Source of the DNA: an uncultured bacterium
Lineage (GTDB): Bacteria; Armatimonadota; UBA5829
Direction of reading: 5' to 3'
Length of the DNA: 64,000 nucleotides
NCBI GenBank assembly: GCA_938074205.1
Contig: CALJES010000007.1
Location: forward strand, 1-64,000
Under the pieces are notes generated by a model that had not been told where the DNA came from, ran no database searches, and saw nothing but the letters and a program-made list of their open reading frames with translations. Within the stretch, counting starts at the first letter, position 1. The number at the start of each line of letters is the position of its first letter. Shown piece after piece: positions 1-64,000 of the stretch. The position numbers and the translations under genes are program-made.

Positions 1-3
1 AAA

Positions 4-48
4 ACGCCTCGCAGAGCGCTCTTGCAGCCGCGAGGCGTCGGTTTTTTT
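4..48. terminator. Intrinsic terminator, probably bidirectional
   Basis: A 9-bp perfect stem (4-12 with 30-38) is followed on the plus strand by a run of seven T (42-48). On the minus strand it is followed by at least four T up to the window edge. It sits 22 bases past the stop codon of the minus-strand phosphofructokinase gene. It could also end a plus-strand gene left of the window. Confidence 0.8.
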
Positions 49-70
49 ATGGCGTGGGTTGGCGATTCGG

Positions 71-1735
71 CTATCCGCCTCTTTCGAGCCTTAGCGTGAT
101 AGTCGGGGCATCGCAAACTTCCGAAGGACCGTAGTATTGAATCGGCCCAGGAAATACGTAGCAGTCTTCGAGTGCCCACTTGTCGCGGTTGGCAGCAAAA
201 TACTTGAAAGGCTCGCCATCTAAATCCACCAGGGCTTTCTTGATAACCGGCACTTCCTTGCCCTTGCGCATCTCGATGTTGAGCATCATCGTCACAGGCG
301 TGCCGCCCGCTACCCACTCATCCGCCGGCTTGGTGAGGTTCTGCACGTTCACTGTGTAGCCAGTCAGGCCGGCGCGAACAAGCTGAGCCGCTGCATAGCC
401 CAGCGAGTAGCAGTAGTCGGCATCGAAATTGGACGGAAATACACACCTGCCTTCATATCCGAAGAAGTGCGCAAGCGGGCTGAACTTGGGCACCTTCTCG
501 CCCTTGGCCTTCATGTGTCGGAACTTATCTTGCAGCAGGTCGATGAGGAGCCGCTCCGTCTCCACCTGCGAAAGCGGAACGTTGCCGTGGCTGTCGCGCC
601 TGAGCAGGATCTCCTGGATATCCGGCGGCAACGAGCCGTACACCTCGAAGCTTCCGCTTTGAGGGTCGAACTTGGTGCTCAGATACTGTAGCCTTTCGCT
701 GTGATCTGCCAAGCTCTGGATGTATTCCTCGTCGGTGGCGAGGATCTTGCTGAGCTCGTCGATCATGCGCTTCATCTCAGGGATAAACTCGGGCAGCCCT
801 TCTGGCACGATGAGGACCCCATAGTCCTTGCCCGCCTCTGAGCGCTTGATGATGATGTCTGCTATGTAGTCGACGATTTCTCGAAGCGTCATGCCCTTCG
901 CCTGAATCTCCTCGGAGATCAGGGCGATATTCGGATGGGTTTGTAGTGCACACTCCAGCGTTACGTGGCTTGCAGCCCTACCCATCAGTCTGATGAAGTG
1001 CCAGTATTTGACTGCGGACATCGCATCTCGGCAGATATTGCCTATCAGCTCCGAGTAGAGCTTGCAGGCCGTATCGAAGCCGAATGATGCTTCTATCTGC
1101 TCGTTTTTCATGTCGCCGTCGATGGTCTTGGGCACGCCTATAATGCAGGTCTTGCAGCCTTGCGCTTTCAAATATTCGGCTAGGACGGCTGCGTTGGTGT
1201 TGGAATCGTCTCCGCCGACTATGACCAGGCCGTCCAAGCCCATCTGCTCGAAGTTGGTTTTGCAGGCTTCAAGCTCTTCGGGCTTTTCGATTTTGTCTCT
1301 GCCGGTCATTATCATGTCGAATCCGCCGGTGTTGCGGTAGGCATCGACGATTTCTGCCGTCAGTTCGCGATACTTGCCTTGGATAACGCCCTTGGGGCCT
1401 TTGAGGAAGCCGTAGAGTTTGCTCTCATGGTTTGCGGCTTTGAGGGCGTCGAACAAGCCTGCGATGACGTTGTGCCCACCAGGCGCCTGACCGCCCGAAA
1501 GCACCACGCCGACTTTGAGCGGGCCAGTTGCTAGGTTCCCGCCAGAGCCTTCTACCAGCTTGACCTCCGGCTGGCCATAGGTGTTCGGAAACAGCGTTTT
1601 GATTTGCTCTTTGTGCGTTTTCGGCTCAGTCGGGGCGCCGAACTTGACATCGATTTGCCCAGCGCGCAGAGCCTTGGGCAGTTTGGGCTGGTAAGAATAA
1701 CGTGCCTTTTGGAGAGGAGATATCTCGCCTGTCAT
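71..1735 (-). CDS. pfp: Pyrophosphate--fructose 6-phosphate 1-phosphotransferase (PPi-PFK), long plant-type form
   Basis: This cytoplasmic enzyme reversibly phosphorylates fructose 6-phosphate using pyrophosphate, so it can serve both glycolysis and gluconeogenesis. The 554 residues match the long PFP clade. Visible motifs are the nucleotide/PPi-binding GGQAPGGHN (81-89), GGDDSNT (174-180) and PKTIDGD (202-208). The Asp after GGD and the Lys of PKTIDGD mark PPi- rather than ATP-dependent enzymes. MGRAASH (251-257) is the substrate-binding segment. The start has an AGAGGAAAAGAG purine stretch upstream. A promoter (1815-1843) lies on the same strand about 80 bases upstream and a terminator follows. 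The gene is monocistronic. Identity is very secure. Confidence 0.95.
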   Translation of the reverse strand: MTGEISPLQKARYSYQPKLPKALRAGQIDVKFGAPTEPKTHKEQIKTLFPNTYGQPEVKLVEGSGGNLATGPLKVGVVLSGGQAPGGHNVIAGLFDALKAANHESKLYGFLKGPKGVIQGKYRELTAEIVDAYRNTGGFDMIMTGRDKIEKPEELEACKTNFEQMGLDGLVIVGGDDSNTNAAVLAEYLKAQGCKTCIIGVPKTIDGDMKNEQIEASFGFDTACKLYSELIGNICRDAMSAVKYWHFIRLMGRAASHVTLECALQTHPNIALISEEIQAKGMTLREIVDYIADIIIKRSEAGKDYGVLIVPEGLPEFIPEMKRMIDELSKILATDEEYIQSLADHSERLQYLSTKFDPQSGSFEVYGSLPPDIQEILLRRDSHGNVPLSQVETERLLIDLLQDKFRHMKAKGEKVPKFSPLAHFFGYEGRCVFPSNFDADYCYSLGYAAAQLVRAGLTGYTVNVQNLTKPADEWVAGGTPVTMMLNIEMRKGKEVPVIKKALVDLDGEPFKYFAANRDKWALEDCYVFPGPIQYYGPSEVCDAPTITLRLERGG

Positions 1736-1814
1736 AGTACTCTTTTCCTCTTGCTAATAGACTGGTTTTGCGCCGCTGCCCTTTTTGGGGGCAGCATAAT
1801 CCGTCCGAGATACT

Positions 1815-1843
1815 ATTATACTCGCGCCGCAAGACGTTGGCAA
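1815..1843 (-). promoter_or_regulatory. Sigma-70 type promoter of the PPi-PFK gene
   Basis: On the minus strand, TTGCCA (1838-1843), a 17-base spacer and a perfect TATAAT (1815-1820) read toward the PPi-PFK start. The leader holds a 7-bp hairpin (1775-1781 with 1789-1795) whose loop is A-rich on the transcript. It lacks a T-tract, so it is not a terminator. Confidence 0.7.
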
Positions 1844-1963
1844 AGCCGAATTCGGAGCCTGGGATGCCGGATGGAATGCCTCCTGTAACCGGCAAACTTT
1901 AGGGTTCGTCTATGCAGATGAACGAGGCAGCGCGCGAAAAGATGTGAACGGAGGTGGAACGAA

Positions 1964-2989
1964 ATGAAAGTAGCAAAGTTTTCGGTATTGACCGTGGGCT
2001 TGCTTGTCGCGTTCATTTTTGCCGTGCAGGCGGTGTGTGCTCTAGCCCAGGAGGGGGCGAAGCCTCAGTGGTGGGGGAAACCGCCGAAAGAGGCTGTAGG
2101 CGAGAGGCCGGTGGTGCACGGGAAGGTGGCGCAGGTATCTGACACGAATATCGCCGTGCAGACCCCTGAGGGCGTCAAGCAATTCGCGGTCACAGCGCAG
2201 ACGCGCGTCCTGGTGCGCGGTCAGAAGGCCTCGATTGCGGATGTGAGGGTAGGTGATCCGGTGATTGTGAGGTTCCGGCCGGTGCCTGAGGGCGTGCTGA
2301 CTGCGCTGCAGATTTTGGTGCCGAAGCCGATGATCGCGGGTCGAATCGTGCGGATTGAGGGGAACAACGTGATCGTCGCTGAGATGCCGATTAAGCCAAG
2401 ACCGAATCCGCCTGTGGGCGTGCAGCCTGGGCAGCCTCAGCCTCCATCCAAAGCCCGCGGCCTGAAGGCTGTTCCGGGGGCGAGGCTACCGGCTCAGAAG
2501 CGAGCCCCGGTGGCGGGGGCAGCGCCCCGCCCTCACAATGAGAAGGGAGCTCCGGTAGTCCAGCCGCGGATTGAGAGGCCGGAACCGGGACCTGAGAGGG
2601 TTATCCAGGTTACAAATGGCACCAGGTATACTTCTCGCGGCTACGAGGGCACTATTCAAGACCTGAGAGTCGGTTACTTCGTGCGAGCTACCGGAAACTT
2701 CAATGGAGAGGCTCTTGTAGCAGACCACGTGGAGTTCTTGCCTATGGTAGCCAAGGGCACCGTGACCGCTATCGAGAACGGCATTATCACGGTGAAGGCG
2801 GTTCGGCAGTTCACAGTGCAGCTTCAGCCGACCCAGGCGACAGTTGTATGGGTAAAACCGCGTGTGGCGCCAAATAAGCGCGGCACTCTCAACGACGTGA
2901 AGGTCGGATCTCCTGTGGACGTGGGTTACCATCCGGCAGGGGGCGGCCCTGGGCAGCTTCTGTGGATCGCGGTTTACACCGGAATGTAG
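1964..2989 (+). CDS. Secreted protein with DUF5666-like repeats
   Basis: The 341-residue protein has an N-terminal signal peptide (hydrophobic residues about 8-30). Three copies of a small beta-rich module follow, at about 45-110, 112-255 (interrupted by a Pro/Arg-rich insert at about 145-205) and 260-335. Each copy has the pattern G-x-V-x-x-(h)-x(3)-I-x-V and ends in D-(h)-(K/R)-V-G-x-x-V, which is typical of DUF5666. The family is uncharacterised and usually extracytoplasmic. GGAGGTGG at 1950-1957 fixes the ATG at 1964. A clear terminator follows (3037-3077), so the gene is a single unit. I cannot assign a function. Confidence 0.75.
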   Translation: MKVAKFSVLTVGLLVAFIFAVQAVCALAQEGAKPQWWGKPPKEAVGERPVVHGKVAQVSDTNIAVQTPEGVKQFAVTAQTRVLVRGQKASIADVRVGDPVIVRFRPVPEGVLTALQILVPKPMIAGRIVRIEGNNVIVAEMPIKPRPNPPVGVQPGQPQPPSKARGLKAVPGARLPAQKRAPVAGAAPRPHNEKGAPVVQPRIERPEPGPERVIQVTNGTRYTSRGYEGTIQDLRVGYFVRATGNFNGEALVADHVEFLPMVAKGTVTAIENGIITVKAVRQFTVQLQPTQATVVWVKPRVAPNKRGTLNDVKVGSPVDVGYHPAGGGPGQLLWIAVYTGM

Positions 2990-3036
2990 GCGACACCGCC
3001 AATCTAGCTCGCCTGTAACGGCGAGTAGCTAACATC

Positions 3037-3077
3037 AGCGCGGCGAGAGTTTGCAGCTTGCCGCGCTTTTTCTTTTC
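3037..3077 (+). terminator. Intrinsic terminator of the DUF5666 gene
   Basis: An 8-bp GC-rich stem (3037-3044 with 3060-3067) is followed by TTTTTCTTTTC. A shorter hairpin at 3008-3025 precedes it. Confidence 0.8.
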
Positions 3078-3150
3078 GTCTGGCGAACTTGTCGCATCCA
3101 ACCTGCGCATCCAAACTCCGCCTACAAACAAGCATTTTCACCTAGTGTAC

Positions 3151-3167
3151 TTGGCACGAATTCTGCA
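3151..3167 (+). promoter_or_regulatory. Sigma-54 (-24/-12) promoter of the DUF5658 gene
   Basis: TTGGCAC (3151-3157) and CTGCA (3163-3167) place the invariant GG and GC dinucleotides exactly 10 bases apart, as sigma-54 holoenzyme requires. The start codon of the DUF5658 gene is about 45 bases beyond the expected transcription start. Confidence 0.7.
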
Positions 3168-3224
3168 AGTTCTTCTTACGTCGGCCTGTAGATTGGAGTA
3201 TCGTCGCGGAGGAAGGATGGTTGG

Positions 3225-3533
3225 ATGAGACTGAAGTTGTGTGCTGAAAGCTTGGTTTTGTCAGCGATATGTCTTACGGACATGCTGCTCACGCTCTATT
3301 TTGTTATGGCGGGCTTGGCCGTAGAGCAGAATCCCATTATGGCGGCATGCATCGAGCACAGTCCGTTAACTTTTGTAATCGTAAAGATTTTGAGCTTTTT
3401 GCCATTTGTGATAGGGGTGGAAATCTACCGTCGGAGAAGTCCCTATTTTGCTAGGGTTGTCTGTCGGGCTGCGATAGGAGTTTACGTGGTGATGTTTGTG
3501 GTGCTGACGGCCGCGGTTAATCTGCCATTATAA
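3225..3533 (+). CDS. Small inner-membrane protein, DUF5658 family
   Basis: The 102-residue protein has three predicted membrane helices (about 8-32, 44-64 and 76-100). The segment D-x-L-L-T-x(9)-E-x-N-P-(h)-M is the hallmark of DUF5658. No function is established for the family. GGAGGAAGG (3208-3216) has correct spacing to the ATG at 3225. A strong sigma-54 type promoter lies upstream, which suggests activator-controlled expression. The gene stands alone, with a long inverted repeat after it. Confidence 0.7.
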   Translation: MRLKLCAESLVLSAICLTDMLLTLYFVMAGLAVEQNPIMAACIEHSPLTFVIVKILSFLPFVIGVEIYRRRSPYFARVVCRAAIGVYVVMFVVLTAAVNLPL

Positions 3534-3557
3534 GCCTATGTGCCTGCCCGCTCCCTT

Positions 3558-3611
3558 GTAACCGGCCGGACGCCGACCTCCGGCCGGTTACGCTTGTATA
3601 AGGCTTTTTTC
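3558..3611. terminator. 12-bp inverted repeat, probable terminator between convergent genes
   Basis: A perfect 12-bp stem (3558-3569 with 3580-3591) lies between the convergent genes 3225-3533 and 3643-4179. The T-run (about 3606-3611) is displaced 14 bases from the stem, so termination efficiency is uncertain. Confidence 0.5.
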
Positions 3612-3642
3612 GTGGATAGTTTTGGGTTTCGAATTGCCGACG

Positions 3643-4179
3643 TTAATGGTTACGATGGCGGTACGCGGGGCGGTTGACTTCGCTCAGATAAACCTCGTAC
3701 CACCCCGCGTAGCGCCCCTGGGCATAAGCCGCCTGCAGCTTACGCTTTGCCTTTGTTAGCAGTCTGCGTACCATCGATCGGCTCTTCTTGAGAATGCGCG
3801 CTATTTGCTTTTGTGGAAGCCCGTCCAGATAAAGCTCGAAAACGATTTCCTCCCAGACGCTGAGCCTGGCAATCTGCAATAGCTCGGTTATCTGTCGGTG
3901 GAAGAGGTAGTAGTGAATTTCCTGGGTCAGGGCTGACGGCTGTGACGTGCTCGAGCACAGGTCGCGGTCTTTAGCTATTTTGCGGCTGAGCACACGTTCG
4001 GTATAGATGCCTGATGCGCTTCCGAGCGCACCAATAGCAGCTAGCAGTTCATCCGTTTTGGCCTCTAGATCTCGCGCTTCGCTTGGCGCGAAGAGGCCCT
4101 CTGGCCGGAAGTTTTCCGATATGGCTGATTGCGGCTGAGTTTGGGGATTTTCTTTAGGGATAGTTTTTGTGACGAACAT
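3643..4179 (-). CDS. DNA-binding protein with C-terminal sigma-70 region 4-like helix-turn-helix
   Basis: In this 178-residue protein, the first ~100 residues match no family I know. The C-terminal third (about 118-160) has the pattern of a sigma-70 region 4 or LuxR-type HTH: L-x-G-L-P-Q-K-Q-I-A-x-I-L-x-K-S-R-x-x-V-R-R-L-L. It has no region 2, so it is unlikely to be a complete sigma factor. An AGGAG site precedes the start. Its promoter is surrounded by direct repeats and palindromes (4200-4273), which fits autoregulation (inference). It is transcribed away from hldE. Confidence 0.6.
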   Translation of the reverse strand: MFVTKTIPKENPQTQPQSAISENFRPEGLFAPSEARDLEAKTDELLAAIGALGSASGIYTERVLSRKIAKDRDLCSSTSQPSALTQEIHYYLFHRQITELLQIARLSVWEEIVFELYLDGLPQKQIARILKKSRSMVRRLLTKAKRKLQAAYAQGRYAGWYEVYLSEVNRPAYRHRNH

Positions 4180-4199
4180 TGGTTTCTCCTGATGATTCT

Positions 4200-4260
4200 C
4201 GAGATATATCTCGCCATCCTGGCGCCATTTTGTTCACTGATAGTAGTGTACACTGTTCAC
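4200..4260 (-). promoter_or_regulatory. Candidate operators over the HTH gene promoter
   Basis: Two identical heptamers GTGAACA (minus strand, 4254-4260 and 4231-4237) lie 23 bases apart, one in the promoter spacer and one near the transcription start. A 10-bp palindrome AGTGTACACT (4245-4254) covers the -10. A 14-bp perfect palindrome CGAGATATATCTCG (4200-4213) lies in the leader. The regulator that binds is unknown; the HTH protein itself is the obvious candidate. Confidence 0.5.
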
Positions 4261-4273
4261 CACTAGTTGTCAA
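4245..4273 (-). promoter_or_regulatory. Sigma-70 promoter of the HTH gene
   Basis: On the minus strand, TTGACA (4268-4273), a 17-base spacer and TACACT (4245-4250) read toward the start at 4179. This is one of the best -35/-10 pairs in the window. Confidence 0.75.
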
Positions 4274-4380
4274 TACCATGGGGCGATTTTTTGCGGATTG
4301 TTTTTTTGGCGGATGCGCAGTTGCATTTGGCGGGGCGACTTTGGGGACGAAAGAGGCGGTTTGACTGGATTAGTTACGGA

Positions 4381-4408
4381 TTGTAATATGTCGCATGCAA
4401 TATATGAT
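4381..4408 (+). promoter_or_regulatory. Possible promoter of hldE
   Basis: TTGTAA (4381-4386), a 16-base spacer and TATGAT (4403-4408) lie 22 bases before the hldE start. The match is moderate. Confidence 0.4.
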
Positions 4409-4430
4409 AGTCCCATACAAAGGATAGGCA

Positions 4431-5915
4431 ATGTTTAGTAATCACTCCGCGGTTTTAGAGTGTGTAGAAAAGGGTTTCGGCGGCAGGAAGCTGCTGGTTG
4501 TGGGCGATTTTATGCTTGATCGGCACATCAGGGGGAGTGTATCGCGGATTTCTCCTGAGGCGCCGGTTCCCATTGTTGCTGTTACTTCGCGCTGTTCGTC
4601 TGCTGGAGGCGCTGGCAATGTGGCCGTGAATGCGGCGAAGCTTGGGCTTAAGGTATGTGCTTGCGGGTTCGTTGGCAAGGATGCTGAAGGGAACGAGCTG
4701 TGTCGGCTTCTAGAGGAGAGCGGGGTTTCGACGAAAAGCTTGCTGCGCTTGTCGCGTCGAACCACCACCAAAACTCGGATCATCGGCGGCCACCAGCAGA
4801 TTTTGCGCCTAGATGAGGAGGAGCTGGGCGATTTCGACCGCCGGGCATATGCTCGCTTGCTCAAGTGTGTTAAAAGCGAACTTGCGGACGGGGTTTCGGG
4901 CGTTATCCTATCGGACTATGCCAAGGGGACGTTGAGCGAGTCGTTCTGTCGGAAGGTGATAGGTGAGTGTAAAAGGTTGGGGGTGCCGGTTTTTGTTGAC
5001 CCGAAGGCTCCCGACTACTCGCGATACGCCAGAGCGACGGCAATCACGCCGAATCGATCTGAGCTTTCTGCGGTTTGTCGAATAGACTCGGGCAATCTGG
5101 ACGATCTAACAGCGGCAGCGGCAAAGATCCGCAAGGATCTGGGTTTGGAGTTTGTGGTTGTGACGCTGGGCGAGGGTGGTCTTGCGCTGGTGGACGATGG
5201 TGGCTGGGAGCACGTGAGTGCAATGGCTCAGGACGTTTTCGATGTCACCGGCGCCGGGGACACGGTGATAGCGGTGCTTGCGTCTTGTATAGCGGCAGGG
5301 CTTGACGTTCGCGATGCGGTTCGGTTAGCTAACCTGGCTGCTGGGGTGGTTGTCGGCAAATTGGGAACGGCGGCGATAAGCCGCAAGGAGCTGTTGGATG
5401 CGATTGCGCTAGGGCAGGCGCGCATGACATCTCAAAAGATTTGCACGCTAGATGTGTTGCTGGAGAGGGTTGCCCAGTGGCGAGCCAGAGGCGAGGTGAT
5501 AGCGTTTACGAACGGCTGTTTCGATGTGTTGCACGCTGGGCATGTTACTTATTTGCAGAAGGCGCGTGCGGAGGCTGATAGGCTCATCGTCGGGCTCAAT
5601 TCGGATAGCTCCGTGCGCAGGCTCAAAGGCCCGACTAGGCCTATTGTGGGTCAGGAGCAAAGGGCGATAGTGTTGGCTGCATTGGCGTCGGTTGATGCCG
5701 TAGTTATCTTCGACGAGGACACCCCTATCGAGCTAATAAAAGCTATAAGGCCGGACGTTTTGGTGAAAGGCAGCGATTATACTGAGGATAGGGTGGTCGG
5801 GGCGCGCGAGGTGAAATCGTGGGGAGGCAGGGTGGTGCTGGTTCCGATCGTAGAGGGTCAATCCACGACGGGTATTGTTATGAAAATTAAGGCCGAAGCA
5901 AACACCTCGGCCTAA
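4431..5915 (+). CDS. hldE: Bifunctional D-beta-D-heptose 7-phosphate kinase / D-beta-D-heptose 1-phosphate adenylyltransferase
   Basis: HldE performs two steps of ADP-heptose synthesis for the lipopolysaccharide inner core, so the organism probably has an outer membrane. Residues 1-325 form a PfkB-type sugar kinase, with GDFMLDRHI near the N-terminus, GGAGNVAVNAAKLG and the catalytic DVTGAGDT. Residues about 345-494 form a cytidylyltransferase-like nucleotidyl transferase, with FTNGCFDVLHAGH (HxGH type) and KGSDYTEDRVVG. Both active sites are intact and the length (494) is near the usual 475. No other lipopolysaccharide genes flank it. Confidence 0.93.
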   Translation: MFSNHSAVLECVEKGFGGRKLLVVGDFMLDRHIRGSVSRISPEAPVPIVAVTSRCSSAGGAGNVAVNAAKLGLKVCACGFVGKDAEGNELCRLLEESGVSTKSLLRLSRRTTTKTRIIGGHQQILRLDEEELGDFDRRAYARLLKCVKSELADGVSGVILSDYAKGTLSESFCRKVIGECKRLGVPVFVDPKAPDYSRYARATAITPNRSELSAVCRIDSGNLDDLTAAAAKIRKDLGLEFVVVTLGEGGLALVDDGGWEHVSAMAQDVFDVTGAGDTVIAVLASCIAAGLDVRDAVRLANLAAGVVVGKLGTAAISRKELLDAIALGQARMTSQKICTLDVLLERVAQWRARGEVIAFTNGCFDVLHAGHVTYLQKARAEADRLIVGLNSDSSVRRLKGPTRPIVGQEQRAIVLAALASVDAVVIFDEDTPIELIKAIRPDVLVKGSDYTEDRVVGAREVKSWGGRVVLVPIVEGQSTTGIVMKIKAEANTSA

Positions 5916-5965
5916 CAACTGCAATTTCTGCCCTAAGGTTGATTGATTAGGATTACTAAGTTTTC

Positions 5966-6628
5966 CTAGCTTCTCCTCTTGATCCAACTGCCCAGGCCAA
6001 GCAAGCCCGTCAAAAGTGCTATCAGGCTGCCCGGTTCCGGCACCAGGGTGATCACGCCGTTCAAGCCGGTCAGATCGTTCGAGTGAGATGCGCCGGCGTC
6101 TACCGCAAACCGCAGGTAGTCACCCGCGTTGAGCGATAGGTCGAGAATGTCGAATGTTACGGTATTTGTGCCGGAGACTGTCGCAGAGAACAGGGTCCGC
6201 GCGGGGGTGTTCACAAAGATCCGCGCGGTGGTGGAGTTGCCGCTAAGCAGCCCGTAGAAACTTCCCTGCAGCGCGTACAGTCCGCCTTGAGGCACCTGCC
6301 AGCTCAATACAGCCCACTCGGTTCCGTAGATGCTGCCGTTAACGCAGGGCGCTAGCTGGACATGCGAGTTCTTCATTACGTATGGCCTGACGCTGGACTG
6401 ACCCGGCGTATTAAAGTTGTAGGGCGCAGTTCGGGTCAAGTCTCGAAATATTCCAGAGCCCGGGTTGTATGCCTGTGCGTAGAACCCGTTGTCACCCTGG
6501 TAGTTGGGGAAGAGTGTTACTATGTCCACGCTTCCCCCTGTGGCGTATGCTGCTTCGGCCGACAGCGCTAGCACTAGTGCGAGGACAAGTGGCATTCCCC
6601 TAATGGCAGAAATGGCTGTCTTTTTCAT
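5966..6628 (-). CDS. PEP-CTERM sorting domain protein
   Basis: This 220-residue exported protein has a signal peptide (MKKTAI, hydrophobic to about residue 25). A central domain of about 160 residues looks beta-rich and matches nothing I know. The C-terminus is a textbook PEP-CTERM signal: VPEPGS, a hydrophobic helix, then KRRS. Exosortase would cleave it and link or release the protein at the cell surface; no exosortase gene is in the window. I chose the start at 6628 because GGAGG lies 8 bases upstream. An ATG at 6643 would put that site inside the gene. A sigma-54 promoter and an enhancer-like palindrome precede it. Confidence 0.85.
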   Translation of the reverse strand: MKKTAISAIRGMPLVLALVLALSAEAAYATGGSVDIVTLFPNYQGDNGFYAQAYNPGSGIFRDLTRTAPYNFNTPGQSSVRPYVMKNSHVQLAPCVNGSIYGTEWAVLSWQVPQGGLYALQGSFYGLLSGNSTTARIFVNTPARTLFSATVSGTNTVTFDILDLSLNAGDYLRFAVDAGASHSNDLTGLNGVITLVPEPGSLIALLTGLLGLGSWIKRRS

Positions 6629-6689
6629 AGTCGTTTCCTCCATGTGGATATATTAGCATATTTGTGGCAAAAGCGCCACTTTTAATTTG

Positions 6690-6706
6690 TGCAAGAATTG
6701 TGCCAA
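6690..6706 (-). promoter_or_regulatory. Sigma-54 promoter of the PEP-CTERM gene
   Basis: On the minus strand, TTGGCAC (6700-6706), five bases and TTGCA (6690-6694) give GG and GC spaced by 10 bases. This is close to the sigma-54 consensus. The predicted transcription start is about 50 bases before the PEP-CTERM start codon. Regulation of PEP-CTERM genes by the PrsK/PrsR-RpoN system is known in other bacteria. Confidence 0.8.
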
Positions 6707-6767
6707 TGGCGGTTGTTGAGCTGGTGTGGGTGGTTGCGCCAGGTGGATATGAGATTGTGAGATTTGC

Positions 6768-6783
6768 GATCTTCTGGGAGATC
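6768..6783. promoter_or_regulatory. Candidate enhancer-binding site for the sigma-54 promoter
   Basis: The inverted repeat GATCT-N6-AGATC lies about 65-80 bases upstream of the -24 element. That is the usual distance for a bacterial enhancer-binding protein site. The regulator is unknown. Confidence 0.4.
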
Positions 6784-6822
6784 CTATTGGTGGGCTCCTT
6801 CTTTACGGGCACAATATGTCGG

Positions 6823-7716
6823 CTATCCGGCTTGGAAGAATGCGTCCAGCCAGTGCTTTGCTATGGCGGCGCGCAGCTTCTTGAGCGCTCTGGCTTCTAA
6901 CTGTCGGACTCGCTCTCGCGTTATGTGAAGCTCCTGTCCGATCTCCTGCAGGGTTGCGGTTACGCCGTCTTTCAGACCGAACCGCCTTTCTATTATCAGC
7001 CGCTCCTGCGGGTTTAACCAGCCTATTAACTGATGCACCATCAGCAGCGCTTCGTGGCGCACGGCGTCGTCTTCGGGGTTTATGCAGTTGGTTTCACACA
7101 ACCGCTCGAGAAGCGACAGTGCGCCGTCTTCACTGGGTACTTCGTCCAGCGATACCACTGCTTCAGCAGCCTCAATCAAGCGCATTACTTTCTCCCGAGG
7201 CATTTCTAGGAGCTCGCAGAGCTCTTCGATAGAGGGATCTCTTCCCCATTCGTTATGGAATGTGATCTTGACCTTGTTGAGTTTACGGATGGCTTGGATA
7301 ATGTAGCTGGGCACCCTGATTGTGCGTCTTTGCCGTTCGATTGCCCTGGTGATGGCTTGGCGAATCCAGGCGACGGCGTAGGTAGAGAAGCGGAACCCTC
7401 TTTCGGGGTCAAATAACTCGACGGCTTTTATGAGACCGATGTTGCCTTCTTGAATTAAGTCGGGAAGAGGCACACCCGAGCGCGAGTAGACCTTGGCAAC
7501 GCTGACTACGAGCCTCAAGTTAGATTCTATTAACTTTTTCTTTGCTTGCTCGTCGCCTGCTTTTGCTTTCCGGGCCAGGTCACGTTCCTCTTCAGCATCC
7601 AGTTGAGGCCATCGACCGATACGATTTAGATACAAATCCATCGAATCGTCGATCTCGGAAGCTTCGGGCAGTAGCTCTTCCATTTCCGGCTGTGTCAAAT
7701 CGAGCGAATCGCTCAT
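6823..7716 (-). CDS. RNA polymerase sigma factor, sigma-70 group 1/2 (SigA/RpoD-like)
   Basis: The 297-residue protein contains region 1.2 (about 25-60), region 2 with [13 protein letters not shown] and the -10-recognition helix [13 protein letters not shown], region 3 (about 130-205), and region 4 with a C-terminal HTH ([18 protein letters not shown]). It lacks region 1.1 and is short for a primary sigma factor, so it may be either the housekeeping factor or a group 2 paralogue. The start at 7716 is set by GGAGG nine bases upstream. The ATG at 7752 would translate that site. An unusually long gene-free stretch precedes it. Confidence 0.88.
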
Positions 7717-8632
7717 GTAGACAAGCCTCCTTCCTCCAACTACCTCGCACACGCGAGCATCAACCGCACCGCCGGACCGCGGCCTAGCTCGCTAACCGCC
7801 GGCGCGTATTTACTGGGCGCGCGCCAGGCTTACAGTCTCGACTACTCCTTCCTGCCCGCAAAGTTGTTCCGACTATCTGCCGGAAAATTCCGATATTCAG
7901 TTGTCCGTCTGCACGGTTCACCTTCTCCTCAGCAACCTGCCACTGCCGATCTCGCAGCTTGTCCTCGTTTCGCTGCGCTCGCCGACCGCGAACCGTACAG
8001 CTTGCCTATTCGGCTTGACCCCTCCCTGGTGCTGATTACCTTCCTTGCTTGTCTTTCGGTAACCCGGCCAGAACCGCCGGGTTCGCAGATATTCAATTGA
8101 GGCCAGTAAATAAGAGGAATTACCTTCTCCTTTTCACACCCCTGGTGCAGCGGCTTGGCACTTTCAAAAGCTTCGCAGTTAATCAACTATACCCTCTAGC
8201 CAGCGCTGCCGAAACAGCCTCCATACAACAATTTTTGCAGTGCGAAGTGCAAATATAATACCACCGGCACAAGTCAAGTGCAATAACTAATATCTCAACG
8301 CAATAACACCGAGATTAACCGTCACCTACACCTTGCAGGGAATCAACCGAGTTATCCAGCAGCAGGGGCTACACCCCCTACTTTTCTCCTACGACATCCG
8401 ATGCCCGTTATCCTCCTTTTAGCATACGCATTTTCCAAAAATTTTGCCGGCAAGAAATGTGCCAAAAGACGCCTTCTTCTACTACAGACAAGCAGGCAAT
8501 TAAATGCCCTAGCAATGCCGATTGCAAAAACCTTCTAGCTTTTAGGTTAGGGCACCTGTTTGACTTACCTATCAGCTGAAAACTAGAATTGACTTGTCCG
8601 TAAAACCTAGTCCGCTCTTGGAGTATACAACT
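7717..8632. other. Long intergenic stretch (about 900 bases) without a supported gene
   Basis: The stretch lies between the divergent sigma factor and TPR genes. The open frames here have poor starts and no recognisable protein. On the minus strand it could be a 730-base leader of the sigma factor, starting at the sigma-54 element at 8449-8465. It holds a clean hairpin (8061-8068 with 8076-8083) and an AT-rich segment (8230-8300) with TATATT/TATTAT boxes. I tested it by eye against RNase P, tmRNA, SRP RNA and cobalamin riboswitch signatures and found none. Confidence 0.5.
8449..8465 (-). promoter_or_regulatory. Sigma-54 promoter facing the sigma factor leader
   Basis: On the minus strand, TTGGCAC (8459-8465), five bases and TTGCC (8449-8453) give exact -24/-12 spacing. 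Two inverted repeats lie upstream: GGCA-N6-TGCC (8495-8508) and GCAAT-N4-ATTGC (8512-8525). These are possible activator sites. Downstream is AAAAGGAGG, but only a seven-codon and a two-codon reading frame follow. Confidence 0.6.
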
Positions 8633-11347
8633 ATGTCCAGACGATCGTCTGATGCGAGTTTGGCTATTGGTCTTGCCATTGTGATTTTCACGAATGTGAC
8701 CCCTTGCGCTATTGCTCAGCCGCGTCCAGCCAGGCAAGGAGCGTCGGCAGTATTTGGTCCTCAAAGTTCGCAACCCTCTCAGCAAAAGCTCATCGAGGCT
8801 CAGAAACGGTTTCGCAAAGGCCTGGAGCTTTATAAGTCTCGCAAGCTGGATGAAGCAGCCGAAGAGTTTAGGGCTGTCCTCAAGGTGGCCCCAAACTTCG
8901 TTCCAGCGATCAACAACCTTGCTCTGATCTATCTGGATAAAAACCAGCCATCAAATGCTGAATCTGCCCTGCGGCGAGCGCTCAGCATCGACCCTAAGAA
9001 TGAGTTCGCCCTTTTTCAGATGCCGAGGGTGCTGCTCGCTCAGGGCAAGTCTGCTGAGGCCCTTAAATATGCCAAGTCGCTCGTAAAGGCAAGGCCCAAG
9101 GATCCACAGGCGCAGTTCATGCTGGGAGTGGTCAACCTGCAGATGAAAAACTACTCGCAGGCGGCTTCTGCATTGAAGACGGCGCTCCAGTTGCAGCCTG
9201 ACAATCTGGCCGCCCGCTATAACCTGGGATTTGCCTATATGAACATGAATAAGTACGCCGAAGCTCGTGCGGCTATGGATCAGGTGCTCAAGAAGGATCC
9301 CAAGAATCTACAGGCGCTGGTGCTTGCGGCACAGGCTTCGGACAAGGCAGGTGACAGGGCCGCCGCGGCGCGATACCTGGAGCGAGCGGCAGCAGCCTCT
9401 GACGACCCCATTCCCATTCTTATAAACCTGGCGCAGGTTTACGCCGCGAATAAGAATGAAAAGAAGGCCGAGGAGACCCTAAATAGTGTCCTCAAGAAAG
9501 ACCCCGATAACTTCCTTGCCAACCTGGGGCTTGGTCGGTTGTATTACGCTACCAAGCGCTACAAAGAGGCTGAACCGCGTCTTGTTGCTGCAGCACAGGC
9601 AAAGCCCAAGGATCTCGGCACAATCACCCTGCTTGCAATGACCAGGATGAACCTCGGCAAGATGGACCAGGCGTTGGCGGGTGCTAAAGCCATATTGAAG
9701 ATAGATCCAAAGAACAAGCTTGGGCTTGAGCTTGCAGGCTACTGCCAAGAAATGACGCAGAAGCACGACGACGCCATAGCTACCTACCTGAAATGGGAGC
9801 AAATCTACCCTAAAGATCCGGAGCCGAATCGTAAGCTTGCGAATGTGTATCTATTTAAGCGGGACAACGAGGCCGCTTTTAAACAGTTCGAGAAGGCACT
9901 TTCCAAGGCACCGAAGGATGTAGATCTGATAGAAGCCTATGCCGGCGTGCTGAAGACAAATCAACAGTATGACAAGGCTTACAAGCTGTATATGCGTTCG
10001 TTGGAGATCAAGCCCAACACGGTTCGCACGATGATCTCCGCGGCCGATTGTCTGAGCAAACAAAAGAAATACGACGAGGCCGAGAGTTTGCTAAAGAAGG
10101 CGATTTCTGTTGAGCCCAAGAAGCCGGATGCGTATACCGCGCTTGCCAACTTGTACCGAGAGCAGGATAAACTTGACGACGCAGTGGCCCAGTATCGGAA
10201 GATATTAGAATTTGCTCCCAAAGACGTTTCTACGCTCTACTCTTTGGCGCGGCTTTACGATACGCAAAAGAAATATGATGAGGAAATCGCCATGTATCGC
10301 AAGCTGCGCGAGGTCGATCCTAAAAATCCAGAGTGGGGCTCCGCTGTGCCTCGCATATATGAGCGAATCGGCAAAATGGACGAGGCTGTCCAGGAGGCAA
10401 GGCAACTTGTCGAGTCCGACCCCAAGGAGACTTCCTTCAGAAGCTTGCTCGCCGGGTTGCTGATGAAAAAGAACGACTACGACGGCGCCATCGAGCAGTT
10501 TACGGAAATGGCTAAATCTGAAAGCCTGCCGACGAGAGCATACGCGTATCATCAGATTGGACAAGCATACGAAAAGCAGAACAAAACTGAGGAGGCGATA
10601 TCTGCATACAAACAGGCTCTAGAAGCAAGGCCCGACTACTCGCCTTCACTGGATGCCCTCGCGAAGATCTACGAAAATCAGAACAAGACCGACGAGTACT
10701 TGGCCTACCTGAAGTCGCAGGTGGAGAAGGCCAAGCCAGACTCGCCCTTCAAAGCCTTTTTCGAAGCTTACAAGAAGGCCGGCAAGATCGACGAGGCACT
10801 CGGTTTGCTGGAGGGATTGGTGCCAAAGGTGGAGGATAACCAGAAGCTAGGTGAGGCACTGGCGGAGGCGTATGTCGCAGCTGGCCAGAAGGAGAAGGCC
10901 GTAGATCAATACAAAAAGCTTATCGCCAAAGCCAAGGACGATCCCCATCTAAACCGGAAACTAGGGGATCTGTATAAGTCGATGGATAAGGTTCAAGAAG
11001 CAGCCGACTGTTATGAGATAGCATTCCGAAGCTTCATCTTCGACCGCCAACTCGCTTTGGACCTCGCTGACTTATACGAAAAGCTCGGCAAAAAGCAGGA
11101 CGCCATCCGCGTTTGCAATGAGTATCTCAAGTGGGATCCGGCGAACCAAGACGTAAAGAACAAGATCGCCGTGCTTGAGGGGCGCCAACCCGTCACAACG
11201 CCAGTCGCTCCGGAGGTGAAAAGCTCCGATGAGCAGCCGACCGCCAGTGAACCGCAAGGCAAGTCGGAACCGGCGTCGCAGCAACCACCTGAGACTGGTC
11301 AACCTGCGGATAACACGCAAAGCCCGACGTCCGGCGAACCTAAGTGA
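8633..11347 (+). CDS. Large exported tetratricopeptide-repeat protein
   Basis: The 904-residue protein starts with a signal peptide (RR then a hydrophobic stretch, ending near AIAQ at about residue 29). More than 20 TPR units follow almost without break from about 55 to 850. Each shows the W/L-G/Y-A-F-P pattern, for instance AEEFRAVLKVAPNFVPAIN. The last 55 residues are a disordered Pro/Gln/Ser tail. TPR arrays are protein-interaction scaffolds, and this one probably works in the periplasm or at the envelope. The ATG at 8633 is preferred over the TTG at 8594 because it gives the signal peptide and has GGAG upstream. It precedes the ABC operon by 57 bases and could be co-transcribed. Confidence 0.82.
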   Translation: MSRRSSDASLAIGLAIVIFTNVTPCAIAQPRPARQGASAVFGPQSSQPSQQKLIEAQKRFRKGLELYKSRKLDEAAEEFRAVLKVAPNFVPAINNLALIYLDKNQPSNAESALRRALSIDPKNEFALFQMPRVLLAQGKSAEALKYAKSLVKARPKDPQAQFMLGVVNLQMKNYSQAASALKTALQLQPDNLAARYNLGFAYMNMNKYAEARAAMDQVLKKDPKNLQALVLAAQASDKAGDRAAAARYLERAAAASDDPIPILINLAQVYAANKNEKKAEETLNSVLKKDPDNFLANLGLGRLYYATKRYKEAEPRLVAAAQAKPKDLGTITLLAMTRMNLGKMDQALAGAKAILKIDPKNKLGLELAGYCQEMTQKHDDAIATYLKWEQIYPKDPEPNRKLANVYLFKRDNEAAFKQFEKALSKAPKDVDLIEAYAGVLKTNQQYDKAYKLYMRSLEIKPNTVRTMISAADCLSKQKKYDEAESLLKKAISVEPKKPDAYTALANLYREQDKLDDAVAQYRKILEFAPKDVSTLYSLARLYDTQKKYDEEIAMYRKLREVDPKNPEWGSAVPRIYERIGKMDEAVQEARQLVESDPKETSFRSLLAGLLMKKNDYDGAIEQFTEMAKSESLPTRAYAYHQIGQAYEKQNKTEEAISAYKQALEARPDYSPSLDALAKIYENQNKTDEYLAYLKSQVEKAKPDSPFKAFFEAYKKAGKIDEALGLLEGLVPKVEDNQKLGEALAEAYVAAGQKEKAVDQYKKLIAKAKDDPHLNRKLGDLYKSMDKVQEAADCYEIAFRSFIFDRQLALDLADLYEKLGKKQDAIRVCNEYLKWDPANQDVKNKIAVLEGRQPVTTPVAPEVKSSDEQPTASEPQGKSEPASQQPPETGQPADNTQSPTSGEPK

Positions 11348-11404
11348 GCGCGGTGATCGGCTGCCATCGGCTTTGGAACTGATACTAAGGGGTGATTTTG
11401 TTAT

Positions 11405-12340
11405 ATGACGCGGCGAGTTTTGTGGGTTTTGGGAATAATTGTAGCTTGTTCATTGTTGGCATCTTGCTCGGGCAAGGAGCCGCAGAAGGGGTCCGGGGAT
11501 GGGCAGTTTACAGTTGGGGTGAGCCTGCTCACCGAGGAGCATCCGTTCTACCGCCAGCTGAAGTCGGCATTTCTTGCGGAATGTAAGAAGCGCAACTTAA
11601 AGCCCATAGTTCTCTCCTGCAACATGGATCTCGCCACCCAGACCGCGCAGATCGAAAATTTCATTACCAAGGGTGTAGACGCCATGGTAGTGTGTCCTGC
11701 GGAGTCTGCCGGTATTGTGGGGGCGATACGCAAGGCTAATGCGGCCGGCATACCTGTTTTTACGGCGGATATTGCGGCGCAGGGGGGCAAAGTGGTGTCC
11801 CATATAGCCTCAGACAACGTGCAGGGCGGCAGGTTGGCGGGCGAGTATATGGCTAAGCTTCTCAAGGGAAAGGGAAATGTTGTCATAATCAATCACCCGG
11901 TAGTTCAGAGTGTTCAGGACCGCGTAAAGGGTTTCAGGCAGGCGATAGCCAAATATCCGGGGATCAAAATCGTAGACGACCAGGCAGCAGAGGGTCAACG
12001 CGACAAAGCAGTTACAGTGACTGAAAATCTGCTCCAGAAACACAAGAAGCTGGACGGCATATTTGCAATCAACGATTCAACCGCTCTCGGCGCATTGGCG
12101 GCGATTGAGCAATCCGGTCGGAAGAACATAGTCCTGATAGGTTACGACGGTGACCCCGAGGCCAGGGAAAAGATTCGTGCGGGAACAGCCTTGAAGGCAG
12201 ATGCGGTGCAGTATCCGCGCGAGATAGGCAGGATAACGGCTGATACCGTGGCGGATTATCTGGCCGGCAAGAAAGTCAAGCCGTTTATTCCTGTGAGGGT
12301 GGGAATTGTGGACCGGGCTGCTCTTGGAGGCAAATCCTAA
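11405..12340 (+). CDS. Sugar ABC transporter substrate-binding lipoprotein (RbsB-like)
   Basis: This 311-residue protein is the periplasmic receptor of a class CUT2 (ribose/galactose type) importer. The lipobox LLASC (about 18-22) marks it as a lipoprotein. The mature part has the two-lobed type I periplasmic-binding fold, with the opening strand [19 protein letters not shown] and the conserved [19 protein letters not shown]. It starts a three-gene operon; its stop overlaps the ATPase start by one base. The sugar cannot be read from sequence. It also resembles the LacI-type effector domain, but there is no HTH. Confidence 0.9.
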
Positions 12341-13848
12341 TGGGGGTAACAACTGCAACGCGTCCCATCTTGGAGATGCGGGATATAACGAAGACCTACC
12401 CCGGCGTTATCGCGCTGGACGGTGTGGATTTCGTGGTGCTTCCGGGCGAGGTTCATGCTCTGGTTGGAGAAAATGGCGCGGGCAAGTCTACGCTAATGAA
12501 AATCCTTGCGGGCGCGGAAATTAAGGACTCCGGCCGCATAATCATCGATGGCAAGGAAGCCAACATAACAAATCCCCAAGAAGCTATGCGCTTGGGTATT
12601 TCCATAATCTATCAGGAGTTCAACCTTGTGCCGTATATGAGCGCTGCGGAGAACATATTTCTCGGTCGCGAGCCGATGACGGCGATTCCCGGGGTTATCG
12701 ACTTCAAGCGTATGTATGCGGAGGCGGAAAGGCTGATTTCGGAGCTGGGGGTTCGGCTGGATGTTCGTGTGCCCGTGAATCAGCTCTCTGTGGCGCAGCA
12801 GCAGATGGTCGAGATAGCCAAGGCCACGTCAAAAAAGGCGCGCATTATCGCTATGGATGAGCCGTCTGCCACTTTGACTGATCACGAGCTGGAGAATCTA
12901 TTTACGCTCATTCGCAAGCTCAAAGCTGACGGGGTGAGCGTAATCTACATATCTCACCGTCTTGAAGAGATATTCCACATAGCAGATCGCGTGACGGTAT
13001 TGAGGGACGGCAAGCTCGTCGACACAAAGCCTGTTTCCGAAACAAGCCGCGAAGATATCATTCGCATGATGGTCGGCCGAGAGCTCAAGGATACGATACC
13101 AAAAGTTACTGTCGAGCACGGAGATGTGGTACTCGAGGTAAGAGGGCTCACGCGCGCGGGCGTGATAAGCGATATAAGTTTTTCTGTGCGTCGCGGCGAG
13201 GTATTGGGCATAGCTGGCCTTGTCGGGGCCGGCAGAACCGAGGTGGCGCGAGCTATTTTCGGGGCAGACCCAATCGACAGCGGAGAGATAATCCTTGAAG
13301 GCAAGCCGGTCACAATACGCTCCCCCAAAGATGCAATCCGACTCGGAATCGGCCTGGTTACCGAAGACCGTAAAGCGCTCGGATTGGTCCTCGGAATGGC
13401 AGTCAGGGAGAATGTAACCCTTGCAAATCTAGATCCGCTTTCGCGCTTTGGGTTTGTCAGTCGCCGTAAGGAACAACAGGTTGCCAACCGATTTGTTGAG
13501 GAATTGATGATCAGAACACCGTCGGTGGAACAAGCGGTTCAGAACCTTTCAGGTGGCACCCAACAGAAGGTTGTTCTGGCGAAGTGGCTGTTTACGCAGT
13601 CGAAGGTGCTGATATTCGACGAGCCCACGCGCGGAATAGATGTTGGAGCCAAAACGGAAATCTACCAACTGATGAACCGCTTGGCTGAGCAAGGTGTGGC
13701 TATCATTATGATCTCCTCTGAGCTGCCTGAGATACTCGGCATGAGCGACCGCATTCTCGTGATGCACGAGGGAAAAATCGCGGGCGAGCTCAGCCGCGAA
13801 GAGGCCACCCAGGAAAAGATTATGTTCCTCGCCACCGGAGGTCAGTAG
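12340..13848 (+). CDS. Sugar ABC transporter ATP-binding protein, tandem domains (RbsA/MglA-like)
   Basis: The 502-residue cytoplasmic ATPase has two fused ABC domains. Domain 1 (about 5-240) has Walker [10 protein letters not shown], signature LSVAQQQ and Walker [10 protein letters not shown]. Domain 2 (about 255-500) has a degenerate Walker A (GLVGAGRTE), signature LSGGTQQK and Walker [10 protein letters not shown]. The altered second P-loop is normal for CUT2 ATPases. Translation is coupled to the upstream gene through a TAATG overlap. It pairs with the permease at 13985. Confidence 0.93.
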
Positions 13849-13984
13849 CGTGTGGTGTGGTTTTAATTGGCGGGGGCGATTGTATTATCTGTTTGGAGAC
13901 TTCGCTCCCCGACGCTCAGCCTCGTCAGATGCCGTCGGTTTCCTTGGTCAGGAAAGACATTGCCTCTCAGGAGAGCCCCTCTAG

Positions 13985-14995
13985 ATGAATCGCCCGGCAA
14001 TGCGTTTTGGTGGTCGGCTGGCATACTCCTACGGCATATACATTTTCCTGGTGCTACTGTGCGTATTCTTCCAGGTTGAGACCGGGACATTCCTGACTGC
14101 TCGAAACCTTGTAAACGTGCTTCGCCAGACCTCGGTTAACACCATACTCGGTGTAGGGATGACGATGGTGATAATCACAGGCGGCATTGACTTGTCGGTT
14201 GGAGCAATCCTGGCCTTGTCTGCTGTGTTGTCGACGGCGGTGATAATGAAGGGTTTTCCGCCGCCGTTCCCGTTCCCTGCTGATGTGGCAATGGAGCCGG
14301 AGTGGCCACTTAGGATGAGTGTGCCGTTTGCGGTTGCGGTTGCGACTTTAACAGGCGCCATTTGCGGTATTCACAATGCCCTGCCTATTGTAAAACTGCG
14401 CGTGCCGCCTTTTATAGCTACGCTTGCAATGTTTTCGTTGGCGCGGGGTTTTGCATATATCTATGTCTGCGGCGGGCAGGTGGGCAACCTTCCGGAGGAG
14501 TTCACTAGTGCGGTGGGCGAGGGGCCGCTGATGCCGATAGTGGCCATTTCGTGTGTGGTGGTCGGTCACATAGTGCTTACGAAAACTCGTTTTGGCAGGG
14601 CTATATATGCCGTCGGCGGCAACGAGCAAGCCGCACATTTATCTGGACTTGCCGTGGGCAGGGTGAAGTTCTGGGTGTATGTGATATGCGGCACTCTTGC
14701 CGGGATTGCAGGACTGCTGCTTGCAGGCAGAATCGGGGCAGGCGATCCGAAATCCGGTATGACCTACGAGCTCAACGCCATCGCCGCTGTTGTGCTCGGC
14801 GGAACTAGTTTAATGGGCGGGGTAGGAAGCGTGGTCGGGACGCTGCTTGGCGCGATTGTGATTGGCTGTTTGGAAGCTGGGCTGAGCTTGATGGGGGTGC
14901 AGTGGTTTGTGCAGATGGTTGTTAAGGGATATGTGATCCTGATGGCGGTTATAGTAGATCAGGCAAAGAAAAGGCCGGCAGCGCCAACCCATTAG
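13985..14995 (+). CDS. Sugar ABC transporter permease (RbsC-like)
   Basis: This 336-residue CUT2 permease has 8-10 membrane helices. Conserved segments are GMTMVIITGGIDLSVG and, near the C-terminus, AAVVLGGTSLMGGVGSVVGTLLGA. A stop codon directly precedes the ATG in frame, fixing this start; AGGAGAG lies about 11 bases upstream. The 136-base gap to the ATPase gene contains no credible gene. A single permease implies a homodimeric channel, as in the ribose system. Confidence 0.92.
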   Translation: MNRPAMRFGGRLAYSYGIYIFLVLLCVFFQVETGTFLTARNLVNVLRQTSVNTILGVGMTMVIITGGIDLSVGAILALSAVLSTAVIMKGFPPPFPFPADVAMEPEWPLRMSVPFAVAVATLTGAICGIHNALPIVKLRVPPFIATLAMFSLARGFAYIYVCGGQVGNLPEEFTSAVGEGPLMPIVAISCVVVGHIVLTKTRFGRAIYAVGGNEQAAHLSGLAVGRVKFWVYVICGTLAGIAGLLLAGRIGAGDPKSGMTYELNAIAAVVLGGTSLMGGVGSVVGTLLGAIVIGCLEAGLSLMGVQWFVQMVVKGYVILMAVIVDQAKKRPAAPTH

Positions 14996-15045
14996 GTTTT
15001 GCAGACGTCCTAGCTGCGGTAACGCGCGCGGCGTTCTTGCAATTG

Positions 15046-16296
15046 CTATCCTAAAGGTGCCTTGGAAGATCCGACCTCTGTGATGTAGAAGTCATCCGTC
15101 ATGAGTTTGAGGGTATACATAACGTATACTGTTTTGGTTTCGCCCTTTTCGTTTCTATAAACGTGTCTTCCAAAGGCAGTGTACGACCCGTCTGAGCGTT
15201 TCCGAATTGTCTGCCACGTGAAACGTGCGGTCTCTATTTCGTCTATAGCATCTGCGGTCATATCGGCGTAATCGTCCGCATCTATTGAGTATTCGTATCT
15301 GTTATCCAGGAAGACGGCTATTCGGCTTCCGGCCTTTAGATGACTGGTTATCAGGTATGACCTTTCGTATAGCCAGCCGTCGCGTATATCAGCTAGCGCG
15401 CTGCGCAATAGGGAATCCTCTCTTCTTGCAAGATAATAGTCGTCGCATAGGGTAAAAGCTGGCCCTATGTAGGACACCACTACGTAAGGCACGACGCAAA
15501 CTCGAGTAACGCGGACGTAAGGCAAGCAACCGTAATAGAAGTAAACGGATTTCCTGCACAAGTCGGGATCGTATGCGCCGAACACCCAATAGCCGTAGCG
15601 AAGCGGTCTGGTATGGGTGTGAGATTTGTAGTAGTAGTATCCGTCGCGGAAGATCGGCGTAACATACCACGCAGTTTGGCCGGCCTTTACTACGAGTGCC
15701 TTTTCGATTTCTAAAGCGCGCTTGGCTGAGCGTTTGTCTTGCCAAGATGGGGTCCTGTCTTGGGCATCTGGACGTTTATATTCCTCGCGAGTTCGGTCTG
15801 TGCCAACAACAGCTGGTGGCGAGGGTTTTGGTGGTTCGGGCGAACTGCCCTCGCCGACAATAGGTGTAGGTTTGCGGCTTTCGGCCAAGGGTGGTTCAGT
15901 AAAATCGTGGTTTCTAGATTTGCCGCCGGGGCCCTTTAATGGGCTCGGGAACTCTATTGGCAGGAGCCTGGCATCGGAGGGCCTTGCATGCGTCGGCGCG
16001 TATTTCGACGGCTGGTAGGTGCTGCTGCGTCCCGGATCGGCGGTTATGGGTATGGGCCTCGCGGGCGTTGTGCTGATCACTTGCGGTTGCTTGGGCGCGG
16101 GCTCGGTGTGCCGAATAGAATCCCCGTAGTAGGTTCGCGAACGTGGTTCAATTGGTTTGATCATGCCGTTTCCGTGCCGCAGCATAGTAGGCTCGTTTGA
16201 GCTGAGAACACTCGCGGGTAAGAACAACGCTAGCGCGAGCGACGACAGCGCAAACACCAGCCTCAAGCGGTTGCCAGCAATTGTCGGATTTGACAT
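15046..16296 (-). CDS. Secreted proline-rich protein of unknown function
   Basis: The 416-residue protein has a signal peptide (to about residue 32) and a long Pro/Ser/Arg-rich, probably disordered linker (about 33-195). A C-terminal domain (about 200-416) is rich in Tyr and aromatic clusters (DGYYYYKSHTHTRP, VYFYYGCLPYVRVTRVC). I do not recognise the domain. Four cysteines in 237-270 could form disulfides. AGGAGG lies just before the start. A weaker sigma-54-like element (16323-16338) is in the leader, so expression may follow the PEP-CTERM and DUF5658 genes. Repeats in the linker are irregular. Confidence 0.6.
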   Translation of the reverse strand: MSNPTIAGNRLRLVFALSSLALALFLPASVLSSNEPTMLRHGNGMIKPIEPRSRTYYGDSIRHTEPAPKQPQVISTTPARPIPITADPGRSSTYQPSKYAPTHARPSDARLLPIEFPSPLKGPGGKSRNHDFTEPPLAESRKPTPIVGEGSSPEPPKPSPPAVVGTDRTREEYKRPDAQDRTPSWQDKRSAKRALEIEKALVVKAGQTAWYVTPIFRDGYYYYKSHTHTRPLRYGYWVFGAYDPDLCRKSVYFYYGCLPYVRVTRVCVVPYVVVSYIGPAFTLCDDYYLARREDSLLRSALADIRDGWLYERSYLITSHLKAGSRIAVFLDNRYEYSIDADDYADMTADAIDEIETARFTWQTIRKRSDGSYTAFGRHVYRNEKGETKTVYVMYTLKLMTDDFYITEVGSSKAPLG

Positions 16297-16322
16297 GATA
16301 ATCGCCTCCTACTTTCCATAGA

Positions 16323-16338
16323 CGCAGCTAGCGTGCCG
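16323..16338 (-). promoter_or_regulatory. Possible sigma-54 promoter of the proline-rich protein
   Basis: On the minus strand, CGGCAC-N5-CTGCG has GG and GC spaced by 10 bases, but C replaces T before GG. It lies about 30 bases before the start codon, leaving a very short leader. Confidence 0.35.
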
Positions 16339-16426
16339 CGGTTCACCTTTTGGTTGGAATTATAATGAATCTGCCGGTGCGTCTGCCCTTTCGGGTTTGA
16401 AATGCGATAGGCAATTCGGATAGAAT

Positions 16427-18406
16427 GTGCCAACCAAACTCGTCAAAATGATGGAACAGGTATACAGCCTAATAGGCCCGCAAGGTCGTTTTTCCCGTCT
16501 ATGCCCCGGCTACGAGTATAGGCAGGAGCAATTGGAAATGGCTCGAGCTGTGGCGGATGCGCTGATTCGTGGTCGTCATCTGCTTGTCGAAGCCGGAACG
16601 GGGGTTGGCAAAACTGTGGCCTACCTTGCCCCAGCCGTCCTTCACGCGCTATCTAAGACTCGACCGGTTGTCGTATCCACTCACACTTTAAACCTTCAGG
16701 GACAGCTGGTCAACAAAGACATCCCTCTGATGCAGCAGGTTATGGAGCACTACCCTTTTAAGGCTGTGGTGATGAAAGGTCGCGCCAACTTTCTGTGTTT
16801 GAATGAACTGGATGACGCCTCGTCACTGGTTGTTTATCAGGGAGATGCTCTTTTCGAGCGGTTGAAGCAGTGGGCCTCAGATACAGAAACCGGGGACATA
16901 AGCGAGCTGGACTTTGTGTTTCCCGATTGGCATGAGCTGTGTTCCAACCAGGATACTTGTAGGCGTCAGGAGTGCCCGTACTACGCCGACCGATGTTTCT
17001 ATTATCGCATGCGCCGCGCGGCGGAATCTGCAGATGTTATCGTAGTTAATCACGCGCTTTTCTTTGTCGATCTAGGCTTGCGAATGATGGATCCGAAGAA
17101 CGCCATCATACCGGACTATTGCGCCGTGGTGTTCGATGAGGCCCACCACCTGGAAGATGTCGCCTGCAACGCGTTCGGAATCGAGTTTTCAAACTATAGA
17201 GTGACGTCATTTCTGAACCGGCTTAGAAAGCGCCGCGACATTGCCGTTACCCAGGGCGAATACCAACTGATCCAAACCACAAACGATGAGCTTTTCGCCT
17301 TGTTTGAGGCCGTGCCGAAACAGGAGTTTTTTCTGGGGGAGCTTTACGAGTTTGTTCCGCGCGAAACCGTAGATAATAAGGCCTCTGAGCTGATAGTAAT
17401 GCTCGACAGCCTGAATACCCAGCTTGCCGAACAGCAGGCAGACGCGGACAAGGAGTTCAAAGACCGTATCCAGGGTTACAGGAATATGCTTACCGGGATG
17501 TCCACTGAGCTTCGTCAGGTCTTTTTCGGGTTGGATAAGGGGTATTTCAGCTGGGTTGAAAAACCTCCGAGCATGAGGCTTGTTCAGTGCGTTCTTCACT
17601 ATTCGCCGGTGAGCGTGGCAGATCTGCTTCGAGAGTGGTTGTGGGAATCTGTTGATTCGGTGATTTGCACTTCGGCAACGCTTTCAAACTCCGGCACGTT
17701 TTCTTATCTCAAAAGCAGGCTGGGGGTGACCGATTGCAACGAACTAATTCTCGGTTCGCCTTTTAATTATCGGTCTCAAGCGCTTCTTTATATTCCGGAA
17801 GATCTTGACAGTCCCTGCGAAACATCTGAATACGCCGACAGGCTCTCCGAGCGCATAAAGGAAATCCTTCTGGCAACCAATGGCCGCGCCTTTATCCTGT
17901 TCACAAGCTACCGGATGATGAATAATGTTTTCTATCGATTGAAGGATTGTATTCCGTTTCGGCTGCTTCGCCAGGGAGAGATGTCTAACGAGAGGCTGAT
18001 TAGCGAGTTTAAAGAGGACGAATCGACGTGTTTGATGGGAGTGTCCAGTTTCTGGGAGGGTGTCGACGTAAAAGGCGAACGCCTCTCCTGCGTGATAATA
18101 GACAAACTGCCCTTTGCTGTGCCCGATACGCCGATTAACAAAGCCCGCTATGCCCAGATAGCCGAGTCCGGAGGCGACTGGTTCCACGACTACGCGATAC
18201 CCCAGGCTCAAATAAGGCTCAGACAAGGCTTCGGAAGACTGATTCGCACTAGAACTGATTATGGGGTGGTGGCTATTCTCGATTCGCGCATCCGTAGCAA
18301 GTATTACGGCAGGGAGTTTCTTAGATACCTACCGTCCTGCAGAGTGACTGGTTCGGTGGAGGATATACGTCGGTTCTTCGATTCGTTGTCCGAACAGCCT
18401 GCGTAG
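16427..18406 (+). CDS. DinG-family ATP-dependent DNA helicase (XPD-like, iron-sulfur)
   Basis: The 659-residue SF2 helicase acts 5'-3' on DNA with displaced strands or R-loops in the characterised family. Walker A EAGTGVGKT lies near residue 55. The cysteines of a 4Fe-4S domain follow: NFLCLNE, then CSNQDTCRRQECPYYADRC. The DEAH box is VVFDEAHHLE, and the last helicase motif is QAQIRLRQGFGRLIRT. No N-terminal exonuclease domain is present. The start is uncertain: GTG at 16427 is the longest frame, and the ATG pair at 16448/16451 is equally possible. Neither has a good ribosome site. Confidence 0.88.
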   Translation: MPTKLVKMMEQVYSLIGPQGRFSRLCPGYEYRQEQLEMARAVADALIRGRHLLVEAGTGVGKTVAYLAPAVLHALSKTRPVVVSTHTLNLQGQLVNKDIPLMQQVMEHYPFKAVVMKGRANFLCLNELDDASSLVVYQGDALFERLKQWASDTETGDISELDFVFPDWHELCSNQDTCRRQECPYYADRCFYYRMRRAAESADVIVVNHALFFVDLGLRMMDPKNAIIPDYCAVVFDEAHHLEDVACNAFGIEFSNYRVTSFLNRLRKRRDIAVTQGEYQLIQTTNDELFALFEAVPKQEFFLGELYEFVPRETVDNKASELIVMLDSLNTQLAEQQADADKEFKDRIQGYRNMLTGMSTELRQVFFGLDKGYFSWVEKPPSMRLVQCVLHYSPVSVADLLREWLWESVDSVICTSATLSNSGTFSYLKSRLGVTDCNELILGSPFNYRSQALLYIPEDLDSPCETSEYADRLSERIKEILLATNGRAFILFTSYRMMNNVFYRLKDCIPFRLLRQGEMSNERLISEFKEDESTCLMGVSSFWEGVDVKGERLSCVIIDKLPFAVPDTPINKARYAQIAESGGDWFHDYAIPQAQIRLRQGFGRLIRTRTDYGVVAILDSRIRSKYYGREFLRYLPSCRVTGSVEDIRRFFDSLSEQPA

Positions 18407-18478
18407 TGCAGTTCGGCTTGCTGTGGCTATCGCTGCCGAGAGGGCTTTCCCGATCGAAACGCAACTGCCTTTGTGCGG

Positions 18479-19936
18479 TCAGGAATCTTCTGAGCCATCT
18501 GTTCCCGGAAGTAACACGGTGAACTTCGTTCCGGCTCCCTTTTTGCTTTCTAGTAGTATACTGCCGCCGTGAGAGTCCACTATGGCCTTGACGATTGATA
18601 AACCCAGCCCGGTACCCTCAGCGGTAAACTCGCGCGCGTCCTTGGATCGATAGAAATCCTCGAAAATGCGAGACTGCTCGGCCTCATCGATTCCTATGCC
18701 CTGGTCAGCTACCTCGATTTTGAGAAAATCCCCGCTTCTCGAAAGTCGAGCTTCTACCTTACCGCCGTCATACGAATACTTAACCGCGTTGCTGAGCAGA
18801 TTCGTCAGCAGTTCCTGTAGCTGCTCGGGGTTGCCAAGCACGCAGGGCGCGTCCCACGACACTCGTGTTTCTATGCGAATCCCGCGCGACTCAGCCTGAG
18901 GTCTTATTAGGGAAATTGTCTCGTCGAGCAGGGCCTTGAAATCGCACGTACACCGAGGAGCAGAGTCGGCGGGGGCTTCTTTTAGCGCGGCTAATGCTAG
19001 CAAATCCCTAACTAGAGCCAGGAGTTCCTGGGTTCTGGCCCTCGCGCGGGATATGGTATTCAACACGCGTTTAGGCACCTCGCCGTGAAGCCCTTCAGCA
19101 ACCACCCTCAGCAGGCTCTCAATCGCGGCAAGCGGCGATCTGAGCTCGTGCGCCACTTTTCTGAGGTATTTGGACTTTGCCCTCTCGGTTTCGGCGAGCT
19201 TTTGGTAAGCCTCTCGCAGACTGTCTGCGGTCTGCTGAAGCTGTTTGGAGAGGGTCATAACTTCCTGCTCTCGCTTTCTGAGGCGGGCAGTTATCGATGT
19301 GGCGAAATACACACAAATGTATAGAGAGGTAGTCATCACCCAGCACGCAGCAAAAACCTGGATGGGATCCTTATACAGCTTCGGATTCCCCATCCCCACA
19401 GGCGAAACATAATGCGGTAGCCAGCCGTGATATTCGCCAATAGCTATTAGCCAAAATATACCAACGGCAAGCGTGGCTTGTCCGAACGCTGCGCGCTTCG
19501 AAAGAAGAATGCTGGCGATGACCATGTGAAACACAAAATAGAACCCAAATAGGTTTTCTAGACCTCCAGATAGGTGAATAAGTGCGCCTAGAACAGCCAG
19601 GTCACAAGAAATCTGGACATTTGCAAGAACCGCGGAAGCACGTCCAACTCGCTCGGGGTGCAGACGCCGAACCCGCCGCCACAGCACAAGGCATATTGCG
19701 TTATAAATTGGTATCGCACTTGCGGCTAGAAGAAGTTTGGTCCACGGTAGGTCGCAGACGAAAACCTTTTTTACAATGAGTATTGTGGCGGTGACGCCGG
19801 CAAACGCTACCCATCGGAGATTAATGAGCCAGCCGATGCGCTCGATTAACTCCAACTGCGACAAAGTCAGTTCACTGTTGGACGAGCTCTTCACAGAGCC
19901 TGCGCCCTGCGCATTATCCTGGTTCATATTGCGCAC
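18479..19936 (-). CDS. Membrane sensor histidine kinase
   Basis: The 485-residue kinase has six predicted membrane helices in residues 38-215, arranged like an integral-membrane sensor without a large periplasmic domain. A short coiled coil (about 222-255) follows. HisKA carries the phospho-accepting His263 in VAHELRSPLA. The ATPase domain shows N383 (LLSNAVKYS), DQGIGI (411-416) and GTGLGLS (441-447). All catalytic boxes are intact. The receiver gene lies 7 bases upstream on the same strand, so the two form a two-component operon. The signal is unknown. Confidence 0.9.
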   Translation of the reverse strand: MRNMNQDNAQGAGSVKSSSNSELTLSQLELIERIGWLINLRWVAFAGVTATILIVKKVFVCDLPWTKLLLAASAIPIYNAICLVLWRRVRRLHPERVGRASAVLANVQISCDLAVLGALIHLSGGLENLFGFYFVFHMVIASILLSKRAAFGQATLAVGIFWLIAIGEYHGWLPHYVSPVGMGNPKLYKDPIQVFAACWVMTTSLYICVYFATSITARLRKREQEVMTLSKQLQQTADSLREAYQKLAETERAKSKYLRKVAHELRSPLAAIESLLRVVAEGLHGEVPKRVLNTISRARARTQELLALVRDLLALAALKEAPADSAPRCTCDFKALLDETISLIRPQAESRGIRIETRVSWDAPCVLGNPEQLQELLTNLLSNAVKYSYDGGKVEARLSRSGDFLKIEVADQGIGIDEAEQSRIFEDFYRSKDAREFTAEGTGLGLSIVKAIVDSHGGSILLESKKGAGTKFTVLLPGTDGSEDS

Positions 19937-19943
19937 CGGAGGT

Positions 19944-20354
19944 CTATGATCGTTTCAGGACCGCTTCTATCTTGGCGGCCAATAGGTCTGGGTCTATCGG
20001 CTTGTCAATAAACGCTTGCGCGGGCAGATACTCTCCGGTCTCGTCGGATTCGCCTTCGTGGAATCTGAATGTTGTTCTTTCGTGTATGGAGCTGAGAATT
20101 ATTACGGGGATGTCCCGCAGCTGGGGGTCTTTGTGGTGTCGAAGCTTGGACAGCCAATTGAAGCCCTCTGTTCCGTGGGGCATCATAATGTCTAGCACTA
20201 CGACATCCGGCCTTCCTTCTTCGAGGCACTTAGTGCCTTCTTCTGGCCCAGACGCCGTCATCACCTCGTAGCCTCGGCTTTCAAGCAATAGCCGAGAGGT
20301 TTCCAAGATGTCCGGATCATCGTCGATAACAAGTACTTTTGCCTTCTGTCCCAC
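19944..20354 (-). CDS. Single-domain response regulator (CheY-like receiver)
   Basis: The 136-residue protein is just a receiver domain: acidic pair IDDDPD, phospho-acceptor Asp in VVLDIMMP, the Ser/Thr switch LSSIHE and Lys in FIDKPID. It has no output domain, so it must act by protein contact or as a phosphorelay intermediate for the adjacent kinase. The frame continues to a TTG at 20387. I prefer the GTG at 20354, which has AAAGGA about 11 bases upstream. The phospho-Asp and switch loop are separated by a longer-than-usual insert (RFHEGESDETGEY lies after the switch). Confidence 0.83.
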   Translation of the reverse strand: MGQKAKVLVIDDDPDILETSRLLLESRGYEVMTASGPEEGTKCLEEGRPDVVVLDIMMPHGTEGFNWLSKLRHHKDPQLRDIPVIILSSIHERTTFRFHEGESDETGEYLPAQAFIDKPIDPDLLAAKIEAVLKRS

Positions 20355-20469
20355 TTCTTTACCACATCCTTTCGCAGTTTCTGACAAATCAAATGTACTT
20401 CGGCTTCGAACACATTCTACATTGCACTTCGACCTGGGTCAACGAGCATAAGGCCGACCGCCGCGTCGC

Positions 20470-21807
20470 TTAAAAGCTTACGTACCTGGCTTTTCCGCTT
20501 TCCAAAGGCCGCTGAGTGTAGCCGGGTCTGCCAAGGATTTCAGACATATTCCGCTTGTAGGCCTCGACGCCGGGCTGATCGAACGGGTTTACTCCAAGCA
20601 TAATCCCTCCCACCGCACATGCGATCTCGAAGAAATAGATTAAAGCGCCTAGTGCATAGGCATCCAGCTTTTCGATAACCACGGTCATGTTCGGCACGCC
20701 GCCGTGCCTATGCGCAAGGGCAGTTGCCTCGTATGCCACACGATTGACGTAGTTGAGGGTTCGCTCTTTTTCGGATTCTTTGTTGGCAATGAAGTTGAGC
20801 TGGTCGACATCGTCGTCCTGGTGCGGAATCGCAAGTGCAGGCCCATCGTCGCGAACCTCGATGAACGTTTCAAAAAGATCGCGGCGACCTTCCTGCACGT
20901 ATTGGCCTAGCGAGTGAAGATCTGTCGTATAAAGAGCGGACGTGGGGAATACGCCTGTCCTTTCCTTACCGTGGCTTTCGCCGAAAAGCTGTTTCCACCA
21001 TTCTGCTAAGTAGTGCAGGTGGGGTTCGAACGTGGCCAGAAGCTCGATCGTCATCCCCTGTTCCAAGAGCAGATTGCGAGCTGCGGCGTAGTAGTATGCC
21101 GGGTTCGATAGGGGATCGGTCGACTTACACAGCTCGGCGCATCGTGCTGCGCCCTCGCGAAGCTTATTGATCTCCACCCCTGCGTATGCGATGGGCAAAA
21201 GCCCTACGGATGAGAGCACCGAGTATCTGCCGCCAATGTCGCTGGGCACGACGAAGCTTTCGTAACCTTCCTCGTCAGCTAGTTTGCGAAGAGCGCCCTT
21301 CTTGGCGTCAGCGGTTACGACTATCAGTTGTTTGGCGTTGGTAGACGCAAGGTCTTTCATAAGCCTCAGGGCGATAGCCGGCTCTATCGTGGTGCCCGAT
21401 TTGGACACCACATTGATTGCCACTCGCTTGCCCTCCAGCTTCGCACGCAGACGCGAATGGTAAGCAGCGGATATGTTAATTCCGGCATAGGCGACGCAGT
21501 CCGGATCTTGCCCAAGAGCCTCAATCACAGCCCTGGCGCCCAGGTATGAGCCGCCTATTCCTATCAGCAGAAGCACGTCGCTTTCGCGTTTGAGTCTGGC
21601 GGCAGTTTCCGCAATGCGCGCTAACTCCTCTTCGCTTAGTATCTTGTCCGGATTTAGCCAGCCGGTGTAAGCTGCACCCCTGCATCTTCGAGACCGCAGC
21701 AGGTTGTCCGCCAACTCAATCTGGTCCTTGCGCGCACAGATCATTTCCTCGGTGACATTGGGTCTAAGATAATCCGTCCGAAGTGCTATAGGCAGTTTTT
21801 CAAACAT
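20470..21807 (-). CDS. pgi: Glucose-6-phosphate isomerase
   Basis: Pgi interconverts glucose 6-phosphate and fructose 6-phosphate. The 445 residues match the short bacterial form (Bacillus/Thermotoga type). GIGGSYLGARAVIEAL, VVSKSGTTIEPAIA and GGRYSVLSSVG cover the SIS-type sugar-phosphate site. The C-terminal GVEAYKRNM carries the catalytic Lys. An AAGGAG site precedes the ATG. It is the last gene of the prs-pth-UroD-like-pgi run, 25 bases after its neighbour. Confidence 0.95.
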   Translation of the reverse strand: MFEKLPIALRTDYLRPNVTEEMICARKDQIELADNLLRSRRCRGAAYTGWLNPDKILSEEELARIAETAARLKRESDVLLLIGIGGSYLGARAVIEALGQDPDCVAYAGINISAAYHSRLRAKLEGKRVAINVVSKSGTTIEPAIALRLMKDLASTNAKQLIVVTADAKKGALRKLADEEGYESFVVPSDIGGRYSVLSSVGLLPIAYAGVEINKLREGAARCAELCKSTDPLSNPAYYYAAARNLLLEQGMTIELLATFEPHLHYLAEWWKQLFGESHGKERTGVFPTSALYTTDLHSLGQYVQEGRRDLFETFIEVRDDGPALAIPHQDDDVDQLNFIANKESEKERTLNYVNRVAYEATALAHRHGGVPNMTVVIEKLDAYALGALIYFFEIACAVGGIMLGVNPFDQPGVEAYKRNMSEILGRPGYTQRPLESGKARYVSF

Positions 21808-21832
21808 GAATTTGACTCCTTGCTTGTCTTGT

Positions 21833-22954
21833 CTACTTCCAACCGGTAATGCGGGCTAGCAGATCGCAGTATTCAACCATGGCAGGCCAGCTTACGTCTG
21901 GTGGTATACCGTGATCGCAGCCGGGAATGTATCCGCCGGACTTTATAACCGGCGAAAGACGCTCCAGCTCGCGCCTTATCGCGTCGCCACCTTTGGCCAT
22001 GGCCCTCTTGTCTACTCCGCCCCTGAATGCCATCTTTCTCCCGAAATCAGCCCTGTACTGATTGATGTCGTTTCCGGCCGCCACCTCTACAGGATCACAG
22101 CAGTTTATTCCATACTCGATCCAAACCGGTATTAGCTCGCCGATGTAGCCGTCGGAATCTACGTCGTACACCGGACAGCCATACGAGCGAATTATTTCAT
22201 TCCACTGGCCGTAACACGGGCCCAGGAACTCGCGCGCCATATCCGGCGAGATCATAGCCTTTTGCTTGTATGCCATATCCTCAGATATCAATACATAGTC
22301 TACGTTGACATACGGCAACACCTTAAGGAGCAACTTGGAAATAAAATCTGTCCAGAATTTGATCATATCCCGGATCAGCGCCGGATTGTCTATGAACAGC
22401 ATGCAAAGCTTTTCGAACCCAAGCCATTCCCTCAGCTGCCAAAACGGTCCGTGAAAGTGGATGCCAACTACATAGCTCCTGTCGGCGATCTGCTTGCCCA
22501 GATCCTCTACGTTTGCCGGAACCCGCGATGGATCTTCCGGGTCGTAGCGAGATTTCATTTGCTCCCAATCTGCCCAGCTCTCCACCGGGCACTTTATCCA
22601 CCTGCGTGTGACGAAATCTATGGCGCTGCGAAGATATGTGAAGTCATACTGCTTTGAGATCTCGACGATGTTGCCTTTCCAGTCCTGAACTATAATCGTA
22701 TCCTCGCGCTCTTCGATAACTTTTTCCTCGAACTCGGGTATCATCTGGTGGCGAATGTAGACGCCGGGCCCTGTAGGTGATGGAGGCTCTATGCCGATAA
22801 TCTCCCGCAAATATACCTGCCAGTCTACGCCCTCAGGCAAACCTTGCTTATGCCACGTCTCCAGGGTAGACTTTCTGGGCGAACCAGGCTGAAAGGGTAT
22901 GCGGTCCGGCTTGCCGAAGAGCAGGGTTTCCAGGTAGCGCTGGCGGTCGGTCAC
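21833..22954 (-). CDS. Uroporphyrinogen decarboxylase-like protein (URO-D/MtaA superfamily)
   Basis: The 373-residue cytoplasmic protein has the URO-D TIM-barrel pattern. It starts with RERYLETLLFGKPDRIP-like text (here RQRYLETLLFGKPDRIPF) and has FHGPFWQLREWLGFE, VDYVLISEDMAYK and a late MAFRGGVDKR. It lacks the HemE N-terminal signature with the paired substrate Arg residues, so a porphyrin role is doubtful. Superfamily members include corrinoid-dependent methyltransferases. The start overlaps the pth stop by four bases (ATGA). The neighbouring CobO gene and a second paralogue (45889) would suit corrinoid chemistry, but that is inference. Confidence 0.75.
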   Translation of the reverse strand: MTDRQRYLETLLFGKPDRIPFQPGSPRKSTLETWHKQGLPEGVDWQVYLREIIGIEPPSPTGPGVYIRHQMIPEFEEKVIEEREDTIIVQDWKGNIVEISKQYDFTYLRSAIDFVTRRWIKCPVESWADWEQMKSRYDPEDPSRVPANVEDLGKQIADRSYVVGIHFHGPFWQLREWLGFEKLCMLFIDNPALIRDMIKFWTDFISKLLLKVLPYVNVDYVLISEDMAYKQKAMISPDMAREFLGPCYGQWNEIIRSYGCPVYDVDSDGYIGELIPVWIEYGINCCDPVEVAAGNDINQYRADFGRKMAFRGGVDKRAMAKGGDAIRRELERLSPVIKSGGYIPGCDHGIPPDVSWPAMVEYCDLLARITGWK

Positions 22955-23517
22955 GAATTTGTCTCCTTTCGATTGTAGATGTTCATGGCTGCTTCCAAGC
23001 CCTCGGCGATGATTATCTCGAGCGCGTCCGCAGCCTGCTCGATTACGGGCGTGATTACTGCTTTTTCCTGTCGTGTAAACCGCGAAAGCACGTGATCGAT
23101 AGCGTCGCCCGAGCGTCCTATCCCGATTCGTATCCGTGGGAATTCCGAGGATCCAAGCTTTTGTATGATAGACTCCACACCTCTATGTCCGCCGGAGGAG
23201 CCTTTGGCTCGGATCCGCAGCCGCCCCAGGGGCAGGTCTATGTCGTCGTAGACCACGATGATCTCCGACGGTTGCAGGTTGTGCTCCCGCGCCAGCGCCG
23301 CCACAGCAGTGCCGCTAAGGTTCATATAAGTCTGCGGCTTTGCCAGAAGAATCTCCTGATCGCCTTGCACAAGCTTTCCCACCAGCGCGCGATGTCTTCT
23401 GGATCGGATGTGCACTCCGTGGCGCTTGGCAAAACGGTCCAAAACATCGAAGCCCACGTTGTGGCGTGTGTGAGCGTATTGTCGGCCGGGGTTACCCAGC
23501 CCAACTATCATCTTCAC
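22951..23517 (-). CDS. pth: Peptidyl-tRNA hydrolase
   Basis: Pth cleaves peptidyl-tRNA released from stalled ribosomes. The 188-residue protein carries MIVGLGNPG, the catalytic His in TRHNVGF, the Asp in VVYDDIDLP and KGSSGGHRGVESI. All catalytic residues are present. Its start overlaps the prs stop by four bases and its stop overlaps the next start by four bases, so the genes are translationally coupled. prs-pth order is common in bacteria. Confidence 0.95.
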   Translation of the reverse strand: MKMIVGLGNPGRQYAHTRHNVGFDVLDRFAKRHGVHIRSRRHRALVGKLVQGDQEILLAKPQTYMNLSGTAVAALAREHNLQPSEIIVVYDDIDLPLGRLRIRAKGSSGGHRGVESIIQKLGSSEFPRIRIGIGRSGDAIDHVLSRFTRQEKAVITPVIEQAADALEIIIAEGLEAAMNIYNRKETNS

Positions 23518-24473
23518 GATTGCGAGTTCCAGTGCTGACTGAATAGCTCGCTAACGCTACCCTCGTTGTGAATCCGCTTTATCGCCTCAGCGAGCAGACC
23601 GGCTACGGATACGATGACAATCTTGGAGTCGCGTTTTTCAGGCGGTATCGGGATTGTATCCGTCGTAATGATCTTCTTTATGGGAGATTCCACCAGCTTC
23701 CGCGCGGCATCGCCAGAGAAAACAGGGTGCGTACACGCTGCATAGACTTCCTTGGCGCCTCGCTCTAATAGAGCGTTAGCACCTCCTATTACTGAGCCTC
23801 CGGTATCAATTAGATCATCTATGATTATGGCACTTCGCCCTTTCACCTCGCCTATGACTTCGATCACCTCTGTCTTGTTAGGCGCAGGCCGACGCTTGGC
23901 GATAATCGCTAGCGGTGTGCCCAAGAACTCAGCAAGTGCCCTGGCTCGCGCAACTCCCCCCACATCGGGTGATACCACGACGGCGTCGTCGAGAGGTATG
24001 TTCTTGAGCAGATAGTCAGCTATAATCGGTCCTGCATACAGGTGGTCGGCAGGGATGTCGAAAAAACCCATTATCTGGCCTGAGTGAACATCAACAGTGA
24101 GTATTCGGCTGGCACCTGCAACCGTAAGCAAGTTCGCCACAAGCTTTGCCGACACAGGTTCCCTGGGCCTTACTTTCCTGTCTTGGCGAGCATAGAAGTA
24201 GTAAGGCATAACCACATTAACTCGCCTGGCTGACGCGCGCTTGCACGAGTCGATCATTATTAGAAGTTCCATTAGGTGCTCGTTGACAGGGGCAGCCGCC
24301 GACTGCAAAAGAAATACATCGTCTCCCCTAACACTCTGGTTGACCTGAACGTAAAACTCGCCGTCCAGGAACCTGCGCACAAGCATCTCGCCTACTGGAA
24401 TGCCCAGGTGATCGGCAATTTTCTGTGCCAGTTCGGGGTTGCCGGTGCCCGAAAAGAATCGTAGATCGTTCAT
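23514..24473 (-). CDS. prs: Ribose-phosphate pyrophosphokinase (PRPP synthetase)
   Basis: The 319-residue enzyme makes PRPP for nucleotide, His and Trp synthesis. MNDLRFFSGTGNPELA is the usual N-terminus. FLLQS, the PRPP loop IIDDLIDTGGS and YYFYARQDRKVRPREP are conserved. The start at 24473 is chosen because GGTGAGG lies 7 bases upstream and it matches the family; the frame remains open to 24503. An extended -10 promoter (24546-24554) drives the operon. Confidence 0.95.
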   Translation of the reverse strand: MNDLRFFSGTGNPELAQKIADHLGIPVGEMLVRRFLDGEFYVQVNQSVRGDDVFLLQSAAAPVNEHLMELLIMIDSCKRASARRVNVVMPYYFYARQDRKVRPREPVSAKLVANLLTVAGASRILTVDVHSGQIMGFFDIPADHLYAGPIIADYLLKNIPLDDAVVVSPDVGGVARARALAEFLGTPLAIIAKRRPAPNKTEVIEVIGEVKGRSAIIIDDLIDTGGSVIGGANALLERGAKEVYAACTHPVFSGDAARKLVESPIKKIITTDTIPIPPEKRDSKIVIVSVAGLLAEAIKRIHNEGSVSELFSQHWNSQS

Positions 24474-24545
24474 TTGATGCCTCACCTGATGATCTTTTGC
24501 CAAGCGGATTGTTGGAGTCGGTAGGTCCCTAAAACTCCGCGCAAC

Positions 24546-24554
24546 ATTATACCA
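24546..24554 (-). promoter_or_regulatory. Extended -10 promoter of the prs operon
   Basis: On the minus strand, TGGTATAAT forms an extended -10 box without a good -35, about 75 bases before the prs start. Confidence 0.55.
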
Positions 24555-24644
24555 AAACTGCTAGTTTGCCGGCACATTACACGGTCGGCTCTATAGGGGC
24601 ATATACTAGCGTAGCATTCACACGTGTTTTAATGAGAATTGTTC

Positions 24645-24673
24645 TTGACTGTTGCCGGAATTAGCCATAGAAT
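24645..24673 (+). promoter_or_regulatory. Sigma-70 promoter of the small lipoprotein-like gene
   Basis: TTGACT (24645-24650), a 17-base spacer and TAGAAT (24668-24673) lie about 48 bases before the start at 24722. Confidence 0.7.
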
Positions 24674-24721
24674 GCGTGTGAGTTCTGTAGTTATATCTAC
24701 TCTATCTGAGGAGGCAAGGCA

Positions 24722-25408
24722 ATGAGAAGGAACGGGACTTCGGTTTGCTTTTTGGCGGTGACGTTAGTGTTGTGCGGGTGCGGTGGGCTGCTGGCAGACG
24801 AGGTGAATACAGCAACCCTCATCCCGCCGCCGGCAATCTCGGTTCCGTATGGCGGGAATGTCGTGACCGAGATAAACATCAGCGACGCGGACTTGTTGGG
24901 CATAATCAAGCAGATCATACCCGCAATCGGCGAGATCATCCAAGTAGCTGCACCGGCAATGTCCGGGGGCTCACCAGAAGCGCGGGTCAAAGCACAACTG
25001 GAAGCGCTACAGAAAATCGACTTCCAGGGCCTAGCGGACGCCATAAGCGGTATCAAGAACATCAGAGTCTTGGTTGTGAAATATCCTCGTCCGCCTGAAC
25101 CGTCGCTTCTTCTCAAACAGCTAGATGCGGGCGTGGCGAAACTGGGCCAGTTCACCAGGATCATTGTTCACACTGGTGACCCAATGCCTTTGCCGTTTTC
25201 CCCCAGTGTAATGGCCGTCTACGCAAAGGCAGATGGCCAGGGCTACGTGGGCTATGGGTTTGAACGCGGCAAATTGTACGCTTTCAGGATCGTTGGAAGC
25301 GCGGATTTTGAGAAGCTCATAAAGTGGGGCACCGAAACCGTCAAGACCGTTTTCGGCGCCATGAAAGTAGAGCCGGTCTCAGAGATTCCATCGCCGCAAA
25401 ATCAATAA
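24722..25408 (+). CDS. Exported protein of unknown function, possible lipoprotein
   Basis: The 228-residue protein has a signal peptide, and VLCGCG (about 17-22) is a possible but imperfect lipobox. The mature part has an amphipathic region (about 45-105) and a domain with mixed strands (about 115-210). It loosely resembles DUF4252-type secreted proteins, but I cannot confirm this. GGAGG lies 8-12 bases before the ATG and a good promoter is upstream. The gene is monocistronic and precedes glmS by 110 bases. Confidence 0.6.
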   Translation: MRRNGTSVCFLAVTLVLCGCGGLLADEVNTATLIPPPAISVPYGGNVVTEINISDADLLGIIKQIIPAIGEIIQVAAPAMSGGSPEARVKAQLEALQKIDFQGLADAISGIKNIRVLVVKYPRPPEPSLLLKQLDAGVAKLGQFTRIIVHTGDPMPLPFSPSVMAVYAKADGQGYVGYGFERGKLYAFRIVGSADFEKLIKWGTETVKTVFGAMKVEPVSEIPSPQNQ

Positions 25409-25518
25409 TTAAGGCCCTTCACGGCATGGCGTAAACGTTTTGCCTTGTCTTAGCGTTATTCATTTGTGCACCGATAATCTATGTTGTAACAGTAGCGCGG
25501 AGGTGCGATAGTCCTAGA

Positions 25519-27348
25519 GTGTGCGGAATAGTTGGCTACATCGGCAGGAATGAGGCGTGGTCCGTAATCCTTGAAGGACTTAAACGACTGGAATACCGAG
25601 GTTACGACTCAGCCGGACTGGCGGTTTTGAACAACGGCACCATCGATGTCCGCAAGGCAGTTGGCAAGCTGAAAGTGCTGGAATCTTCAGTAAAGGACAA
25701 TCCCCCCGCAGGGTGTATTGGCGTAGGACACACGCGCTGGGCAACCCATGGTAGACCTTCGGACGAAAATGCCCATCCTCATACCGATTGCTCCGGCCGC
25801 ATTACTGTCGTACACAACGGGATAATCGAGAACTACCTTCAGCTCAAGTCCCGATTGGAAGCTCGCGGACACAAGTTCACCTCAGAAACCGATACCGAGG
25901 TCGCCGCCCACTTGATCGAAGAGTATTACGACGGTGACTTAGCATCTGCAGTAAGGCGTGCGGCGAAGGAACTGGAAGGGTCTTTCGCCCTGGTGGTGAT
26001 GGCTCAGGACGAGCCGGGTTGTCTGGTTGGCGCACGAAGACATAGCCCGCTGGTTGTTGGGCTGGGCGAAGAAGAATCCTTTTTGGCATCCGACGTAGCC
26101 GCGTTCTTAAAACACACCAGGAGAGTAGTATTCGTCGATGATGACCTCGTAGTCAGTGTAGGCAAGAATAACGTTCGACTTTTCGACCTCCAAGGCAACG
26201 AATTTGTGGCCTCTGCCACTACTGTGGATTGGGATGCCGCGATGGCCGAGCGCGGCGGATACGATCATTTCATGCTCAAGGAGATCCACGAACAGCCGCG
26301 CGCTCTCAGAGATACAATGAGGGGCAGGCTGAGTTCGGAGCTAGATAGGATAGATCTGCCCGGGCTCAACCTTTCAGACGACGAGATCCGCAACATAAAC
26401 CGCATCGTGATGATCGCCTGCGGAACGGCGTATCACGCGTCCATAGCCGGCAAGTACGCTATCGAAGAGCTCTGCCGCATACCGGTGGAGGTAGACGTTG
26501 CAAGTGAACTGAGATATCGTGACCCAGTAATAGATGATCGCACACTGGCAATTGTTATCAGCCAGTCCGGGGAGACTATAGACACGATTGTGGGTTTGCG
26601 CGAGGCGAAACGAAAAGGGGCAAAGGCAGTTGCCATAACCAATGTTGTTGGAAGCCTTGCAGCGAGGGAGTCCGACGGCGTGCTATATACATATGCCGGT
26701 CCAGAAATTGCCGTGGCGAGCACGAAAGCCTATACGACCCAGTTGATGCTACTGTATCTGATAGCGCTTTACATAGCGCAGGTTCGGGGAACAATCGATG
26801 AATCTCGCGCGGCAACACTGCGCGCGGCGTTGTGGGAGTTGCCCAGCCAAGCTGAGATCATACTCAATGACTACTCAGAGGTCGTAAAAGCTGCCGAGAG
26901 ATACTACTGCTTCAACGGCTTCCTATACATGGCACGAGGCATCAACCTCGCCAGTGCCCTCGAGGGAGCCCTAAAAATGAAAGAAATCGCCTACATCCAC
27001 GCTGAGGGCTACGCCGCCGGCGAAATGAAGCACGGACCTATTGCCATGATCGACCCCACGTTCGTTACCATAGCCATAGCCGTGCAGTCCAAAACCTACG
27101 ATAAGATCCTCAACAATATCAAGGAAGTAAAGGCGCGTTCAGGAGAGGTTATAGCCGTGGCGAACACACACGATGAAACGATCGTAAACTACGCCGACCG
27201 CGTGTTCCGCGTGCCGCAAACCGAAGAGCTCTTGTCGCCAGTGCTAGTTGCTATCCCTCTTCAGCTTATGGCTTACCACGTCGCTTGCAATCGAAGCCCC
27301 AACATAGATCAGCCTCGCAACTTGGCGAAGACCGTAACGGTGGAATAG
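25519..27348 (+). CDS. glmS: Glutamine--fructose-6-phosphate aminotransferase (isomerizing)
   Basis: GlmS makes glucosamine 6-phosphate for peptidoglycan and lipopolysaccharide. The 609 residues match the family. The GTG start is followed directly by the nucleophile Cys (MCGIVGYIG). The glutaminase motif GHTRWATHG and the SIS domains (STKAYTTQL, EGYAAGEMKHGPIA) follow, and the protein ends in the invariant AKTVTVE. GGAGGTG is 13 bases upstream, rather far. The 110-base leader has no glmS ribozyme signature. Confidence 0.97.
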   Translation: MCGIVGYIGRNEAWSVILEGLKRLEYRGYDSAGLAVLNNGTIDVRKAVGKLKVLESSVKDNPPAGCIGVGHTRWATHGRPSDENAHPHTDCSGRITVVHNGIIENYLQLKSRLEARGHKFTSETDTEVAAHLIEEYYDGDLASAVRRAAKELEGSFALVVMAQDEPGCLVGARRHSPLVVGLGEEESFLASDVAAFLKHTRRVVFVDDDLVVSVGKNNVRLFDLQGNEFVASATTVDWDAAMAERGGYDHFMLKEIHEQPRALRDTMRGRLSSELDRIDLPGLNLSDDEIRNINRIVMIACGTAYHASIAGKYAIEELCRIPVEVDVASELRYRDPVIDDRTLAIVISQSGETIDTIVGLREAKRKGAKAVAITNVVGSLAARESDGVLYTYAGPEIAVASTKAYTTQLMLLYLIALYIAQVRGTIDESRAATLRAALWELPSQAEIILNDYSEVVKAAERYYCFNGFLYMARGINLASALEGALKMKEIAYIHAEGYAAGEMKHGPIAMIDPTFVTIAIAVQSKTYDKILNNIKEVKARSGEVIAVANTHDETIVNYADRVFRVPQTEELLSPVLVAIPLQLMAYHVACNRSPNIDQPRNLAKTVTVE

Positions 27349-27399
27349 GCCTTACGCCGTATATTAATTAGCACGCGCCAACCTTGCAAGGCTCTAATA

Positions 27400-27957
27400 T
27401 CAGTAATCGATGCCCTTTCTCGCTGTCACTCCATTCTGGAAAGGGTGTTTTATCAAGTGCATCTCAGTTACATAGTCGGCGATCTCGATTACAGCGGCCG
27501 GGGCGTTGCGACCTGTGAGTATCAGCTCCACGTGCGCGGGCTTGCGTCTGACTAAACTGAGCACGCGCTCAACATCGATTAGGTTGTAGTGCATTGCGTT
27601 GTTTATCTCGTCAAGGATAACCAGCCCGTATTCTCCGGCTTCGACAACCCGTTCGGCGAACACCATAGCTGCCTCAGCCGCTTCCTTGCGCTCGCGCACC
27701 TTAGCTTCATTAATATCTCGGCACGAATTCACCGCGAACTGCTTGAGCACAAAACGGTCGCCGAAATCTGCCGCGAATCGGGCTTCGCCTATGTCCGAGT
27801 ATCCCTTGATGAACTGAATCACGCAAACTCTGATGCCCCATCCTAGGGCGCGCAGGGCGGTTCCTAAGGCTGCAGTAGTTTTTCCCTTGCCGTCACCCGT
27901 GTATACGTGTACCAGTCCTCGGCCGAAGGGCGATTTGGAATTTGCATCCCCGTTCAT
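27400..27957 (-). CDS. cobO: Cob(I)yrinic acid a,c-diamide adenosyltransferase (CobO/BtuR type)
   Basis: The 185-residue P-loop enzyme transfers adenosyl from ATP to cobalt(I) corrinoids. Walker A is YTGDGKGKTTAALG, and VILDEINNAM and the C-terminal VTEMHLIKHPF are typical of the family. No other cobalamin synthesis genes are in the window and I see no cobalamin riboswitch upstream, so a salvage role is likely. It converges with glmS. Confidence 0.92.
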   Translation of the reverse strand: MNGDANSKSPFGRGLVHVYTGDGKGKTTAALGTALRALGWGIRVCVIQFIKGYSDIGEARFAADFGDRFVLKQFAVNSCRDINEAKVRERKEAAEAAMVFAERVVEAGEYGLVILDEINNAMHYNLIDVERVLSLVRRKPAHVELILTGRNAPAAVIEIADYVTEMHLIKHPFQNGVTARKGIDY

Positions 27958-28091
27958 AGCCCAAGCATACTATCACTGCAGGCCGCCTTCGTCAACAAGA
28001 CCTTTTTAAATTGGCGCATCGGCTAAAAAGGTTGGACGGTTTACAAAGGGTTCTTTTGGGTATTTTGCTAGTATAAGGAGGTATTTGTACG

Positions 28092-28637
28092 GTGCGTTCG
28101 GCGGTTTTCCAACTAGGCAGCTCAACGAATGCGCGGCCTGCTTCGTGCTCATTTTTGGATTGCGTGGAGGTAGCCTTGGCAGAAAAAGAAAATTTGACAT
28201 CTGGCTCTAATCAGCTAGGCAAATGTAACAAACAAATGCGCGTAGCTGAATTTTTAGTGCCAAGCGATGCGCGCGTTATATCAACTTTGCGATACAACGC
28301 CGCAATAGTTGCCTCACAAGCTGGAGCGACTGCAGATATCTTGCGCGACATAGAAATCGCCGTCGGGGAGGCTCTAACCAACGCCTACAAGCACGGTTCT
28401 CCTGAGAAAGGGTGTAGCCTAATATTAATGAAATGCGCAGCGTGCGACCGAGCTTTCGCAGTCGAAATCCGAGACGAAGGTTCCCCATTTGACCCTAGCT
28501 TTGTTGCAGAGCCCGACCCACACAGTATGCGCGAAGACGGTATGGGTATTTATCTAATGCGCTGCGTGATGGATGTCGTCGAAATTGAGTGCGGCTTGCC
28601 GGGCAACAGAGTACGAATGATCAAGTGGTTTTGTTGA
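28092..28637 (+). CDS. RsbW-type serine-protein kinase / anti-sigma factor (HATPase)
   Basis: The 181-residue protein has a C-terminal GHKL ATPase fold: the N-box EIAVGEALTNAYKHGS, the G1 box IRDEGSPFDP and the G2 box DGMGIYLMRC. This is the layout of RsbW/SpoIIAB anti-sigma kinases. No partner anti-anti-sigma gene is adjacent. AAGGAGG (28075-28081) supports the GTG at 28092. An internal TTG at 28176 has its own GGAGG and would remove an N-terminal stretch unlike the family. Either could be used. The gene stands alone. Confidence 0.8.
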   Translation: MRSAVFQLGSSTNARPASCSFLDCVEVALAEKENLTSGSNQLGKCNKQMRVAEFLVPSDARVISTLRYNAAIVASQAGATADILRDIEIAVGEALTNAYKHGSPEKGCSLILMKCAACDRAFAVEIRDEGSPFDPSFVAEPDPHSMREDGMGIYLMRCVMDVVEIECGLPGNRVRMIKWFC

Positions 28638-28655
28638 GAGACTAAATTTCGGAAA

Positions 28656-29252
28656 TCAGCCTCGCAGCTTTAAAGCTAACTCGGCCACTCGCTTGCCCAG
28701 ATTGCGCGCAGTTGTAAGCCCCAGCTCATCCTTTTCGATACCGCCCTCTATTCCGCTGACAAGAGTCGCCCCATAGTGAGCATATGGTGGACCGTCGCCG
28801 ACTATTACCATATTCTGCACGAGCAAAGCTGCCTGGATTGCCTGAATCGCCAATTCTTGCCCACCGTTTCGCGAGTTGCCAACAGCCAACACACCGCCAA
28901 CCACATCTGTCCACGAGAAACCGTTCCGACGAAACATAATCGCCCTGTCAAGAAACGACTTGCACAGACCGCTCATAGTGCCCATGTAAACCGGCGTGCC
29001 TATTATGATACCGCCAATGTCCGGATCGCTTAGTGTGGGCACCAACAGCATGAAGCCGTCGTTGTGGGTGCACGTGAGGGGCTGACGGCACTTGTTGCAC
29101 CCGATGCAATCTTTTATTTCATAGTTTCCCAGTTCGATTAGCTCTACGTGTATGTTCGGCCGTACTGCAGCTGCGGATTCGAGCGCTACTTTCAGGGCAA
29201 AACTGGTAGTCTTGCCTACTCGGGGGCTTCCGTTAATACCCAATATTTTCAT
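28656..29252 (-). CDS. Iron-sulfur flavoprotein (NADPH-dependent FMN reductase family)
   Basis: The 198-residue flavodoxin-fold protein has the FMN-phosphate loop NGSPRVGKT near the N-terminus. A compact cysteine motif C-I-G-C-N-K-C-x5-C follows at about 50-62, which binds a 4Fe-4S cluster in Isf proteins of methanogens and other anaerobes. GTPVYMGTMSG is the second FMN loop. An AGAGGAG site precedes the ATG at 29252. It follows the GH4 gene by 35 bases and is probably in the same operon. A redox or oxygen-defence role is plausible; the link with the glycosidase is unclear. Confidence 0.85.
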   Translation of the reverse strand: MKILGINGSPRVGKTTSFALKVALESAAAVRPNIHVELIELGNYEIKDCIGCNKCRQPLTCTHNDGFMLLVPTLSDPDIGGIIIGTPVYMGTMSGLCKSFLDRAIMFRRNGFSWTDVVGGVLAVGNSRNGGQELAIQAIQAALLVQNMVIVGDGPPYAHYGATLVSGIEGGIEKDELGLTTARNLGKRVAELALKLRG

Positions 29253-29287
29253 TTCGATTGCACTCCTCTCGGCGCATCTGTGGTTGA

Positions 29288-30592
29288 CTACTCGAATTTC
29301 GGCAGGTAATCGCCGTGTGCTTCTATGAGTTCGTCGCACATCGCAACTATCTCGTCCATGGTAAGATTCGTTGCCGTCAGCGGGTCTAGCATTGCAGCTC
29401 TGTATACGTCTTCGCGCTTCAGCGTAACGGAGGCTTTTTGGGTCATCAAATGCACGTTAACGTTGGTCATCGTGATGGCGGCGCACTGCACCGGCATATC
29501 TCCAACCACCACACCCTGCACGCCGTTTCGATCTACCAGGCAGGGAATCTCTACGCACGCGCCGTTGGGCAGGTTGGTAATATGGTTTCGGTTGAGAACG
29601 TTGCCGTATACCACACACGGCTCTCCGGTTTCGCACGAATGAATTATGTATGAGCCGTACTCGGCGCTTCGCCTTATCTCCCCGATAGGCTCATTGCGAT
29701 CCTTAAACTTGCGATACTGCTCATCCCACGCCTCGTTCTGCTTGATGCAGCGGCGGATGTATTCGTCTATAGGAATCGAAAACCGCTCGATGAGGTCCTC
29801 TCGATCCTTCCGAATGAAGTAAGGAACGTATTCCGCCATGTGCTCGCTCGACTCACCGCCGTAGTAGCCAAAGCGTCTGAGCATTTCAAATCGAACCGGA
29901 TCGCGCTTAACAAACTCGGCACCCTCTTCAACCAACTGTCTCAGTCGAGGGTACATATCTTTGCCCTTGTGCTCGAGCTTAATGAACCACGCGCAGTGAT
30001 TGGTTCCTGCTGCAATGAAGGCGAGTTCCTCGCGAGGAACGCCTAGGCAGTGTGCCAGCCAGCCGTGTGCGCCCTGGATTCCGTGGCAAAGCCCTACCGC
30101 CTTGATCTTCGTCTGCTGGAGGATGGCTCCCGTATTTATCGCCATCGGATTCGAATAATTCAGCAGCCATGCGTCCGGACAAAGCTCTTCCATATCGCGG
30201 CATATGCTTATCAGAACGGGAATGGTTCTCAGCCCTCGCATTATGCCGCCGATGCCCAGTGTGTCGGCTATTGTCTGTTTCAGGCCATACTTCTTGGGTA
30301 TCTCAAAGTCAATTACTGTGCAAGGTTCGTAGCCGCCGACTTGTATGGTGCAGATTACGTAGTTGGCTCCGTCGAGAGCTGCGCGCCTATCTGTGGTTGC
30401 CATTATCTTCGGGTTTACGTTAAGGGCGTCGGCGACCTTGTGAGCCAGGATTTCTGCCGCTTCCAGGCGATCCGGGTCTATGTCCATTAGCGCGATATCG
30501 GATTCTGCCAATTCCGGAAACTGAAGAATGTCGCCAAGAAGAGTTTTAGTAAACACGCAGCTTCCTGCACCTATGAATGTGATCTTGGGCAC
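29288..30592 (-). CDS. Glycoside hydrolase family 4 (alpha-galactosidase/alpha-galacturonidase type)
   Basis: GH4 enzymes cleave glycosides by NAD+- and Mn2+-dependent redox elimination in the cytoplasm. The 434-residue protein has the Rossmann opening MPKITFIGAGSCVFTK, NYSNPMA (145-151), the metal ligands in CHGIQG (Cys169, His170) and GTNHCAW (196-202). The sequence is closer to MelA and LplD than to 6-phospho-glycosidases. The start is GTG at 30592, with GGAGG 8 bases upstream. The frame is open for 32 further codons. The substrate is not certain. Confidence 0.88.
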   Translation of the reverse strand: MPKITFIGAGSCVFTKTLLGDILQFPELAESDIALMDIDPDRLEAAEILAHKVADALNVNPKIMATTDRRAALDGANYVICTIQVGGYEPCTVIDFEIPKKYGLKQTIADTLGIGGIMRGLRTIPVLISICRDMEELCPDAWLLNYSNPMAINTGAILQQTKIKAVGLCHGIQGAHGWLAHCLGVPREELAFIAAGTNHCAWFIKLEHKGKDMYPRLRQLVEEGAEFVKRDPVRFEMLRRFGYYGGESSEHMAEYVPYFIRKDREDLIERFSIPIDEYIRRCIKQNEAWDEQYRKFKDRNEPIGEIRRSAEYGSYIIHSCETGEPCVVYGNVLNRNHITNLPNGACVEIPCLVDRNGVQGVVVGDMPVQCAAITMTNVNVHLMTQKASVTLKREDVYRAAMLDPLTATNLTMDEIVAMCDELIEAHGDYLPKFE

Positions 30593-30838
30593 GTCTATTT
30601 CCTCCGCGATGTGAGTAGATATCCAAATAAACATGCTTCGATCGGGAAGCGCATATTTCCTTTTACTTGTGTTGCATGCGACCACCAAGCGACCGCGGTT
30701 TACACGTGCAAGACGGCTGTGCTATCCTAAATGCGTCCCAAGCGCCAAGTAGCGCAGTTTGGGCAAAAATTCCGCAGCGGTGCGGGGCTCTACGGGGCTC
30801 CCGGGAACTGCGGTAGACGAGGAGGGTACCTGGATACA

Positions 30839-32062
30839 GTGCTTGTTGTGCAAAAGTATGGGGGTAGTTCGGTTGCTACCACAGAAAAAATTGCCGCCGT
30901 GGCGAAGCGTGTAGCCGAACGCGCAAAAGAGGCGCAGATGGTGGTGGTTGTTTCCGCCATGGGCGACACTACTGACGAACTCATCAGCATGGCAAAGCAG
31001 CTATGCGCATTGCCGGACGACCGCGAGCTTGACAAGCTTCTTGCAACTGGCGAGCAGGCCTCCAGCGCGCTGTTAGCGATAGCGCTTCATAATCTGGGCG
31101 TTAAAGCTGTTTCACTTACCGGAGGCCAAGCCGGAATAATCACTGAGAAAACAGCAGGCAAGGCTCGAATCTTGAAAATCGACTGCAAGCGCCTGAAGGA
31201 AGAACTGGCCGCGGGGAATGTGGTTGTTGTAGCTGGCTTTCAGGGTGTTACTGAAAGTGCAAGCTGGGCGGATATCACTACTCTGGGCAGAGGCGGATCC
31301 GACACCACTGCAGTCGCCTTGGCGGCGGCTCTGAGGGCTGATGCCTGTGAGATATACACAGACGTCGATGGCGTGTTTACAGCGGATCCGCGCATCGAGC
31401 CGAATGCCCGTAAGCTTCCCGCCATTTCATACGAAGAGATGCTCGAGATGGCAGGTCAGGGCGCGAGGGTGATGCATTCGCGAGCTGTCGAGCTAGGACA
31501 ACTCTATGGTGTCGAAATCGTTGTTGCCAACGCATCAGGCAACGTTCCAGGAACTATCATCAAAGAGGAGGACGAAAATATGGAAGTTCGCAACCCCGTG
31601 CGCGGGATTGCTCACGATATTGATGTAACAAGGATTACTATAGTCGGCGTTCCCGATAGGCCAGGGATCGCTGCGCAGATATTTCATGCACTAGCCGAAG
31701 CAAATATCAATGTTGACGTCATCGTGCAAAACGTAAGTTCGGAGGGCAGAACAGACCTATCCTTTACTGTATCAGATGCCGACTTCGAGAAAGCCAAAAG
31801 GGCTCTCGAGCCGGTGGTGGAAAATCTCGGAGCCAAGGGACTATTGACCGACCAAAACGTGGCAAAGGTTTCAATCGTGGGAAGCGGAATGAGGTCAAGT
31901 CCGGGCTACGCCGATAAAATGTTCTCCGCGCTCGCATCGGAAGACATCAACATACTCTCGATCACCACAAGCGAGATACGTATCACCTGTCTCATCGAGC
32001 GTGACAAGGTAAAACGCGCCGTGCGCGCCTTGCACAAGGCTTTTGAGTTGGAAAAGGTTTAG
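30839..32062 (+). CDS. lysC: Aspartate kinase
   Basis: LysC phosphorylates aspartate, the first step to Lys, Met and Thr. The 407-residue protein starts MLVVQKYGGSSVA. It has the kinase core (about 1-245) with TTLGRGGSDTTAVALAA, then two ACT domains (about 265-335 and 345-405) for feedback control by lysine or threonine. The GTG start at 30839 fits the family; GGAGGG lies about 12 bases upstream. The open frame extends further to 30731 but that part is unlike LysC. A terminator follows. Confidence 0.94.
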   Translation: MLVVQKYGGSSVATTEKIAAVAKRVAERAKEAQMVVVVSAMGDTTDELISMAKQLCALPDDRELDKLLATGEQASSALLAIALHNLGVKAVSLTGGQAGIITEKTAGKARILKIDCKRLKEELAAGNVVVVAGFQGVTESASWADITTLGRGGSDTTAVALAAALRADACEIYTDVDGVFTADPRIEPNARKLPAISYEEMLEMAGQGARVMHSRAVELGQLYGVEIVVANASGNVPGTIIKEEDENMEVRNPVRGIAHDIDVTRITIVGVPDRPGIAAQIFHALAEANINVDVIVQNVSSEGRTDLSFTVSDADFEKAKRALEPVVENLGAKGLLTDQNVAKVSIVGSGMRSSPGYADKMFSALASEDINILSITTSEIRITCLIERDKVKRAVRALHKAFELEKV

Positions 32063-32090
32063 GTTCTACGAGGATTTATAGATGAAAGTG

Positions 32091-32124
32091 GGGCGTGGGG
32101 CTTCTTGCCCACGCCCTAGTTTTT
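32091..32124 (+). terminator. Intrinsic terminator of lysC
   Basis: A 9-bp stem (32091-32099 with 32108-32116) is followed by TAGTTTTT. Confidence 0.8.
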
Positions 32125-32173
32125 GCAGGATGTTTAGATTTAGTGGTTGTATACAAAAACGCCAGTTACGATG

Positions 32174-33235
32174 TCACTTGTTTTTCCAGAGCCTTATGTA
32201 ATCCCGTGCCACGCGTAGGTCTTCCAGCGCCTCCTCCGCCTCACACAAAGGCCTCATTTTGCCTTGCACAGCCGAGATGAAATTGACAGCCTGCTGATAC
32301 ATTGCGTGAACCAAGGGCATCTGGGGCTCAATCAGTTCTGGCGTTTTGCCGTCTCCGGGGTCGCGGTAGACGGTTACCCGTCCCGGTCTATTAATTGCCA
32401 TCGGAGCCGGCAGATCCACCCTTATCCATCCCTTCTCGAAGCAAATCAGCACAGATTCCTGCCAGTCTATTGTCGTTTGGTATGGGCTCATTTCAATTAC
32501 TGCCGGCACACCTTCGTCGCTCTGCGCTGCCAGAACCACTCCAGATGGATCCGCGTATGTGACGCGATACGGTGCGCCAAGGAAATAACGCAGCAGGTTG
32601 ATCTGGTGGATGTAGTAGTTTACGAAGGCTGTGTACTGGGCGAAAGTCTCCTCGTCCATATCCTGCGCGGGCGGATCTATCTCAAGCTGTGGATAAGGCT
32701 CATCTGTAGTTATCAAGTCGGCGAAGCCCCCGGCTATCCAGTCTCCCGGCGGCATTGTGATACGAACATACTTCAGCCGTCCAAGCTCCTCGGTCTGTTT
32801 CAAGCGGTCGACTTCCGCCCTTGCCCACATACTTGCTGGGTCACTTCTCTTGTGGTAGCCGACCATATGCCAACTGCCGCTTGAGCGAAGCGCTTCAACA
32901 AGTCCCTCACCCACCTCTACAGAACCGGCCAGCGGCTTTTCGGTGAATACCGGAATACCTGCGGCATACAGGTCTGGAAGCAATAGCCCGTGTCGGTTGA
33001 ACTGCTGCGAAGCAACGATTGCGTCCAGTTCTTCGTGGGCAAGCATCTGCAGGTGATCCGGGTAGACGTTTTTGACGCCGTAGCGGGCAGCCACCCTTTT
33101 TGCAAGTTCTGGGCGTATCTCGGCGATCGCCACTACTTCGCACTCCGGCACGGCTACGTAGTTTTTCAAATGAGCACACTGACCCATCGAGCCCACGCCT
33201 ACAAACCCCACGCGAACCTTGCTAACAGTGCTCAT
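32174..33235 (-). CDS. Gfo/Idh/MocA family oxidoreductase
   Basis: The 353-residue NAD(P)-dependent sugar or cyclitol dehydrogenase has an N-terminal Rossmann domain with VGFVGVGSMGQ and the EKP motif (FTEKPLA, about residue 99). A C-terminal alpha/beta domain follows, in which HQINLLRYFLG carries the usual catalytic His. The substrate is unknown. The start at 33235 follows a GGGGGG stretch. The ATG at 33235 gives the standard N-terminus; the open frame to 33286 adds unrelated residues. Confidence 0.88.
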   Translation of the reverse strand: MSTVSKVRVGFVGVGSMGQCAHLKNYVAVPECEVVAIAEIRPELAKRVAARYGVKNVYPDHLQMLAHEELDAIVASQQFNRHGLLLPDLYAAGIPVFTEKPLAGSVEVGEGLVEALRSSGSWHMVGYHKRSDPASMWARAEVDRLKQTEELGRLKYVRITMPPGDWIAGGFADLITTDEPYPQLEIDPPAQDMDEETFAQYTAFVNYYIHQINLLRYFLGAPYRVTYADPSGVVLAAQSDEGVPAVIEMSPYQTTIDWQESVLICFEKGWIRVDLPAPMAINRPGRVTVYRDPGDGKTPELIEPQMPLVHAMYQQAVNFISAVQGKMRPLCEAEEALEDLRVARDYIRLWKNK

Positions 33236-33341
33236 AATTCCCCCCACAAATCTCTTGAATTGCGCTGATAGTACATCCTGGCGCACGGTTTGTCAAAAGT
33301 CGAGTCTGCTCGATGAAAGCGCCGCCTAAGGCGCGGTAGTC

Positions 33342-33371
33342 TTGACGTTATTAACTCGAAATTGCTAATAT
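33342..33371 (+). promoter_or_regulatory. Promoter of the TauE/SafE-type gene
   Basis: TTGACG (33342-33347), an 18-base spacer and TAATAT (33366-33371) lie 18 bases before the start codon. Confidence 0.6.
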
Positions 33372-33389
33372 TCCCGTCGGAGGAGGTAT

Positions 33390-35327
33390 ATGCATCCGAG
33401 CAAGAGCGCTGAGCGGACAAGCCTAGGGAGGCTGGTCCGCTTCTTTGTTATAGCTTGTTTCATACTGTTTGGCGTACCAATACTTGGACTGAGCTTTAAT
33501 GGTGCGGCGTCGGATCTGCCTAGTATGCTGGGCGGTTCAAAAGCTTATGCGCCAAGCTTGGCCGCGCCGGGGATGCTTCTTGGTGCGGTTTTCTTTGGTT
33601 TGGTGGCGGGGCTAATCACCGGCGCAATCGGAGCCGGTGGCGGATACATAATCACGCCCGCTCTGATGAGTTTCGGCATTCGCGGGATTATGGCCGTCGG
33701 CACCGACCAGTTCCATATCTTTGCCAATTCACTTATTGGGACTTTCACGCACAGGCGTCAGGGCAATGTGAACCTGGGTTTGGCAGTTTGGTTTGCGGTA
33801 GGCTCGGTTTTCGGAGTCACTGCGGGCGCACGTGTAAACCGACTCCTATACAACTATTCACCTTCGGCAAGCGATGCAGTGATCAGTTCGGTTTATGTAA
33901 TAGTGTTTGCCATTCTGGCGGCCTACTGCATGTCCGATTGGGTGACCAGCCGCCGCTGCAAGGAGGAACAAGTAACCGACACCGAGCCTCTCACATCTCT
34001 TGCCAACCGTCTACAAGCTTTACCTTTCAAACCCAGGGTTCGCTTCGATGAACACCTAGTGCCAGGCGGGCGCAGCATATCAGTCTACCCGGTCGTGTTA
34101 TGTGGGGCAATAGTCGGCTTCGCTGCGGCACTTATGGGAATCGGCGGCGGCTTGCTCACGTTCCCTCTGTTAGTCTACGGGCTAGGAGTATCAACTTGCA
34201 CCACTGTTGGTACAAGTGTGCTGCAGATACTGGTAACCACCGCATACTCCTCAGTTGTCCAATATGGTATCTACGGCTTTGTATTCTACACCCTGGCCGT
34301 TGCGATGCTTGTCGGATCGCTTTTTGGGGTGCACATTGGAACTCTAGTAACAGCAATGGTGCCGAGTTCTCAGATACGGTTTCTTTATGCACTGACGGTT
34401 CTTGCCGGGCTTGTCAACCGGGCATGCGCTCTGCCCGCGAAACTGGCTGACCTTGGTTACTTGCGTATTGATTCGCACGCCGCTTTTCTCATCGAAAAAG
34501 TGGGCACATGGCTTTTCTTCGGCTTGGTAGGCGTTTTCGGAATTTGGATTATTGCAGTTTTCGCTGCCGGGGCCAGGCAGAGCCGCAAGGAGGTGATCAG
34601 GAGCGGTTGGGCTGCAAGCACCAGAAAGCTTGCGCTCGGGCTGGGCGGAGTACTCGCGTGCTTGCTTTTCTTGGTGCTTTCTTCGGTTCCGTTATCTGGT
34701 GGGACGAGCGCATTGACCAAGGTTGATCGCTTCTTCAACCAGCTTGCCAAACACTCAGCCAACTTCCATGAACAGGCTATCAACCAAGCGCGTCGTTACC
34801 GCGGAAAAAGCATTGATGTATCCATTCGACCGGATTTCCCCTCAGCCAAGCTCGACTGGGCGCGGTCTGAAAAAGGCTTGCTCACTATTCTCGAAGCGAA
34901 CGGTATTGATGTTGAGATTGCTGGCGGCGGCTGGTTTCGTATTCGTGGCGATTATGGCCGATTAACAACCGCGGCGATTGCCGATGCAAAGCTTGCATTT
35001 TACAACGACGAGCCCTCACTTGAGCACAAATACTCGATCCCCAGCCGCGAAGTAATTTTCACCTGGTGGCAAGTTTTCAGCCGTTTAGAGATTGATCTTG
35101 CTTCCAGAGGCCAAGCCGAAGAGGCGAGCTTTGCTCAGTATGTCCAAGCCAAGGTCCTGGAGCCCGCTTACAACTTCAGCGGTATACAAGCCCGCGCGAT
35201 AAGCCAGAATCTGCTCCCCGCAGTGTTGCTTTTGGCCTTTTATCTCGTGTTCACGCTACTGTACGGCTTTTCTACCTTTATGCTTCTTGACGGGCTTGGA
35301 ATCGCAAGTGTCTGTCGCAACGGGTAA
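33390..35327 (+). CDS. TauE/SafE (TSUP) family membrane transporter with large C-terminal domain
   Basis: The 645-residue protein has two TSUP half-repeats: AGLITGAIGAGGGYIITPALM (about 73-93) and AALMGIGGGLLTFPLL (about 235-250). There are about ten membrane helices up to residue 435. Family members export sulfite, sulfoacetate or related anions. The protein is over twice the usual ~260 residues. Residues about 440-605 form a soluble, probably extracytoplasmic domain with no family I know, closed by a final helix (about 608-632). GGAGGAGG is 5 bases from the ATG. The gene is monocistronic. Confidence 0.82.
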   Translation: MHPSKSAERTSLGRLVRFFVIACFILFGVPILGLSFNGAASDLPSMLGGSKAYAPSLAAPGMLLGAVFFGLVAGLITGAIGAGGGYIITPALMSFGIRGIMAVGTDQFHIFANSLIGTFTHRRQGNVNLGLAVWFAVGSVFGVTAGARVNRLLYNYSPSASDAVISSVYVIVFAILAAYCMSDWVTSRRCKEEQVTDTEPLTSLANRLQALPFKPRVRFDEHLVPGGRSISVYPVVLCGAIVGFAAALMGIGGGLLTFPLLVYGLGVSTCTTVGTSVLQILVTTAYSSVVQYGIYGFVFYTLAVAMLVGSLFGVHIGTLVTAMVPSSQIRFLYALTVLAGLVNRACALPAKLADLGYLRIDSHAAFLIEKVGTWLFFGLVGVFGIWIIAVFAAGARQSRKEVIRSGWAASTRKLALGLGGVLACLLFLVLSSVPLSGGTSALTKVDRFFNQLAKHSANFHEQAINQARRYRGKSIDVSIRPDFPSAKLDWARSEKGLLTILEANGIDVEIAGGGWFRIRGDYGRLTTAAIADAKLAFYNDEPSLEHKYSIPSREVIFTWWQVFSRLEIDLASRGQAEEASFAQYVQAKVLEPAYNFSGIQARAISQNLLPAVLLLAFYLVFTLLYGFSTFMLLDGLGIASVCRNG

Positions 35328-35415
35328 AAGTTGCTGACAGAGGCTGAGGTCTTTTAGCCTTTCGGTGGGTGTACTGGTCAAACACGTCTGCTGAGGCTAT
35401 TCTTTTATCGACGGG

Positions 35416-36867
35416 TCAGCACTTTTCGAGAACGTGCAGCGTGTATTCCTGCACGGCGGTCTCGCCGGTATCATCTTGTGCTTCGATCAAAATCGGGTAT
35501 GTTCCACATGACTGCGGCACGCCCGATATAACGCCACTCTCGGCGTCTACGCCCAGCCACTTGGGTGCTCGAGCTAGCCTGTATTTAATGGGCTTGGTAC
35601 TTGCATTGAAATCTGCTTTTGCTCGATATTCGTAGCGCGCCCCGACATATTCTTCCACTACTGGCTGACTTATGAACGTCATTTTCGGTATGTGAAGTTG
35701 CCATACGTCATTTATTAGGGGCCAAGCGTTTCCTCCCACTACCCACAATCGATTTTCAAACACATAGGTGGATGTTTCGTGTCGGGGACTCCAGATGGTT
35801 TCCGTTTCCAATTGTTGCCAGTGAGCTCCGTCAATTGAATACCAGACGTCGTTAAAGTTCTGCCAATTCGGCTGTGCACGAAAACCGCCTAGCAGCCAGA
35901 TCCGTCCTCGGTATGACACGCAGGACGCCCAGCGCCTACCTTGCCAAGGGGCGCAATCGGTTACAAGATCCCAGTTGAGTCCATCATCAGAACACCAAAC
36001 ATCTCTGTAGGCTTTGAACGGCTGGTAGTAACCATAGGAGCCCCCTATGACCCACAACCTTCCGGCGTGGCAGACGACGTTTCCGAGAAGAACTCGCTTT
36101 GACCAAGGGGCGGAATCGAGCTCAAGTGTCCAGTCGACCCCGTTGCGGGAAGACCATACCTGCCGGCCGTCGGCTCCACCTATCCCCCATAGTTTACCGT
36201 TCAGATATCCCGCAAACACCAAGTTGCCCACCCATGGAAGCTTATCTACTGCGCACGTCCAGTTGGTGCCGTCTGCGGAGCAATATAGCTTATGGGACAC
36301 TGTTGTCACCCACATCTTGTCGTCGTGCACGTATGCCAACGGAACGCTGACACCTTTGGGGTCGGGAATGTTGCCGGCGAACTCCCAATTTGTGCCGTCC
36401 GAACTGCACCACACATCGCCTACCACTGCCGGCAGATAGCCACCGATTAGCCACATTCGGTCTCGGAAAACAAGTTCGCCAGCGGAGTCGCGCGGAGCCC
36501 ACGGCGCACTCTCGCAAACTCTCGTCCAGTCCAGAGTCGGATAGGCACGTACCACCTTGAGTGTGCAAACTTCGCCTGCGACCCCCGGCGCGTCTTGTAG
36601 TGAGATCTCGAACGTGTTCACTCCTGGGCTGAGGGGCAACTCCCCCGAGGGACAGCCGTTCGACACAGGCAGCCCGTTCACATATATAACTCCGTCCGAG
36701 TAGTTGGCGGCTCTTGGAGTGATGACTATTGTCTGTTGGCTATGAGGTACCAGAACCTCGTATGTCTTGGCCTGCGGGAATATGTCGCCTACGACTCGTA
36801 CGTCTGCGTTCACCAAGGGTGCAAGGAGTCTGCTATTTTGCTGTTCCATCTGGCGTTTTGACGGCAT
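35416..36867 (-). CDS. Kelch-like beta-propeller protein flanked by Ig/cadherin-like domains
   Basis: In this 483-residue protein, residues about 30-110 look like a cadherin-like beta-sandwich (VYVNGLPVSNG, LSPGVNTFEI). Residues about 118-400 hold six or seven repeats of the type W-x-V-G-G-x(n)-D-V-W-x-S-x-D-G-x-N-W, a kelch/sialidase-like propeller. Residues about 400-480 form a putative Ig module (YRLARAPKWLGVDAESGVISGVP). No signal peptide is visible, which is odd for this architecture. It follows the GH20 gene by 20 bases, so they may be co-transcribed and act on glycans. Confidence 0.75.
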   Translation of the reverse strand: MPSKRQMEQQNSRLLAPLVNADVRVVGDIFPQAKTYEVLVPHSQQTIVITPRAANYSDGVIYVNGLPVSNGCPSGELPLSPGVNTFEISLQDAPGVAGEVCTLKVVRAYPTLDWTRVCESAPWAPRDSAGELVFRDRMWLIGGYLPAVVGDVWCSSDGTNWEFAGNIPDPKGVSVPLAYVHDDKMWVTTVSHKLYCSADGTNWTCAVDKLPWVGNLVFAGYLNGKLWGIGGADGRQVWSSRNGVDWTLELDSAPWSKRVLLGNVVCHAGRLWVIGGSYGYYQPFKAYRDVWCSDDGLNWDLVTDCAPWQGRRWASCVSYRGRIWLLGGFRAQPNWQNFNDVWYSIDGAHWQQLETETIWSPRHETSTYVFENRLWVVGGNAWPLINDVWQLHIPKMTFISQPVVEEYVGARYEYRAKADFNASTKPIKYRLARAPKWLGVDAESGVISGVPQSCGTYPILIEAQDDTGETAVQEYTLHVLEKC

Positions 36868-36887
36868 TTGCCCACTTCCTATGTCTT

Positions 36888-38714
36888 TTACTCTCGCAAG
36901 TACTGCAGAGTTTTCTCAAGCCGCGCCTTGCTGTCGACGAGCCCTCCTGGCCTGTTTCTCGCGAGCCACAGTCGCTCATATTCGGCAATTGTATCTTCGA
37001 GCTTGAATGCTATGGCTTTACGTTCGCGGGAGACAGGCTTGCCTGCCCACAAAGCTAGATGCATCTTTCCAACCCGACAACCCAGCTCAACCAGTGTGGC
37101 GTCGCAAGCGAACTCCGCCTTTATGAGCTCTGCATCGGGTCTTGTCATCTTGGCCAAACGCATTCGACGAACTGCACCTTTCACGCAGTCGATGACTGCG
37201 TCCAGCTCTTCGGTACTGACGCCTTCCAGAAGCTGCTGGGGCTTCCATCTGCCTTGAACAAGAAGCCAGAAGGGTATTGTGGAGTTGGGCACACTGTGTA
37301 TTTTCGTGTAGGAGTTCGCCAGTTCGTAGGCGACTTGTCCCATAACTCCTGCCGTGTCCTGAAAGGCGAAGAGGTTCAGCGCCTCGAGAAGTCTATCCAC
37401 GTTTGCATTGTCCGCACCAGCATTCCAGGAGCACGCTGCACCTACCATATAGCCCATATAGCTGACTGGCAGAAACTGGTGGTGGCCGTTGTCGCCCCAA
37501 TCGGTGTTCAGAAAACCTGTTGCGCCCGTTTCGAGGCCTTCCTTGGCGGCTCTTATTGGGTTGTGTATCGCATTATAAGCGCGACCCACAAACGAGTTCC
37601 AACTGGATGTGCCCGGACATACCCAGAACTCTATCCCTGCAGCAGCGTGCTTTTCGCAATTTGGTTTGAAAGCATAGTCGGCGCCGTAGCCCCATTCCAG
37701 AGCAACAACGTCCTTTGGCAACTCAGGAATGAGCTCAGGATGTTTCTTGATTATATCGCCCCAGAATAGCATACGCCGCCCGTGCTCAGTAACCAGACGG
37801 TGCAGATTCAAGAGAAAGTCCAAGTAAACCCTGCCGACGCCCAGCTTCTCACACGCTTCCTTGCTTCTACCTTTGCCTAGGTCATGCGTTTCGTCGCAGC
37901 CGACGTTGAAATACTTGCTCGAAAAATGCGGAAGCAGTTGCGAGTATAGGTTGGCTATAAGCTCGATGCTGCGCGGATCCTGCGGGCAGAGGGTGAAAGG
38001 TGCGCTGGGGACTTCAGCGAGATCGCGGTATTCTTTGTGTTTTAGCCACCGTTCCATGTGGCCGAAAGAGTTCTGATTAGGCACGAGTTCGATAAAGCGC
38101 TCTCGGCAGTAGGCGTCCAGTTTGAGCACATCCGAACCCGTGATAGGGCTGGCTTTCCGCCATACTACTTCGTGACCGATATATTCGAAAGTGTGCTCGG
38201 TGTAGAGTTGGAACTGGTTGATCTTCCACTCAGAAAGCATATCGACCAGCTGCATCAGTGTCTCCAGCGTGGGCACTTTGTCTCTGCTGACGTCCAGCAT
38301 CACGCCGCGCTCGGGAAAGTCGGGCCAATCTTCGATGGAAAGCATAGGCAACTCTCTTCCGTGGCGCTTTATCAACTGGATCAGAGTGCAAACACCGTAG
38401 TAAATGCCTGCCGGAGCAGCAGCGGTTATGCGTATAAGGTTCGGATTGATAACGAGGGTATAGCCCTCAGGTCCATTCGGTGCTGATGAATCGCACACGA
38501 GTAGAATTGGGTTAGAGGTCGTTGCCGCCACTGGACTTGCTGTAGGCCGCCAATCGCCTCCAAGCGCGGATGCAAGTTTGTTGGCGCCCAAAAGCAGCAT
38601 TTCGGGAACCTCAGACTGGATAACAATATACCCTTTTCGAGGCAATTTCAGGGTTTGCTGGCGCACGTCGATTTTCTTGGGTGTTGGTACGAGGAGCAAA
38701 TCCTTTGTAGTCAT
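36888..38714 (-). CDS. Glycoside hydrolase family 20 (beta-N-acetylhexosaminidase-like)
   Basis: The 608-residue protein has an N-terminal GH20b-like domain (about 1-125), then the TIM-barrel starting at IEDWPDFPERGVMLDVSRD. Catalytic Asp274-Glu275 sit in VGCDETHDLG, as expected for substrate-assisted catalysis. GHMERWLKH and WGYGADY line the pocket. It seems closest to the GcnA-like branch. No signal peptide is seen with the start at 38714, which has AGGGGGA 10 bases upstream; the frame is open to 38870. Substrates are probably N-acetylglucosaminides. Confidence 0.85.
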   Translation of the reverse strand: MTTKDLLLVPTPKKIDVRQQTLKLPRKGYIVIQSEVPEMLLLGANKLASALGGDWRPTASPVAATTSNPILLVCDSSAPNGPEGYTLVINPNLIRITAAAPAGIYYGVCTLIQLIKRHGRELPMLSIEDWPDFPERGVMLDVSRDKVPTLETLMQLVDMLSEWKINQFQLYTEHTFEYIGHEVVWRKASPITGSDVLKLDAYCRERFIELVPNQNSFGHMERWLKHKEYRDLAEVPSAPFTLCPQDPRSIELIANLYSQLLPHFSSKYFNVGCDETHDLGKGRSKEACEKLGVGRVYLDFLLNLHRLVTEHGRRMLFWGDIIKKHPELIPELPKDVVALEWGYGADYAFKPNCEKHAAAGIEFWVCPGTSSWNSFVGRAYNAIHNPIRAAKEGLETGATGFLNTDWGDNGHHQFLPVSYMGYMVGAACSWNAGADNANVDRLLEALNLFAFQDTAGVMGQVAYELANSYTKIHSVPNSTIPFWLLVQGRWKPQQLLEGVSTEELDAVIDCVKGAVRRMRLAKMTRPDAELIKAEFACDATLVELGCRVGKMHLALWAGKPVSRERKAIAFKLEDTIAEYERLWLARNRPGGLVDSKARLEKTLQYLRE

Positions 38715-38892
38715 CTTAAGCGATCCCCCTCTGGCTGCGAAGTTCAAGTTTACGTTTTCTGATTCACTGGTAATGTTGGCAATCCCTTCCATTGTGAATG
38801 ACAATCGCGCCAGGCAATTACCTCTGTGAAGGATACGTCGCGTTTCGGGCGGCATAGGCTGGTGCCACAAGGGGCCGAAAACTCTGCATACA

Positions 38893-38981
38893 AATAAAAG
38901 CCCTTCCTCGTCCTGGTGCGAGGGAAGGGCTAAGGAAAGGAGGGAGAACGATATGTAGATAGACTGGCCTTGCTGCTGGCA
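38893..38981 (-). ncRNA. Candidate small RNA B with anti-Shine-Dalgarno-like core
   Basis: The predicted transcript is about 89 nt. Promoter: TTGACA (39010-39015), 16-base spacer, TATCAT (38988-38993), preceded by TGG as an extended -10. The core CCCTCCTTTCC (38934-38944, minus strand) shares CCTCCTTTC with the 3' end of 16S rRNA. A 12-bp hairpin (38899-38910 with 38919-38931, one bulge) and TTTATTT end it. No open frame of useful size is present. It is homologous to the element at 39079-39155 over the promoter and core, while the terminator stems differ in sequence. Confidence 0.6.
38899..38931 (-). terminator. Terminator of candidate small RNA B
   Basis: The 12-bp stem has an 8-base loop and is followed on the minus strand by TTTATTT. 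It lies upstream of the GH20 start and no coding gene ends here. Confidence 0.75.
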
Positions 38982-38987
38982 TTACAT

Positions 38988-39015
38988 ATGATACCACAAT
39001 GGTCTAATTTGTCAA
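38988..39015 (-). promoter_or_regulatory. Promoter of candidate small RNA B
   Basis: TTGACA and TATCAT with 16-base spacing, plus an extended -10 TGG, on the minus strand. Confidence 0.65.
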
Positions 39016-39078
39016 TACGGAAAAATTACCTGTAATTCAGGCGAGATATGTTGCGACGGACTAATTCTTCTTGCTAAG

Positions 39079-39108
39079 AAAAAAGCAGCCCCGGCTTACA
39101 ACCGGGGC
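39079..39108 (-). terminator. Terminator of candidate small RNA A
   Basis: The 7-bp stem of only G/C pairs has a 7-base loop and is followed by TGCTTTTTTC on the minus strand. It could also end read-through from the nuclease gene at 39276. Confidence 0.8.
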
Positions 39109-39155
39109 CAACAAAGAAAAGGAGGGGCGAGATACGATGTGAGAAATGTGTTGGT
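39079..39155 (-). ncRNA. Candidate small RNA A with anti-Shine-Dalgarno-like core
   Basis: The predicted transcript is about 77 nt. Promoter: TTGACA (39186-39191), then AATAAT (39162-39167) at 18-base spacing. The shared block ACATCGTATCTC leads into CCCCTCCTTTTC (39116-39127, minus strand). A 7-bp GC stem (39088-39094 with 39102-39108) and six T (39079-39084) form a terminator. It matches element B at the -35, TGTGGTA, ACAT..CGT..TCTC and CCTCCTTT, at similar distances. Targets cannot be named from the window. Confidence 0.6.
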
Positions 39156-39161
39156 TACTGG

Positions 39162-39191
39162 ATTATTACCACATCTGCGACGGTTTGTCAA
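39162..39191 (-). promoter_or_regulatory. Promoter of candidate small RNA A
   Basis: TTGACA and AATAAT at 18-base spacing on the minus strand. The -35 and the TGTGGTA preceding the -10 are conserved in copy B. Confidence 0.6.
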
Positions 39192-39275
39192 CACCCGGTA
39201 ATGCCGATAACCGTCGCGTGCGGTTGTGCGAGGTTCACGTCGTGGCCCAAGCGTTCAGCAACAGTTTGTGCGCGA

Positions 39276-40337
39276 TTAATCCATTGGGATGGGGTCTTTC
39301 AAAGTGATTACGAGTCCCTCTGGCGGCTCACCGGCAGCCTGGAAGAGGGTATGTATTGAGCGTATATGATCTCCGGAGGAACAGAACGCTTCAATAAACA
39401 ACTCGCCCTGAGGGGTATCAATCCGATATGGTATGGCCATTTTAGTACCCGTACCGTGAACTGGTTCTCGAGCTACGAACCACCTTTTGGAACGCGGATC
39501 CCAGGGGATGGGCAGCTCAGGCAGACGGTTGTGCTGGGCGAACCACTCGACTATTGACCCGGCCATTTCCTTCCAACTAGATACTTCACGGATGGTTTGA
39601 TCGGGGAACTGGACATGGGTCGGTTTGTTGAATGCAAGCTTATCTCGCAGCTCGTGTAGCTCAGCTAGCGTATAAACGTTGTTCGGTGGTGGTGGTGGCG
39701 GTGGTGGTGGGGTCTTCAAGCCGAAGTAATTGACTATGTCATCGGGCTGGACGTCGGTGATTCCTTCTTTTCGCAGAAACTCAGTGAGCATTGTGATGGC
39801 CTTGCTGCTCGGATTCTTTAGTTGTTCATCCAAGACATCCTTTATCTGCTTCTGGACCACGTATCGCTCGAGTTGGCCGGAAGTAACCGAAGGTTTGGAA
39901 AGCGCAAAGAGGAAGTCTATTAAATCAGGGCTCTCCAGCTCTACGCTCACCACCAGGCGATCTTCGGCAGGGCGCTCTCTAAGATAGTTATCGTATAAAT
40001 GCCACTGTCTGCCGTTAGACAGCACGACCCACCTCTTGCCCTGCGCGTTTGCGTAGTTTACAGCCTGAACAGCGTGGGATTTATCGAGGGTAACTTTCCA
40101 GTCCTTCGCCTCGAGATACCAAGTGTAATCAGTTTGCGGGAGTATCGTATAATCAGGCACTCCGGCCGATATGGCTCCTTGCAGAAGTATCTCGTGCTTT
40201 TCGTAGCCCGCCGCTTCTAGTAGCGAGTTAATCACCCAGTAGCAAGTGCAAGATTCGTTTGGAGGCGGCTTGGGAAGCTTTCGCACGCGTTCAATTTCGC
40301 TGTTCAGCCGTTTTCGCAATTCACTATCATTCGCCAT
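39276..40337 (-). CDS. Orphan nuclease-like protein with HsdR N-terminal (PD-(D/E)xK) domain
   Basis: In this 353-residue protein, residues about 30-135 match the type I restriction HsdR N-terminal nuclease fold. The candidate catalytic triad is Asp62 (PDYTI), Glu76 and Lys78 (YLEAKDWK). Next come a helical region (about 150-205) and nine consecutive Pro (210-218), encoded by a CCA/CCG-type trinucleotide run at about 39684-39712. A C-terminal domain (about 222-353) follows that I do not recognise. No helicase, methylase or specificity subunit is adjacent, so it is not a standard restriction system. A strong promoter is upstream. Confidence 0.75.
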   Translation of the reverse strand: MANDSELRKRLNSEIERVRKLPKPPPNESCTCYWVINSLLEAAGYEKHEILLQGAISAGVPDYTILPQTDYTWYLEAKDWKVTLDKSHAVQAVNYANAQGKRWVVLSNGRQWHLYDNYLRERPAEDRLVVSVELESPDLIDFLFALSKPSVTSGQLERYVVQKQIKDVLDEQLKNPSSKAITMLTEFLRKEGITDVQPDDIVNYFGLKTPPPPPPPPPNNVYTLAELHELRDKLAFNKPTHVQFPDQTIREVSSWKEMAGSIVEWFAQHNRLPELPIPWDPRSKRWFVAREPVHGTGTKMAIPYRIDTPQGELFIEAFCSSGDHIRSIHTLFQAAGEPPEGLVITLKDPIPMD

Positions 40338-40402
40338 TGTCTACAAATCGCGCCTCCTATCCCCGCCGACATTTCACTCGAACATCAAACGTTGTTGAGC
40401 AA

Positions 40403-40431
40403 AGTATATGCCCGTGTTGATGGATTGTCAA
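40403..40431 (-). promoter_or_regulatory. Sigma-70 promoter of the orphan nuclease gene
   Basis: On the minus strand, TTGACA (40426-40431), a 17-base spacer and TATACT (40403-40408). A near-consensus site about 65 bases before the start codon. Confidence 0.75.
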
Positions 40432-40552
40432 ACGGTGCTCTGCGCGATGTATTGCTTCCTGGGATTTCATTTGTGTTCCGCGCCTGTGATAGAATAACCT
40501 GGTTGTCGGCCACTGCATATTTGCATACAGAGGGGGCGTAGGATACAAAGCA

Positions 40553-42553
40553 ATGGCAGATTCCATCAGGTCGAGCGCCTCGACCGCTGAGGAGGCGCAG
40601 GCATTAGAACTCGCACAAGCCGCGCGAGATAAATCAACCATCACGCTTCGCAGCATAATACTTGGGCTCATTGCAACTGTGCTGGTAGACCTTTGGGTTC
40701 ATTATGCTGAGCTGGTGCTGGGTGGCGCACGCGGTCACACGGCTATGGTCAATACCTCGATACCCGTGGGCCCTTTCAATCTGCTTGTAGGCCTAGTGGT
40801 TATAAATCTGATGATTACGCGGTTTGCTCCGCGTTGGAAGATGTCTCAGGCGGAGCTTCTTACCGTATACGTTATGAGTGCGGTTTCTGGCGTGCTGTCG
40901 TCTTCCGGCGGTTTGCATTTCTTGATCCCAACGATAACTGCCGCCCACTACTTTGCGGCTGCGGACAATCGATGGGCAGAACTATTCCACAGGTTCATTC
41001 CAGACTGGATCGCCCAGACAGATCCGGAAACTCTTAGAGCATTCTACAGGGACAATGCGCCGTTCGAGATAGCGCGCTGGATAAAGCACATAGCCGTTTG
41101 GTCCGGATTTTTAGTTGTTTTCGCCACAGCGACTATGTGCTTATCGTTGATACTTAAGAAGCAATGGATCGATTCGGAGCACTTGCCGTTTCCGACGGTT
41201 CAACTGCCTCTCGAGCTTGCAAGGGAAGGCACACCCTTGTTGCGCGATCCTTTATTCTGGTTGGGAACAGGGCTTACGTTTGCCATAGTTTGTTGGAATA
41301 CGCTTGCAATGAACGTGCCGAGCGTTCCTGCGCTGAGCATGCGGGGTATCGAATTGGGGCAATATCTGACGGTTCCGCCTTGGAACGCAATTGGCAAGTT
41401 TCGCGTGACGTTCTTCCCATTTGCAATCGGAATCGGCTACTTGCTTTCGACCGAAGTCGTTTTCAGCGTGTGGTTCTTCTATTTGTTCAGTAAGGCGCAG
41501 GCAGTCTTTGGGGCCGCAATGGGATGGACGGAGGCCGGCGCAGCCGACGTGCAGAATATGTTTCCTTACCTAATCTACCAAGGCGCCGGTGCATTCGTGG
41601 GGCTAGCCATCGCCAGTATTTGGATTTCGCGGCGCTATCTGGCGCGCGTTTTTCGCTCGGCGTTTTCATTGGTTGCCGACTCAGACCCGGAAAACCGCGA
41701 AAGCAGGATTGCAGTGTTTGGGCTGATTGCGTGTTTCCTCGCAATGGTGGCGTTTACCGTTGCTGCCGGTGCATCTAAGCTGGTGGCGGTGGTTTTTGTA
41801 TTCCTGGTTTTGGTTTTCCTCATAGCTGCTACGCGCATCAGGGCCGAAACGGGAAATCCTTGGCCCGTAGGGCCGGAGGTGGATGCATTCCGCCTGATGA
41901 TGACTGTCGCGGGAACTGCGGCTTTCAGCACAGCCGACCTAACTGCGCTCACCTACGTGCGAGCTGCCACTGCAGGACAAGATTTCCGTGGAGTGTGTAT
42001 GCCACACGAGCTAGATGGGCTTAAGATCGCTGATTCGACGGGCATGAAACCGTTCAAGCTAGCGGGCGCAATGCTATTGGCTGTAGGATTTGGCGTGGTT
42101 GTATCGTTCATTATGGCTTTAATGATATGGACTGATATGGGTGCGCTTGCAAAGGGCGAGTCATGGCGAGGCATGGCGGGTAAGCGCTCGTTCGACACGC
42201 TGGCGGCGTGGATGACTGTGCCCCTGAAGCCAAACGCGGGAGGTATGGCTGGCATGGGGGCTGGACTTTTGTTTGCAATGTTTCTTGCGTATATGCGTAC
42301 CCTCTACGTGTGGTGGCCATTTCATCCGGTGGGCTACTGCATGTCGAACACTTTCACGTCTTACAACCTTTGGACCCCCTGCCTTATTGCTTGGCTGGTC
42401 AAGGTTGCTTTAACGCGCGCAGGCGGGATGAGGATGTATCGCCGAATGCTGCCGTTCTTTTTCGGGCTTATTGCAGGAGACTTCATAGGCGGTGGAATCA
42501 CAACTCTCATTGGGTGTATGAGTTCGATAAACGTCTATCCGGTAAACTGGTAG
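40553..42553 (+). CDS. DUF6785/DUF6784-type polytopic membrane protein (OPT-like transporter)
   Basis: The 666-residue protein has about 14-16 membrane helices. Its start (KSTITLRSIILGLIA, then GGARGHTAMVNTSIP) and its end (YPVNW) resemble a family common in Armatimonadota and Planctomycetota, distantly related to oligopeptide transporters. Substrate unknown. A cytoplasmic region contains EHLPFPTVQLPLELA, typical of this family. It is one base from the pabB start, so it is translated with pabB and pabC; the functional link is unclear. Confidence 0.72.
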   Translation: MADSIRSSASTAEEAQALELAQAARDKSTITLRSIILGLIATVLVDLWVHYAELVLGGARGHTAMVNTSIPVGPFNLLVGLVVINLMITRFAPRWKMSQAELLTVYVMSAVSGVLSSSGGLHFLIPTITAAHYFAAADNRWAELFHRFIPDWIAQTDPETLRAFYRDNAPFEIARWIKHIAVWSGFLVVFATATMCLSLILKKQWIDSEHLPFPTVQLPLELAREGTPLLRDPLFWLGTGLTFAIVCWNTLAMNVPSVPALSMRGIELGQYLTVPPWNAIGKFRVTFFPFAIGIGYLLSTEVVFSVWFFYLFSKAQAVFGAAMGWTEAGAADVQNMFPYLIYQGAGAFVGLAIASIWISRRYLARVFRSAFSLVADSDPENRESRIAVFGLIACFLAMVAFTVAAGASKLVAVVFVFLVLVFLIAATRIRAETGNPWPVGPEVDAFRLMMTVAGTAAFSTADLTALTYVRAATAGQDFRGVCMPHELDGLKIADSTGMKPFKLAGAMLLAVGFGVVVSFIMALMIWTDMGALAKGESWRGMAGKRSFDTLAAWMTVPLKPNAGGMAGMGAGLLFAMFLAYMRTLYVWWPFHPVGYCMSNTFTSYNLWTPCLIAWLVKVALTRAGGMRMYRRMLPFFFGLIAGDFIGGGITTLIGCMSSINVYPVNW

Positions 42554-42554
42554 A

Positions 42555-43973
42555 ATGCGGTACATCAAATTCGATTGTGCGCCGAGCGTAACGGCGGTGC
42601 TAGAGCAGATAAGAGGGCTTCGGGACCGATTCCTAATCGAGGACGTCGGAACGGGCAGGGCCTTAGTCGGGGCTGAACCGCTGTTTAAGCTCATCTCCAA
42701 AAATGGTGTGACATACGTTGACTGCGCAGGCACGCGCAGTGTGTTGCAGGGCGATCCGTTCGAGGCGCTTAGGTGTATGCTCGCTCGGTTTGCCTGTGAG
42801 CCCACAGACGAGATACCGTTTGTCGGAGGAGCGGTTGGCTATTTTGCGTACGATTTGGGTCGCCTGATCGAGCTCATACAAATGCGTGCTATCGAGGATA
42901 TACCCACTCCCGACTACTGCCTCGGCTTCTACGATTCGGCTTTGATAATAGATCTGCCACGACGCTTGTGCACGGCGGTTTCACGGTCGGGTGATCCGGA
43001 TGCAATCCAATTTTGGTGCGATATGGCAGAAGCGTCACAGCGGGCGGAGGAATCGCGATGTTTGAAAGTTTCTCAGGTTAACCCTCTCGGCAGTTTTGCT
43101 GATCAGGTTTTGCTTTGTGACGCAGGTATAACCAGCAATTTTACGAAGGCCGATTACTTGCGCGCCATCGAGCGCGTGAAGGAATACATAGCGGCAGGCG
43201 ATTGTTACCAGGTAAACCTTTCACAGCGCTTCGAGACTGATCTTGATGTATCGCCGTGGGAACTCTACCGAACTCTTCGAAGAATAAATCCAGCTCCGCA
43301 CAGCTGCTTTATGGAAATTGGCGACCTGGCTCTGGTCAGCGCATCTCCGGAAAGCTTTCTTAGCTATGACCCCATCAGCCGCATTGTTACGACGCGACCC
43401 ATCAAGGGTACCCGTCCCAGAGGGTCTACTCTGGAAGAGGATGCACGTTTTGCTTTAGAGCTTGCATCGAGCGAAAAGGACCGTGCTGAGAACGTAATGA
43501 TAGTCGACATGGAGCGAAACGACTTGGGCCGAGTGGCACGCTATGGGACGGTTCGTGTTCCGAAGTTGTGGGAAATAGAAGCGCATCCCAATGTATTTCA
43601 GATGGTATCCACAGTGCAAGCAGAGCTTGCGGAGGGTAGGGACCCCGTAGACTTGTTCCGCGCCTCGTTTCCAGGTGGATCGATAACTGGGGCGCCGAAG
43701 GTGCGCGCGATGGAGATCATAGAGGAGTTGGAACCGCACCGCCGCGGGATATATACGGGCTCAGCTGGCTTCATAGACTTTACGGGCAGGGTGGAAATCA
43801 ATATTGTCATTCGAAGCTTCATAGTACACGCTGGCCGCGCATACTTCCATGCCGGCGGGGGTATAGTTGCGGACTCCGACCCTGAAATGGAGTATGAGGA
43901 GACTCTGCACAAGGTGTCGGGCTTGGTTGCTGCCTTGGAGGAATGCAAGTGTGTGGCCTGTTCGCGTATGTGA
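42555..43973 (+). CDS. pabB: Aminodeoxychorismate synthase component I
   Basis: PabB converts chorismate and ammonia to 4-amino-4-deoxychorismate for folate. The 472 residues have the chorismate-binding fold. Lys of PIKGT marks PabB rather than anthranilate synthase (which has PIAGT). KDRAENVMIVDMERNDLGR, FPGGSITGAPK and the C-terminal Glu-rich metal site (DPEMEYEETLHK) are intact. A glutamine amidotransferase partner (PabA) is not adjacent. The 3' end overlaps pabC. Confidence 0.92.
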   Translation: MRYIKFDCAPSVTAVLEQIRGLRDRFLIEDVGTGRALVGAEPLFKLISKNGVTYVDCAGTRSVLQGDPFEALRCMLARFACEPTDEIPFVGGAVGYFAYDLGRLIELIQMRAIEDIPTPDYCLGFYDSALIIDLPRRLCTAVSRSGDPDAIQFWCDMAEASQRAEESRCLKVSQVNPLGSFADQVLLCDAGITSNFTKADYLRAIERVKEYIAAGDCYQVNLSQRFETDLDVSPWELYRTLRRINPAPHSCFMEIGDLALVSASPESFLSYDPISRIVTTRPIKGTRPRGSTLEEDARFALELASSEKDRAENVMIVDMERNDLGRVARYGTVRVPKLWEIEAHPNVFQMVSTVQAELAEGRDPVDLFRASFPGGSITGAPKVRAMEIIEELEPHRRGIYTGSAGFIDFTGRVEINIVIRSFIVHAGRAYFHAGGGIVADSDPEMEYEETLHKVSGLVAALEECKCVACSRM

Positions 43974-44791
43974 ACGGTCAGATCGTGCCTTTTTGCGAAG
44001 CGCGTGTGAGCATAGCAGATCGAGGACTACTGTATGGCGACGGAGTCTTTGAAACCATTAGGGTAGTTGGCAGAAAATGTATTCGGCTGGACAAACATCT
44101 TGCCAGGCTCGCCTCTGGCGCAGGCGTGCTCGGGATCGGCGATCTTCCGGATAACCGAACTCTGATTAACGCAATACTCTCCGTTATTGATGCGAATAAC
44201 CTTTCGGACGCGCGGGTTCGGCTGACAGTCACGCGCGGTGTGGCTTCCGGTGTGGGACTGCTTAGCGAGGTAAGAAGCGCGCCTACTGTAGCAATTACGG
44301 CGGTTGATCTTCCCCGAGACGAACCTAAGCCGGCACGCGTAGTGGTATCTCGTGTTGCTAGGCGTGATGAGCGAAGCCCGCTGTCATCCATAAAATCGCT
44401 CAATTATCTCCCTAACATCTTGGCCCTACAAGAGGCTCGTAGATTGGGAGCTGATGATGCGATTTTGTTGAACATGAAAGGCAGCGTAGCCGAAGCGACT
44501 GTGGGCAATTTGTTCCTAGTGATCGGTTCGAAGCTAATAACACCGTCGCTTGACCAAGGAGTTCTGCCAGGTACTGTTCGTCAAGCGGTGCTTGAGCTTG
44601 CGCCGAGATTGGGTCTGGAGGTTGTCGAGCGGCCGGTTGAGTGTGAAGAGCTAACACAGGCAGAAGAAGTCTTTTACACCAACGCAATCCAGCTAATAAG
44701 ATCTGTGTGCGAGGTCGACGGCGTCTTGGTCGGTTCCGGAGAGTGCCGGGTAGCAAGGGCATTGAGGAACGCTCTTGAAAGCTCTGGGTAG
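43949..44791 (+). CDS. pabC: Aminotransferase class IV, probable 4-amino-4-deoxychorismate lyase
   Basis: The 280-residue fold-type IV PLP enzyme has the catalytic Lys in SSIKSLNYLPN. GLLYGDGVFET near the N-terminus and EATVGNLFLV for cofactor binding are conserved. The fold is shared with branched-chain and D-amino acid aminotransferases. The overlap with pabB makes the PabC lyase role, release of 4-aminobenzoate and pyruvate, most likely. GTG at 43949 has GGAGG 7 bases upstream. The ATG at 43943 is too close to it. Overlap with pabB is 25 bases. Confidence 0.85.
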   Translation: MCGLFAYVNGQIVPFCEARVSIADRGLLYGDGVFETIRVVGRKCIRLDKHLARLASGAGVLGIGDLPDNRTLINAILSVIDANNLSDARVRLTVTRGVASGVGLLSEVRSAPTVAITAVDLPRDEPKPARVVVSRVARRDERSPLSSIKSLNYLPNILALQEARRLGADDAILLNMKGSVAEATVGNLFLVIGSKLITPSLDQGVLPGTVRQAVLELAPRLGLEVVERPVECEELTQAEEVFYTNAIQLIRSVCEVDGVLVGSGECRVARALRNALESSG

Positions 44792-45292
44792 GCAGTCTTC
44801 AGTACCTAGAAGTCTGAAATCCCTGCACAATTAACCGATAAGCATTCGCTAAGCAACAAAATCGGTTTATCAGGCTTGACAACCTGCTTGCCTGCGGTTA
44901 TACTCCGAATGCAGGTAAAAGTACGGATGCCCCGGGAGCGCATAGGATTTTCGGTTCCTAAGGTGTGTTGGCCACGGAGGGTCTCGGAACAAAGCACAAG
45001 CGGAGTTGCGTTCTCCGCTACGTGACGTAATGGAGGTTTCTGAGACCATAGACAAAAGATAAGCGACTGTACACCGCTCATCGCTACTTTGATTGCGGTG
45101 AGAAGCTTGCGAAATCCCTAAGACTGGCTTGCGCCCAGCGCTCAATCGTCTTCGATCGAGCGGGCGTCAGCATCAAACAGTTAAATGTGTTTGAGGATTT
45201 CCTAATGCTTGAGCCTGGACATATAACTGCCGACCAGAGGAAACAGGGGCTCAGCAGAGGTGAGATTGCAGTCGACGGAAAGGAGGAGAAGC
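44792..45292 (+). other. Long intergenic leader with promoter and stable stem-loops
   Basis: A near-consensus promoter (44876-44904) starts a leader of about 380 bases before the LuxR-type gene. It holds an arm GGTCTCGGAAC that pairs with GTTTCTGAGACC near 45050. Inside that arm is a perfect 7-bp hairpin AGCGGAG/CTCCGCT with a 7-base loop. A long hairpin lies at 45132-45166 (CGCCC and GCTCAATCG paired, 3-base bulge). No reading frame fits, and I found no known riboswitch, 6S or SRP RNA signature by eye. Confidence 0.5.
44876..44904 (+). promoter_or_regulatory. Sigma-70 promoter of the long leader
   Basis: TTGACA (44876-44881), a 17-base spacer and TATACT (44899-44904). Confidence 0.8.
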
Positions 45293-45553
45293 ATGGCTTT
45301 AGAACTAAAACGCACCACTCAGGAGAACCCAACCGTAAAGCTGACAAGGCGAGAGTTGGAAGTTCTCAATCTCATTTCCGAGGGCAAATCCTCCCGCGAA
45401 GTTGCGGCTGAGCTTGTTTGCAGCAAACGAACTGTGGACTTCCATCTAGCTAGAATCTATGAAAAGCTTAAAGTATCAAACAGGGTCCAAGCTATGCGCC
45501 GAGCAGCACTCCTCGGACTTGTAGACGTTGGGGTAATTTATCGGCATGATTAG
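45293..45553 (+). CDS. Small LuxR/GerE-type DNA-binding protein
   Basis: The 86-residue protein is almost only a LuxR-type HTH domain: LTRRELEVLNLISEGKSSREVA, then CSKRTVDFHLARIYEKLKVSNRVQAM. It has no receiver or sensor domain, like GerE. GGAGGAG lies just before the ATG at 45293, which excludes the upstream frame start (45260). Preceding it is a 380-base leader with its own promoter, so post-transcriptional control is possible. Confidence 0.82.
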   Translation: MALELKRTTQENPTVKLTRRELEVLNLISEGKSSREVAAELVCSKRTVDFHLARIYEKLKVSNRVQAMRRAALLGLVDVGVIYRHD

Positions 45554-45888
45554 GAGTGAGCTCTAGCTGAGCGCAGAATGACGGGCCACAACTCTACCCT
45601 TGTTGATCTGTCAACCGCAAGGGGGCGGGTGTGTCTCGACCTTTCCTATTTGTATTTTGCGCTGGAGCCTTGAACGGAGGCTCCTCTATCTCCCCGTCCG
45701 TGTCTCCGCATTATAATAGTAATTCTTGTACACTGAGCCTAACCTCTTAAGCGCGGTTGGGAGGCCAGCTCAGTAAAAATTCGAAGCTCCCAAGATCCAG
45801 TCCGAACACGATGTCCGCAGTAGGTAAACAGCCAGTCTTGGTCTAAGTAATCAGTCGGTCATTAATTGCATTGCTGAGGAGGCGTTCT
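45554..45888. other. Intergenic stretch with hairpins and a -10 box
   Basis: It contains a hairpin (45597-45623) and a 7-bp stem (45664-45670 with 45678-45684) without a T-run, so terminator activity is doubtful. A perfect TATAAT (45712-45717, plus strand, poor -35) could start the next gene. No coding frame is supported. Confidence 0.4.
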
Positions 45889-47139
45889 GTGAGGGTTTCG
45901 AGTGAGGACCGGTCGATACTTCGCTCTCTGGCGGAGCAGGTCGCTGAGATAGCAGCTCTTCCCATCCACAAGGAAACGGCTGCTGAGTGGCGTCGGCTTA
46001 ACACCCTCAAAAAAGGCCGGCCTATGGTCTGGATTAACGAAATTCCCTGGCACGAAATGAATTACAACGATGAGCTCACACTGCGCTCTCGGGACGAGTT
46101 CTGTCGATCTGTTGAGTGGCAGCTCAGAACAACCATTTACCAGTGGAAGCACATGCGGGCAGATATGATAGTGGAGCCTGTATTTTACTGCAATCTGGTG
46201 ATCCACGACAGCGGATTCGGCATTCATGAAGAAGGTCGACTTATTCCTCAGTCCGAGGCAGGTGGAATCTGTGCACATGGGTACCGGCCACAGATCGCCT
46301 CTGAGAAGGACATCGAGAAGATCAAGGATCCGGTTATCGTGCATGATGTTGAGGCAACAGAACAAAATTACCATACACTCAACGAGATTTTCGGCGACAT
46401 ACTGCCGGTAGTAAAACGTGGCATTGTGCACCACTGGTTTGCGCCATGGGATGAGCTGATAAAGTGGTACGGAGTAGAGCAGGCTCTGCTGGACATGGTT
46501 GAGCGCCCGCAACTTGTGCATATGGCAATTGAGCGCACGGTAAATGCGTATCTTGCGCGACTGAGGCAGTGGGAAGAGTTGAACCTGCTGTCATACAGCG
46601 AGGGTAATCACAGAGTCGGTTCAGGTGGACTGGGTTATACTGACGAGTTGCCCGGGCCCAACTTCGATCCGAATCACGTCAGGCCAATCGACCAGTGGGG
46701 ATGCGCAACCGCGCAGATATTTGCCACCGTGTCCCCTGAGATGCATGAGGAGTTTGGACTTCAGTATGAAAGGCGATGGCTCTCCAGATTCGGTGTGACC
46801 TACTATGGCTGCTGCGAGCCTCTGCACGATAAGCTAGACATTTTAACCTCGATTCCCAACTTGCGTAAGGTTTCTATGAGTCCATGGGCGGATGTCGAAA
46901 AGGCTGTGCCCAAAGTGGCAGGGCGATGGGTCTTCTCACACAAGCCGAGCCCGGCGATTTTTGCTACTGACGTATATAACCCCGAGCAGGCGCGGAAAAA
47001 CCTTGAAAGCGTACTTCAACGCACGAACGGTTGCGTCGTTGAGGTGATAATGAAGGACATCTCAACCGTGAGATGGGAACCCCAGCGTTTGTGGCAATGG
47101 GCAGAAATGGCCATGGATGTAGTGGCAAAATATGCCTAA
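45889..47139 (+). CDS. URO-D-superfamily-like protein of unknown function
   Basis: The 416-residue cytoplasmic protein resembles the uroporphyrinogen decarboxylase / cobalamin-independent methionine synthase type TIM barrel. Visible segments are VEQALLDMVERPQLVHMAIER, GVTYYGCCEPLHDKLDILTSIPNLRKVSMSPWAD and VFSHKPSPA. The YGCCEP segment could supply thiol ligands for zinc, as in methyltransferases of this fold; this is inference. GTG at 45889 has GAGGAGG 6 bases upstream; the open frame to 45871 begins with the ribosome site itself. Its stop overlaps the convergent neighbour's stop by four bases. Confidence 0.68.
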   Translation: MRVSSEDRSILRSLAEQVAEIAALPIHKETAAEWRRLNTLKKGRPMVWINEIPWHEMNYNDELTLRSRDEFCRSVEWQLRTTIYQWKHMRADMIVEPVFYCNLVIHDSGFGIHEEGRLIPQSEAGGICAHGYRPQIASEKDIEKIKDPVIVHDVEATEQNYHTLNEIFGDILPVVKRGIVHHWFAPWDELIKWYGVEQALLDMVERPQLVHMAIERTVNAYLARLRQWEELNLLSYSEGNHRVGSGGLGYTDELPGPNFDPNHVRPIDQWGCATAQIFATVSPEMHEEFGLQYERRWLSRFGVTYYGCCEPLHDKLDILTSIPNLRKVSMSPWADVEKAVPKVAGRWVFSHKPSPAIFATDVYNPEQARKNLESVLQRTNGCVVEVIMKDISTVRWEPQRLWQWAEMAMDVVAKYA

Positions 47140-48239
47140 CGCGTGCTGTTTACCGAAAATGTCCAAGGCTTTCCGCCAGTGCCCACTGTTCCCCCGAGGA
47201 ACTCGCCATTTTCATTCTCAGCCGTGATTTGTATCTCGTAGGTGCTACCAGGCGTCAGGATACTAGTTGGCACCTCCGCGGAGGTCTTGGCGGTATAGGT
47301 CTGGAACACGCTCTTCGAAGTTCCCTTCTTGCGGATGACGACCTTGTACTTCGCTGCCTCATCGCAAGGCGTCCACGCAAGAAAGATGAACCCGCTTGCG
47401 CTTGCGGCTACTGAAGAACCCGGTCTCGGCTTAATAGGCGAGATTACCTTCCCCAGCCTGATCTCCGAGACTACAAAGACGCCACCGCCCTTAGCCTCAA
47501 CAGGCGATGACGCGCGATTGAAGTAGCCCGGATTGTCTCCGGTGTATACGTAGGCCAGATAGACTCCGTCTGGCAAACCTTCTATCTTGTAATCTCCATT
47601 AGGATCAGTTTTAGCAACTGCATTCTTGATAACCCTAAACTGCGGATCGACAGCTCGAACAAGGATTCCGCCGACGCCTTTGCCGTTATAAGTTACCACT
47701 CCCTGCAGGGTGTTAAAGAGCGCCGATTCTTTTTTTGGTGGCGCCGTGTTTATCATCGCAACCGGCATTTCTATACATTCGTAGTTGAATCCGAGCGCTT
47801 TGGCTACGAAAGACAATGGCACCATCAGCTTGCCGTCGCGTAGATAGGTGTTTATTGGGAGCTGGACAGAAAGCGAGTTGACCATAGCGGTCCCTTCGCC
47901 TTTAGCAAACGACAACGTAACGCCGTTTCCCTTGAATACAAAACGATCAGGAGTGGGTGATTCGACGGTTCCCCAACCGAGCTTCTCCAAATCTCTGATC
48001 CAGACCATCACGTGCATGCCTCTTTGCAGTTGGGCCGATTCAATCTCCACTGGTTTCCCATCGACAATAATCAGCACGCGTGATCCAGGGGAGTCAAAAG
48101 GCTTAACCGTTACAGTGGCGCTTGTCTGCGCACAAGCAGCGTTTGGAAGCCACAGGGATTCGAAAGCCGACAGCAAGAAAAGACAGAAGGCTTGCAGCAG
48201 TGCTGCCAAGAGGTTATTCCGAAACCGTTCGTGCATCAT
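47136..48239 (-). CDS. Exported protein with copper amine oxidase-type stalk, carboxypeptidase-regulatory and Fn3-like domains
   Basis: The 367-residue protein has a signal peptide (MMHERF, hydrophobic to about residue 35). A copper amine oxidase N-like domain includes VNSLSVQLPINTYLRDGKLMVPL (about 130-165). A carboxypeptidase regulatory-like Ig module (GVVTYNGKGVGGILV, about 190-260) and a fibronectin III-like module (about 275-360) follow. No enzyme domain is present, so it is likely a cell-envelope binding or structural protein. It overlaps the end of the anti-sigma gene. The start at 48239 gives the best signal peptide; an upstream ATG at 48275 is possible. Confidence 0.75.
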   Translation of the reverse strand: MMHERFRNNLLAALLQAFCLFLLSAFESLWLPNAACAQTSATVTVKPFDSPGSRVLIIVDGKPVEIESAQLQRGMHVMVWIRDLEKLGWGTVESPTPDRFVFKGNGVTLSFAKGEGTAMVNSLSVQLPINTYLRDGKLMVPLSFVAKALGFNYECIEMPVAMINTAPPKKESALFNTLQGVVTYNGKGVGGILVRAVDPQFRVIKNAVAKTDPNGDYKIEGLPDGVYLAYVYTGDNPGYFNRASSPVEAKGGGVFVVSEIRLGKVISPIKPRPGSSVAASASGFIFLAWTPCDEAAKYKVVIRKKGTSKSVFQTYTAKTSAEVPTSILTPGSTYEIQITAENENGEFLGGTVGTGGKPWTFSVNSTR

Positions 48240-48918
48240 TGGGTGCAACAGGTTCGGGAAGTGTCGGTAAGTCATTGGGTGACGAGGTCTCGCCGGTTTG
48301 GGATTCGTCTACGACTGCAGGCGGTTCCACTGCCACCTTCCGCTGCGGTTTTGTTCTGCGAGCCGTTGTCGCGAAGTTAGCAAGTTGTCGAGCCACATCC
48401 GGCACAGTCTCTTGCGAAGTCACGCGCGGTTGTTCGGGCGCAGTGGTACCCCCGGTCGGCACTTGGGCTTGCGTGGCCGAACTGCTTTCAGTGGGCTGAG
48501 ATTGCGTCCTGGACCTGTGCTCTCTGATCTTCACTACTACAGCCGGCGGTTTCCTACTTGCGTAATTTGTTGTAGATACCTGAGGTTTGGACGAGTTGTA
48601 TGCCACGATGCCGGCTACAACTGCTCCCATTGCCAGAACTAGCCCTGCGGCGAAAGCATATCCCCAACGTGAGCTCTCGCCAGCCAATTCGGTGCTTCTG
48701 ATAGCTCCCTTCACAGCCCAGGTTAGCTGCATGCGCTCTTCATCTGCTAGAGTTGGAGCCTCGTTAGGCACAGCCGCCAGCACTGCCCCTCTGCTTTCCA
48801 GGTCGCGCCGGCACGTCGGGCAGTCCTGGACGTGCAGTCTGACACCTTTCATTTCTTCCGCACTCAGGTCCCCGTACAGATAAGCTCCCATCAGCTCTTG
48901 AACTTCTTTACATCTCAT
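48214..48918 (-). CDS. Anti-sigma factor with zinc-finger (zf-HC2) domain
   Basis: In this 234-residue membrane protein, the N-terminal Cys3, His29, Cys33 and Cys36 form the H-x3-C-x2-C zinc site of ZAS anti-sigma factors. A single membrane helix (about 80-102) follows, then a Ser/Thr/Pro-rich, probably periplasmic tail. It directly follows the ECF sigma gene and very probably controls it. The ATG at 48918 is chosen over a TTG at 48954 because it starts at the zinc domain. Confidence 0.88.
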   Translation of the reverse strand: MRCKEVQELMGAYLYGDLSAEEMKGVRLHVQDCPTCRRDLESRGAVLAAVPNEAPTLADEERMQLTWAVKGAIRSTELAGESSRWGYAFAAGLVLAMGAVVAGIVAYNSSKPQVSTTNYASRKPPAVVVKIREHRSRTQSQPTESSSATQAQVPTGGTTAPEQPRVTSQETVPDVARQLANFATTARRTKPQRKVAVEPPAVVDESQTGETSSPNDLPTLPEPVAPNDARTVSE

Positions 48919-48988
48919 ATCGGCAACCCCGCTTACCGATGCGCACCTAATCAAAAGGCTGCAACTGTGTTAGAGATAACCACTCCTT

Positions 48989-49588
48989 CTAAGAACTCCT
49001 TAACCTACTTTCCACGTCATCTCGACCGCTGTCAAGCAATCCTGCCAGTCGGTCACGCAAGTTGGCAGTGGCGCGCGATAGATGCGCCTTCACTGCTCCG
49101 GTCGAGCATCCCATTGCTTGGGCTATTTCATTGATAGACAGTAGGTTATAATGGCGAAGCATGAAAACTATCCTTTGACGCTCAGGCAACGCTTGGACTG
49201 CGCGCTTGATCGTTCGGGCTAGCTCACTCTGGTGAGCCCGCGTTTCCGGATCATCGGTGTCAGGACCCTGCAGCCTCTCCCAATCTTCATCCGACAGCTC
49301 AACCTTTCTATTTTTCTCACGACGCCTGCGGTCTATGCAATGGTTGAGACAAACTCTATATAACCACGCGTTCAAATTGTCCGACGGCGGAAACTTGGGC
49401 AGCGCCTTGTGAAGCTTTATGAACACCTCTTGAACGGCGTCCTTGGCCTCTTCGCGGTCTTGGAGTACTCCCCAAGCGAGCGCGTAGACCTTGTTCATAT
49501 GAGACGCCATCAGGCGGTCGAAAGCTTCCCCTTCACCTTCCTGGAAACGCTTTATAAGGACCTCATCTTCGGGTATCGCAGCCGCCAT
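48989..49588 (-). CDS. ECF RNA polymerase sigma factor
   Basis: The 199-residue protein has region 2 (about 20-85, with DAVQEVFIKLHKAL and NLNAWLYRVCLNHCIDRRRR) and region 4 (about 130-185, with LPERQRIVFMLRHYNLLSINEIAQAMGCSTGAVKAHLSRA). Regions 1 and 3 are absent, as in all ECF factors. It heads a three-gene run with the zinc anti-sigma factor and the secreted stalk protein, which may be a regulon member. The ATG at 49588 is preferred over a TTG at 49639. Confidence 0.93.
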   Translation of the reverse strand: MAAAIPEDEVLIKRFQEGEGEAFDRLMASHMNKVYALAWGVLQDREEAKDAVQEVFIKLHKALPKFPPSDNLNAWLYRVCLNHCIDRRRREKNRKVELSDEDWERLQGPDTDDPETRAHQSELARTIKRAVQALPERQRIVFMLRHYNLLSINEIAQAMGCSTGAVKAHLSRATANLRDRLAGLLDSGRDDVESRLRSS

Positions 49589-49708
49589 AAGGGGCTTATC
49601 TCCCTTTCGGTCCTCCGTACTTGTACAAACGGAGAACAACCGTATTTAGTTTACCACCTGGAAGAAAAAACAAGTCAAAAATGGTTTGCCCTTATCAGGA
49701 GCTCACCT

Positions 49709-50773
49709 CTACTCAGCTTCGGGGTAACTGCCTAGGATCCGAACGAACAGCGCAATTGCTCTGAGTTTGTTAAGTGCTATCTTCACGTGCTCGTCTTCTT
49801 CATGTCCCTGGAAGTCAATGAAGAACACGTATTCCCACGGCATTTGCTTTGTCGGTCTCGACTCGATCATAGTGAGGTTGATATTAGCTTCATCAAATAC
49901 CCGCAGAGCGTGATACAGCGAACCAGCCTTGTGGGGAACTGAGAAAACTATTGACGTCTTGTCAGTTCCGCTAGGTTCAGGCTTGGAATAGCCGATGACC
50001 AGAAAACGCGTCTTGTTGTGAGGGTTATCTTCGATTCCCTCAGCTAAGATGTTTAACCCATACTCCTTTGCCGCAAGACTAGATGCTACCGCCGCGCTAG
50101 TAGGATAACCCTCACACATCTTGGCAGCTTTGGCGGTCGAAGAAACCTCAAGAATCTCCACACCGGGCAAATGTGTAGCCAACCAGTTCCGACACTGTGC
50201 TATCGCCTGCGCGATAGAGTAGACTCTCTTTATTTGGGTTATATCCGTCCCTGCCGAAAGCAAGTTGTGTGATATAGGCGCGTATATCTCTGCGCATATG
50301 CGCAAATCCGAAAGCAGAAACATGTCCAACGTGTGACTGACCACACCCTCGGTTGAGTTTTCTACAGGCACTACGCCATAGTTTGCTTCGTTATGTTCAA
50401 CTGCGCTGAAGACGTCCGGAATGGTGTTTACCGGCAGAAATTCAGTGGACTCACCGAACTTCAGAATAGAGGCAATGTGGCTGTAGCTTCCTGCAGGACC
50501 CAGATAGGCTACAGTGATAGGCTTCTCAAGAGCTCTGCACGCCGAGATGATCTCGCGATATATTGCTCCCAGGCTCCCATCGCTCAAAGGTCCCCGGTTC
50601 TTCTTGAGGACCCCCGCCATAACCTGCTTCTCGCGCTCCGGTGCAAATATGCTCCTTTCGTTCTTGCCTTTAATTTTTCCGATCTCAAGAGCACACTTGG
50701 CACGCTCGTTTATTAGGCGAACCAGCTCTTCATCTATCTCGTCGATTTTCTTACGTAGATCCGATATGTCCAC
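49709..50773 (-). CDS. pheA: Bifunctional chorismate mutase / prephenate dehydratase
   Basis: PheA makes phenylpyruvate from chorismate. The 354-residue protein has a chorismate mutase domain (about 1-85: MDISDLRKKIDEIDEELVRLINERA), a prephenate dehydratase domain (about 90-265: VAYLGPAGSYSH, VVPVENSTEGVV, NKTRFLVIG with the catalytic Thr) and a C-terminal ACT domain (about 275-350: ESRPTKQMPWEYVFFIDF) for phenylalanine feedback. The start is likely the GTG at 50773, with GAGGTGA 8 bases upstream; an upstream GTG at 50806 is in frame. Confidence 0.94.
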   Translation of the reverse strand: MDISDLRKKIDEIDEELVRLINERAKCALEIGKIKGKNERSIFAPEREKQVMAGVLKKNRGPLSDGSLGAIYREIISACRALEKPITVAYLGPAGSYSHIASILKFGESTEFLPVNTIPDVFSAVEHNEANYGVVPVENSTEGVVSHTLDMFLLSDLRICAEIYAPISHNLLSAGTDITQIKRVYSIAQAIAQCRNWLATHLPGVEILEVSSTAKAAKMCEGYPTSAAVASSLAAKEYGLNILAEGIEDNPHNKTRFLVIGYSKPEPSGTDKTSIVFSVPHKAGSLYHALRVFDEANINLTMIESRPTKQMPWEYVFFIDFQGHEEDEHVKIALNKLRAIALFVRILGSYPEAE

Positions 50774-50846
50774 GTGGTCCGTCACCTCAAAAACTACACT
50801 CAGCACTCCAGGGTTGTTAAGAATCTCTTATGTGTGCCGAGGTGCT

Positions 50847-51725
50847 TTACCTTCTGCGAAGCGACCAATAGATTCTGCCCGCGGCTTTCCTCGCCAGGGT
50901 CGGCAAGACTCGGAGCTTGTCTGGCGTAGACAAATTTTTCCAGAGATCAAGCATTAGCTCGGTTAGAAGCCGATTATCTCTCAGGTGGTCGACTGCGTAA
51001 TTTGCGTTATATCTATGAAGTCTGTATTTCGCGTAAACCTTTGGCAGGTGGATAATCGGCCATCGAGATCTTATTTTGAGCCACGCGTCGTAGTCGTCGC
51101 AGGATGAATAGCGAGTGTCGAACAGCCCTATATCAAGCATCGCTTGCCGCCTAACCAACGCGGCACTGACGGTTATCACACAATTTCGGTGAGACATAAG
51201 CCAAGCCAAACTAGGTCGTTCCGGTATCTTGGACTGATCGAAGTAGAGCTTATTAGCGTCCACTTTGGAAAACACATCGGTCTTGGAATTCGGCTCGCTT
51301 TGTAAGAAGATTTCCACGTCGCAGAAGGTCATCGCGGCGTCGTGGTTGGCTTTCATTACATCGATTTGAGCTTCCAGCTTTTCGGGCAGCCAGATATCGT
51401 CGTGGTCCAAGAACGCTATTAGCTCTCCCTCCGCCGCCTGGATGCCGACGTTTCGAGCCTCCGCGTGACCCAGGTTCGCAGCGTTGCGCAAAATGCGAGT
51501 GGGCGGCAGCGAACGTGCCGATTCTACGACAGGTGTTATGTCGATCGGTGAGTTGTCGTCCACAATTATCAGCTCGGTGCGACCGTAGGTCTGCCCCGCC
51601 ACAGATTCCAAGGCCTCGAGCAGATAGCTTGCGTGGTCCTGGGTGTGACAGAATACGGGGCAAACTATAGATATTAGCGGTAGATCAGGATCCACGAGGT
51701 TGCTTTTGATAGACCTCATCTCCAA
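50847..51725 (-). CDS. Glycosyltransferase family 2
   Basis: The 292-residue GT-A enzyme has ISIVCPVFCH at the N-terminus, LIIVDDNSPID for the nucleotide sugar, and the metal-binding DHDD in FLDHDDIW. The C-terminal Lys/Arg-rich end (KAAGRIYWSLRRR) may contact the membrane. The donor and acceptor are unknown. It lies between pheA and ftsH on the same strand without obvious functional links. A second ATG two codons downstream is equally possible. Confidence 0.88.
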   Translation of the reverse strand: MEMRSIKSNLVDPDLPLISIVCPVFCHTQDHASYLLEALESVAGQTYGRTELIIVDDNSPIDITPVVESARSLPPTRILRNAANLGHAEARNVGIQAAEGELIAFLDHDDIWLPEKLEAQIDVMKANHDAAMTFCDVEIFLQSEPNSKTDVFSKVDANKLYFDQSKIPERPSLAWLMSHRNCVITVSAALVRRQAMLDIGLFDTRYSSCDDYDAWLKIRSRWPIIHLPKVYAKYRLHRYNANYAVDHLRDNRLLTELMLDLWKNLSTPDKLRVLPTLARKAAGRIYWSLRRR

Positions 51726-51786
51726 AAAAGCGGAGCATCGTAGCTCTGCGTGTGTCCGAGAGCGTGCTGGATTACAGGTTACCCTT

Positions 51787-53727
51787 CTAAGCGATTCCGG
51801 GCTCTAGCTTTGGCTTTTTCTCGCCCTGTGTTTCAACCGTGGCTTCTACATCGGCTTCTTGCTGCTCAGCGGGTGATTGCTGTTTCTGGCGATCTTGCGC
51901 CTCCGTCGGCGACGTTGCCGTGGCGCCTTGCATAAGGGCTTCGAATTCTTCGCGCTCAAGAGTCTCTTTCTCAAGCAAGATCTTGACTATCTGATCCATC
52001 TTCTCCTTGTTTTCTACCAGTATGCGGCGCGCACGGTCGTAAGCGGTTTCCATGATGGTGCGAATCTCTTTGTCGATAGATCTCGCCATCTCTTCGGAGT
52101 AATTACGGTCTTCCATGAGGTCGCGTCCTAGGAAGGGATTACCGTGGCGCTTGCCCAATGTGAGGGGGCCGATTTGCTCGCTCATCCCATACTCGCACAC
52201 CATAGCTCGCACTATTTCGGTTGCGTGTTCCAAATCGTTAGCCGCGCCAGTCGAAATCTCGTTGAACACGAGCTCTTCTGCCACTCTGCCTCCCAGCAAG
52301 CCTGCCACCTTATCCAACAACTCATTCCTAGTTGTGAGATACTTGTCTTGTGTGGGAAGCTGCATTGTGTAGCCAAGCGCCATTCCCCTCGGCAAGACCG
52401 ATATCTTATGCACAGGATCCGCATGTTCAAGTAGTTCCAGGACTATAGCGTGACCAACCTCGTGGTAGGCTACCATTTCCTTTTCTTTCTCGCTGATTAT
52501 TCGACTGCGTCGCTCCGGACCGGCGACAACTCGGTCAATCGAGTCCTCAAAATCAGCCATGAAAATCTTCGTCCGCTCACGCCTTGCCGCCAGCAGGGCA
52601 GCTTCGTTGACGAGATTTGCCAGGTCCGCGCCGGAGAAGCCCGCTGTCCTGCGAGCCAGGCTTTCTAAATCCACGTCGTCCGCAAGCGGCTTACCGCGCA
52701 CGTGGACCTTGAGTATCTCCTCTCGGCCCTTCGCGTCTGGGTTGTCCACAACTATTCGCCTATCAAACCTACCCGGTCGCAGGAGAGCCGGATCCAGAAT
52801 ATCCGGTCGGTTGGTAGCCGCTATTAGTATGACGCCTTGGTTTGGGTCGAACCCATCCATTTCGACCAGAAGCTGGTTCAGAGTCTGTTCTCGCTCGTCG
52901 TGGCCTCCGCCTAACCCGGCACCTCTCTGTCGGCCCACTGCGTCTATCTCATCAATGAATACCAAGCACGGTCTATTTGCCTTTGCTGTATCAAAAAGAT
53001 CCCTAACACGCGACGCTCCCACGCCAACGAACATTTCAACGAAGTCCGATCCGCTGATGTGGAAGAACGGAACCCCCGCTTCTCCTGCAATCGCCCTCGC
53101 CAGTAGTGTCTTCCCGCACCCGGGAGGTCCAAGGAGCAAAACACCTTTCGGTATCTTTGCGCCAAGCGCCTGAAACTTCTTCGGATTCTTGAGGAAGTCT
53201 ACAATCTCTTTTAGTTCTTCCTTGGCTTCGTCGATCCCAGCTACGTCGTCAAATGTAACCTTCGGTACGTTTTCGCTCACGCGCTTAGCGCGGCTCCTAC
53301 CGAACGAAAGCGCCTGGTTGCCGCCTGCCTGTGCCTGTCTCATGAACAGCATCCAGAGGAATATAAGAAATCCAACCGGCAGGAAGACAGTTAGGAGCAT
53401 CGACCAAACCGCATCAGACACAAGCGGCTTGTCAACACCGAACTTAACCTTGTGCTTTAAAAGATGGCTCTGGAAGTCTGATTGGGCCTGAGGCTGCGTC
53501 GGCAAATTCACAACGAACCTTTCGCCCTTCTTGGTCTCAAAGCGAAATTGGTCCTTTGTAAATACCCCTCGGGTGATTTCCTCGTTCTCTGCCATCTCCC
53601 ACGCTGCGGAATACTCGATTGTCTTGGCGGGGTTGTGCAAGTCCCAAAGCGGGCCGCGGCTGGTGAGGAGCATTGCGAGTATGATTAAGAAAACTATAGC
53701 CAGTAGATTTTTCAGATGCCGATTCAC
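51787..53727 (-). CDS. ftsH: ATP-dependent zinc metalloprotease FtsH
   Basis: FtsH degrades misfolded and regulatory membrane proteins. The 646 residues include two membrane helices (about 5-22 and 108-128) around a small periplasmic domain. Then come Walker A GPPGCGKT (200-207), Walker B VFIDEIDA and the zinc site HEVGH (422-426). An acidic-Gln C-terminal tail ends the protein. The GTG at 53727 yields the usual [10 protein letters not shown] start with CGGGGG upstream; the frame is open to a TTG at 53757. Confidence 0.96.
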
Positions 53728-53839
53728 GGCGCGTACCCCCGAGCCCGTTAGGCTCAATGTGTCTCATTAAAATTATACCACGCCGACTTCGCTAACGCCA
53801 ATCTAGTCGAACCTGAACCGACACCGGCCCGTCACGAAT

Positions 53840-53848
53840 TGTGCTATA
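53840..53848 (+). promoter_or_regulatory. Extended -10 element before the serine hydrolase
   Basis: TGCTATACT is an extended -10 match with no clear -35, about 60 bases before the start codon. Confidence 0.45.
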
Positions 53849-53909
53849 CTTGCCGTGGTCGTCTTGGAATTCCGGCTATGACGGAACTTTGGATAAGGAG
53901 CGATGGGTT

Positions 53910-55019
53910 ATGAATGCCATGGTAAAGGATGCCCGATCGGTTGGTATGGATCCGGACGGACTAGCTCGTGCGGCAGCTCTTCTTGATGAAGGTGCCCAAA
54001 ACGGATTGTATCCTGGAGGAGTTGTCTGGGTTGAACGCAGGGGCGCAACGACGTTAATTCATTCGACGGGCTATGTCGACTTTGAGCAGACGGCGCCAGT
54101 GGACGAAAACACTGTATACGATCTGGCATCGGTTACAAAACCTGTTGCGATGGCGTCATCAATGTTGATTTTATGCCAACAAGGACAAGTTCATTTAGGC
54201 GAAACTGTGACGGATTTCTTCCCGGAACGCAAACTTCCTCACCTTAAGAATGTCACACTTCGTCATCTGATTACTCACACCTCAGGACTGCCACCCTGGA
54301 AGGATATGTACTCTAAGGGTCAAACACGAGAGGCACTGATCGAAGAGCTCCTATCCATTCCACTCGATCACGATCCCGGCACCCACTACGCTTATAGCTG
54401 CCTGGGCTACATTCTTCTTTCCGTGGTGCTCGAGAAGATTACAGGTATGGGATTGGATCGATTTGCGTCTTCTTACGTGTTTGAACCTCTTAAAATGCAC
54501 AGCACAGGCTTCAATCCCAATGATTGGAGCAGGTTCCCAATCGCCGCGACCGACAATTGCCCAATGCGTAAGCGCAAACTGGTTGGTGAAGTGCACGACG
54601 GCAATTCGTATGCGATGGGCGGGGTATCAGGAAATGCGGGCTTGTTTTCCAATGCGGCAGATCTGGCAAAGTTCTGCCGAGCAATAGCATTTCCGCACGC
54701 AAGTTCAGCCCAGGTAAGCTCGCCTTTTGCTTTACCGAGCTTGAAGAAGATGTTCGAAAATGCAATACCTGAAAGCATTGGCGGCCAAACGATAGGCTGG
54801 TTTACATTTCCTAATGATATGATGCCGGGAGGCGATCTTATCTCACGGCGGGCGATTGGGCACTCCGGATTCACAGGCACCGCAATAATAATAGACCCAG
54901 AGTTCGAGTTGTTTGCCATTATGTTAACGAATCGCGTGTGCCGCGATGATGACGGAGCAGACTTTCGGCACCTAAGACGACGTATCTTTAACGCGATTGT
55001 TGGTTCGATTATGTGGTGA
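53910..55019 (+). CDS. Serine hydrolase, beta-lactamase/esterase family (class C fold)
   Basis: In this 369-residue protein, the nucleophile Ser74 and Lys77 are in ASVTKP. The second motif, normally Y-S-N, is Y162-S163-C164, and the third is HSGFTG. The fold is shared by AmpC beta-lactamases, D-Ala-D-Ala peptidases and EstB esterases. No signal peptide is seen, so a cytoplasmic esterase-like role is more likely than beta-lactam resistance. The ATG at 53910 has AAGGAG 10 bases upstream. An extended -10 (TGCTATACT, 53840-53848) lies further upstream. Confidence 0.83.
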   Translation: MNAMVKDARSVGMDPDGLARAAALLDEGAQNGLYPGGVVWVERRGATTLIHSTGYVDFEQTAPVDENTVYDLASVTKPVAMASSMLILCQQGQVHLGETVTDFFPERKLPHLKNVTLRHLITHTSGLPPWKDMYSKGQTREALIEELLSIPLDHDPGTHYAYSCLGYILLSVVLEKITGMGLDRFASSYVFEPLKMHSTGFNPNDWSRFPIAATDNCPMRKRKLVGEVHDGNSYAMGGVSGNAGLFSNAADLAKFCRAIAFPHASSAQVSSPFALPSLKKMFENAIPESIGGQTIGWFTFPNDMMPGGDLISRRAIGHSGFTGTAIIIDPEFELFAIMLTNRVCRDDDGADFRHLRRRIFNAIVGSIMW

Positions 55020-55053
55020 GCACGATATTTTTTTCGCTTTTTTTGTTCCAGTG

Positions 55054-55082
55054 TTGACGCGGTGGGTAGACGTTGTTATAAT
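55054..55082 (+). promoter_or_regulatory. Sigma-70 promoter of the OmpR-type regulator gene
   Basis: TTGACG (55054-55059), a 17-base spacer and a perfect TATAAT (55077-55082). Confidence 0.8.
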
Positions 55083-55144
55083 CATTGTTGCTTATCGTCG
55101 TGTTACGCGGCTTAATAATGCTTAAACTGAGGTGACCGCAAGCT

Positions 55145-55900
55145 ATGGAAGTTGAGAGCACGATTCGGACGCAGGAAGAGGAAAAGGAAAAGACAGGACC
55201 AAAGATTTTGGTCATCGACGATGAAGAGAACGTCTGCGAACTCATTACGCTTTATTTTGAAAAAGCCGGCTACAAAGTCACATGCACGGGCAGCGGCACC
55301 GATGGGATCGAGATGGTGAAGTCCGATAAGCCCGATTTGGTGATTTTGGACTTGATGTTGCCCGGTATCGACGGACTAGATGTCTGCAAGGAAATTCGAA
55401 AGTTTTCCAACGTGCCCATCATAATTCTTAGTGCCCGTGTGGATGAAGTGGATAGGGTTCTGGGGCTTGAGATTGGCGCGGATGACTATGTCACCAAACC
55501 ATTCTCGCCCAGAGAACTACTGGCGCGAGTTAAGGCGGTTCTAAGAAGGGCTTCCTACATTCCGAAACCGGATGAACAGCAGGCGATAAACTTGCCCGGA
55601 TTGTCCATTAGCCGAATGTCGCGAGAGGTAATCATAGGCGACAAACGGATCGAGCTTACTCCTAAGGAATTTGATTTGCTTTGGCATATGGCATCAAACC
55701 GCAACAGGGTTTTCACTCGAGAGGAGCTTCTCGAGCAGGTATGGGCTTATCAGGAATTCTACGGGGACGAAAGAACTGTGGACCAACACATCAAGCGCCT
55801 GCGACGAAAGATTGAGATAGAGGGCAGTCCTTGCAGAATTGCCACAATCTGGGGCGTCGGCTACAAGTTCGAGCTGAGGGAACCTGCAGGCGCGTTCTAG
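55145..55900 (+). CDS. OmpR/PhoB-family response regulator
   Basis: The 251-residue protein has a receiver domain (about 20-135) with IDDEEN, phospho-acceptor Asp69 (VILDLMLPG), SAR and Lys118 (VTKPFS). The winged-helix output domain (about 150-245) shows ELTPKEFDLLWHMA and DERTVDQHIKRLRRKI. It is closest in style to RegX3/WalR/PhoP regulators. A 20-residue Glu/Lys-rich N-terminal extension is unusual. The partner kinase is not adjacent; the kinase at 18479 already has its own receiver. The gene is monocistronic with its own promoter and terminator. Confidence 0.92.
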   Translation: MEVESTIRTQEEEKEKTGPKILVIDDEENVCELITLYFEKAGYKVTCTGSGTDGIEMVKSDKPDLVILDLMLPGIDGLDVCKEIRKFSNVPIIILSARVDEVDRVLGLEIGADDYVTKPFSPRELLARVKAVLRRASYIPKPDEQQAINLPGLSISRMSREVIIGDKRIELTPKEFDLLWHMASNRNRVFTREELLEQVWAYQEFYGDERTVDQHIKRLRRKIEIEGSPCRIATIWGVGYKFELREPAGAF

Positions 55901-55929
55901 AATGTAGCTTGATCATACAAACGCGGTTG

Positions 55930-55957
55930 AAAGGGACGCCCGAAAAGCGTCCCTTTT
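55930..55957. terminator. Bidirectional terminator between the response regulator and the cobA/hemD operon
   Basis: A 10-bp stem (55930-55939 with 55947-55956) with an AAA/TTTT flank on each side serves both convergent genes. Confidence 0.8.
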
Positions 55958-55988
55958 ACATTGTTAAAGTTAGGATATCACGAACATG

Positions 55989-57509
55989 CTATCCGTCTCG
56001 AAAGGCGTTAACCACTGCATCCACAAGCCCTCTTATAGTGTATTCCTCTGCGACAATGTCTACCCTAATACCCATCTTACGCGCCGTTTGGGCAGTTATG
56101 GGACCTATACATGCAATCTTCACACTCTCAGGAATTGCAGCCAAAATGTCCTCGCCGAGAATCTGTGTGAATGCAAACACCGTCGACGAGCTGGTGAACG
56201 TGACCACGTCAATTTCAGAAGACGTCAATTTTGCTCGCAGGTCATCTGCAGACTCTGCCACACACCGAGGTTCAGTCTTATAGGCCGCCACCACGTGTAC
56301 GAAGGCTCCTCGTTCGGCGAGACGTTCGGGCAGGACGTTTCTCGCTTCCTCAGCGCGAATTATGAGTATCCGCCTGTTAGTGGGATCCTCAGGAAAGTCA
56401 TCGCAGAAGACCTCTGCTACAAACTGCGAAGGTACGTAGTCAACGCGTATTCCTACACTCTCCAGAGCTTCAGCGGTTGCAGGTCCGATGGCGCCGATCT
56501 TTGGGCCGAACAAGGATCTCACATCCCCTCCGATTTCCTTTAGCCTCTTGATTGTTGCGCTGACGCCATTTGCGCTGGTGAAAAGAAGCCAGTCATAAGT
56601 TTGCATTTGTCTTAGGGCAGTATCCAGCTGGTCATAGCTCGACGGCGGCCCTATTCTGATAACGGGAAACTCGACCGCCTCTGCTCCGAATTCCCTAAGC
56701 GCTTCACACAACTTGCCTGCCTGCTCTTCGGTGCGCGTTACCAGAATCCGCTTGCCAAAAAGCGGTTTCCTGTCAAACCACCGGAGTTTCTCGCGCAGCC
56801 GCACAACCTCGCCTACCACCACTACCGCCGGCGGTGTCAAATTCGCAGAGCGGACAAGCTCTACAACATTGGCTAGAGTGCCCACCACCGTCTGCTGGCA
56901 GGCCGTGGTTCCCCATCGGATTACCGCAACTGGAGTATCCGCGCTGCGTCCGTGGGCAATGAGTTCAGAAACGATCTGTGGCAGTCTTTCTGTGCCCATC
57001 AGAAAGACTATAGAATCCAGTCCGGCCGAGATTACGTCCCATCTTATCGTAGACTGTGGTTTTGACGGATCTTCGTGCCCAGCTACAATGCCCAGGGCCG
57101 AACACAAACCGCGGTGCGTAACAGGAATACCGGCATACGCAGGGGCAGCGATAGCAGAACTAACACCCGGCACTATCTCGAATTCTATGTCGGCTTCTGC
57201 TAAGGCCAGTGCTTCTTCGCCGCCGCGGCCGAAGACAAAAGGGTCTCCTCCCTTAAGGCGTACAACCATTTTTCCCTGGATGGCTCGGTCTACTAGAATA
57301 CGATTTATGTTTTCCTGAGTGACAGAATGCGAGCCGGCGGCTTTGCCGACGTATAATAGTTCTGCCTCAGGTTTAGCTTCCTTCAATAGCGAGGGGTGAA
57401 CCAGGCGGTCGTAGACGATCACATCCGCTGCGCGAAGATATTCCAGACCGCGCACAGTTATAAGACCAGGATCGCCGGGCCCTGCACCAACCAATACAAC
57501 CTTGCCCAC
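55989..57509 (-). CDS. cobA-hemD: Fused uroporphyrinogen-III C-methyltransferase / uroporphyrinogen-III synthase
   Basis: In this 506-residue protein, residues about 1-245 are SUMT (VVLVGAGPGDPGLIT, then VRLKGGDPFVFGRGGEEA and HRGLCSALGIVAGHE), making precorrin-2. Residues about 255-500 are HemD (ILVTRTEEQAGKL, TSANGV, TFTSSSTV), closing hydroxymethylbilane to uroporphyrinogen III. The fusion gives both substrate and product of the siroheme branch. It lies 6 bases after ahbC, at the end of the haem operon. A separate dehydrogenase/ferrochelatase for precorrin-2 is not seen. Confidence 0.93.
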   Translation of the reverse strand: MGKVVLVGAGPGDPGLITVRGLEYLRAADVIVYDRLVHPSLLKEAKPEAELLYVGKAAGSHSVTQENINRILVDRAIQGKMVVRLKGGDPFVFGRGGEEALALAEADIEFEIVPGVSSAIAAPAYAGIPVTHRGLCSALGIVAGHEDPSKPQSTIRWDVISAGLDSIVFLMGTERLPQIVSELIAHGRSADTPVAVIRWGTTACQQTVVGTLANVVELVRSANLTPPAVVVVGEVVRLREKLRWFDRKPLFGKRILVTRTEEQAGKLCEALREFGAEAVEFPVIRIGPPSSYDQLDTALRQMQTYDWLLFTSANGVSATIKRLKEIGGDVRSLFGPKIGAIGPATAEALESVGIRVDYVPSQFVAEVFCDDFPEDPTNRRILIIRAEEARNVLPERLAERGAFVHVVAAYKTEPRCVAESADDLRAKLTSSEIDVVTFTSSSTVFAFTQILGEDILAAIPESVKIACIGPITAQTARKMGIRVDIVAEEYTIRGLVDAVVNAFRDG

Positions 57510-57515
57510 CAGAGG

Positions 57516-58703
57516 CTACCCCGCCACTCCTATTTCTTCGTCGGTTAGATAGCAAGCCGGATCCGCCTGCCAGACGTCTGCGTATACAGCCTCAGCTCGC
57601 ACACGAAAATTGCCGTTACAAATATCCAACCACCTGCATACACCACAGCGCCCCTTGAGTAACTTTATCCGATTTCGAAGCCCGACCAAGATTGGATCAT
57701 TTCTATCAGTCCATATGTCGCCAAACGGGCGCTCCATTACGTTGCCCAACGAGTAATGCCGCCAAAACTGGTCGGGATGCACATATCCCTCCTTGTCTAT
57801 CGCAGCTATTCCCACACCGGAGCTATTGCCTCCATTTGACCTAAGTAGCTCCAGTGCCTCATTTGCAAGAGGCGATCCCTCGCGCACCATACGCATATAC
57901 AAAAATGGCCCGTCACAGTGATTGTCAACTGTCAAAATCTCCACATCAAGCCCGCGCCTATCGAAATCCGCTGCGCGGTCAATAATTAGGTTCACTGCCA
58001 GACGGGATTGCTCGTGTGAGAGGTCATCTGACACCAGCTTACTACCTCTTCCGGAGTACACCAAATGATAAAAGCAAACCCTGCTTATCCCTTGTTCCTC
58101 AACGAATTCGAACACCTGTTCGATTTGACTGTAGTTGTGGCGCGTTAGCGTCATTCGAAGACCGCTTCTAAGACCAACCGCCTTGCAGATCTCGAAAGCG
58201 CGTTTTGCGGCGTCAAATGCACCTGGTTTACCTCGAAACTTGTCGTTCAATGCGCCAATACCGTCGAGGCTTATTCCGATGTATGAAAATCCTGCTTCCT
58301 TGAGACGCTCAGCCACCCTTTCGGTTATTAACGTCCCATTCGTTGAAAGCACTGTCCTGATGCCAAGAGATCTCGCAAGAGCCGCATTATCAAATACATC
58401 AGTTCGAAGCAGGGGCTCTCCACCAGAGAATAGCAGCACTGGCACGCCGAAATCTGCCAACTGCCGAATCATATCCTGGGCTTGCTCTGTGCTGAGCTCA
58501 TGCGCTTCGCCGGAGTTATCCGCGTTGGCGTAGCAGTGGATGCAGTTCAGATTGCAGCGGTCGGTTGAGTTCCAGACGACAATAGGTTTACGATCTGGGT
58601 GCTCATTTGCATCCTTGTTAGAGCCGACTTTGCCTCGCCACTCATACCTGAGCTTGTCGCCTGGTCCAGTCTTGCCACAGTAAAGTTTAGTGATTGAAAT
58701 CAA
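57516..58703 (-). CDS. ahbC: Radical SAM 12,18-didecarboxysiroheme deacetylase (AhbC/NirJ family)
   Basis: The 395-residue radical SAM enzyme has Cys50-x3-Cys54-x2-Cys57 for the SAM-bound 4Fe-4S cluster, LLFSGGEPLLR as the SAM-binding strand, and a C-terminal SPASM-like cluster (RCGVCRWLDIC). The ending DPACYLTDEEIG is characteristic of AhbC. It removes two acetate side chains to form Fe-coproporphyrin III in the siroheme-dependent haem pathway. Its start overlaps the AhbB stop by four bases. NirJ of haem d1 synthesis is the main alternative, but ahbD nearby favours haem b. Confidence 0.88.
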   Translation of the reverse strand: MISITKLYCGKTGPGDKLRYEWRGKVGSNKDANEHPDRKPIVVWNSTDRCNLNCIHCYANADNSGEAHELSTEQAQDMIRQLADFGVPVLLFSGGEPLLRTDVFDNAALARSLGIRTVLSTNGTLITERVAERLKEAGFSYIGISLDGIGALNDKFRGKPGAFDAAKRAFEICKAVGLRSGLRMTLTRHNYSQIEQVFEFVEEQGISRVCFYHLVYSGRGSKLVSDDLSHEQSRLAVNLIIDRAADFDRRGLDVEILTVDNHCDGPFLYMRMVREGSPLANEALELLRSNGGNSSGVGIAAIDKEGYVHPDQFWRHYSLGNVMERPFGDIWTDRNDPILVGLRNRIKLLKGRCGVCRWLDICNGNFRVRAEAVYADVWQADPACYLTDEEIGVAG

Positions 58704-59188
58704 GGGTTGTCTCCTAACCCCTCATAGAAATACTTCGGGCTAGTCTTCTTGAATTCGGCGGTCGTATATAGCAGCCTGTAATCGGAAATGGCCGTGAGCT
58801 CCGAAATGGCTCTTGCCGTCTGCTCACAGTCGCTTCGGCATGTACCGTGGATCATCGTGTATACATTGTAGTTGAATCCTTCAAAACGCGGTCGCTCATA
58901 ACAGTGACTAACGGCAGAAAACTTAGCCGCGGCGCGACCAAACGACTCAACCTGTTCGTCCGGAACGTTCCACACCGCCATCGCGTTCGTCTCAAAACCG
59001 GCCCTGCGATGGTTCAAGACTGCCCCGAAGCGGCGAATAGTTCCATCTTGTTTCCACAGAGCTATCTGCTTTATCAGTTCGTCTACAGATATTCCTATTT
59101 GACGAGCCACCTCGTGAAATGGCTCCTCGCAAAGCGGTAGTCCACCTTGCAGAGCGCAGATTATTTTTCGCTGCTTAGTTGTCATCAC
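58700..59188 (-). CDS. ahbB: Siroheme decarboxylase subunit AhbB (Lrp/AsnC-like fold)
   Basis: The 162-residue protein has an N-terminal winged helix (VARQIGISVDELIKQIALWKQDGTIRRFGAVLNHRRAG) and a C-terminal ferredoxin-like domain with SHCYERPRFEGFNYNVYTMIHG, the substrate-binding segment of AhbB. With AhbA it decarboxylates siroheme twice. Despite the fold, it is not expected to be a DNA regulator. It overlaps ahbA and ahbC by four bases on each side. Confidence 0.88.
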   Translation of the reverse strand: MMTTKQRKIICALQGGLPLCEEPFHEVARQIGISVDELIKQIALWKQDGTIRRFGAVLNHRRAGFETNAMAVWNVPDEQVESFGRAAAKFSAVSHCYERPRFEGFNYNVYTMIHGTCRSDCEQTARAISELTAISDYRLLYTTAEFKKTSPKYFYEGLGDNP

Positions 59189-59631
59189 AGGGCAAAGTCC
59201 ACCTGGATTTTGAACACTCGCTTCGCAGGCAAACAGGCCATCTCCTCGATGCCAGCTTTATGCTTAATCTCCTGAAGGACTCTTTCTAACTGCTCTTGGT
59301 TCTCGCAAATCAGAGTAAACCAGAGATTGTATTCACAATCGCGGCCATAGTTATGCGTTACCTGGGGATACGAGCTTACCACGGCGGCTACTTGTTCCAG
59401 ATACTCAGTCGGCACCTTTGCTGCTACCAGAGCGCTAACATGACCTAGCCTCTGAGAATCAAAGGACGGTCCGATTCTGCGAACAATGCCGGATTCAATC
59501 AACGCCCCCACGCGTGCCAGCGCCTCCTGAGCCGATATCCCCAACCGATTTCCAAGTATCTCATAGGGTCGCTGTGCTATTGGGAAGTCTGATTGAATGA
59601 TGTTGAGTAGCTTTCTATCTATCTCGTCCAT
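59185..59631 (-). CDS. ahbA: Siroheme decarboxylase subunit AhbA (Lrp/AsnC-like fold)
   Basis: The 148-residue paralogue of AhbB starts MDEIDRKLLNIIQSDFPIAQRPYEILGNRLG. It has RRIGPSFDSQRLGHVSALVAAKVP and the shared THNYGRDCEYNLWFTL segment. The sequence lacks the longer C-terminus of AhbB. It forms a heterodimer with AhbB in characterised systems. It is 58 bases after ahbD. Confidence 0.88.
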   Translation of the reverse strand: MDEIDRKLLNIIQSDFPIAQRPYEILGNRLGISAQEALARVGALIESGIVRRIGPSFDSQRLGHVSALVAAKVPTEYLEQVAAVVSSYPQVTHNYGRDCEYNLWFTLICENQEQLERVLQEIKHKAGIEEMACLPAKRVFKIQVDFAL

Positions 59632-59689
59632 AAGATGCTTTCTGGCCGTTCGGAAATGTCAATGCGGCCGATACTGAGCTGAATAGTTG

Positions 59690-60778
59690 CTAGCCCCTGC
59701 TTTTGGGTTCGTATACGCAATACGGCTCCGCCGACAAAAAGTTGCCGGTTATTGCATACGCCCTAGCTCTGCAGCCCATGCACACGCGTCGGTATTCGCA
59801 TCGCCCGCATTTTCCTTCTAAATTGTTCTCATCGCGAAGCAGCTTGAAAACTTCTGCGTTCCGCCATATGCTAGCAATACTTTCTCGTCTTACATTACCC
59901 GCTGAAACCGGAAGGTAACCGCATGGGTACACCTCGCCGCAGTAGGATACGAAGCACACTGCCGATCCCGCCAGGCATCCCTTGCTTGACTGGCCGTTTA
60001 GTGGATGTGCTATCGGGTTGTGCCTATTTATTTCCTCCCCGCGCGACTGTTGGCGTGCTATGCGATAGTAATGGGGAGCGCAAGTTGCCCTCAGCCCTAT
60101 AGGCGCGCTCTTTGACCGTTCGTACAGCCACCCTAGCACTCGCTCATACTCTTCGGGCTGAATCATTTCTTCGTCTGCTATCTGCATGCCGCAGCCGGTA
60201 GGCACAAGTAAGAACAGATGAAGCGCAGCCGCACCGCGCTCCACAGCCATCTGCAGTATGCGCGGTATCTGGTCAAGGTTGCGCTTTGTAACGGTTGTGT
60301 TTATTTGATATTCCAAACCTACCGAGCGCGCGTTTGCGATGCCCTGCCACGCAGCTTCGAAAGCGCCCGCTACGCCGCGAAAGCTATCGTGCAGTTGAGG
60401 GTCTGCGGCGTCTATGCTGACGCTTATTCGTTTTATTCCAGCACGCACCATCTGCTCCGCAACTTCTCGGGACACAAGTGATCCATTTGTCGCAAGCAAC
60501 ATTCGCAGACCCTTCGACGTGCCATACTCTGCAATTTCTGCCCAATCCGGTCTGACCAGAGGCTCGCCGCCGCTCAGAACCACTGCAGGTTTAGCAAACG
60601 CGGAAATCTCATCCAGCAGCCTTTTAGCTTCCTCAGAGGTTAGTTCATCTGAAGAGCGTTCTTTTACCGGTCGGGCTCTACAGTGCGCGCAGCTGAGGTT
60701 GCAGGCATTTGTCAGTTCCCAGAAGACCATTCTGGGCACGGGAAGATCATTGCCTGAAGATAATGCTTGGCTTTCCAT
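59690..60778 (-). CDS. ahbD: Radical SAM haem b synthase (AhbD)
   Basis: The 362-residue protein has Cys26-x3-Cys30-x2-Cys33 for the radical SAM cluster and VVLSGGEPLVRP. A C-terminal second cluster motif GKCGRCEYRRVCMGCRARAYAITG, close to AhbD, is also present. It converts the two propionates of Fe-coproporphyrin III to vinyls, giving haem b. The first gene of the operon. The ATG at 60778 gives the usual length; a GTG at 60847 is the longer alternative. Confidence 0.88.
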   Translation of the reverse strand: MESQALSSGNDLPVPRMVFWELTNACNLSCAHCRARPVKERSSDELTSEEAKRLLDEISAFAKPAVVLSGGEPLVRPDWAEIAEYGTSKGLRMLLATNGSLVSREVAEQMVRAGIKRISVSIDAADPQLHDSFRGVAGAFEAAWQGIANARSVGLEYQINTTVTKRNLDQIPRILQMAVERGAAALHLFLLVPTGCGMQIADEEMIQPEEYERVLGWLYERSKSAPIGLRATCAPHYYRIARQQSRGEEINRHNPIAHPLNGQSSKGCLAGSAVCFVSYCGEVYPCGYLPVSAGNVRRESIASIWRNAEVFKLLRDENNLEGKCGRCEYRRVCMGCRARAYAITGNFLSAEPYCVYEPKSRG

Positions 60779-60962
60779 ACAACAAGATTGTGACGCTCCC
60801 CAATTCGCTTTGTCAAGGCTGGCTGGGTTTGGGAAGGCGTAACACACGTCGGTTGGTGATTTCCTCGTTTCTCCATACGGTGCTGATAGTGCTGGGGGTA
60901 GGCCGCTAACAGATGAGATAGATTAAGTAACGTCGTCGAAATAACATGAAATAAGAATAACA

Positions 60963-60978
60963 TGATATAATGTATAAT
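60963..60978 (+). promoter_or_regulatory. Extended -10 promoter before the RCC1 fragment
   Basis: TGATATAAT (60963-60971) is an extended -10 and a second TATAAT follows (60973-60978). It is AT-rich and the -35 is poor. The block AATAACATGA occurs twice upstream, 17 bases apart. Confidence 0.5.
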
Positions 60979-61040
60979 ACGACTGTGCATTTTGATAACT
61001 AAGACCGGCCGAGATCCGGCGCAAAGATTTGGAGGTAGAG

Positions 61041-61240
61041 GTGGTGGAGAGAAGAAGATTGTTGCTGATTTGGCTATTTGGAGCGGCGCTTGCCGTGAGT
61101 ATTGCCTGTCCTGCCTGTGGCCAGGGCTCGATCGTTGGTTGCGGTGAAAGGTAGTTGTCGAGCAGAGCATGCTGCAGAACCTTGTTGATATTGCTGCTGG
61201 GGAGCGTCACAGCCTAGGTTTGCGTTCTGACGGTATTCAT
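61041..61240 (+). pseudogene. Remnant of an RCC1-repeat secreted protein
   Basis: GGAGG (61031-61035) and GTG (61041/61044) open a 37-codon frame with a clear signal peptide. It then shows GSIVGCGE and stops at 61152-61154. In another frame, immediately after (61169-61234), comes LVDIAAGERHSLGLRSDG, the diagnostic core of an RCC1 repeat. Together they read like one RCC1 unit broken by a frameshift and then truncated. The remaining ~400 residues of such a protein are missing. A live promoter and ribosome site remain upstream. Confidence 0.6.
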
Positions 61241-61324
61241 GCAGGAATCGAACGTACACGCGACGAACCAAAAAGTGCGATTGCTGATTACAACTCCAAG
61301 CGTGCCGCATTGCCACGTATAATT

Positions 61325-61933
61325 GTGCCTTCGAATAGAAAGTTGTTAACTGCTACGCTTCGTCTACACGCCATACTACCGCGGAGCTGTGCGAACGGAC
61401 CAGGCATTCGAACAGTTATCTGGCTGCAGGGTTGCCAACGAAACTGCGCGGGGTGCTTCAATCCTGCCACTCATCCGCTCGACACGGGGTTTCTAATCTC
61501 ATTGCGTTTGCTTTGGCAGCGGATCAAGCCGTATGAAGTGGAGGGTGTCACAATCAGCGGAGGCGAGCCGCTGTTGCAGATGGTTCCATTGGTGGAGTTT
61601 CTCCACCGCATCAAGTCGGAATCCGCACTCTCTGTGATCTTATACACCGGCTACACAATCGAAGAGGTCAAGCAGATGAACCTTGGGGATGAGCTGCTGA
61701 GCTTGGTCGACGTGTTGATAGACGGCCCTTACGACTGTACCCGCCCGGCAAAAGACGGCATTAGGGGTTCGGATAACCAACGCATCCATTTCCTTTCCGG
61801 CACTTATAACGAACGCGACTTCGCAACTGCAGAGCGGCAGGAGATTATTATTCAGCCTGACGGAACCTTGGTCCGAACCGGAGTCTGGACTACTAATCTA
61901 TCTGAATCTGACGTGCCTTCTCTGATTTCTTGA
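61325..61933 (+). CDS. Radical SAM / 4Fe-4S single-cluster protein (NrdG-like)
   Basis: The protein is about 202 residues and has C-x3-C-x2-C (CQRNCAGC) after ANGPGIRTVIWLQG and a SAM-binding strand VTISGGEPLLQ. LVDVLIDGPYD near the C-terminus is typical of NrdG-like activases. No target glycyl-radical enzyme is adjacent. The frame is open back to 61169, but its first 50 codons are RCC1 remnant, so I take GTG at 61325 (TTG 61343 is possible). It converges with and overlaps the DUF2997 gene by 41 bases. In cyanobacteria and other groups I recall DUF1257/DUF2997 genes near such proteins. Confidence 0.72.
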   Translation: MPSNRKLLTATLRLHAILPRSCANGPGIRTVIWLQGCQRNCAGCFNPATHPLDTGFLISLRLLWQRIKPYEVEGVTISGGEPLLQMVPLVEFLHRIKSESALSVILYTGYTIEEVKQMNLGDELLSLVDVLIDGPYDCTRPAKDGIRGSDNQRIHFLSGTYNERDFATAERQEIIIQPDGTLVRTGVWTTNLSESDVPSLIS

Positions 61934-62117
61934 TCTTGTCTGAATCCGGCAAATCTATCGGAAAATACTCAGCCGTATAAACACGCTCGACCACGGGGCC
62001 AAGCGCTTCTTCAATATTGACCGTGAGCTCAACACACTTCGGTCCCGGAATCCCTTCCACCTTCTCTTCCACGGTTCCATCTTTTCGAATCGTATATTCC
62101 AACCTTTCCTTTGCCAT
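61893..62117 (-). CDS. DUF2997 family small protein
   Basis: The 74-residue protein shows IRKDGTVEEKVEGIPGPKCVELT near the N-terminus, the DUF2997 pattern. It has no known function. Acidic-basic, soluble and without a signal. GAAGGTG precedes the ATG at 62117. It lies 14 bases after the DUF1257 gene and ends the minus-strand run. The 3' end overlaps the convergent radical SAM gene. Confidence 0.72.
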   Translation of the reverse strand: MAKERLEYTIRKDGTVEEKVEGIPGPKCVELTVNIEEALGPVVERVYTAEYFPIDLPDSDKIKKSEKARQIQID

Positions 62118-62131
62118 CACTCACACCTTCC

Positions 62132-62536
62132 CTATGCTTGAACAGCAGACTTTTCTTGGTGCTCAACCTCGCGTTCACACACAATCCTGATAGAGCCGTC
62201 TTCCAGTTCTTCTTCGTTTACTATTTGGAAGCCCTCGGCCATCGCTTTATCTATCACAACGTGCATTGCGTATCTCTGTGTAACTTCATTCAGGAAATCA
62301 TCCTTGTCTATGGACAAACCCCAAAGATCGGCAACAAGTTCAAAAAAATCGCCCCTTTTCCTGAAGCCTATATCGTAGCCATTCGGCATTGTCACTACAA
62401 CATCGGCTCTTGTGCTTAGCGAGCCAAACCCTCTGACGATCGAATTTTCTTTTATTTGATACCCCAGATCTTTCAGTGCCTTCTTTAAGCACTCTGCGTC
62501 GCTCAGTTCAGTCTTAATCTTGCTGAAGTGAGACAT
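62132..62536 (-). CDS. DUF1257 (Ycf35-like) protein
   Basis: The 134-residue protein begins MSHFSKIKTELSDAECLKKALKDLGY, the classic start of DUF1257/Ycf35. The family is widely conserved in cyanobacteria and plastids without a known biochemical role. AAGGAGGG lies 7 bases before the ATG at 62536; the open frame to 62620 is not used. The adjacent DUF2997, FHA and Clp-like genes suggest a shared task. Confidence 0.78.
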   Translation of the reverse strand: MSHFSKIKTELSDAECLKKALKDLGYQIKENSIVRGFGSLSTRADVVVTMPNGYDIGFRKRGDFFELVADLWGLSIDKDDFLNEVTQRYAMHVVIDKAMAEGFQIVNEEELEDGSIRIVCEREVEHQEKSAVQA

Positions 62537-62592
62537 TGCGAAGCCCTCCTTCACATAAATGGTATTCCGGATTACAAAGCACAACCACTCCA

Positions 62593-62904
62593 TCAACGGT
62601 GTTCGACAACGACAAACCACGACCGACCAACCCTGAACGGCACTCCCGGCTCTAGTTTTGTCCTACCAGTGATCTTTTCCTTTCCGACGAAGGTCCCGTT
62701 TTTTGACTGCAGATCTTCAATGAAATAATCATTACCCTCTCGACTTATCAGAGCATGTCTGCGGGAAACTGTTTGGTCGCTTTGAACCCTGATGTCAGCA
62801 TTGTCATCTCGGCCAATCACCACCGAATCCTTCGAGAAGCTGACAATTACGCCGTCTCTCGGACCACTCAGGTGTTCCAACTGTATTAAAGCTTCGTGCC
62901 TCAT
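62593..62904 (-). CDS. FHA-domain protein
   Basis: The 103-residue protein is a single forkhead-associated domain: GRDDNAD, SRRHALI and SKNGTFVG. FHA domains bind phosphothreonine peptides, so a Ser/Thr kinase substrate is probably recognised. No kinase is adjacent. GGGAGG is 9 bases before the ATG at 62904. It lies between the Clp-like ATPase and DUF1257 genes on the same strand. Confidence 0.88.
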   Translation of the reverse strand: MRHEALIQLEHLSGPRDGVIVSFSKDSVVIGRDDNADIRVQSDQTVSRRHALISREGNDYFIEDLQSKNGTFVGKEKITGRTKLEPGVPFRVGRSWFVVVEHR

Positions 62905-62935
62905 CGTGAAGCGCCTCCCGACACCCATTCTGGCG

Positions 62936-64000
62936 TTAGTGAGGTTCGTTTGCCGGTCTTGCGATTTCGAATGTTATCCTACCTTGCCGTTCTGTGCCGA
63001 CAATAATGGCTCCGGCGGAAATGTGTTCACGCAGCAGCAGTTCAGCAAGCGGGCGATTGACCAGATCTTCCACTGCTCTGCGCATAGGGCGAGCTCCGAA
63101 TTCCGGGTCGTAACCTGCCTCGACAAGTACGTTCATAGCTTCATCGGTTAAGGTAAACGATATGTTGTGTTCCTCTGCAAGTTTACGCCTTATATCCGCA
63201 ATCATAAGCTCCGCTATTCTATGTATGTCGTCGCGGCTCAAACTATTAAACACCACAACATCATCAATGCGATTCAGCAGTTCGGGTCTAAGGAACTGCA
63301 GCAGCTCTTGCTGGAGTTGTTCCCGCCAATAGATCTCGTTAAGACTGTCCTCAGGAAGAGCATCTTGTTGATCATCGATCGTGACGAAGAGATTCTCCGA
63401 TATGTCGCCTGAGCTGGCGGAGTGCAGCCTCAAAATCCGCGAGCCGATGTTAGATGTCATTATGAATATAGCGTCGGTGCAGTCAACCGTGCGGCCCTTG
63501 GAATCGGTGACACGGCCGTCCTCGAAGATCTGCAAGAAGATGTTCAGCACGTCCGGATGAGCCTTTTCTATCTCGTCTAGCAACACTACGCAATAAGGTG
63601 CTGTCCTGAGTCTGCCGGTAAGCTGGCCTTCCTCTTCGTAACCCACATAGCCAGGCGGAGCACCAATCAGTCGAGAAACATTGTGTTTCTCCATATATTC
63701 TGACATATCCAGTCGAATCATAGCACTCTCTGATCCGAATAAGACATGCGCCAGTTGCTTCGCCAGTTCCGTCTTTCCAACACCCGTGGGACCTAAGAAC
63801 AGAAAGACCGCCTGCGGCCGATTCTTGCTTCGCAGCCCGGCACGGGCCGTCCGAATTGCCTGAGCCACCTTCCTCACAGCCTCTTTTTGGCCGATAACTG
63901 CAGCCAGAAGTTCGTCTTCCAACCTCAAAAGTTTCTTCCGTTCATCCTCTGTCAGGTCTTCAACCGGACGCCCTGTCCACTCAGCTACGACCTCAGCGGC
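62936..64000 (-). CDS. Clp/Hsp100-type AAA+ ATPase, C-terminal part (gene runs off the window)
   Basis: The C-terminal ~354 residues are present; the 5' end lies beyond 64000. AEVVAEWTGRPV marks the end of the first AAA+ module. D2 has Walker A GPTGVGKT, YMEKHNVSRLIGAPPGYVGYEEEGQLT, Walker B VVLLDEIEKAHPDVLN, sensor 1 MTSNIGS and LRPELLNRIDDVVVF. The Clp C-terminal small domain follows. After the sensor there is an acidic insert of about 45 residues and no clear IGF/VGF loop for ClpP, so it is more like ClpB than ClpA/C. It probably heads the FHA-DUF1257-DUF2997 run. Confidence 0.88.
   Translation of the reverse strand, partial: AAEVVAEWTGRPVEDLTEDERKKLLRLEDELLAAVIGQKEAVRKVAQAIRTARAGLRSKNRPQAVFLFLGPTGVGKTELAKQLAHVLFGSESAMIRLDMSEYMEKHNVSRLIGAPPGYVGYEEEGQLTGRLRTAPYCVVLLDEIEKAHPDVLNIFLQIFEDGRVTDSKGRTVDCTDAIFIMTSNIGSRILRLHSASSGDISENLFVTIDDQQDALPEDSLNEIYWREQLQQELLQFLRPELLNRIDDVVVFNSLSRDDIHRIAELMIADIRRKLAEEHNISFTLTDEAMNVLVEAGYDPEFGARPMRRAVEDLVNRPLAELLLREHISAGAIIVGTERQGRITFEIARPANEPH

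Follow-up and report, generated by a model that had tools for sequence, protein, structure and literature searches.

Twin predicted small RNA genes with CU-rich anti-Shine-Dalgarno cores in an uncultured Armatimonadota bacterium, and related designs across its class

Two tandem genes on the minus strand of the window (the whole analysed stretch of DNA, 64,000 nucleotides of contig CALJES010000007.1 from an uncultured member of the Armatimonadota) very probably encode small RNAs, designated here A and B. This assignment, which was reached by comparison of sequences, is made because in a sister genome (G002) the bodies of both RNAs are near-identical, their terminator stems have drifted apart, and the reading frame that runs through B is interrupted by indels. 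A and B are probably trans-acting small RNAs that would pair, with the assistance of Hfq, with Shine-Dalgarno (SD) regions of mRNAs, and that would constitute the sigma-70 members of a class-wide set of CU-rich anti-SD RNAs. The features observed in silico comprise promoters, terminators, the pattern of conservation, the lack of a conserved frame, the multiplicity of the units, SD usage and the presence of Hfq.

Architecture of the twin units

The pair sits between the gene at 39276-40337 and a GH20-family gene (Table 1), as two full transcription units spanning window positions 39191-38893, with their promoter starts 176 bases apart. This agrees with the sequence-only reading of this DNA, which had described two tandem minus-strand copies about 175 bases apart. 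Both units follow a common plan, namely TTGACA, a spacer of 16-17 bases ending in TGTGG, an AT-rich -10 box, a short body, a pyrimidine tract, a GC-rich hairpin and a T-run; the promoter elements, core and terminator that had been ascribed to each copy were thus all seen. The pyrimidine tract with CCCTCCTTT closes the transcribed body in A as well as in B. The units also have in common a block that reads ACATCGTATCTC in A and ACATATCGTTCTC in B, and their alignment is good only in the promoter boxes, this ACAT-TCTC block and the core. The window contains two instances of the arrangement TTGACA-N40-70-CCCTCCTTT, and 100 dinucleotide shuffles contain none; in the window, CCTCCTTT alone is unremarkable (4 found versus 2.3 expected).

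In the predicted fold the cores of both RNAs are mostly unpaired. The core of A is complementary in sequence to the SD-like AAAAGGAGGGG, and the resemblance of B to the 3' end of 16S rRNA that had been claimed for it is real, the canonical 16S tail GGATCACCTCCTTTCT being encoded at G000:C12:74163 in the window genome (G000; 3.02 Mb in 19 contigs). The earlier statement that no reading frame of any length exists was incorrect: a frame of 59 codons from GTG, or 54 from ATG, encloses B, and one of 32 codons encloses A.

Table 1. Features of the twin-unit locus in the window, and CU-tract loci in the host genome (the six loci are A, B and the last four rows)
Feature	Position	Strand	Remarks
Promoter of RNA A	39162..39191	-	TTGACA, 17 nt, TAATAAT, upstream TGTGG (extended -10); consensus scan 11/12
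TTGACA of unit A	39191-39186	-	
Predicted RNA A, ~76 nt	39079..39155	-	5' end placed from the -10 box; body kept in G002; cross-match with model R2
Pyrimidine core of A, CTCGCCCCTCCTTTTCT	39115..39131	-	Identical in G002; mostly unpaired in fold
Intrinsic terminator of A	39076..39110	-	11-pair hairpin (39110-39086) and T-run; stem sequence differs in G002, hairpin kept
Promoter of RNA B	38988..39015	-	TTGACA, 16 nt, TATCAT, upstream TGTGG
TTGACA of unit B	39015-39010	-	
Predicted RNA B, ~88 nt	38893..38981	-	5' end predicted; body kept in G002 with indels; cross-match with model R2
Pyrimidine core of B, TTCTCCCTCCTTTCC	38934..38948	-	CCTCCTTTC within the core common to the 16S 3' end
Intrinsic terminator of B	38891..38930	-	Hairpin and T-run; stem diverged in G002
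Downstream gene, GH20-family hexosaminidase-like protein	36888..38714	-	Pfam GH20 domains
Upstream gene	39276-40337	-	Without Pfam match; same strand as the GH20 gene
CU-tract locus	C2:4305		ECF-like promoter GGAAC-N17-CGTA; beside deoA
CU-tract locus	C3:131256		ECF-like promoter
CU-tract locus	C19:23235		Sigma-70-like promoter
CU-tract locus	C19:25580		Sigma-70-like promoter

Conservation in a sister genome

Absence from sister genomes had been named as an outcome that would speak against the pair; it was looked for in G002, where both copies are present at the same place, upstream of a GH20 orthologue (84% identical) that adjoins them. The other flank is taken there by a different gene, the 39276-40337 gene not being beside the RNAs. 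Between the two genomes the promoter hexamers and RNA bodies of A and B are largely identical, and the spacers and terminator stems have diverged with the stems still folding, which bears out the proposal that the fold of these unrelated stems is kept and not their bases. Conservation outside the cores includes AACCAACACATTTCTCACA in A and GCCAGCA-GCAAGGCCAGTCT in B. Single-base and 6-base indels distinguish B in G002, and therefore the frame through B is not a conserved coding sequence. The pair was found in 2 of 15 family genomes and is confined to this genus in the sequence searched, the third genome of the genus being 67% complete.

The near-consensus promoter type of A and B is also seen before a tRNA-like gene in G002. 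Given this occurrence and the sigma-70-like nature of their promoters, a housekeeping role appears more likely than a stress role for the pair. The suggestion that the RNAs act perhaps broadly, under some stress, accordingly sits poorly with this pair; it fits the ECF-driven relatives described below better.

Further units in the host genome and related designs across the class

A survey of 1.24 Mb (41%) of the host genome yielded 77 strong terminator hairpins. A pyrimidine tract with CTCC or CCCTC lies directly upstream in 7 of these 77 records, corresponding to six loci (Table 1), and a purine tract in 1 of 77. All six units (6/6) have conserved counterparts in G002; for the C2 unit, the two genomes have almost the same RNA base for base but different promoter spacers.

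A search with a sequence model of A and B pointed to tandem ECF-driven twins in G004, G008, G014 and G001, which adjoin deoA wherever the neighbourhood was read. A structure model (R2) built from those ten ECF-driven copies, with A and B left out, recovers A at E 0.0003 and B at E 0.0009 over the sequence searched, and has matches in 34 of 291 Armatimonadota genomes, mostly of the same family, order and class. Reading of these matches revealed two further designs, one ECF-driven and one of sigma-54 type. The ECF-driven design, with the core CTTCCCACCCTC, is represented by 33 copies in 18 of the 28 class genomes (reversed control 0), a count from which four chance matches (L146, L156, L158 and G014:C145) are left out, some matches of the pattern scan being fortuitous ones in coding or tRNA sequence. 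Up to five copies occur per genome; the core is invariant, the bases flanking the search pattern are almost so, and a hairpin with T-run is found in 28 of the 32 copies examined, with 25 distinct stem arms. The sigma-54-type design combines a -24/-12 promoter (TGGCAC-N5-TTGCA) with the core CTCCTTCC. Its 14 matches are spread over 7 genomes, each of them a member of the class, and the control matched 3 times in 291 genomes and never inside the class; terminators of this design were read for L118, L122 and L123.

In the deoA-linked family both pairing and covariation of the terminator stem exceed those of shuffles and of slid controls. The core differs between families (CCCTCCTTT, CTTCCCACCCTC, TTTCTCCTTCC) but is fixed inside each, and little beyond a pyrimidine core and a hairpin is common to the designs, which across the class are often tandem twins and which elsewhere stand by unrelated genes, i.e. 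deoA and a pseudopilin-like gene. With sigma-70, ECF and sigma-54 promoter types assigned by consensus only, the same RNA design, preceded by promoters of at least three kinds, appears to recur in most of the sequenced class members.

Certain individual loci are of interest in their own right. G019 has four ECF-driven CU-rich units in one array (L121; G019:C1:2721238-2721961), with near-identical cores and different terminators, and a fifth ECF-driven copy at 1708241. In a genome of the same family as the window genome, G011:C19:1073-1634 contains three tandem units of a sigma-54-type promoter and CTCCTTCC. The window itself contains a gene for an ECF-type sigma factor (48989-49639, minus strand; Pfam Sigma70_r2 and r4_2), whose product is a candidate for regulating the ECF-driven copies at other sites of this genome.

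Potential mechanism and alternative explanations

The host genome has SD sites at 280 of 804 starts versus 49 of 804 internal controls, and it encodes Hfq (G000:C12:400808), as do 24 of the 28 class genomes in all. What we infer for A and B is that they are transcribed, bind Hfq, pair and repress, and which mRNAs they target. They would be transcribed independently as terminator-ended RNAs of roughly 75-90 nt, whose unpaired pyrimidine tract (CCCTCCTTT with its flanks) would pair in trans with purine-rich SD regions of selected mRNAs. Hfq would probably aid this pairing via the 3' U-tail, and the duplex between core and SD would block ribosome binding on the target mRNAs. Hfq-assisted pairing is the leading mechanism because the genome uses SD sites, the complementary cores are mostly unpaired and Hfq is encoded. 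Of the masking of SD sequences proposed earlier, the unpaired anti-SD-like core in an SD-using genome is supported; the pairing itself is plausible, and the target signal no more than suggestive.

A less selective action might be imagined, in which A and B imitate the 16S tail in large numbers, mask SD sites non-specifically and damp overall translation. Their strong near-consensus promoters, the presence of CCTCCTTTC in both B and the 16S 3' end, and the reproduction by a bare 14-nt anti-SD sequence of a predicted preference for exported-protein genes among those with strong SD sites are all in line with such titration, but the bodies beyond the core, which a pure titrator does not need, are conserved too, and an 80-nt RNA would need to rival ribosome numbers, so that we regard it as unlikely. 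The pyrimidine tracts could instead bind and sequester Hfq, S1 or another RNA-binding protein. Sponge RNAs, those of the Csr system among them, are characterised by many similar copies; such copies are present in these genomes, as is Hfq. However, variation of the cores between families together with their fixity within each is more readily explained by base-pairing seeds than by a protein consensus, which renders the sponge explanation very unlikely.

The proximity to GH20 raises the question of whether the units are cis-acting leaders, i.e. attenuators of that downstream gene, at which both of them point and with which they remain linked in the sister genome. Against this, both units are equipped with a promoter of their own and a strong terminator, a leader would not be expected to come as two in series, the GH20 genes of other genera in the family are without the units, and the same design is found beside the unrelated deoA and pseudopilin-like genes; a role as leaders is therefore quite improbable. 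That the loci are small-protein genes translated from the short frames covering B (59 codons) and A (32 codons), or that their similarity is accidental, has hardly any likelihood: the indels in G002 shift the B frame, on which ground the small-protein reading was rejected, and chance is opposed by the conservation in G002 and by the shuffle result.

Predicted targets

As regards the preferred reading, trans-acting and Hfq-assisted pairing with SD regions, duplex predictions favour start regions over the coding interior for A, B, C2, C3 and C19u1; reversed RNAs of the same composition do nearly as well at start regions. In a comparative test on 228 orthologous start pairs, covering about a third of the sister genome, core-kept shuffles were as good on the five best joint targets in 2/60 cases for A, 3/60 for B and 0/60 for C19u1, and in 8/60 for C2 and 30/60 for C3. 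The comparative target signal for A and B may therefore be called suggestive, being modest and confounded by SD strength.

The start of the neighbouring GH20 gene is not a preferred partner, ranking 386 (A) and 140 (B) of 810. GH20 was rejected as a dedicated target in cis or trans, both on this low rank and on the existence of GH20 starts without the RNAs in other genera. Among 810 start regions, that of the 39276-40337 gene ranks second as a predicted partner of RNA B. An enrichment of exported proteins among the top targets of A, B and C2 is equalled by a bare anti-SD 14-mer and is also given by some random CU-rich RNAs with the core, and hence is not specific.

PEP-CTERM sorting signals are present in 4 of 5 recurrent top targets examined, one of them barely above the cut-off. 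PEP-CTERM genes also rank high for several RNAs, with B beating 60/60 and C2 57/60 core-kept shuffles; there are only seven genes of this kind, and the idea was drawn from the same data. Since these genes have very strong SD sites, in fact the strongest (mean score 5.9 versus 3.4), the mRNAs of PEP-CTERM surface proteins may be considered a weak lead rather than a result. In three PEP-CTERM genes (G000:C3:86408-87148, C3:100399-101043 and C2:50497-51132) the ribosome site is an unusually long purine-rich one, such as AGAGGAAAGGAGGAAAAGAAGA ahead of ATG, and PEP-CTERM genes with such sites are partly conserved in the sister genome.

Relationship to known small RNAs

Searches with Rfam 15 returned 0 matches above the gathering score in the whole window, and at relaxed E-values RybB, mmgR and P15 only, far below the cut-off. 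The suhB model (RF00519; clan CL00108, cuckoo/CcsR/mmgR) scored 12.1 bits versus a cut-off of 41, and a sigma-54-type relative reached 23.2 bits with the same model. LhrC was without an Rfam match to the window pair and was absent even from the sub-threshold list. In their own promoter, intrinsic terminator and lack of a conserved frame A and B resemble trans-acting small RNAs, as they do in the conserved, mostly unpaired seed combined with a variable terminator stem, a combination that the ECF-driven family displays too.

The closest parallels are sibling RNAs of other phyla. NmsRA and NmsRB of Neisseria meningitidis are tandem siblings, 70% identical, with predicted anti-SD motifs and antisense action on mRNAs (PMC5362039). 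A and B are likewise tandem, separately transcribed by prediction, located in one intergenic region and endowed with anti-SD motifs, but they share little outside the core, in contrast to the ~70% identity of the NmsR pair, and belong to a different phylum, homology having been compared via Rfam only (PMC5362039). The alpha-r14/NfeR1 and cuckoo RNAs display the anti-SD motif CCUCCUCCC on several hairpins and occur in multiple copies, and CcsR1-4, whose copies are driven by alternative sigma factors, arise by processing of a single transcript that also contains a DUF1127 gene (PMC10746234, PMC10253847). An unpaired anti-SD motif, unrelated stem sequences, multiple copies and, by promoter consensus, alternative sigma factors recur in the present families; however, their core is CCCUCCUUU, it is single-stranded, and each copy has its own promoter (PMC10746234, PMC10253847). 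The CCUCCUCCC motif in hairpin loops is not found in A and B, which have CCCUCCUUU in a single-stranded stretch instead, and no DUF1127 gene was seen beside the RNA units here, unlike CcsR1-4.

LhrC1-5 of Listeria are multicopy CU-rich RNAs that block translation, are induced by cell-envelope stress under LisRK control and bear three redundant CU sites each (PMC4132741). The RNAs described here are also multicopy and CU-rich, and their ECF-driven relatives might be induced by envelope stress; the three CU sites per RNA and the LisRK control set LhrC apart (PMC4132741). The rhizobial AbcR1/AbcR2 are a homologous trans-acting pair that rewires metabolism and is linked to the LysR-type LsrB (PMC8844928). 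They are comparable with A and B, which are probably a trans-acting pair too, and differ in being alphaproteobacterial and LsrB-linked, with no Rfam match to the present RNAs (PMC8844928). By the features tested, namely Rfam score, motif and hairpin placement, A and B appear to fall outside NmsR, cuckoo/CcsR and LhrC.

CU-rich anti-SD sibling RNAs are thus a known kind, for which these families and this phylum are new; no report of small regulatory RNAs of Armatimonadota was found in the literature searched, which excludes most subscription journals. If expressed, the RNAs would form a first post-transcriptional network for Armatimonadota, where Hfq is also present, and would add an apparently independent case to the anti-SD RNAs of Alphaproteobacteria, Neisseria and Listeria. 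Tentatively, and with somewhat less than even confidence, we suggest that the class may run a network of twin CU-rich anti-SD RNAs, in which one design is placed under housekeeping, ECF and sigma-54 control and different signals would converge upon targets of one kind, perhaps mRNAs with long purine-rich sites such as those of PEP-CTERM genes. The set of similar designs under different promoters would then allow one to examine what makes bacteria invent sibling CU-rich RNAs again and again, and which of the two, promoter or seed, determines their roles.

A potential counterpart was also noticed in the Planctomycetota, where a metagenome-assembled genome (JAJRYB010000042.1; L061:6374-6490) carries, behind an ECF-like promoter, a strong hairpin whose loop contains TTCTCCTCCTTT and a terminator whose loop contains CCCTCC (fold z -4.5), making this locus a candidate for a cuckoo-like anti-SD RNA in that phylum.
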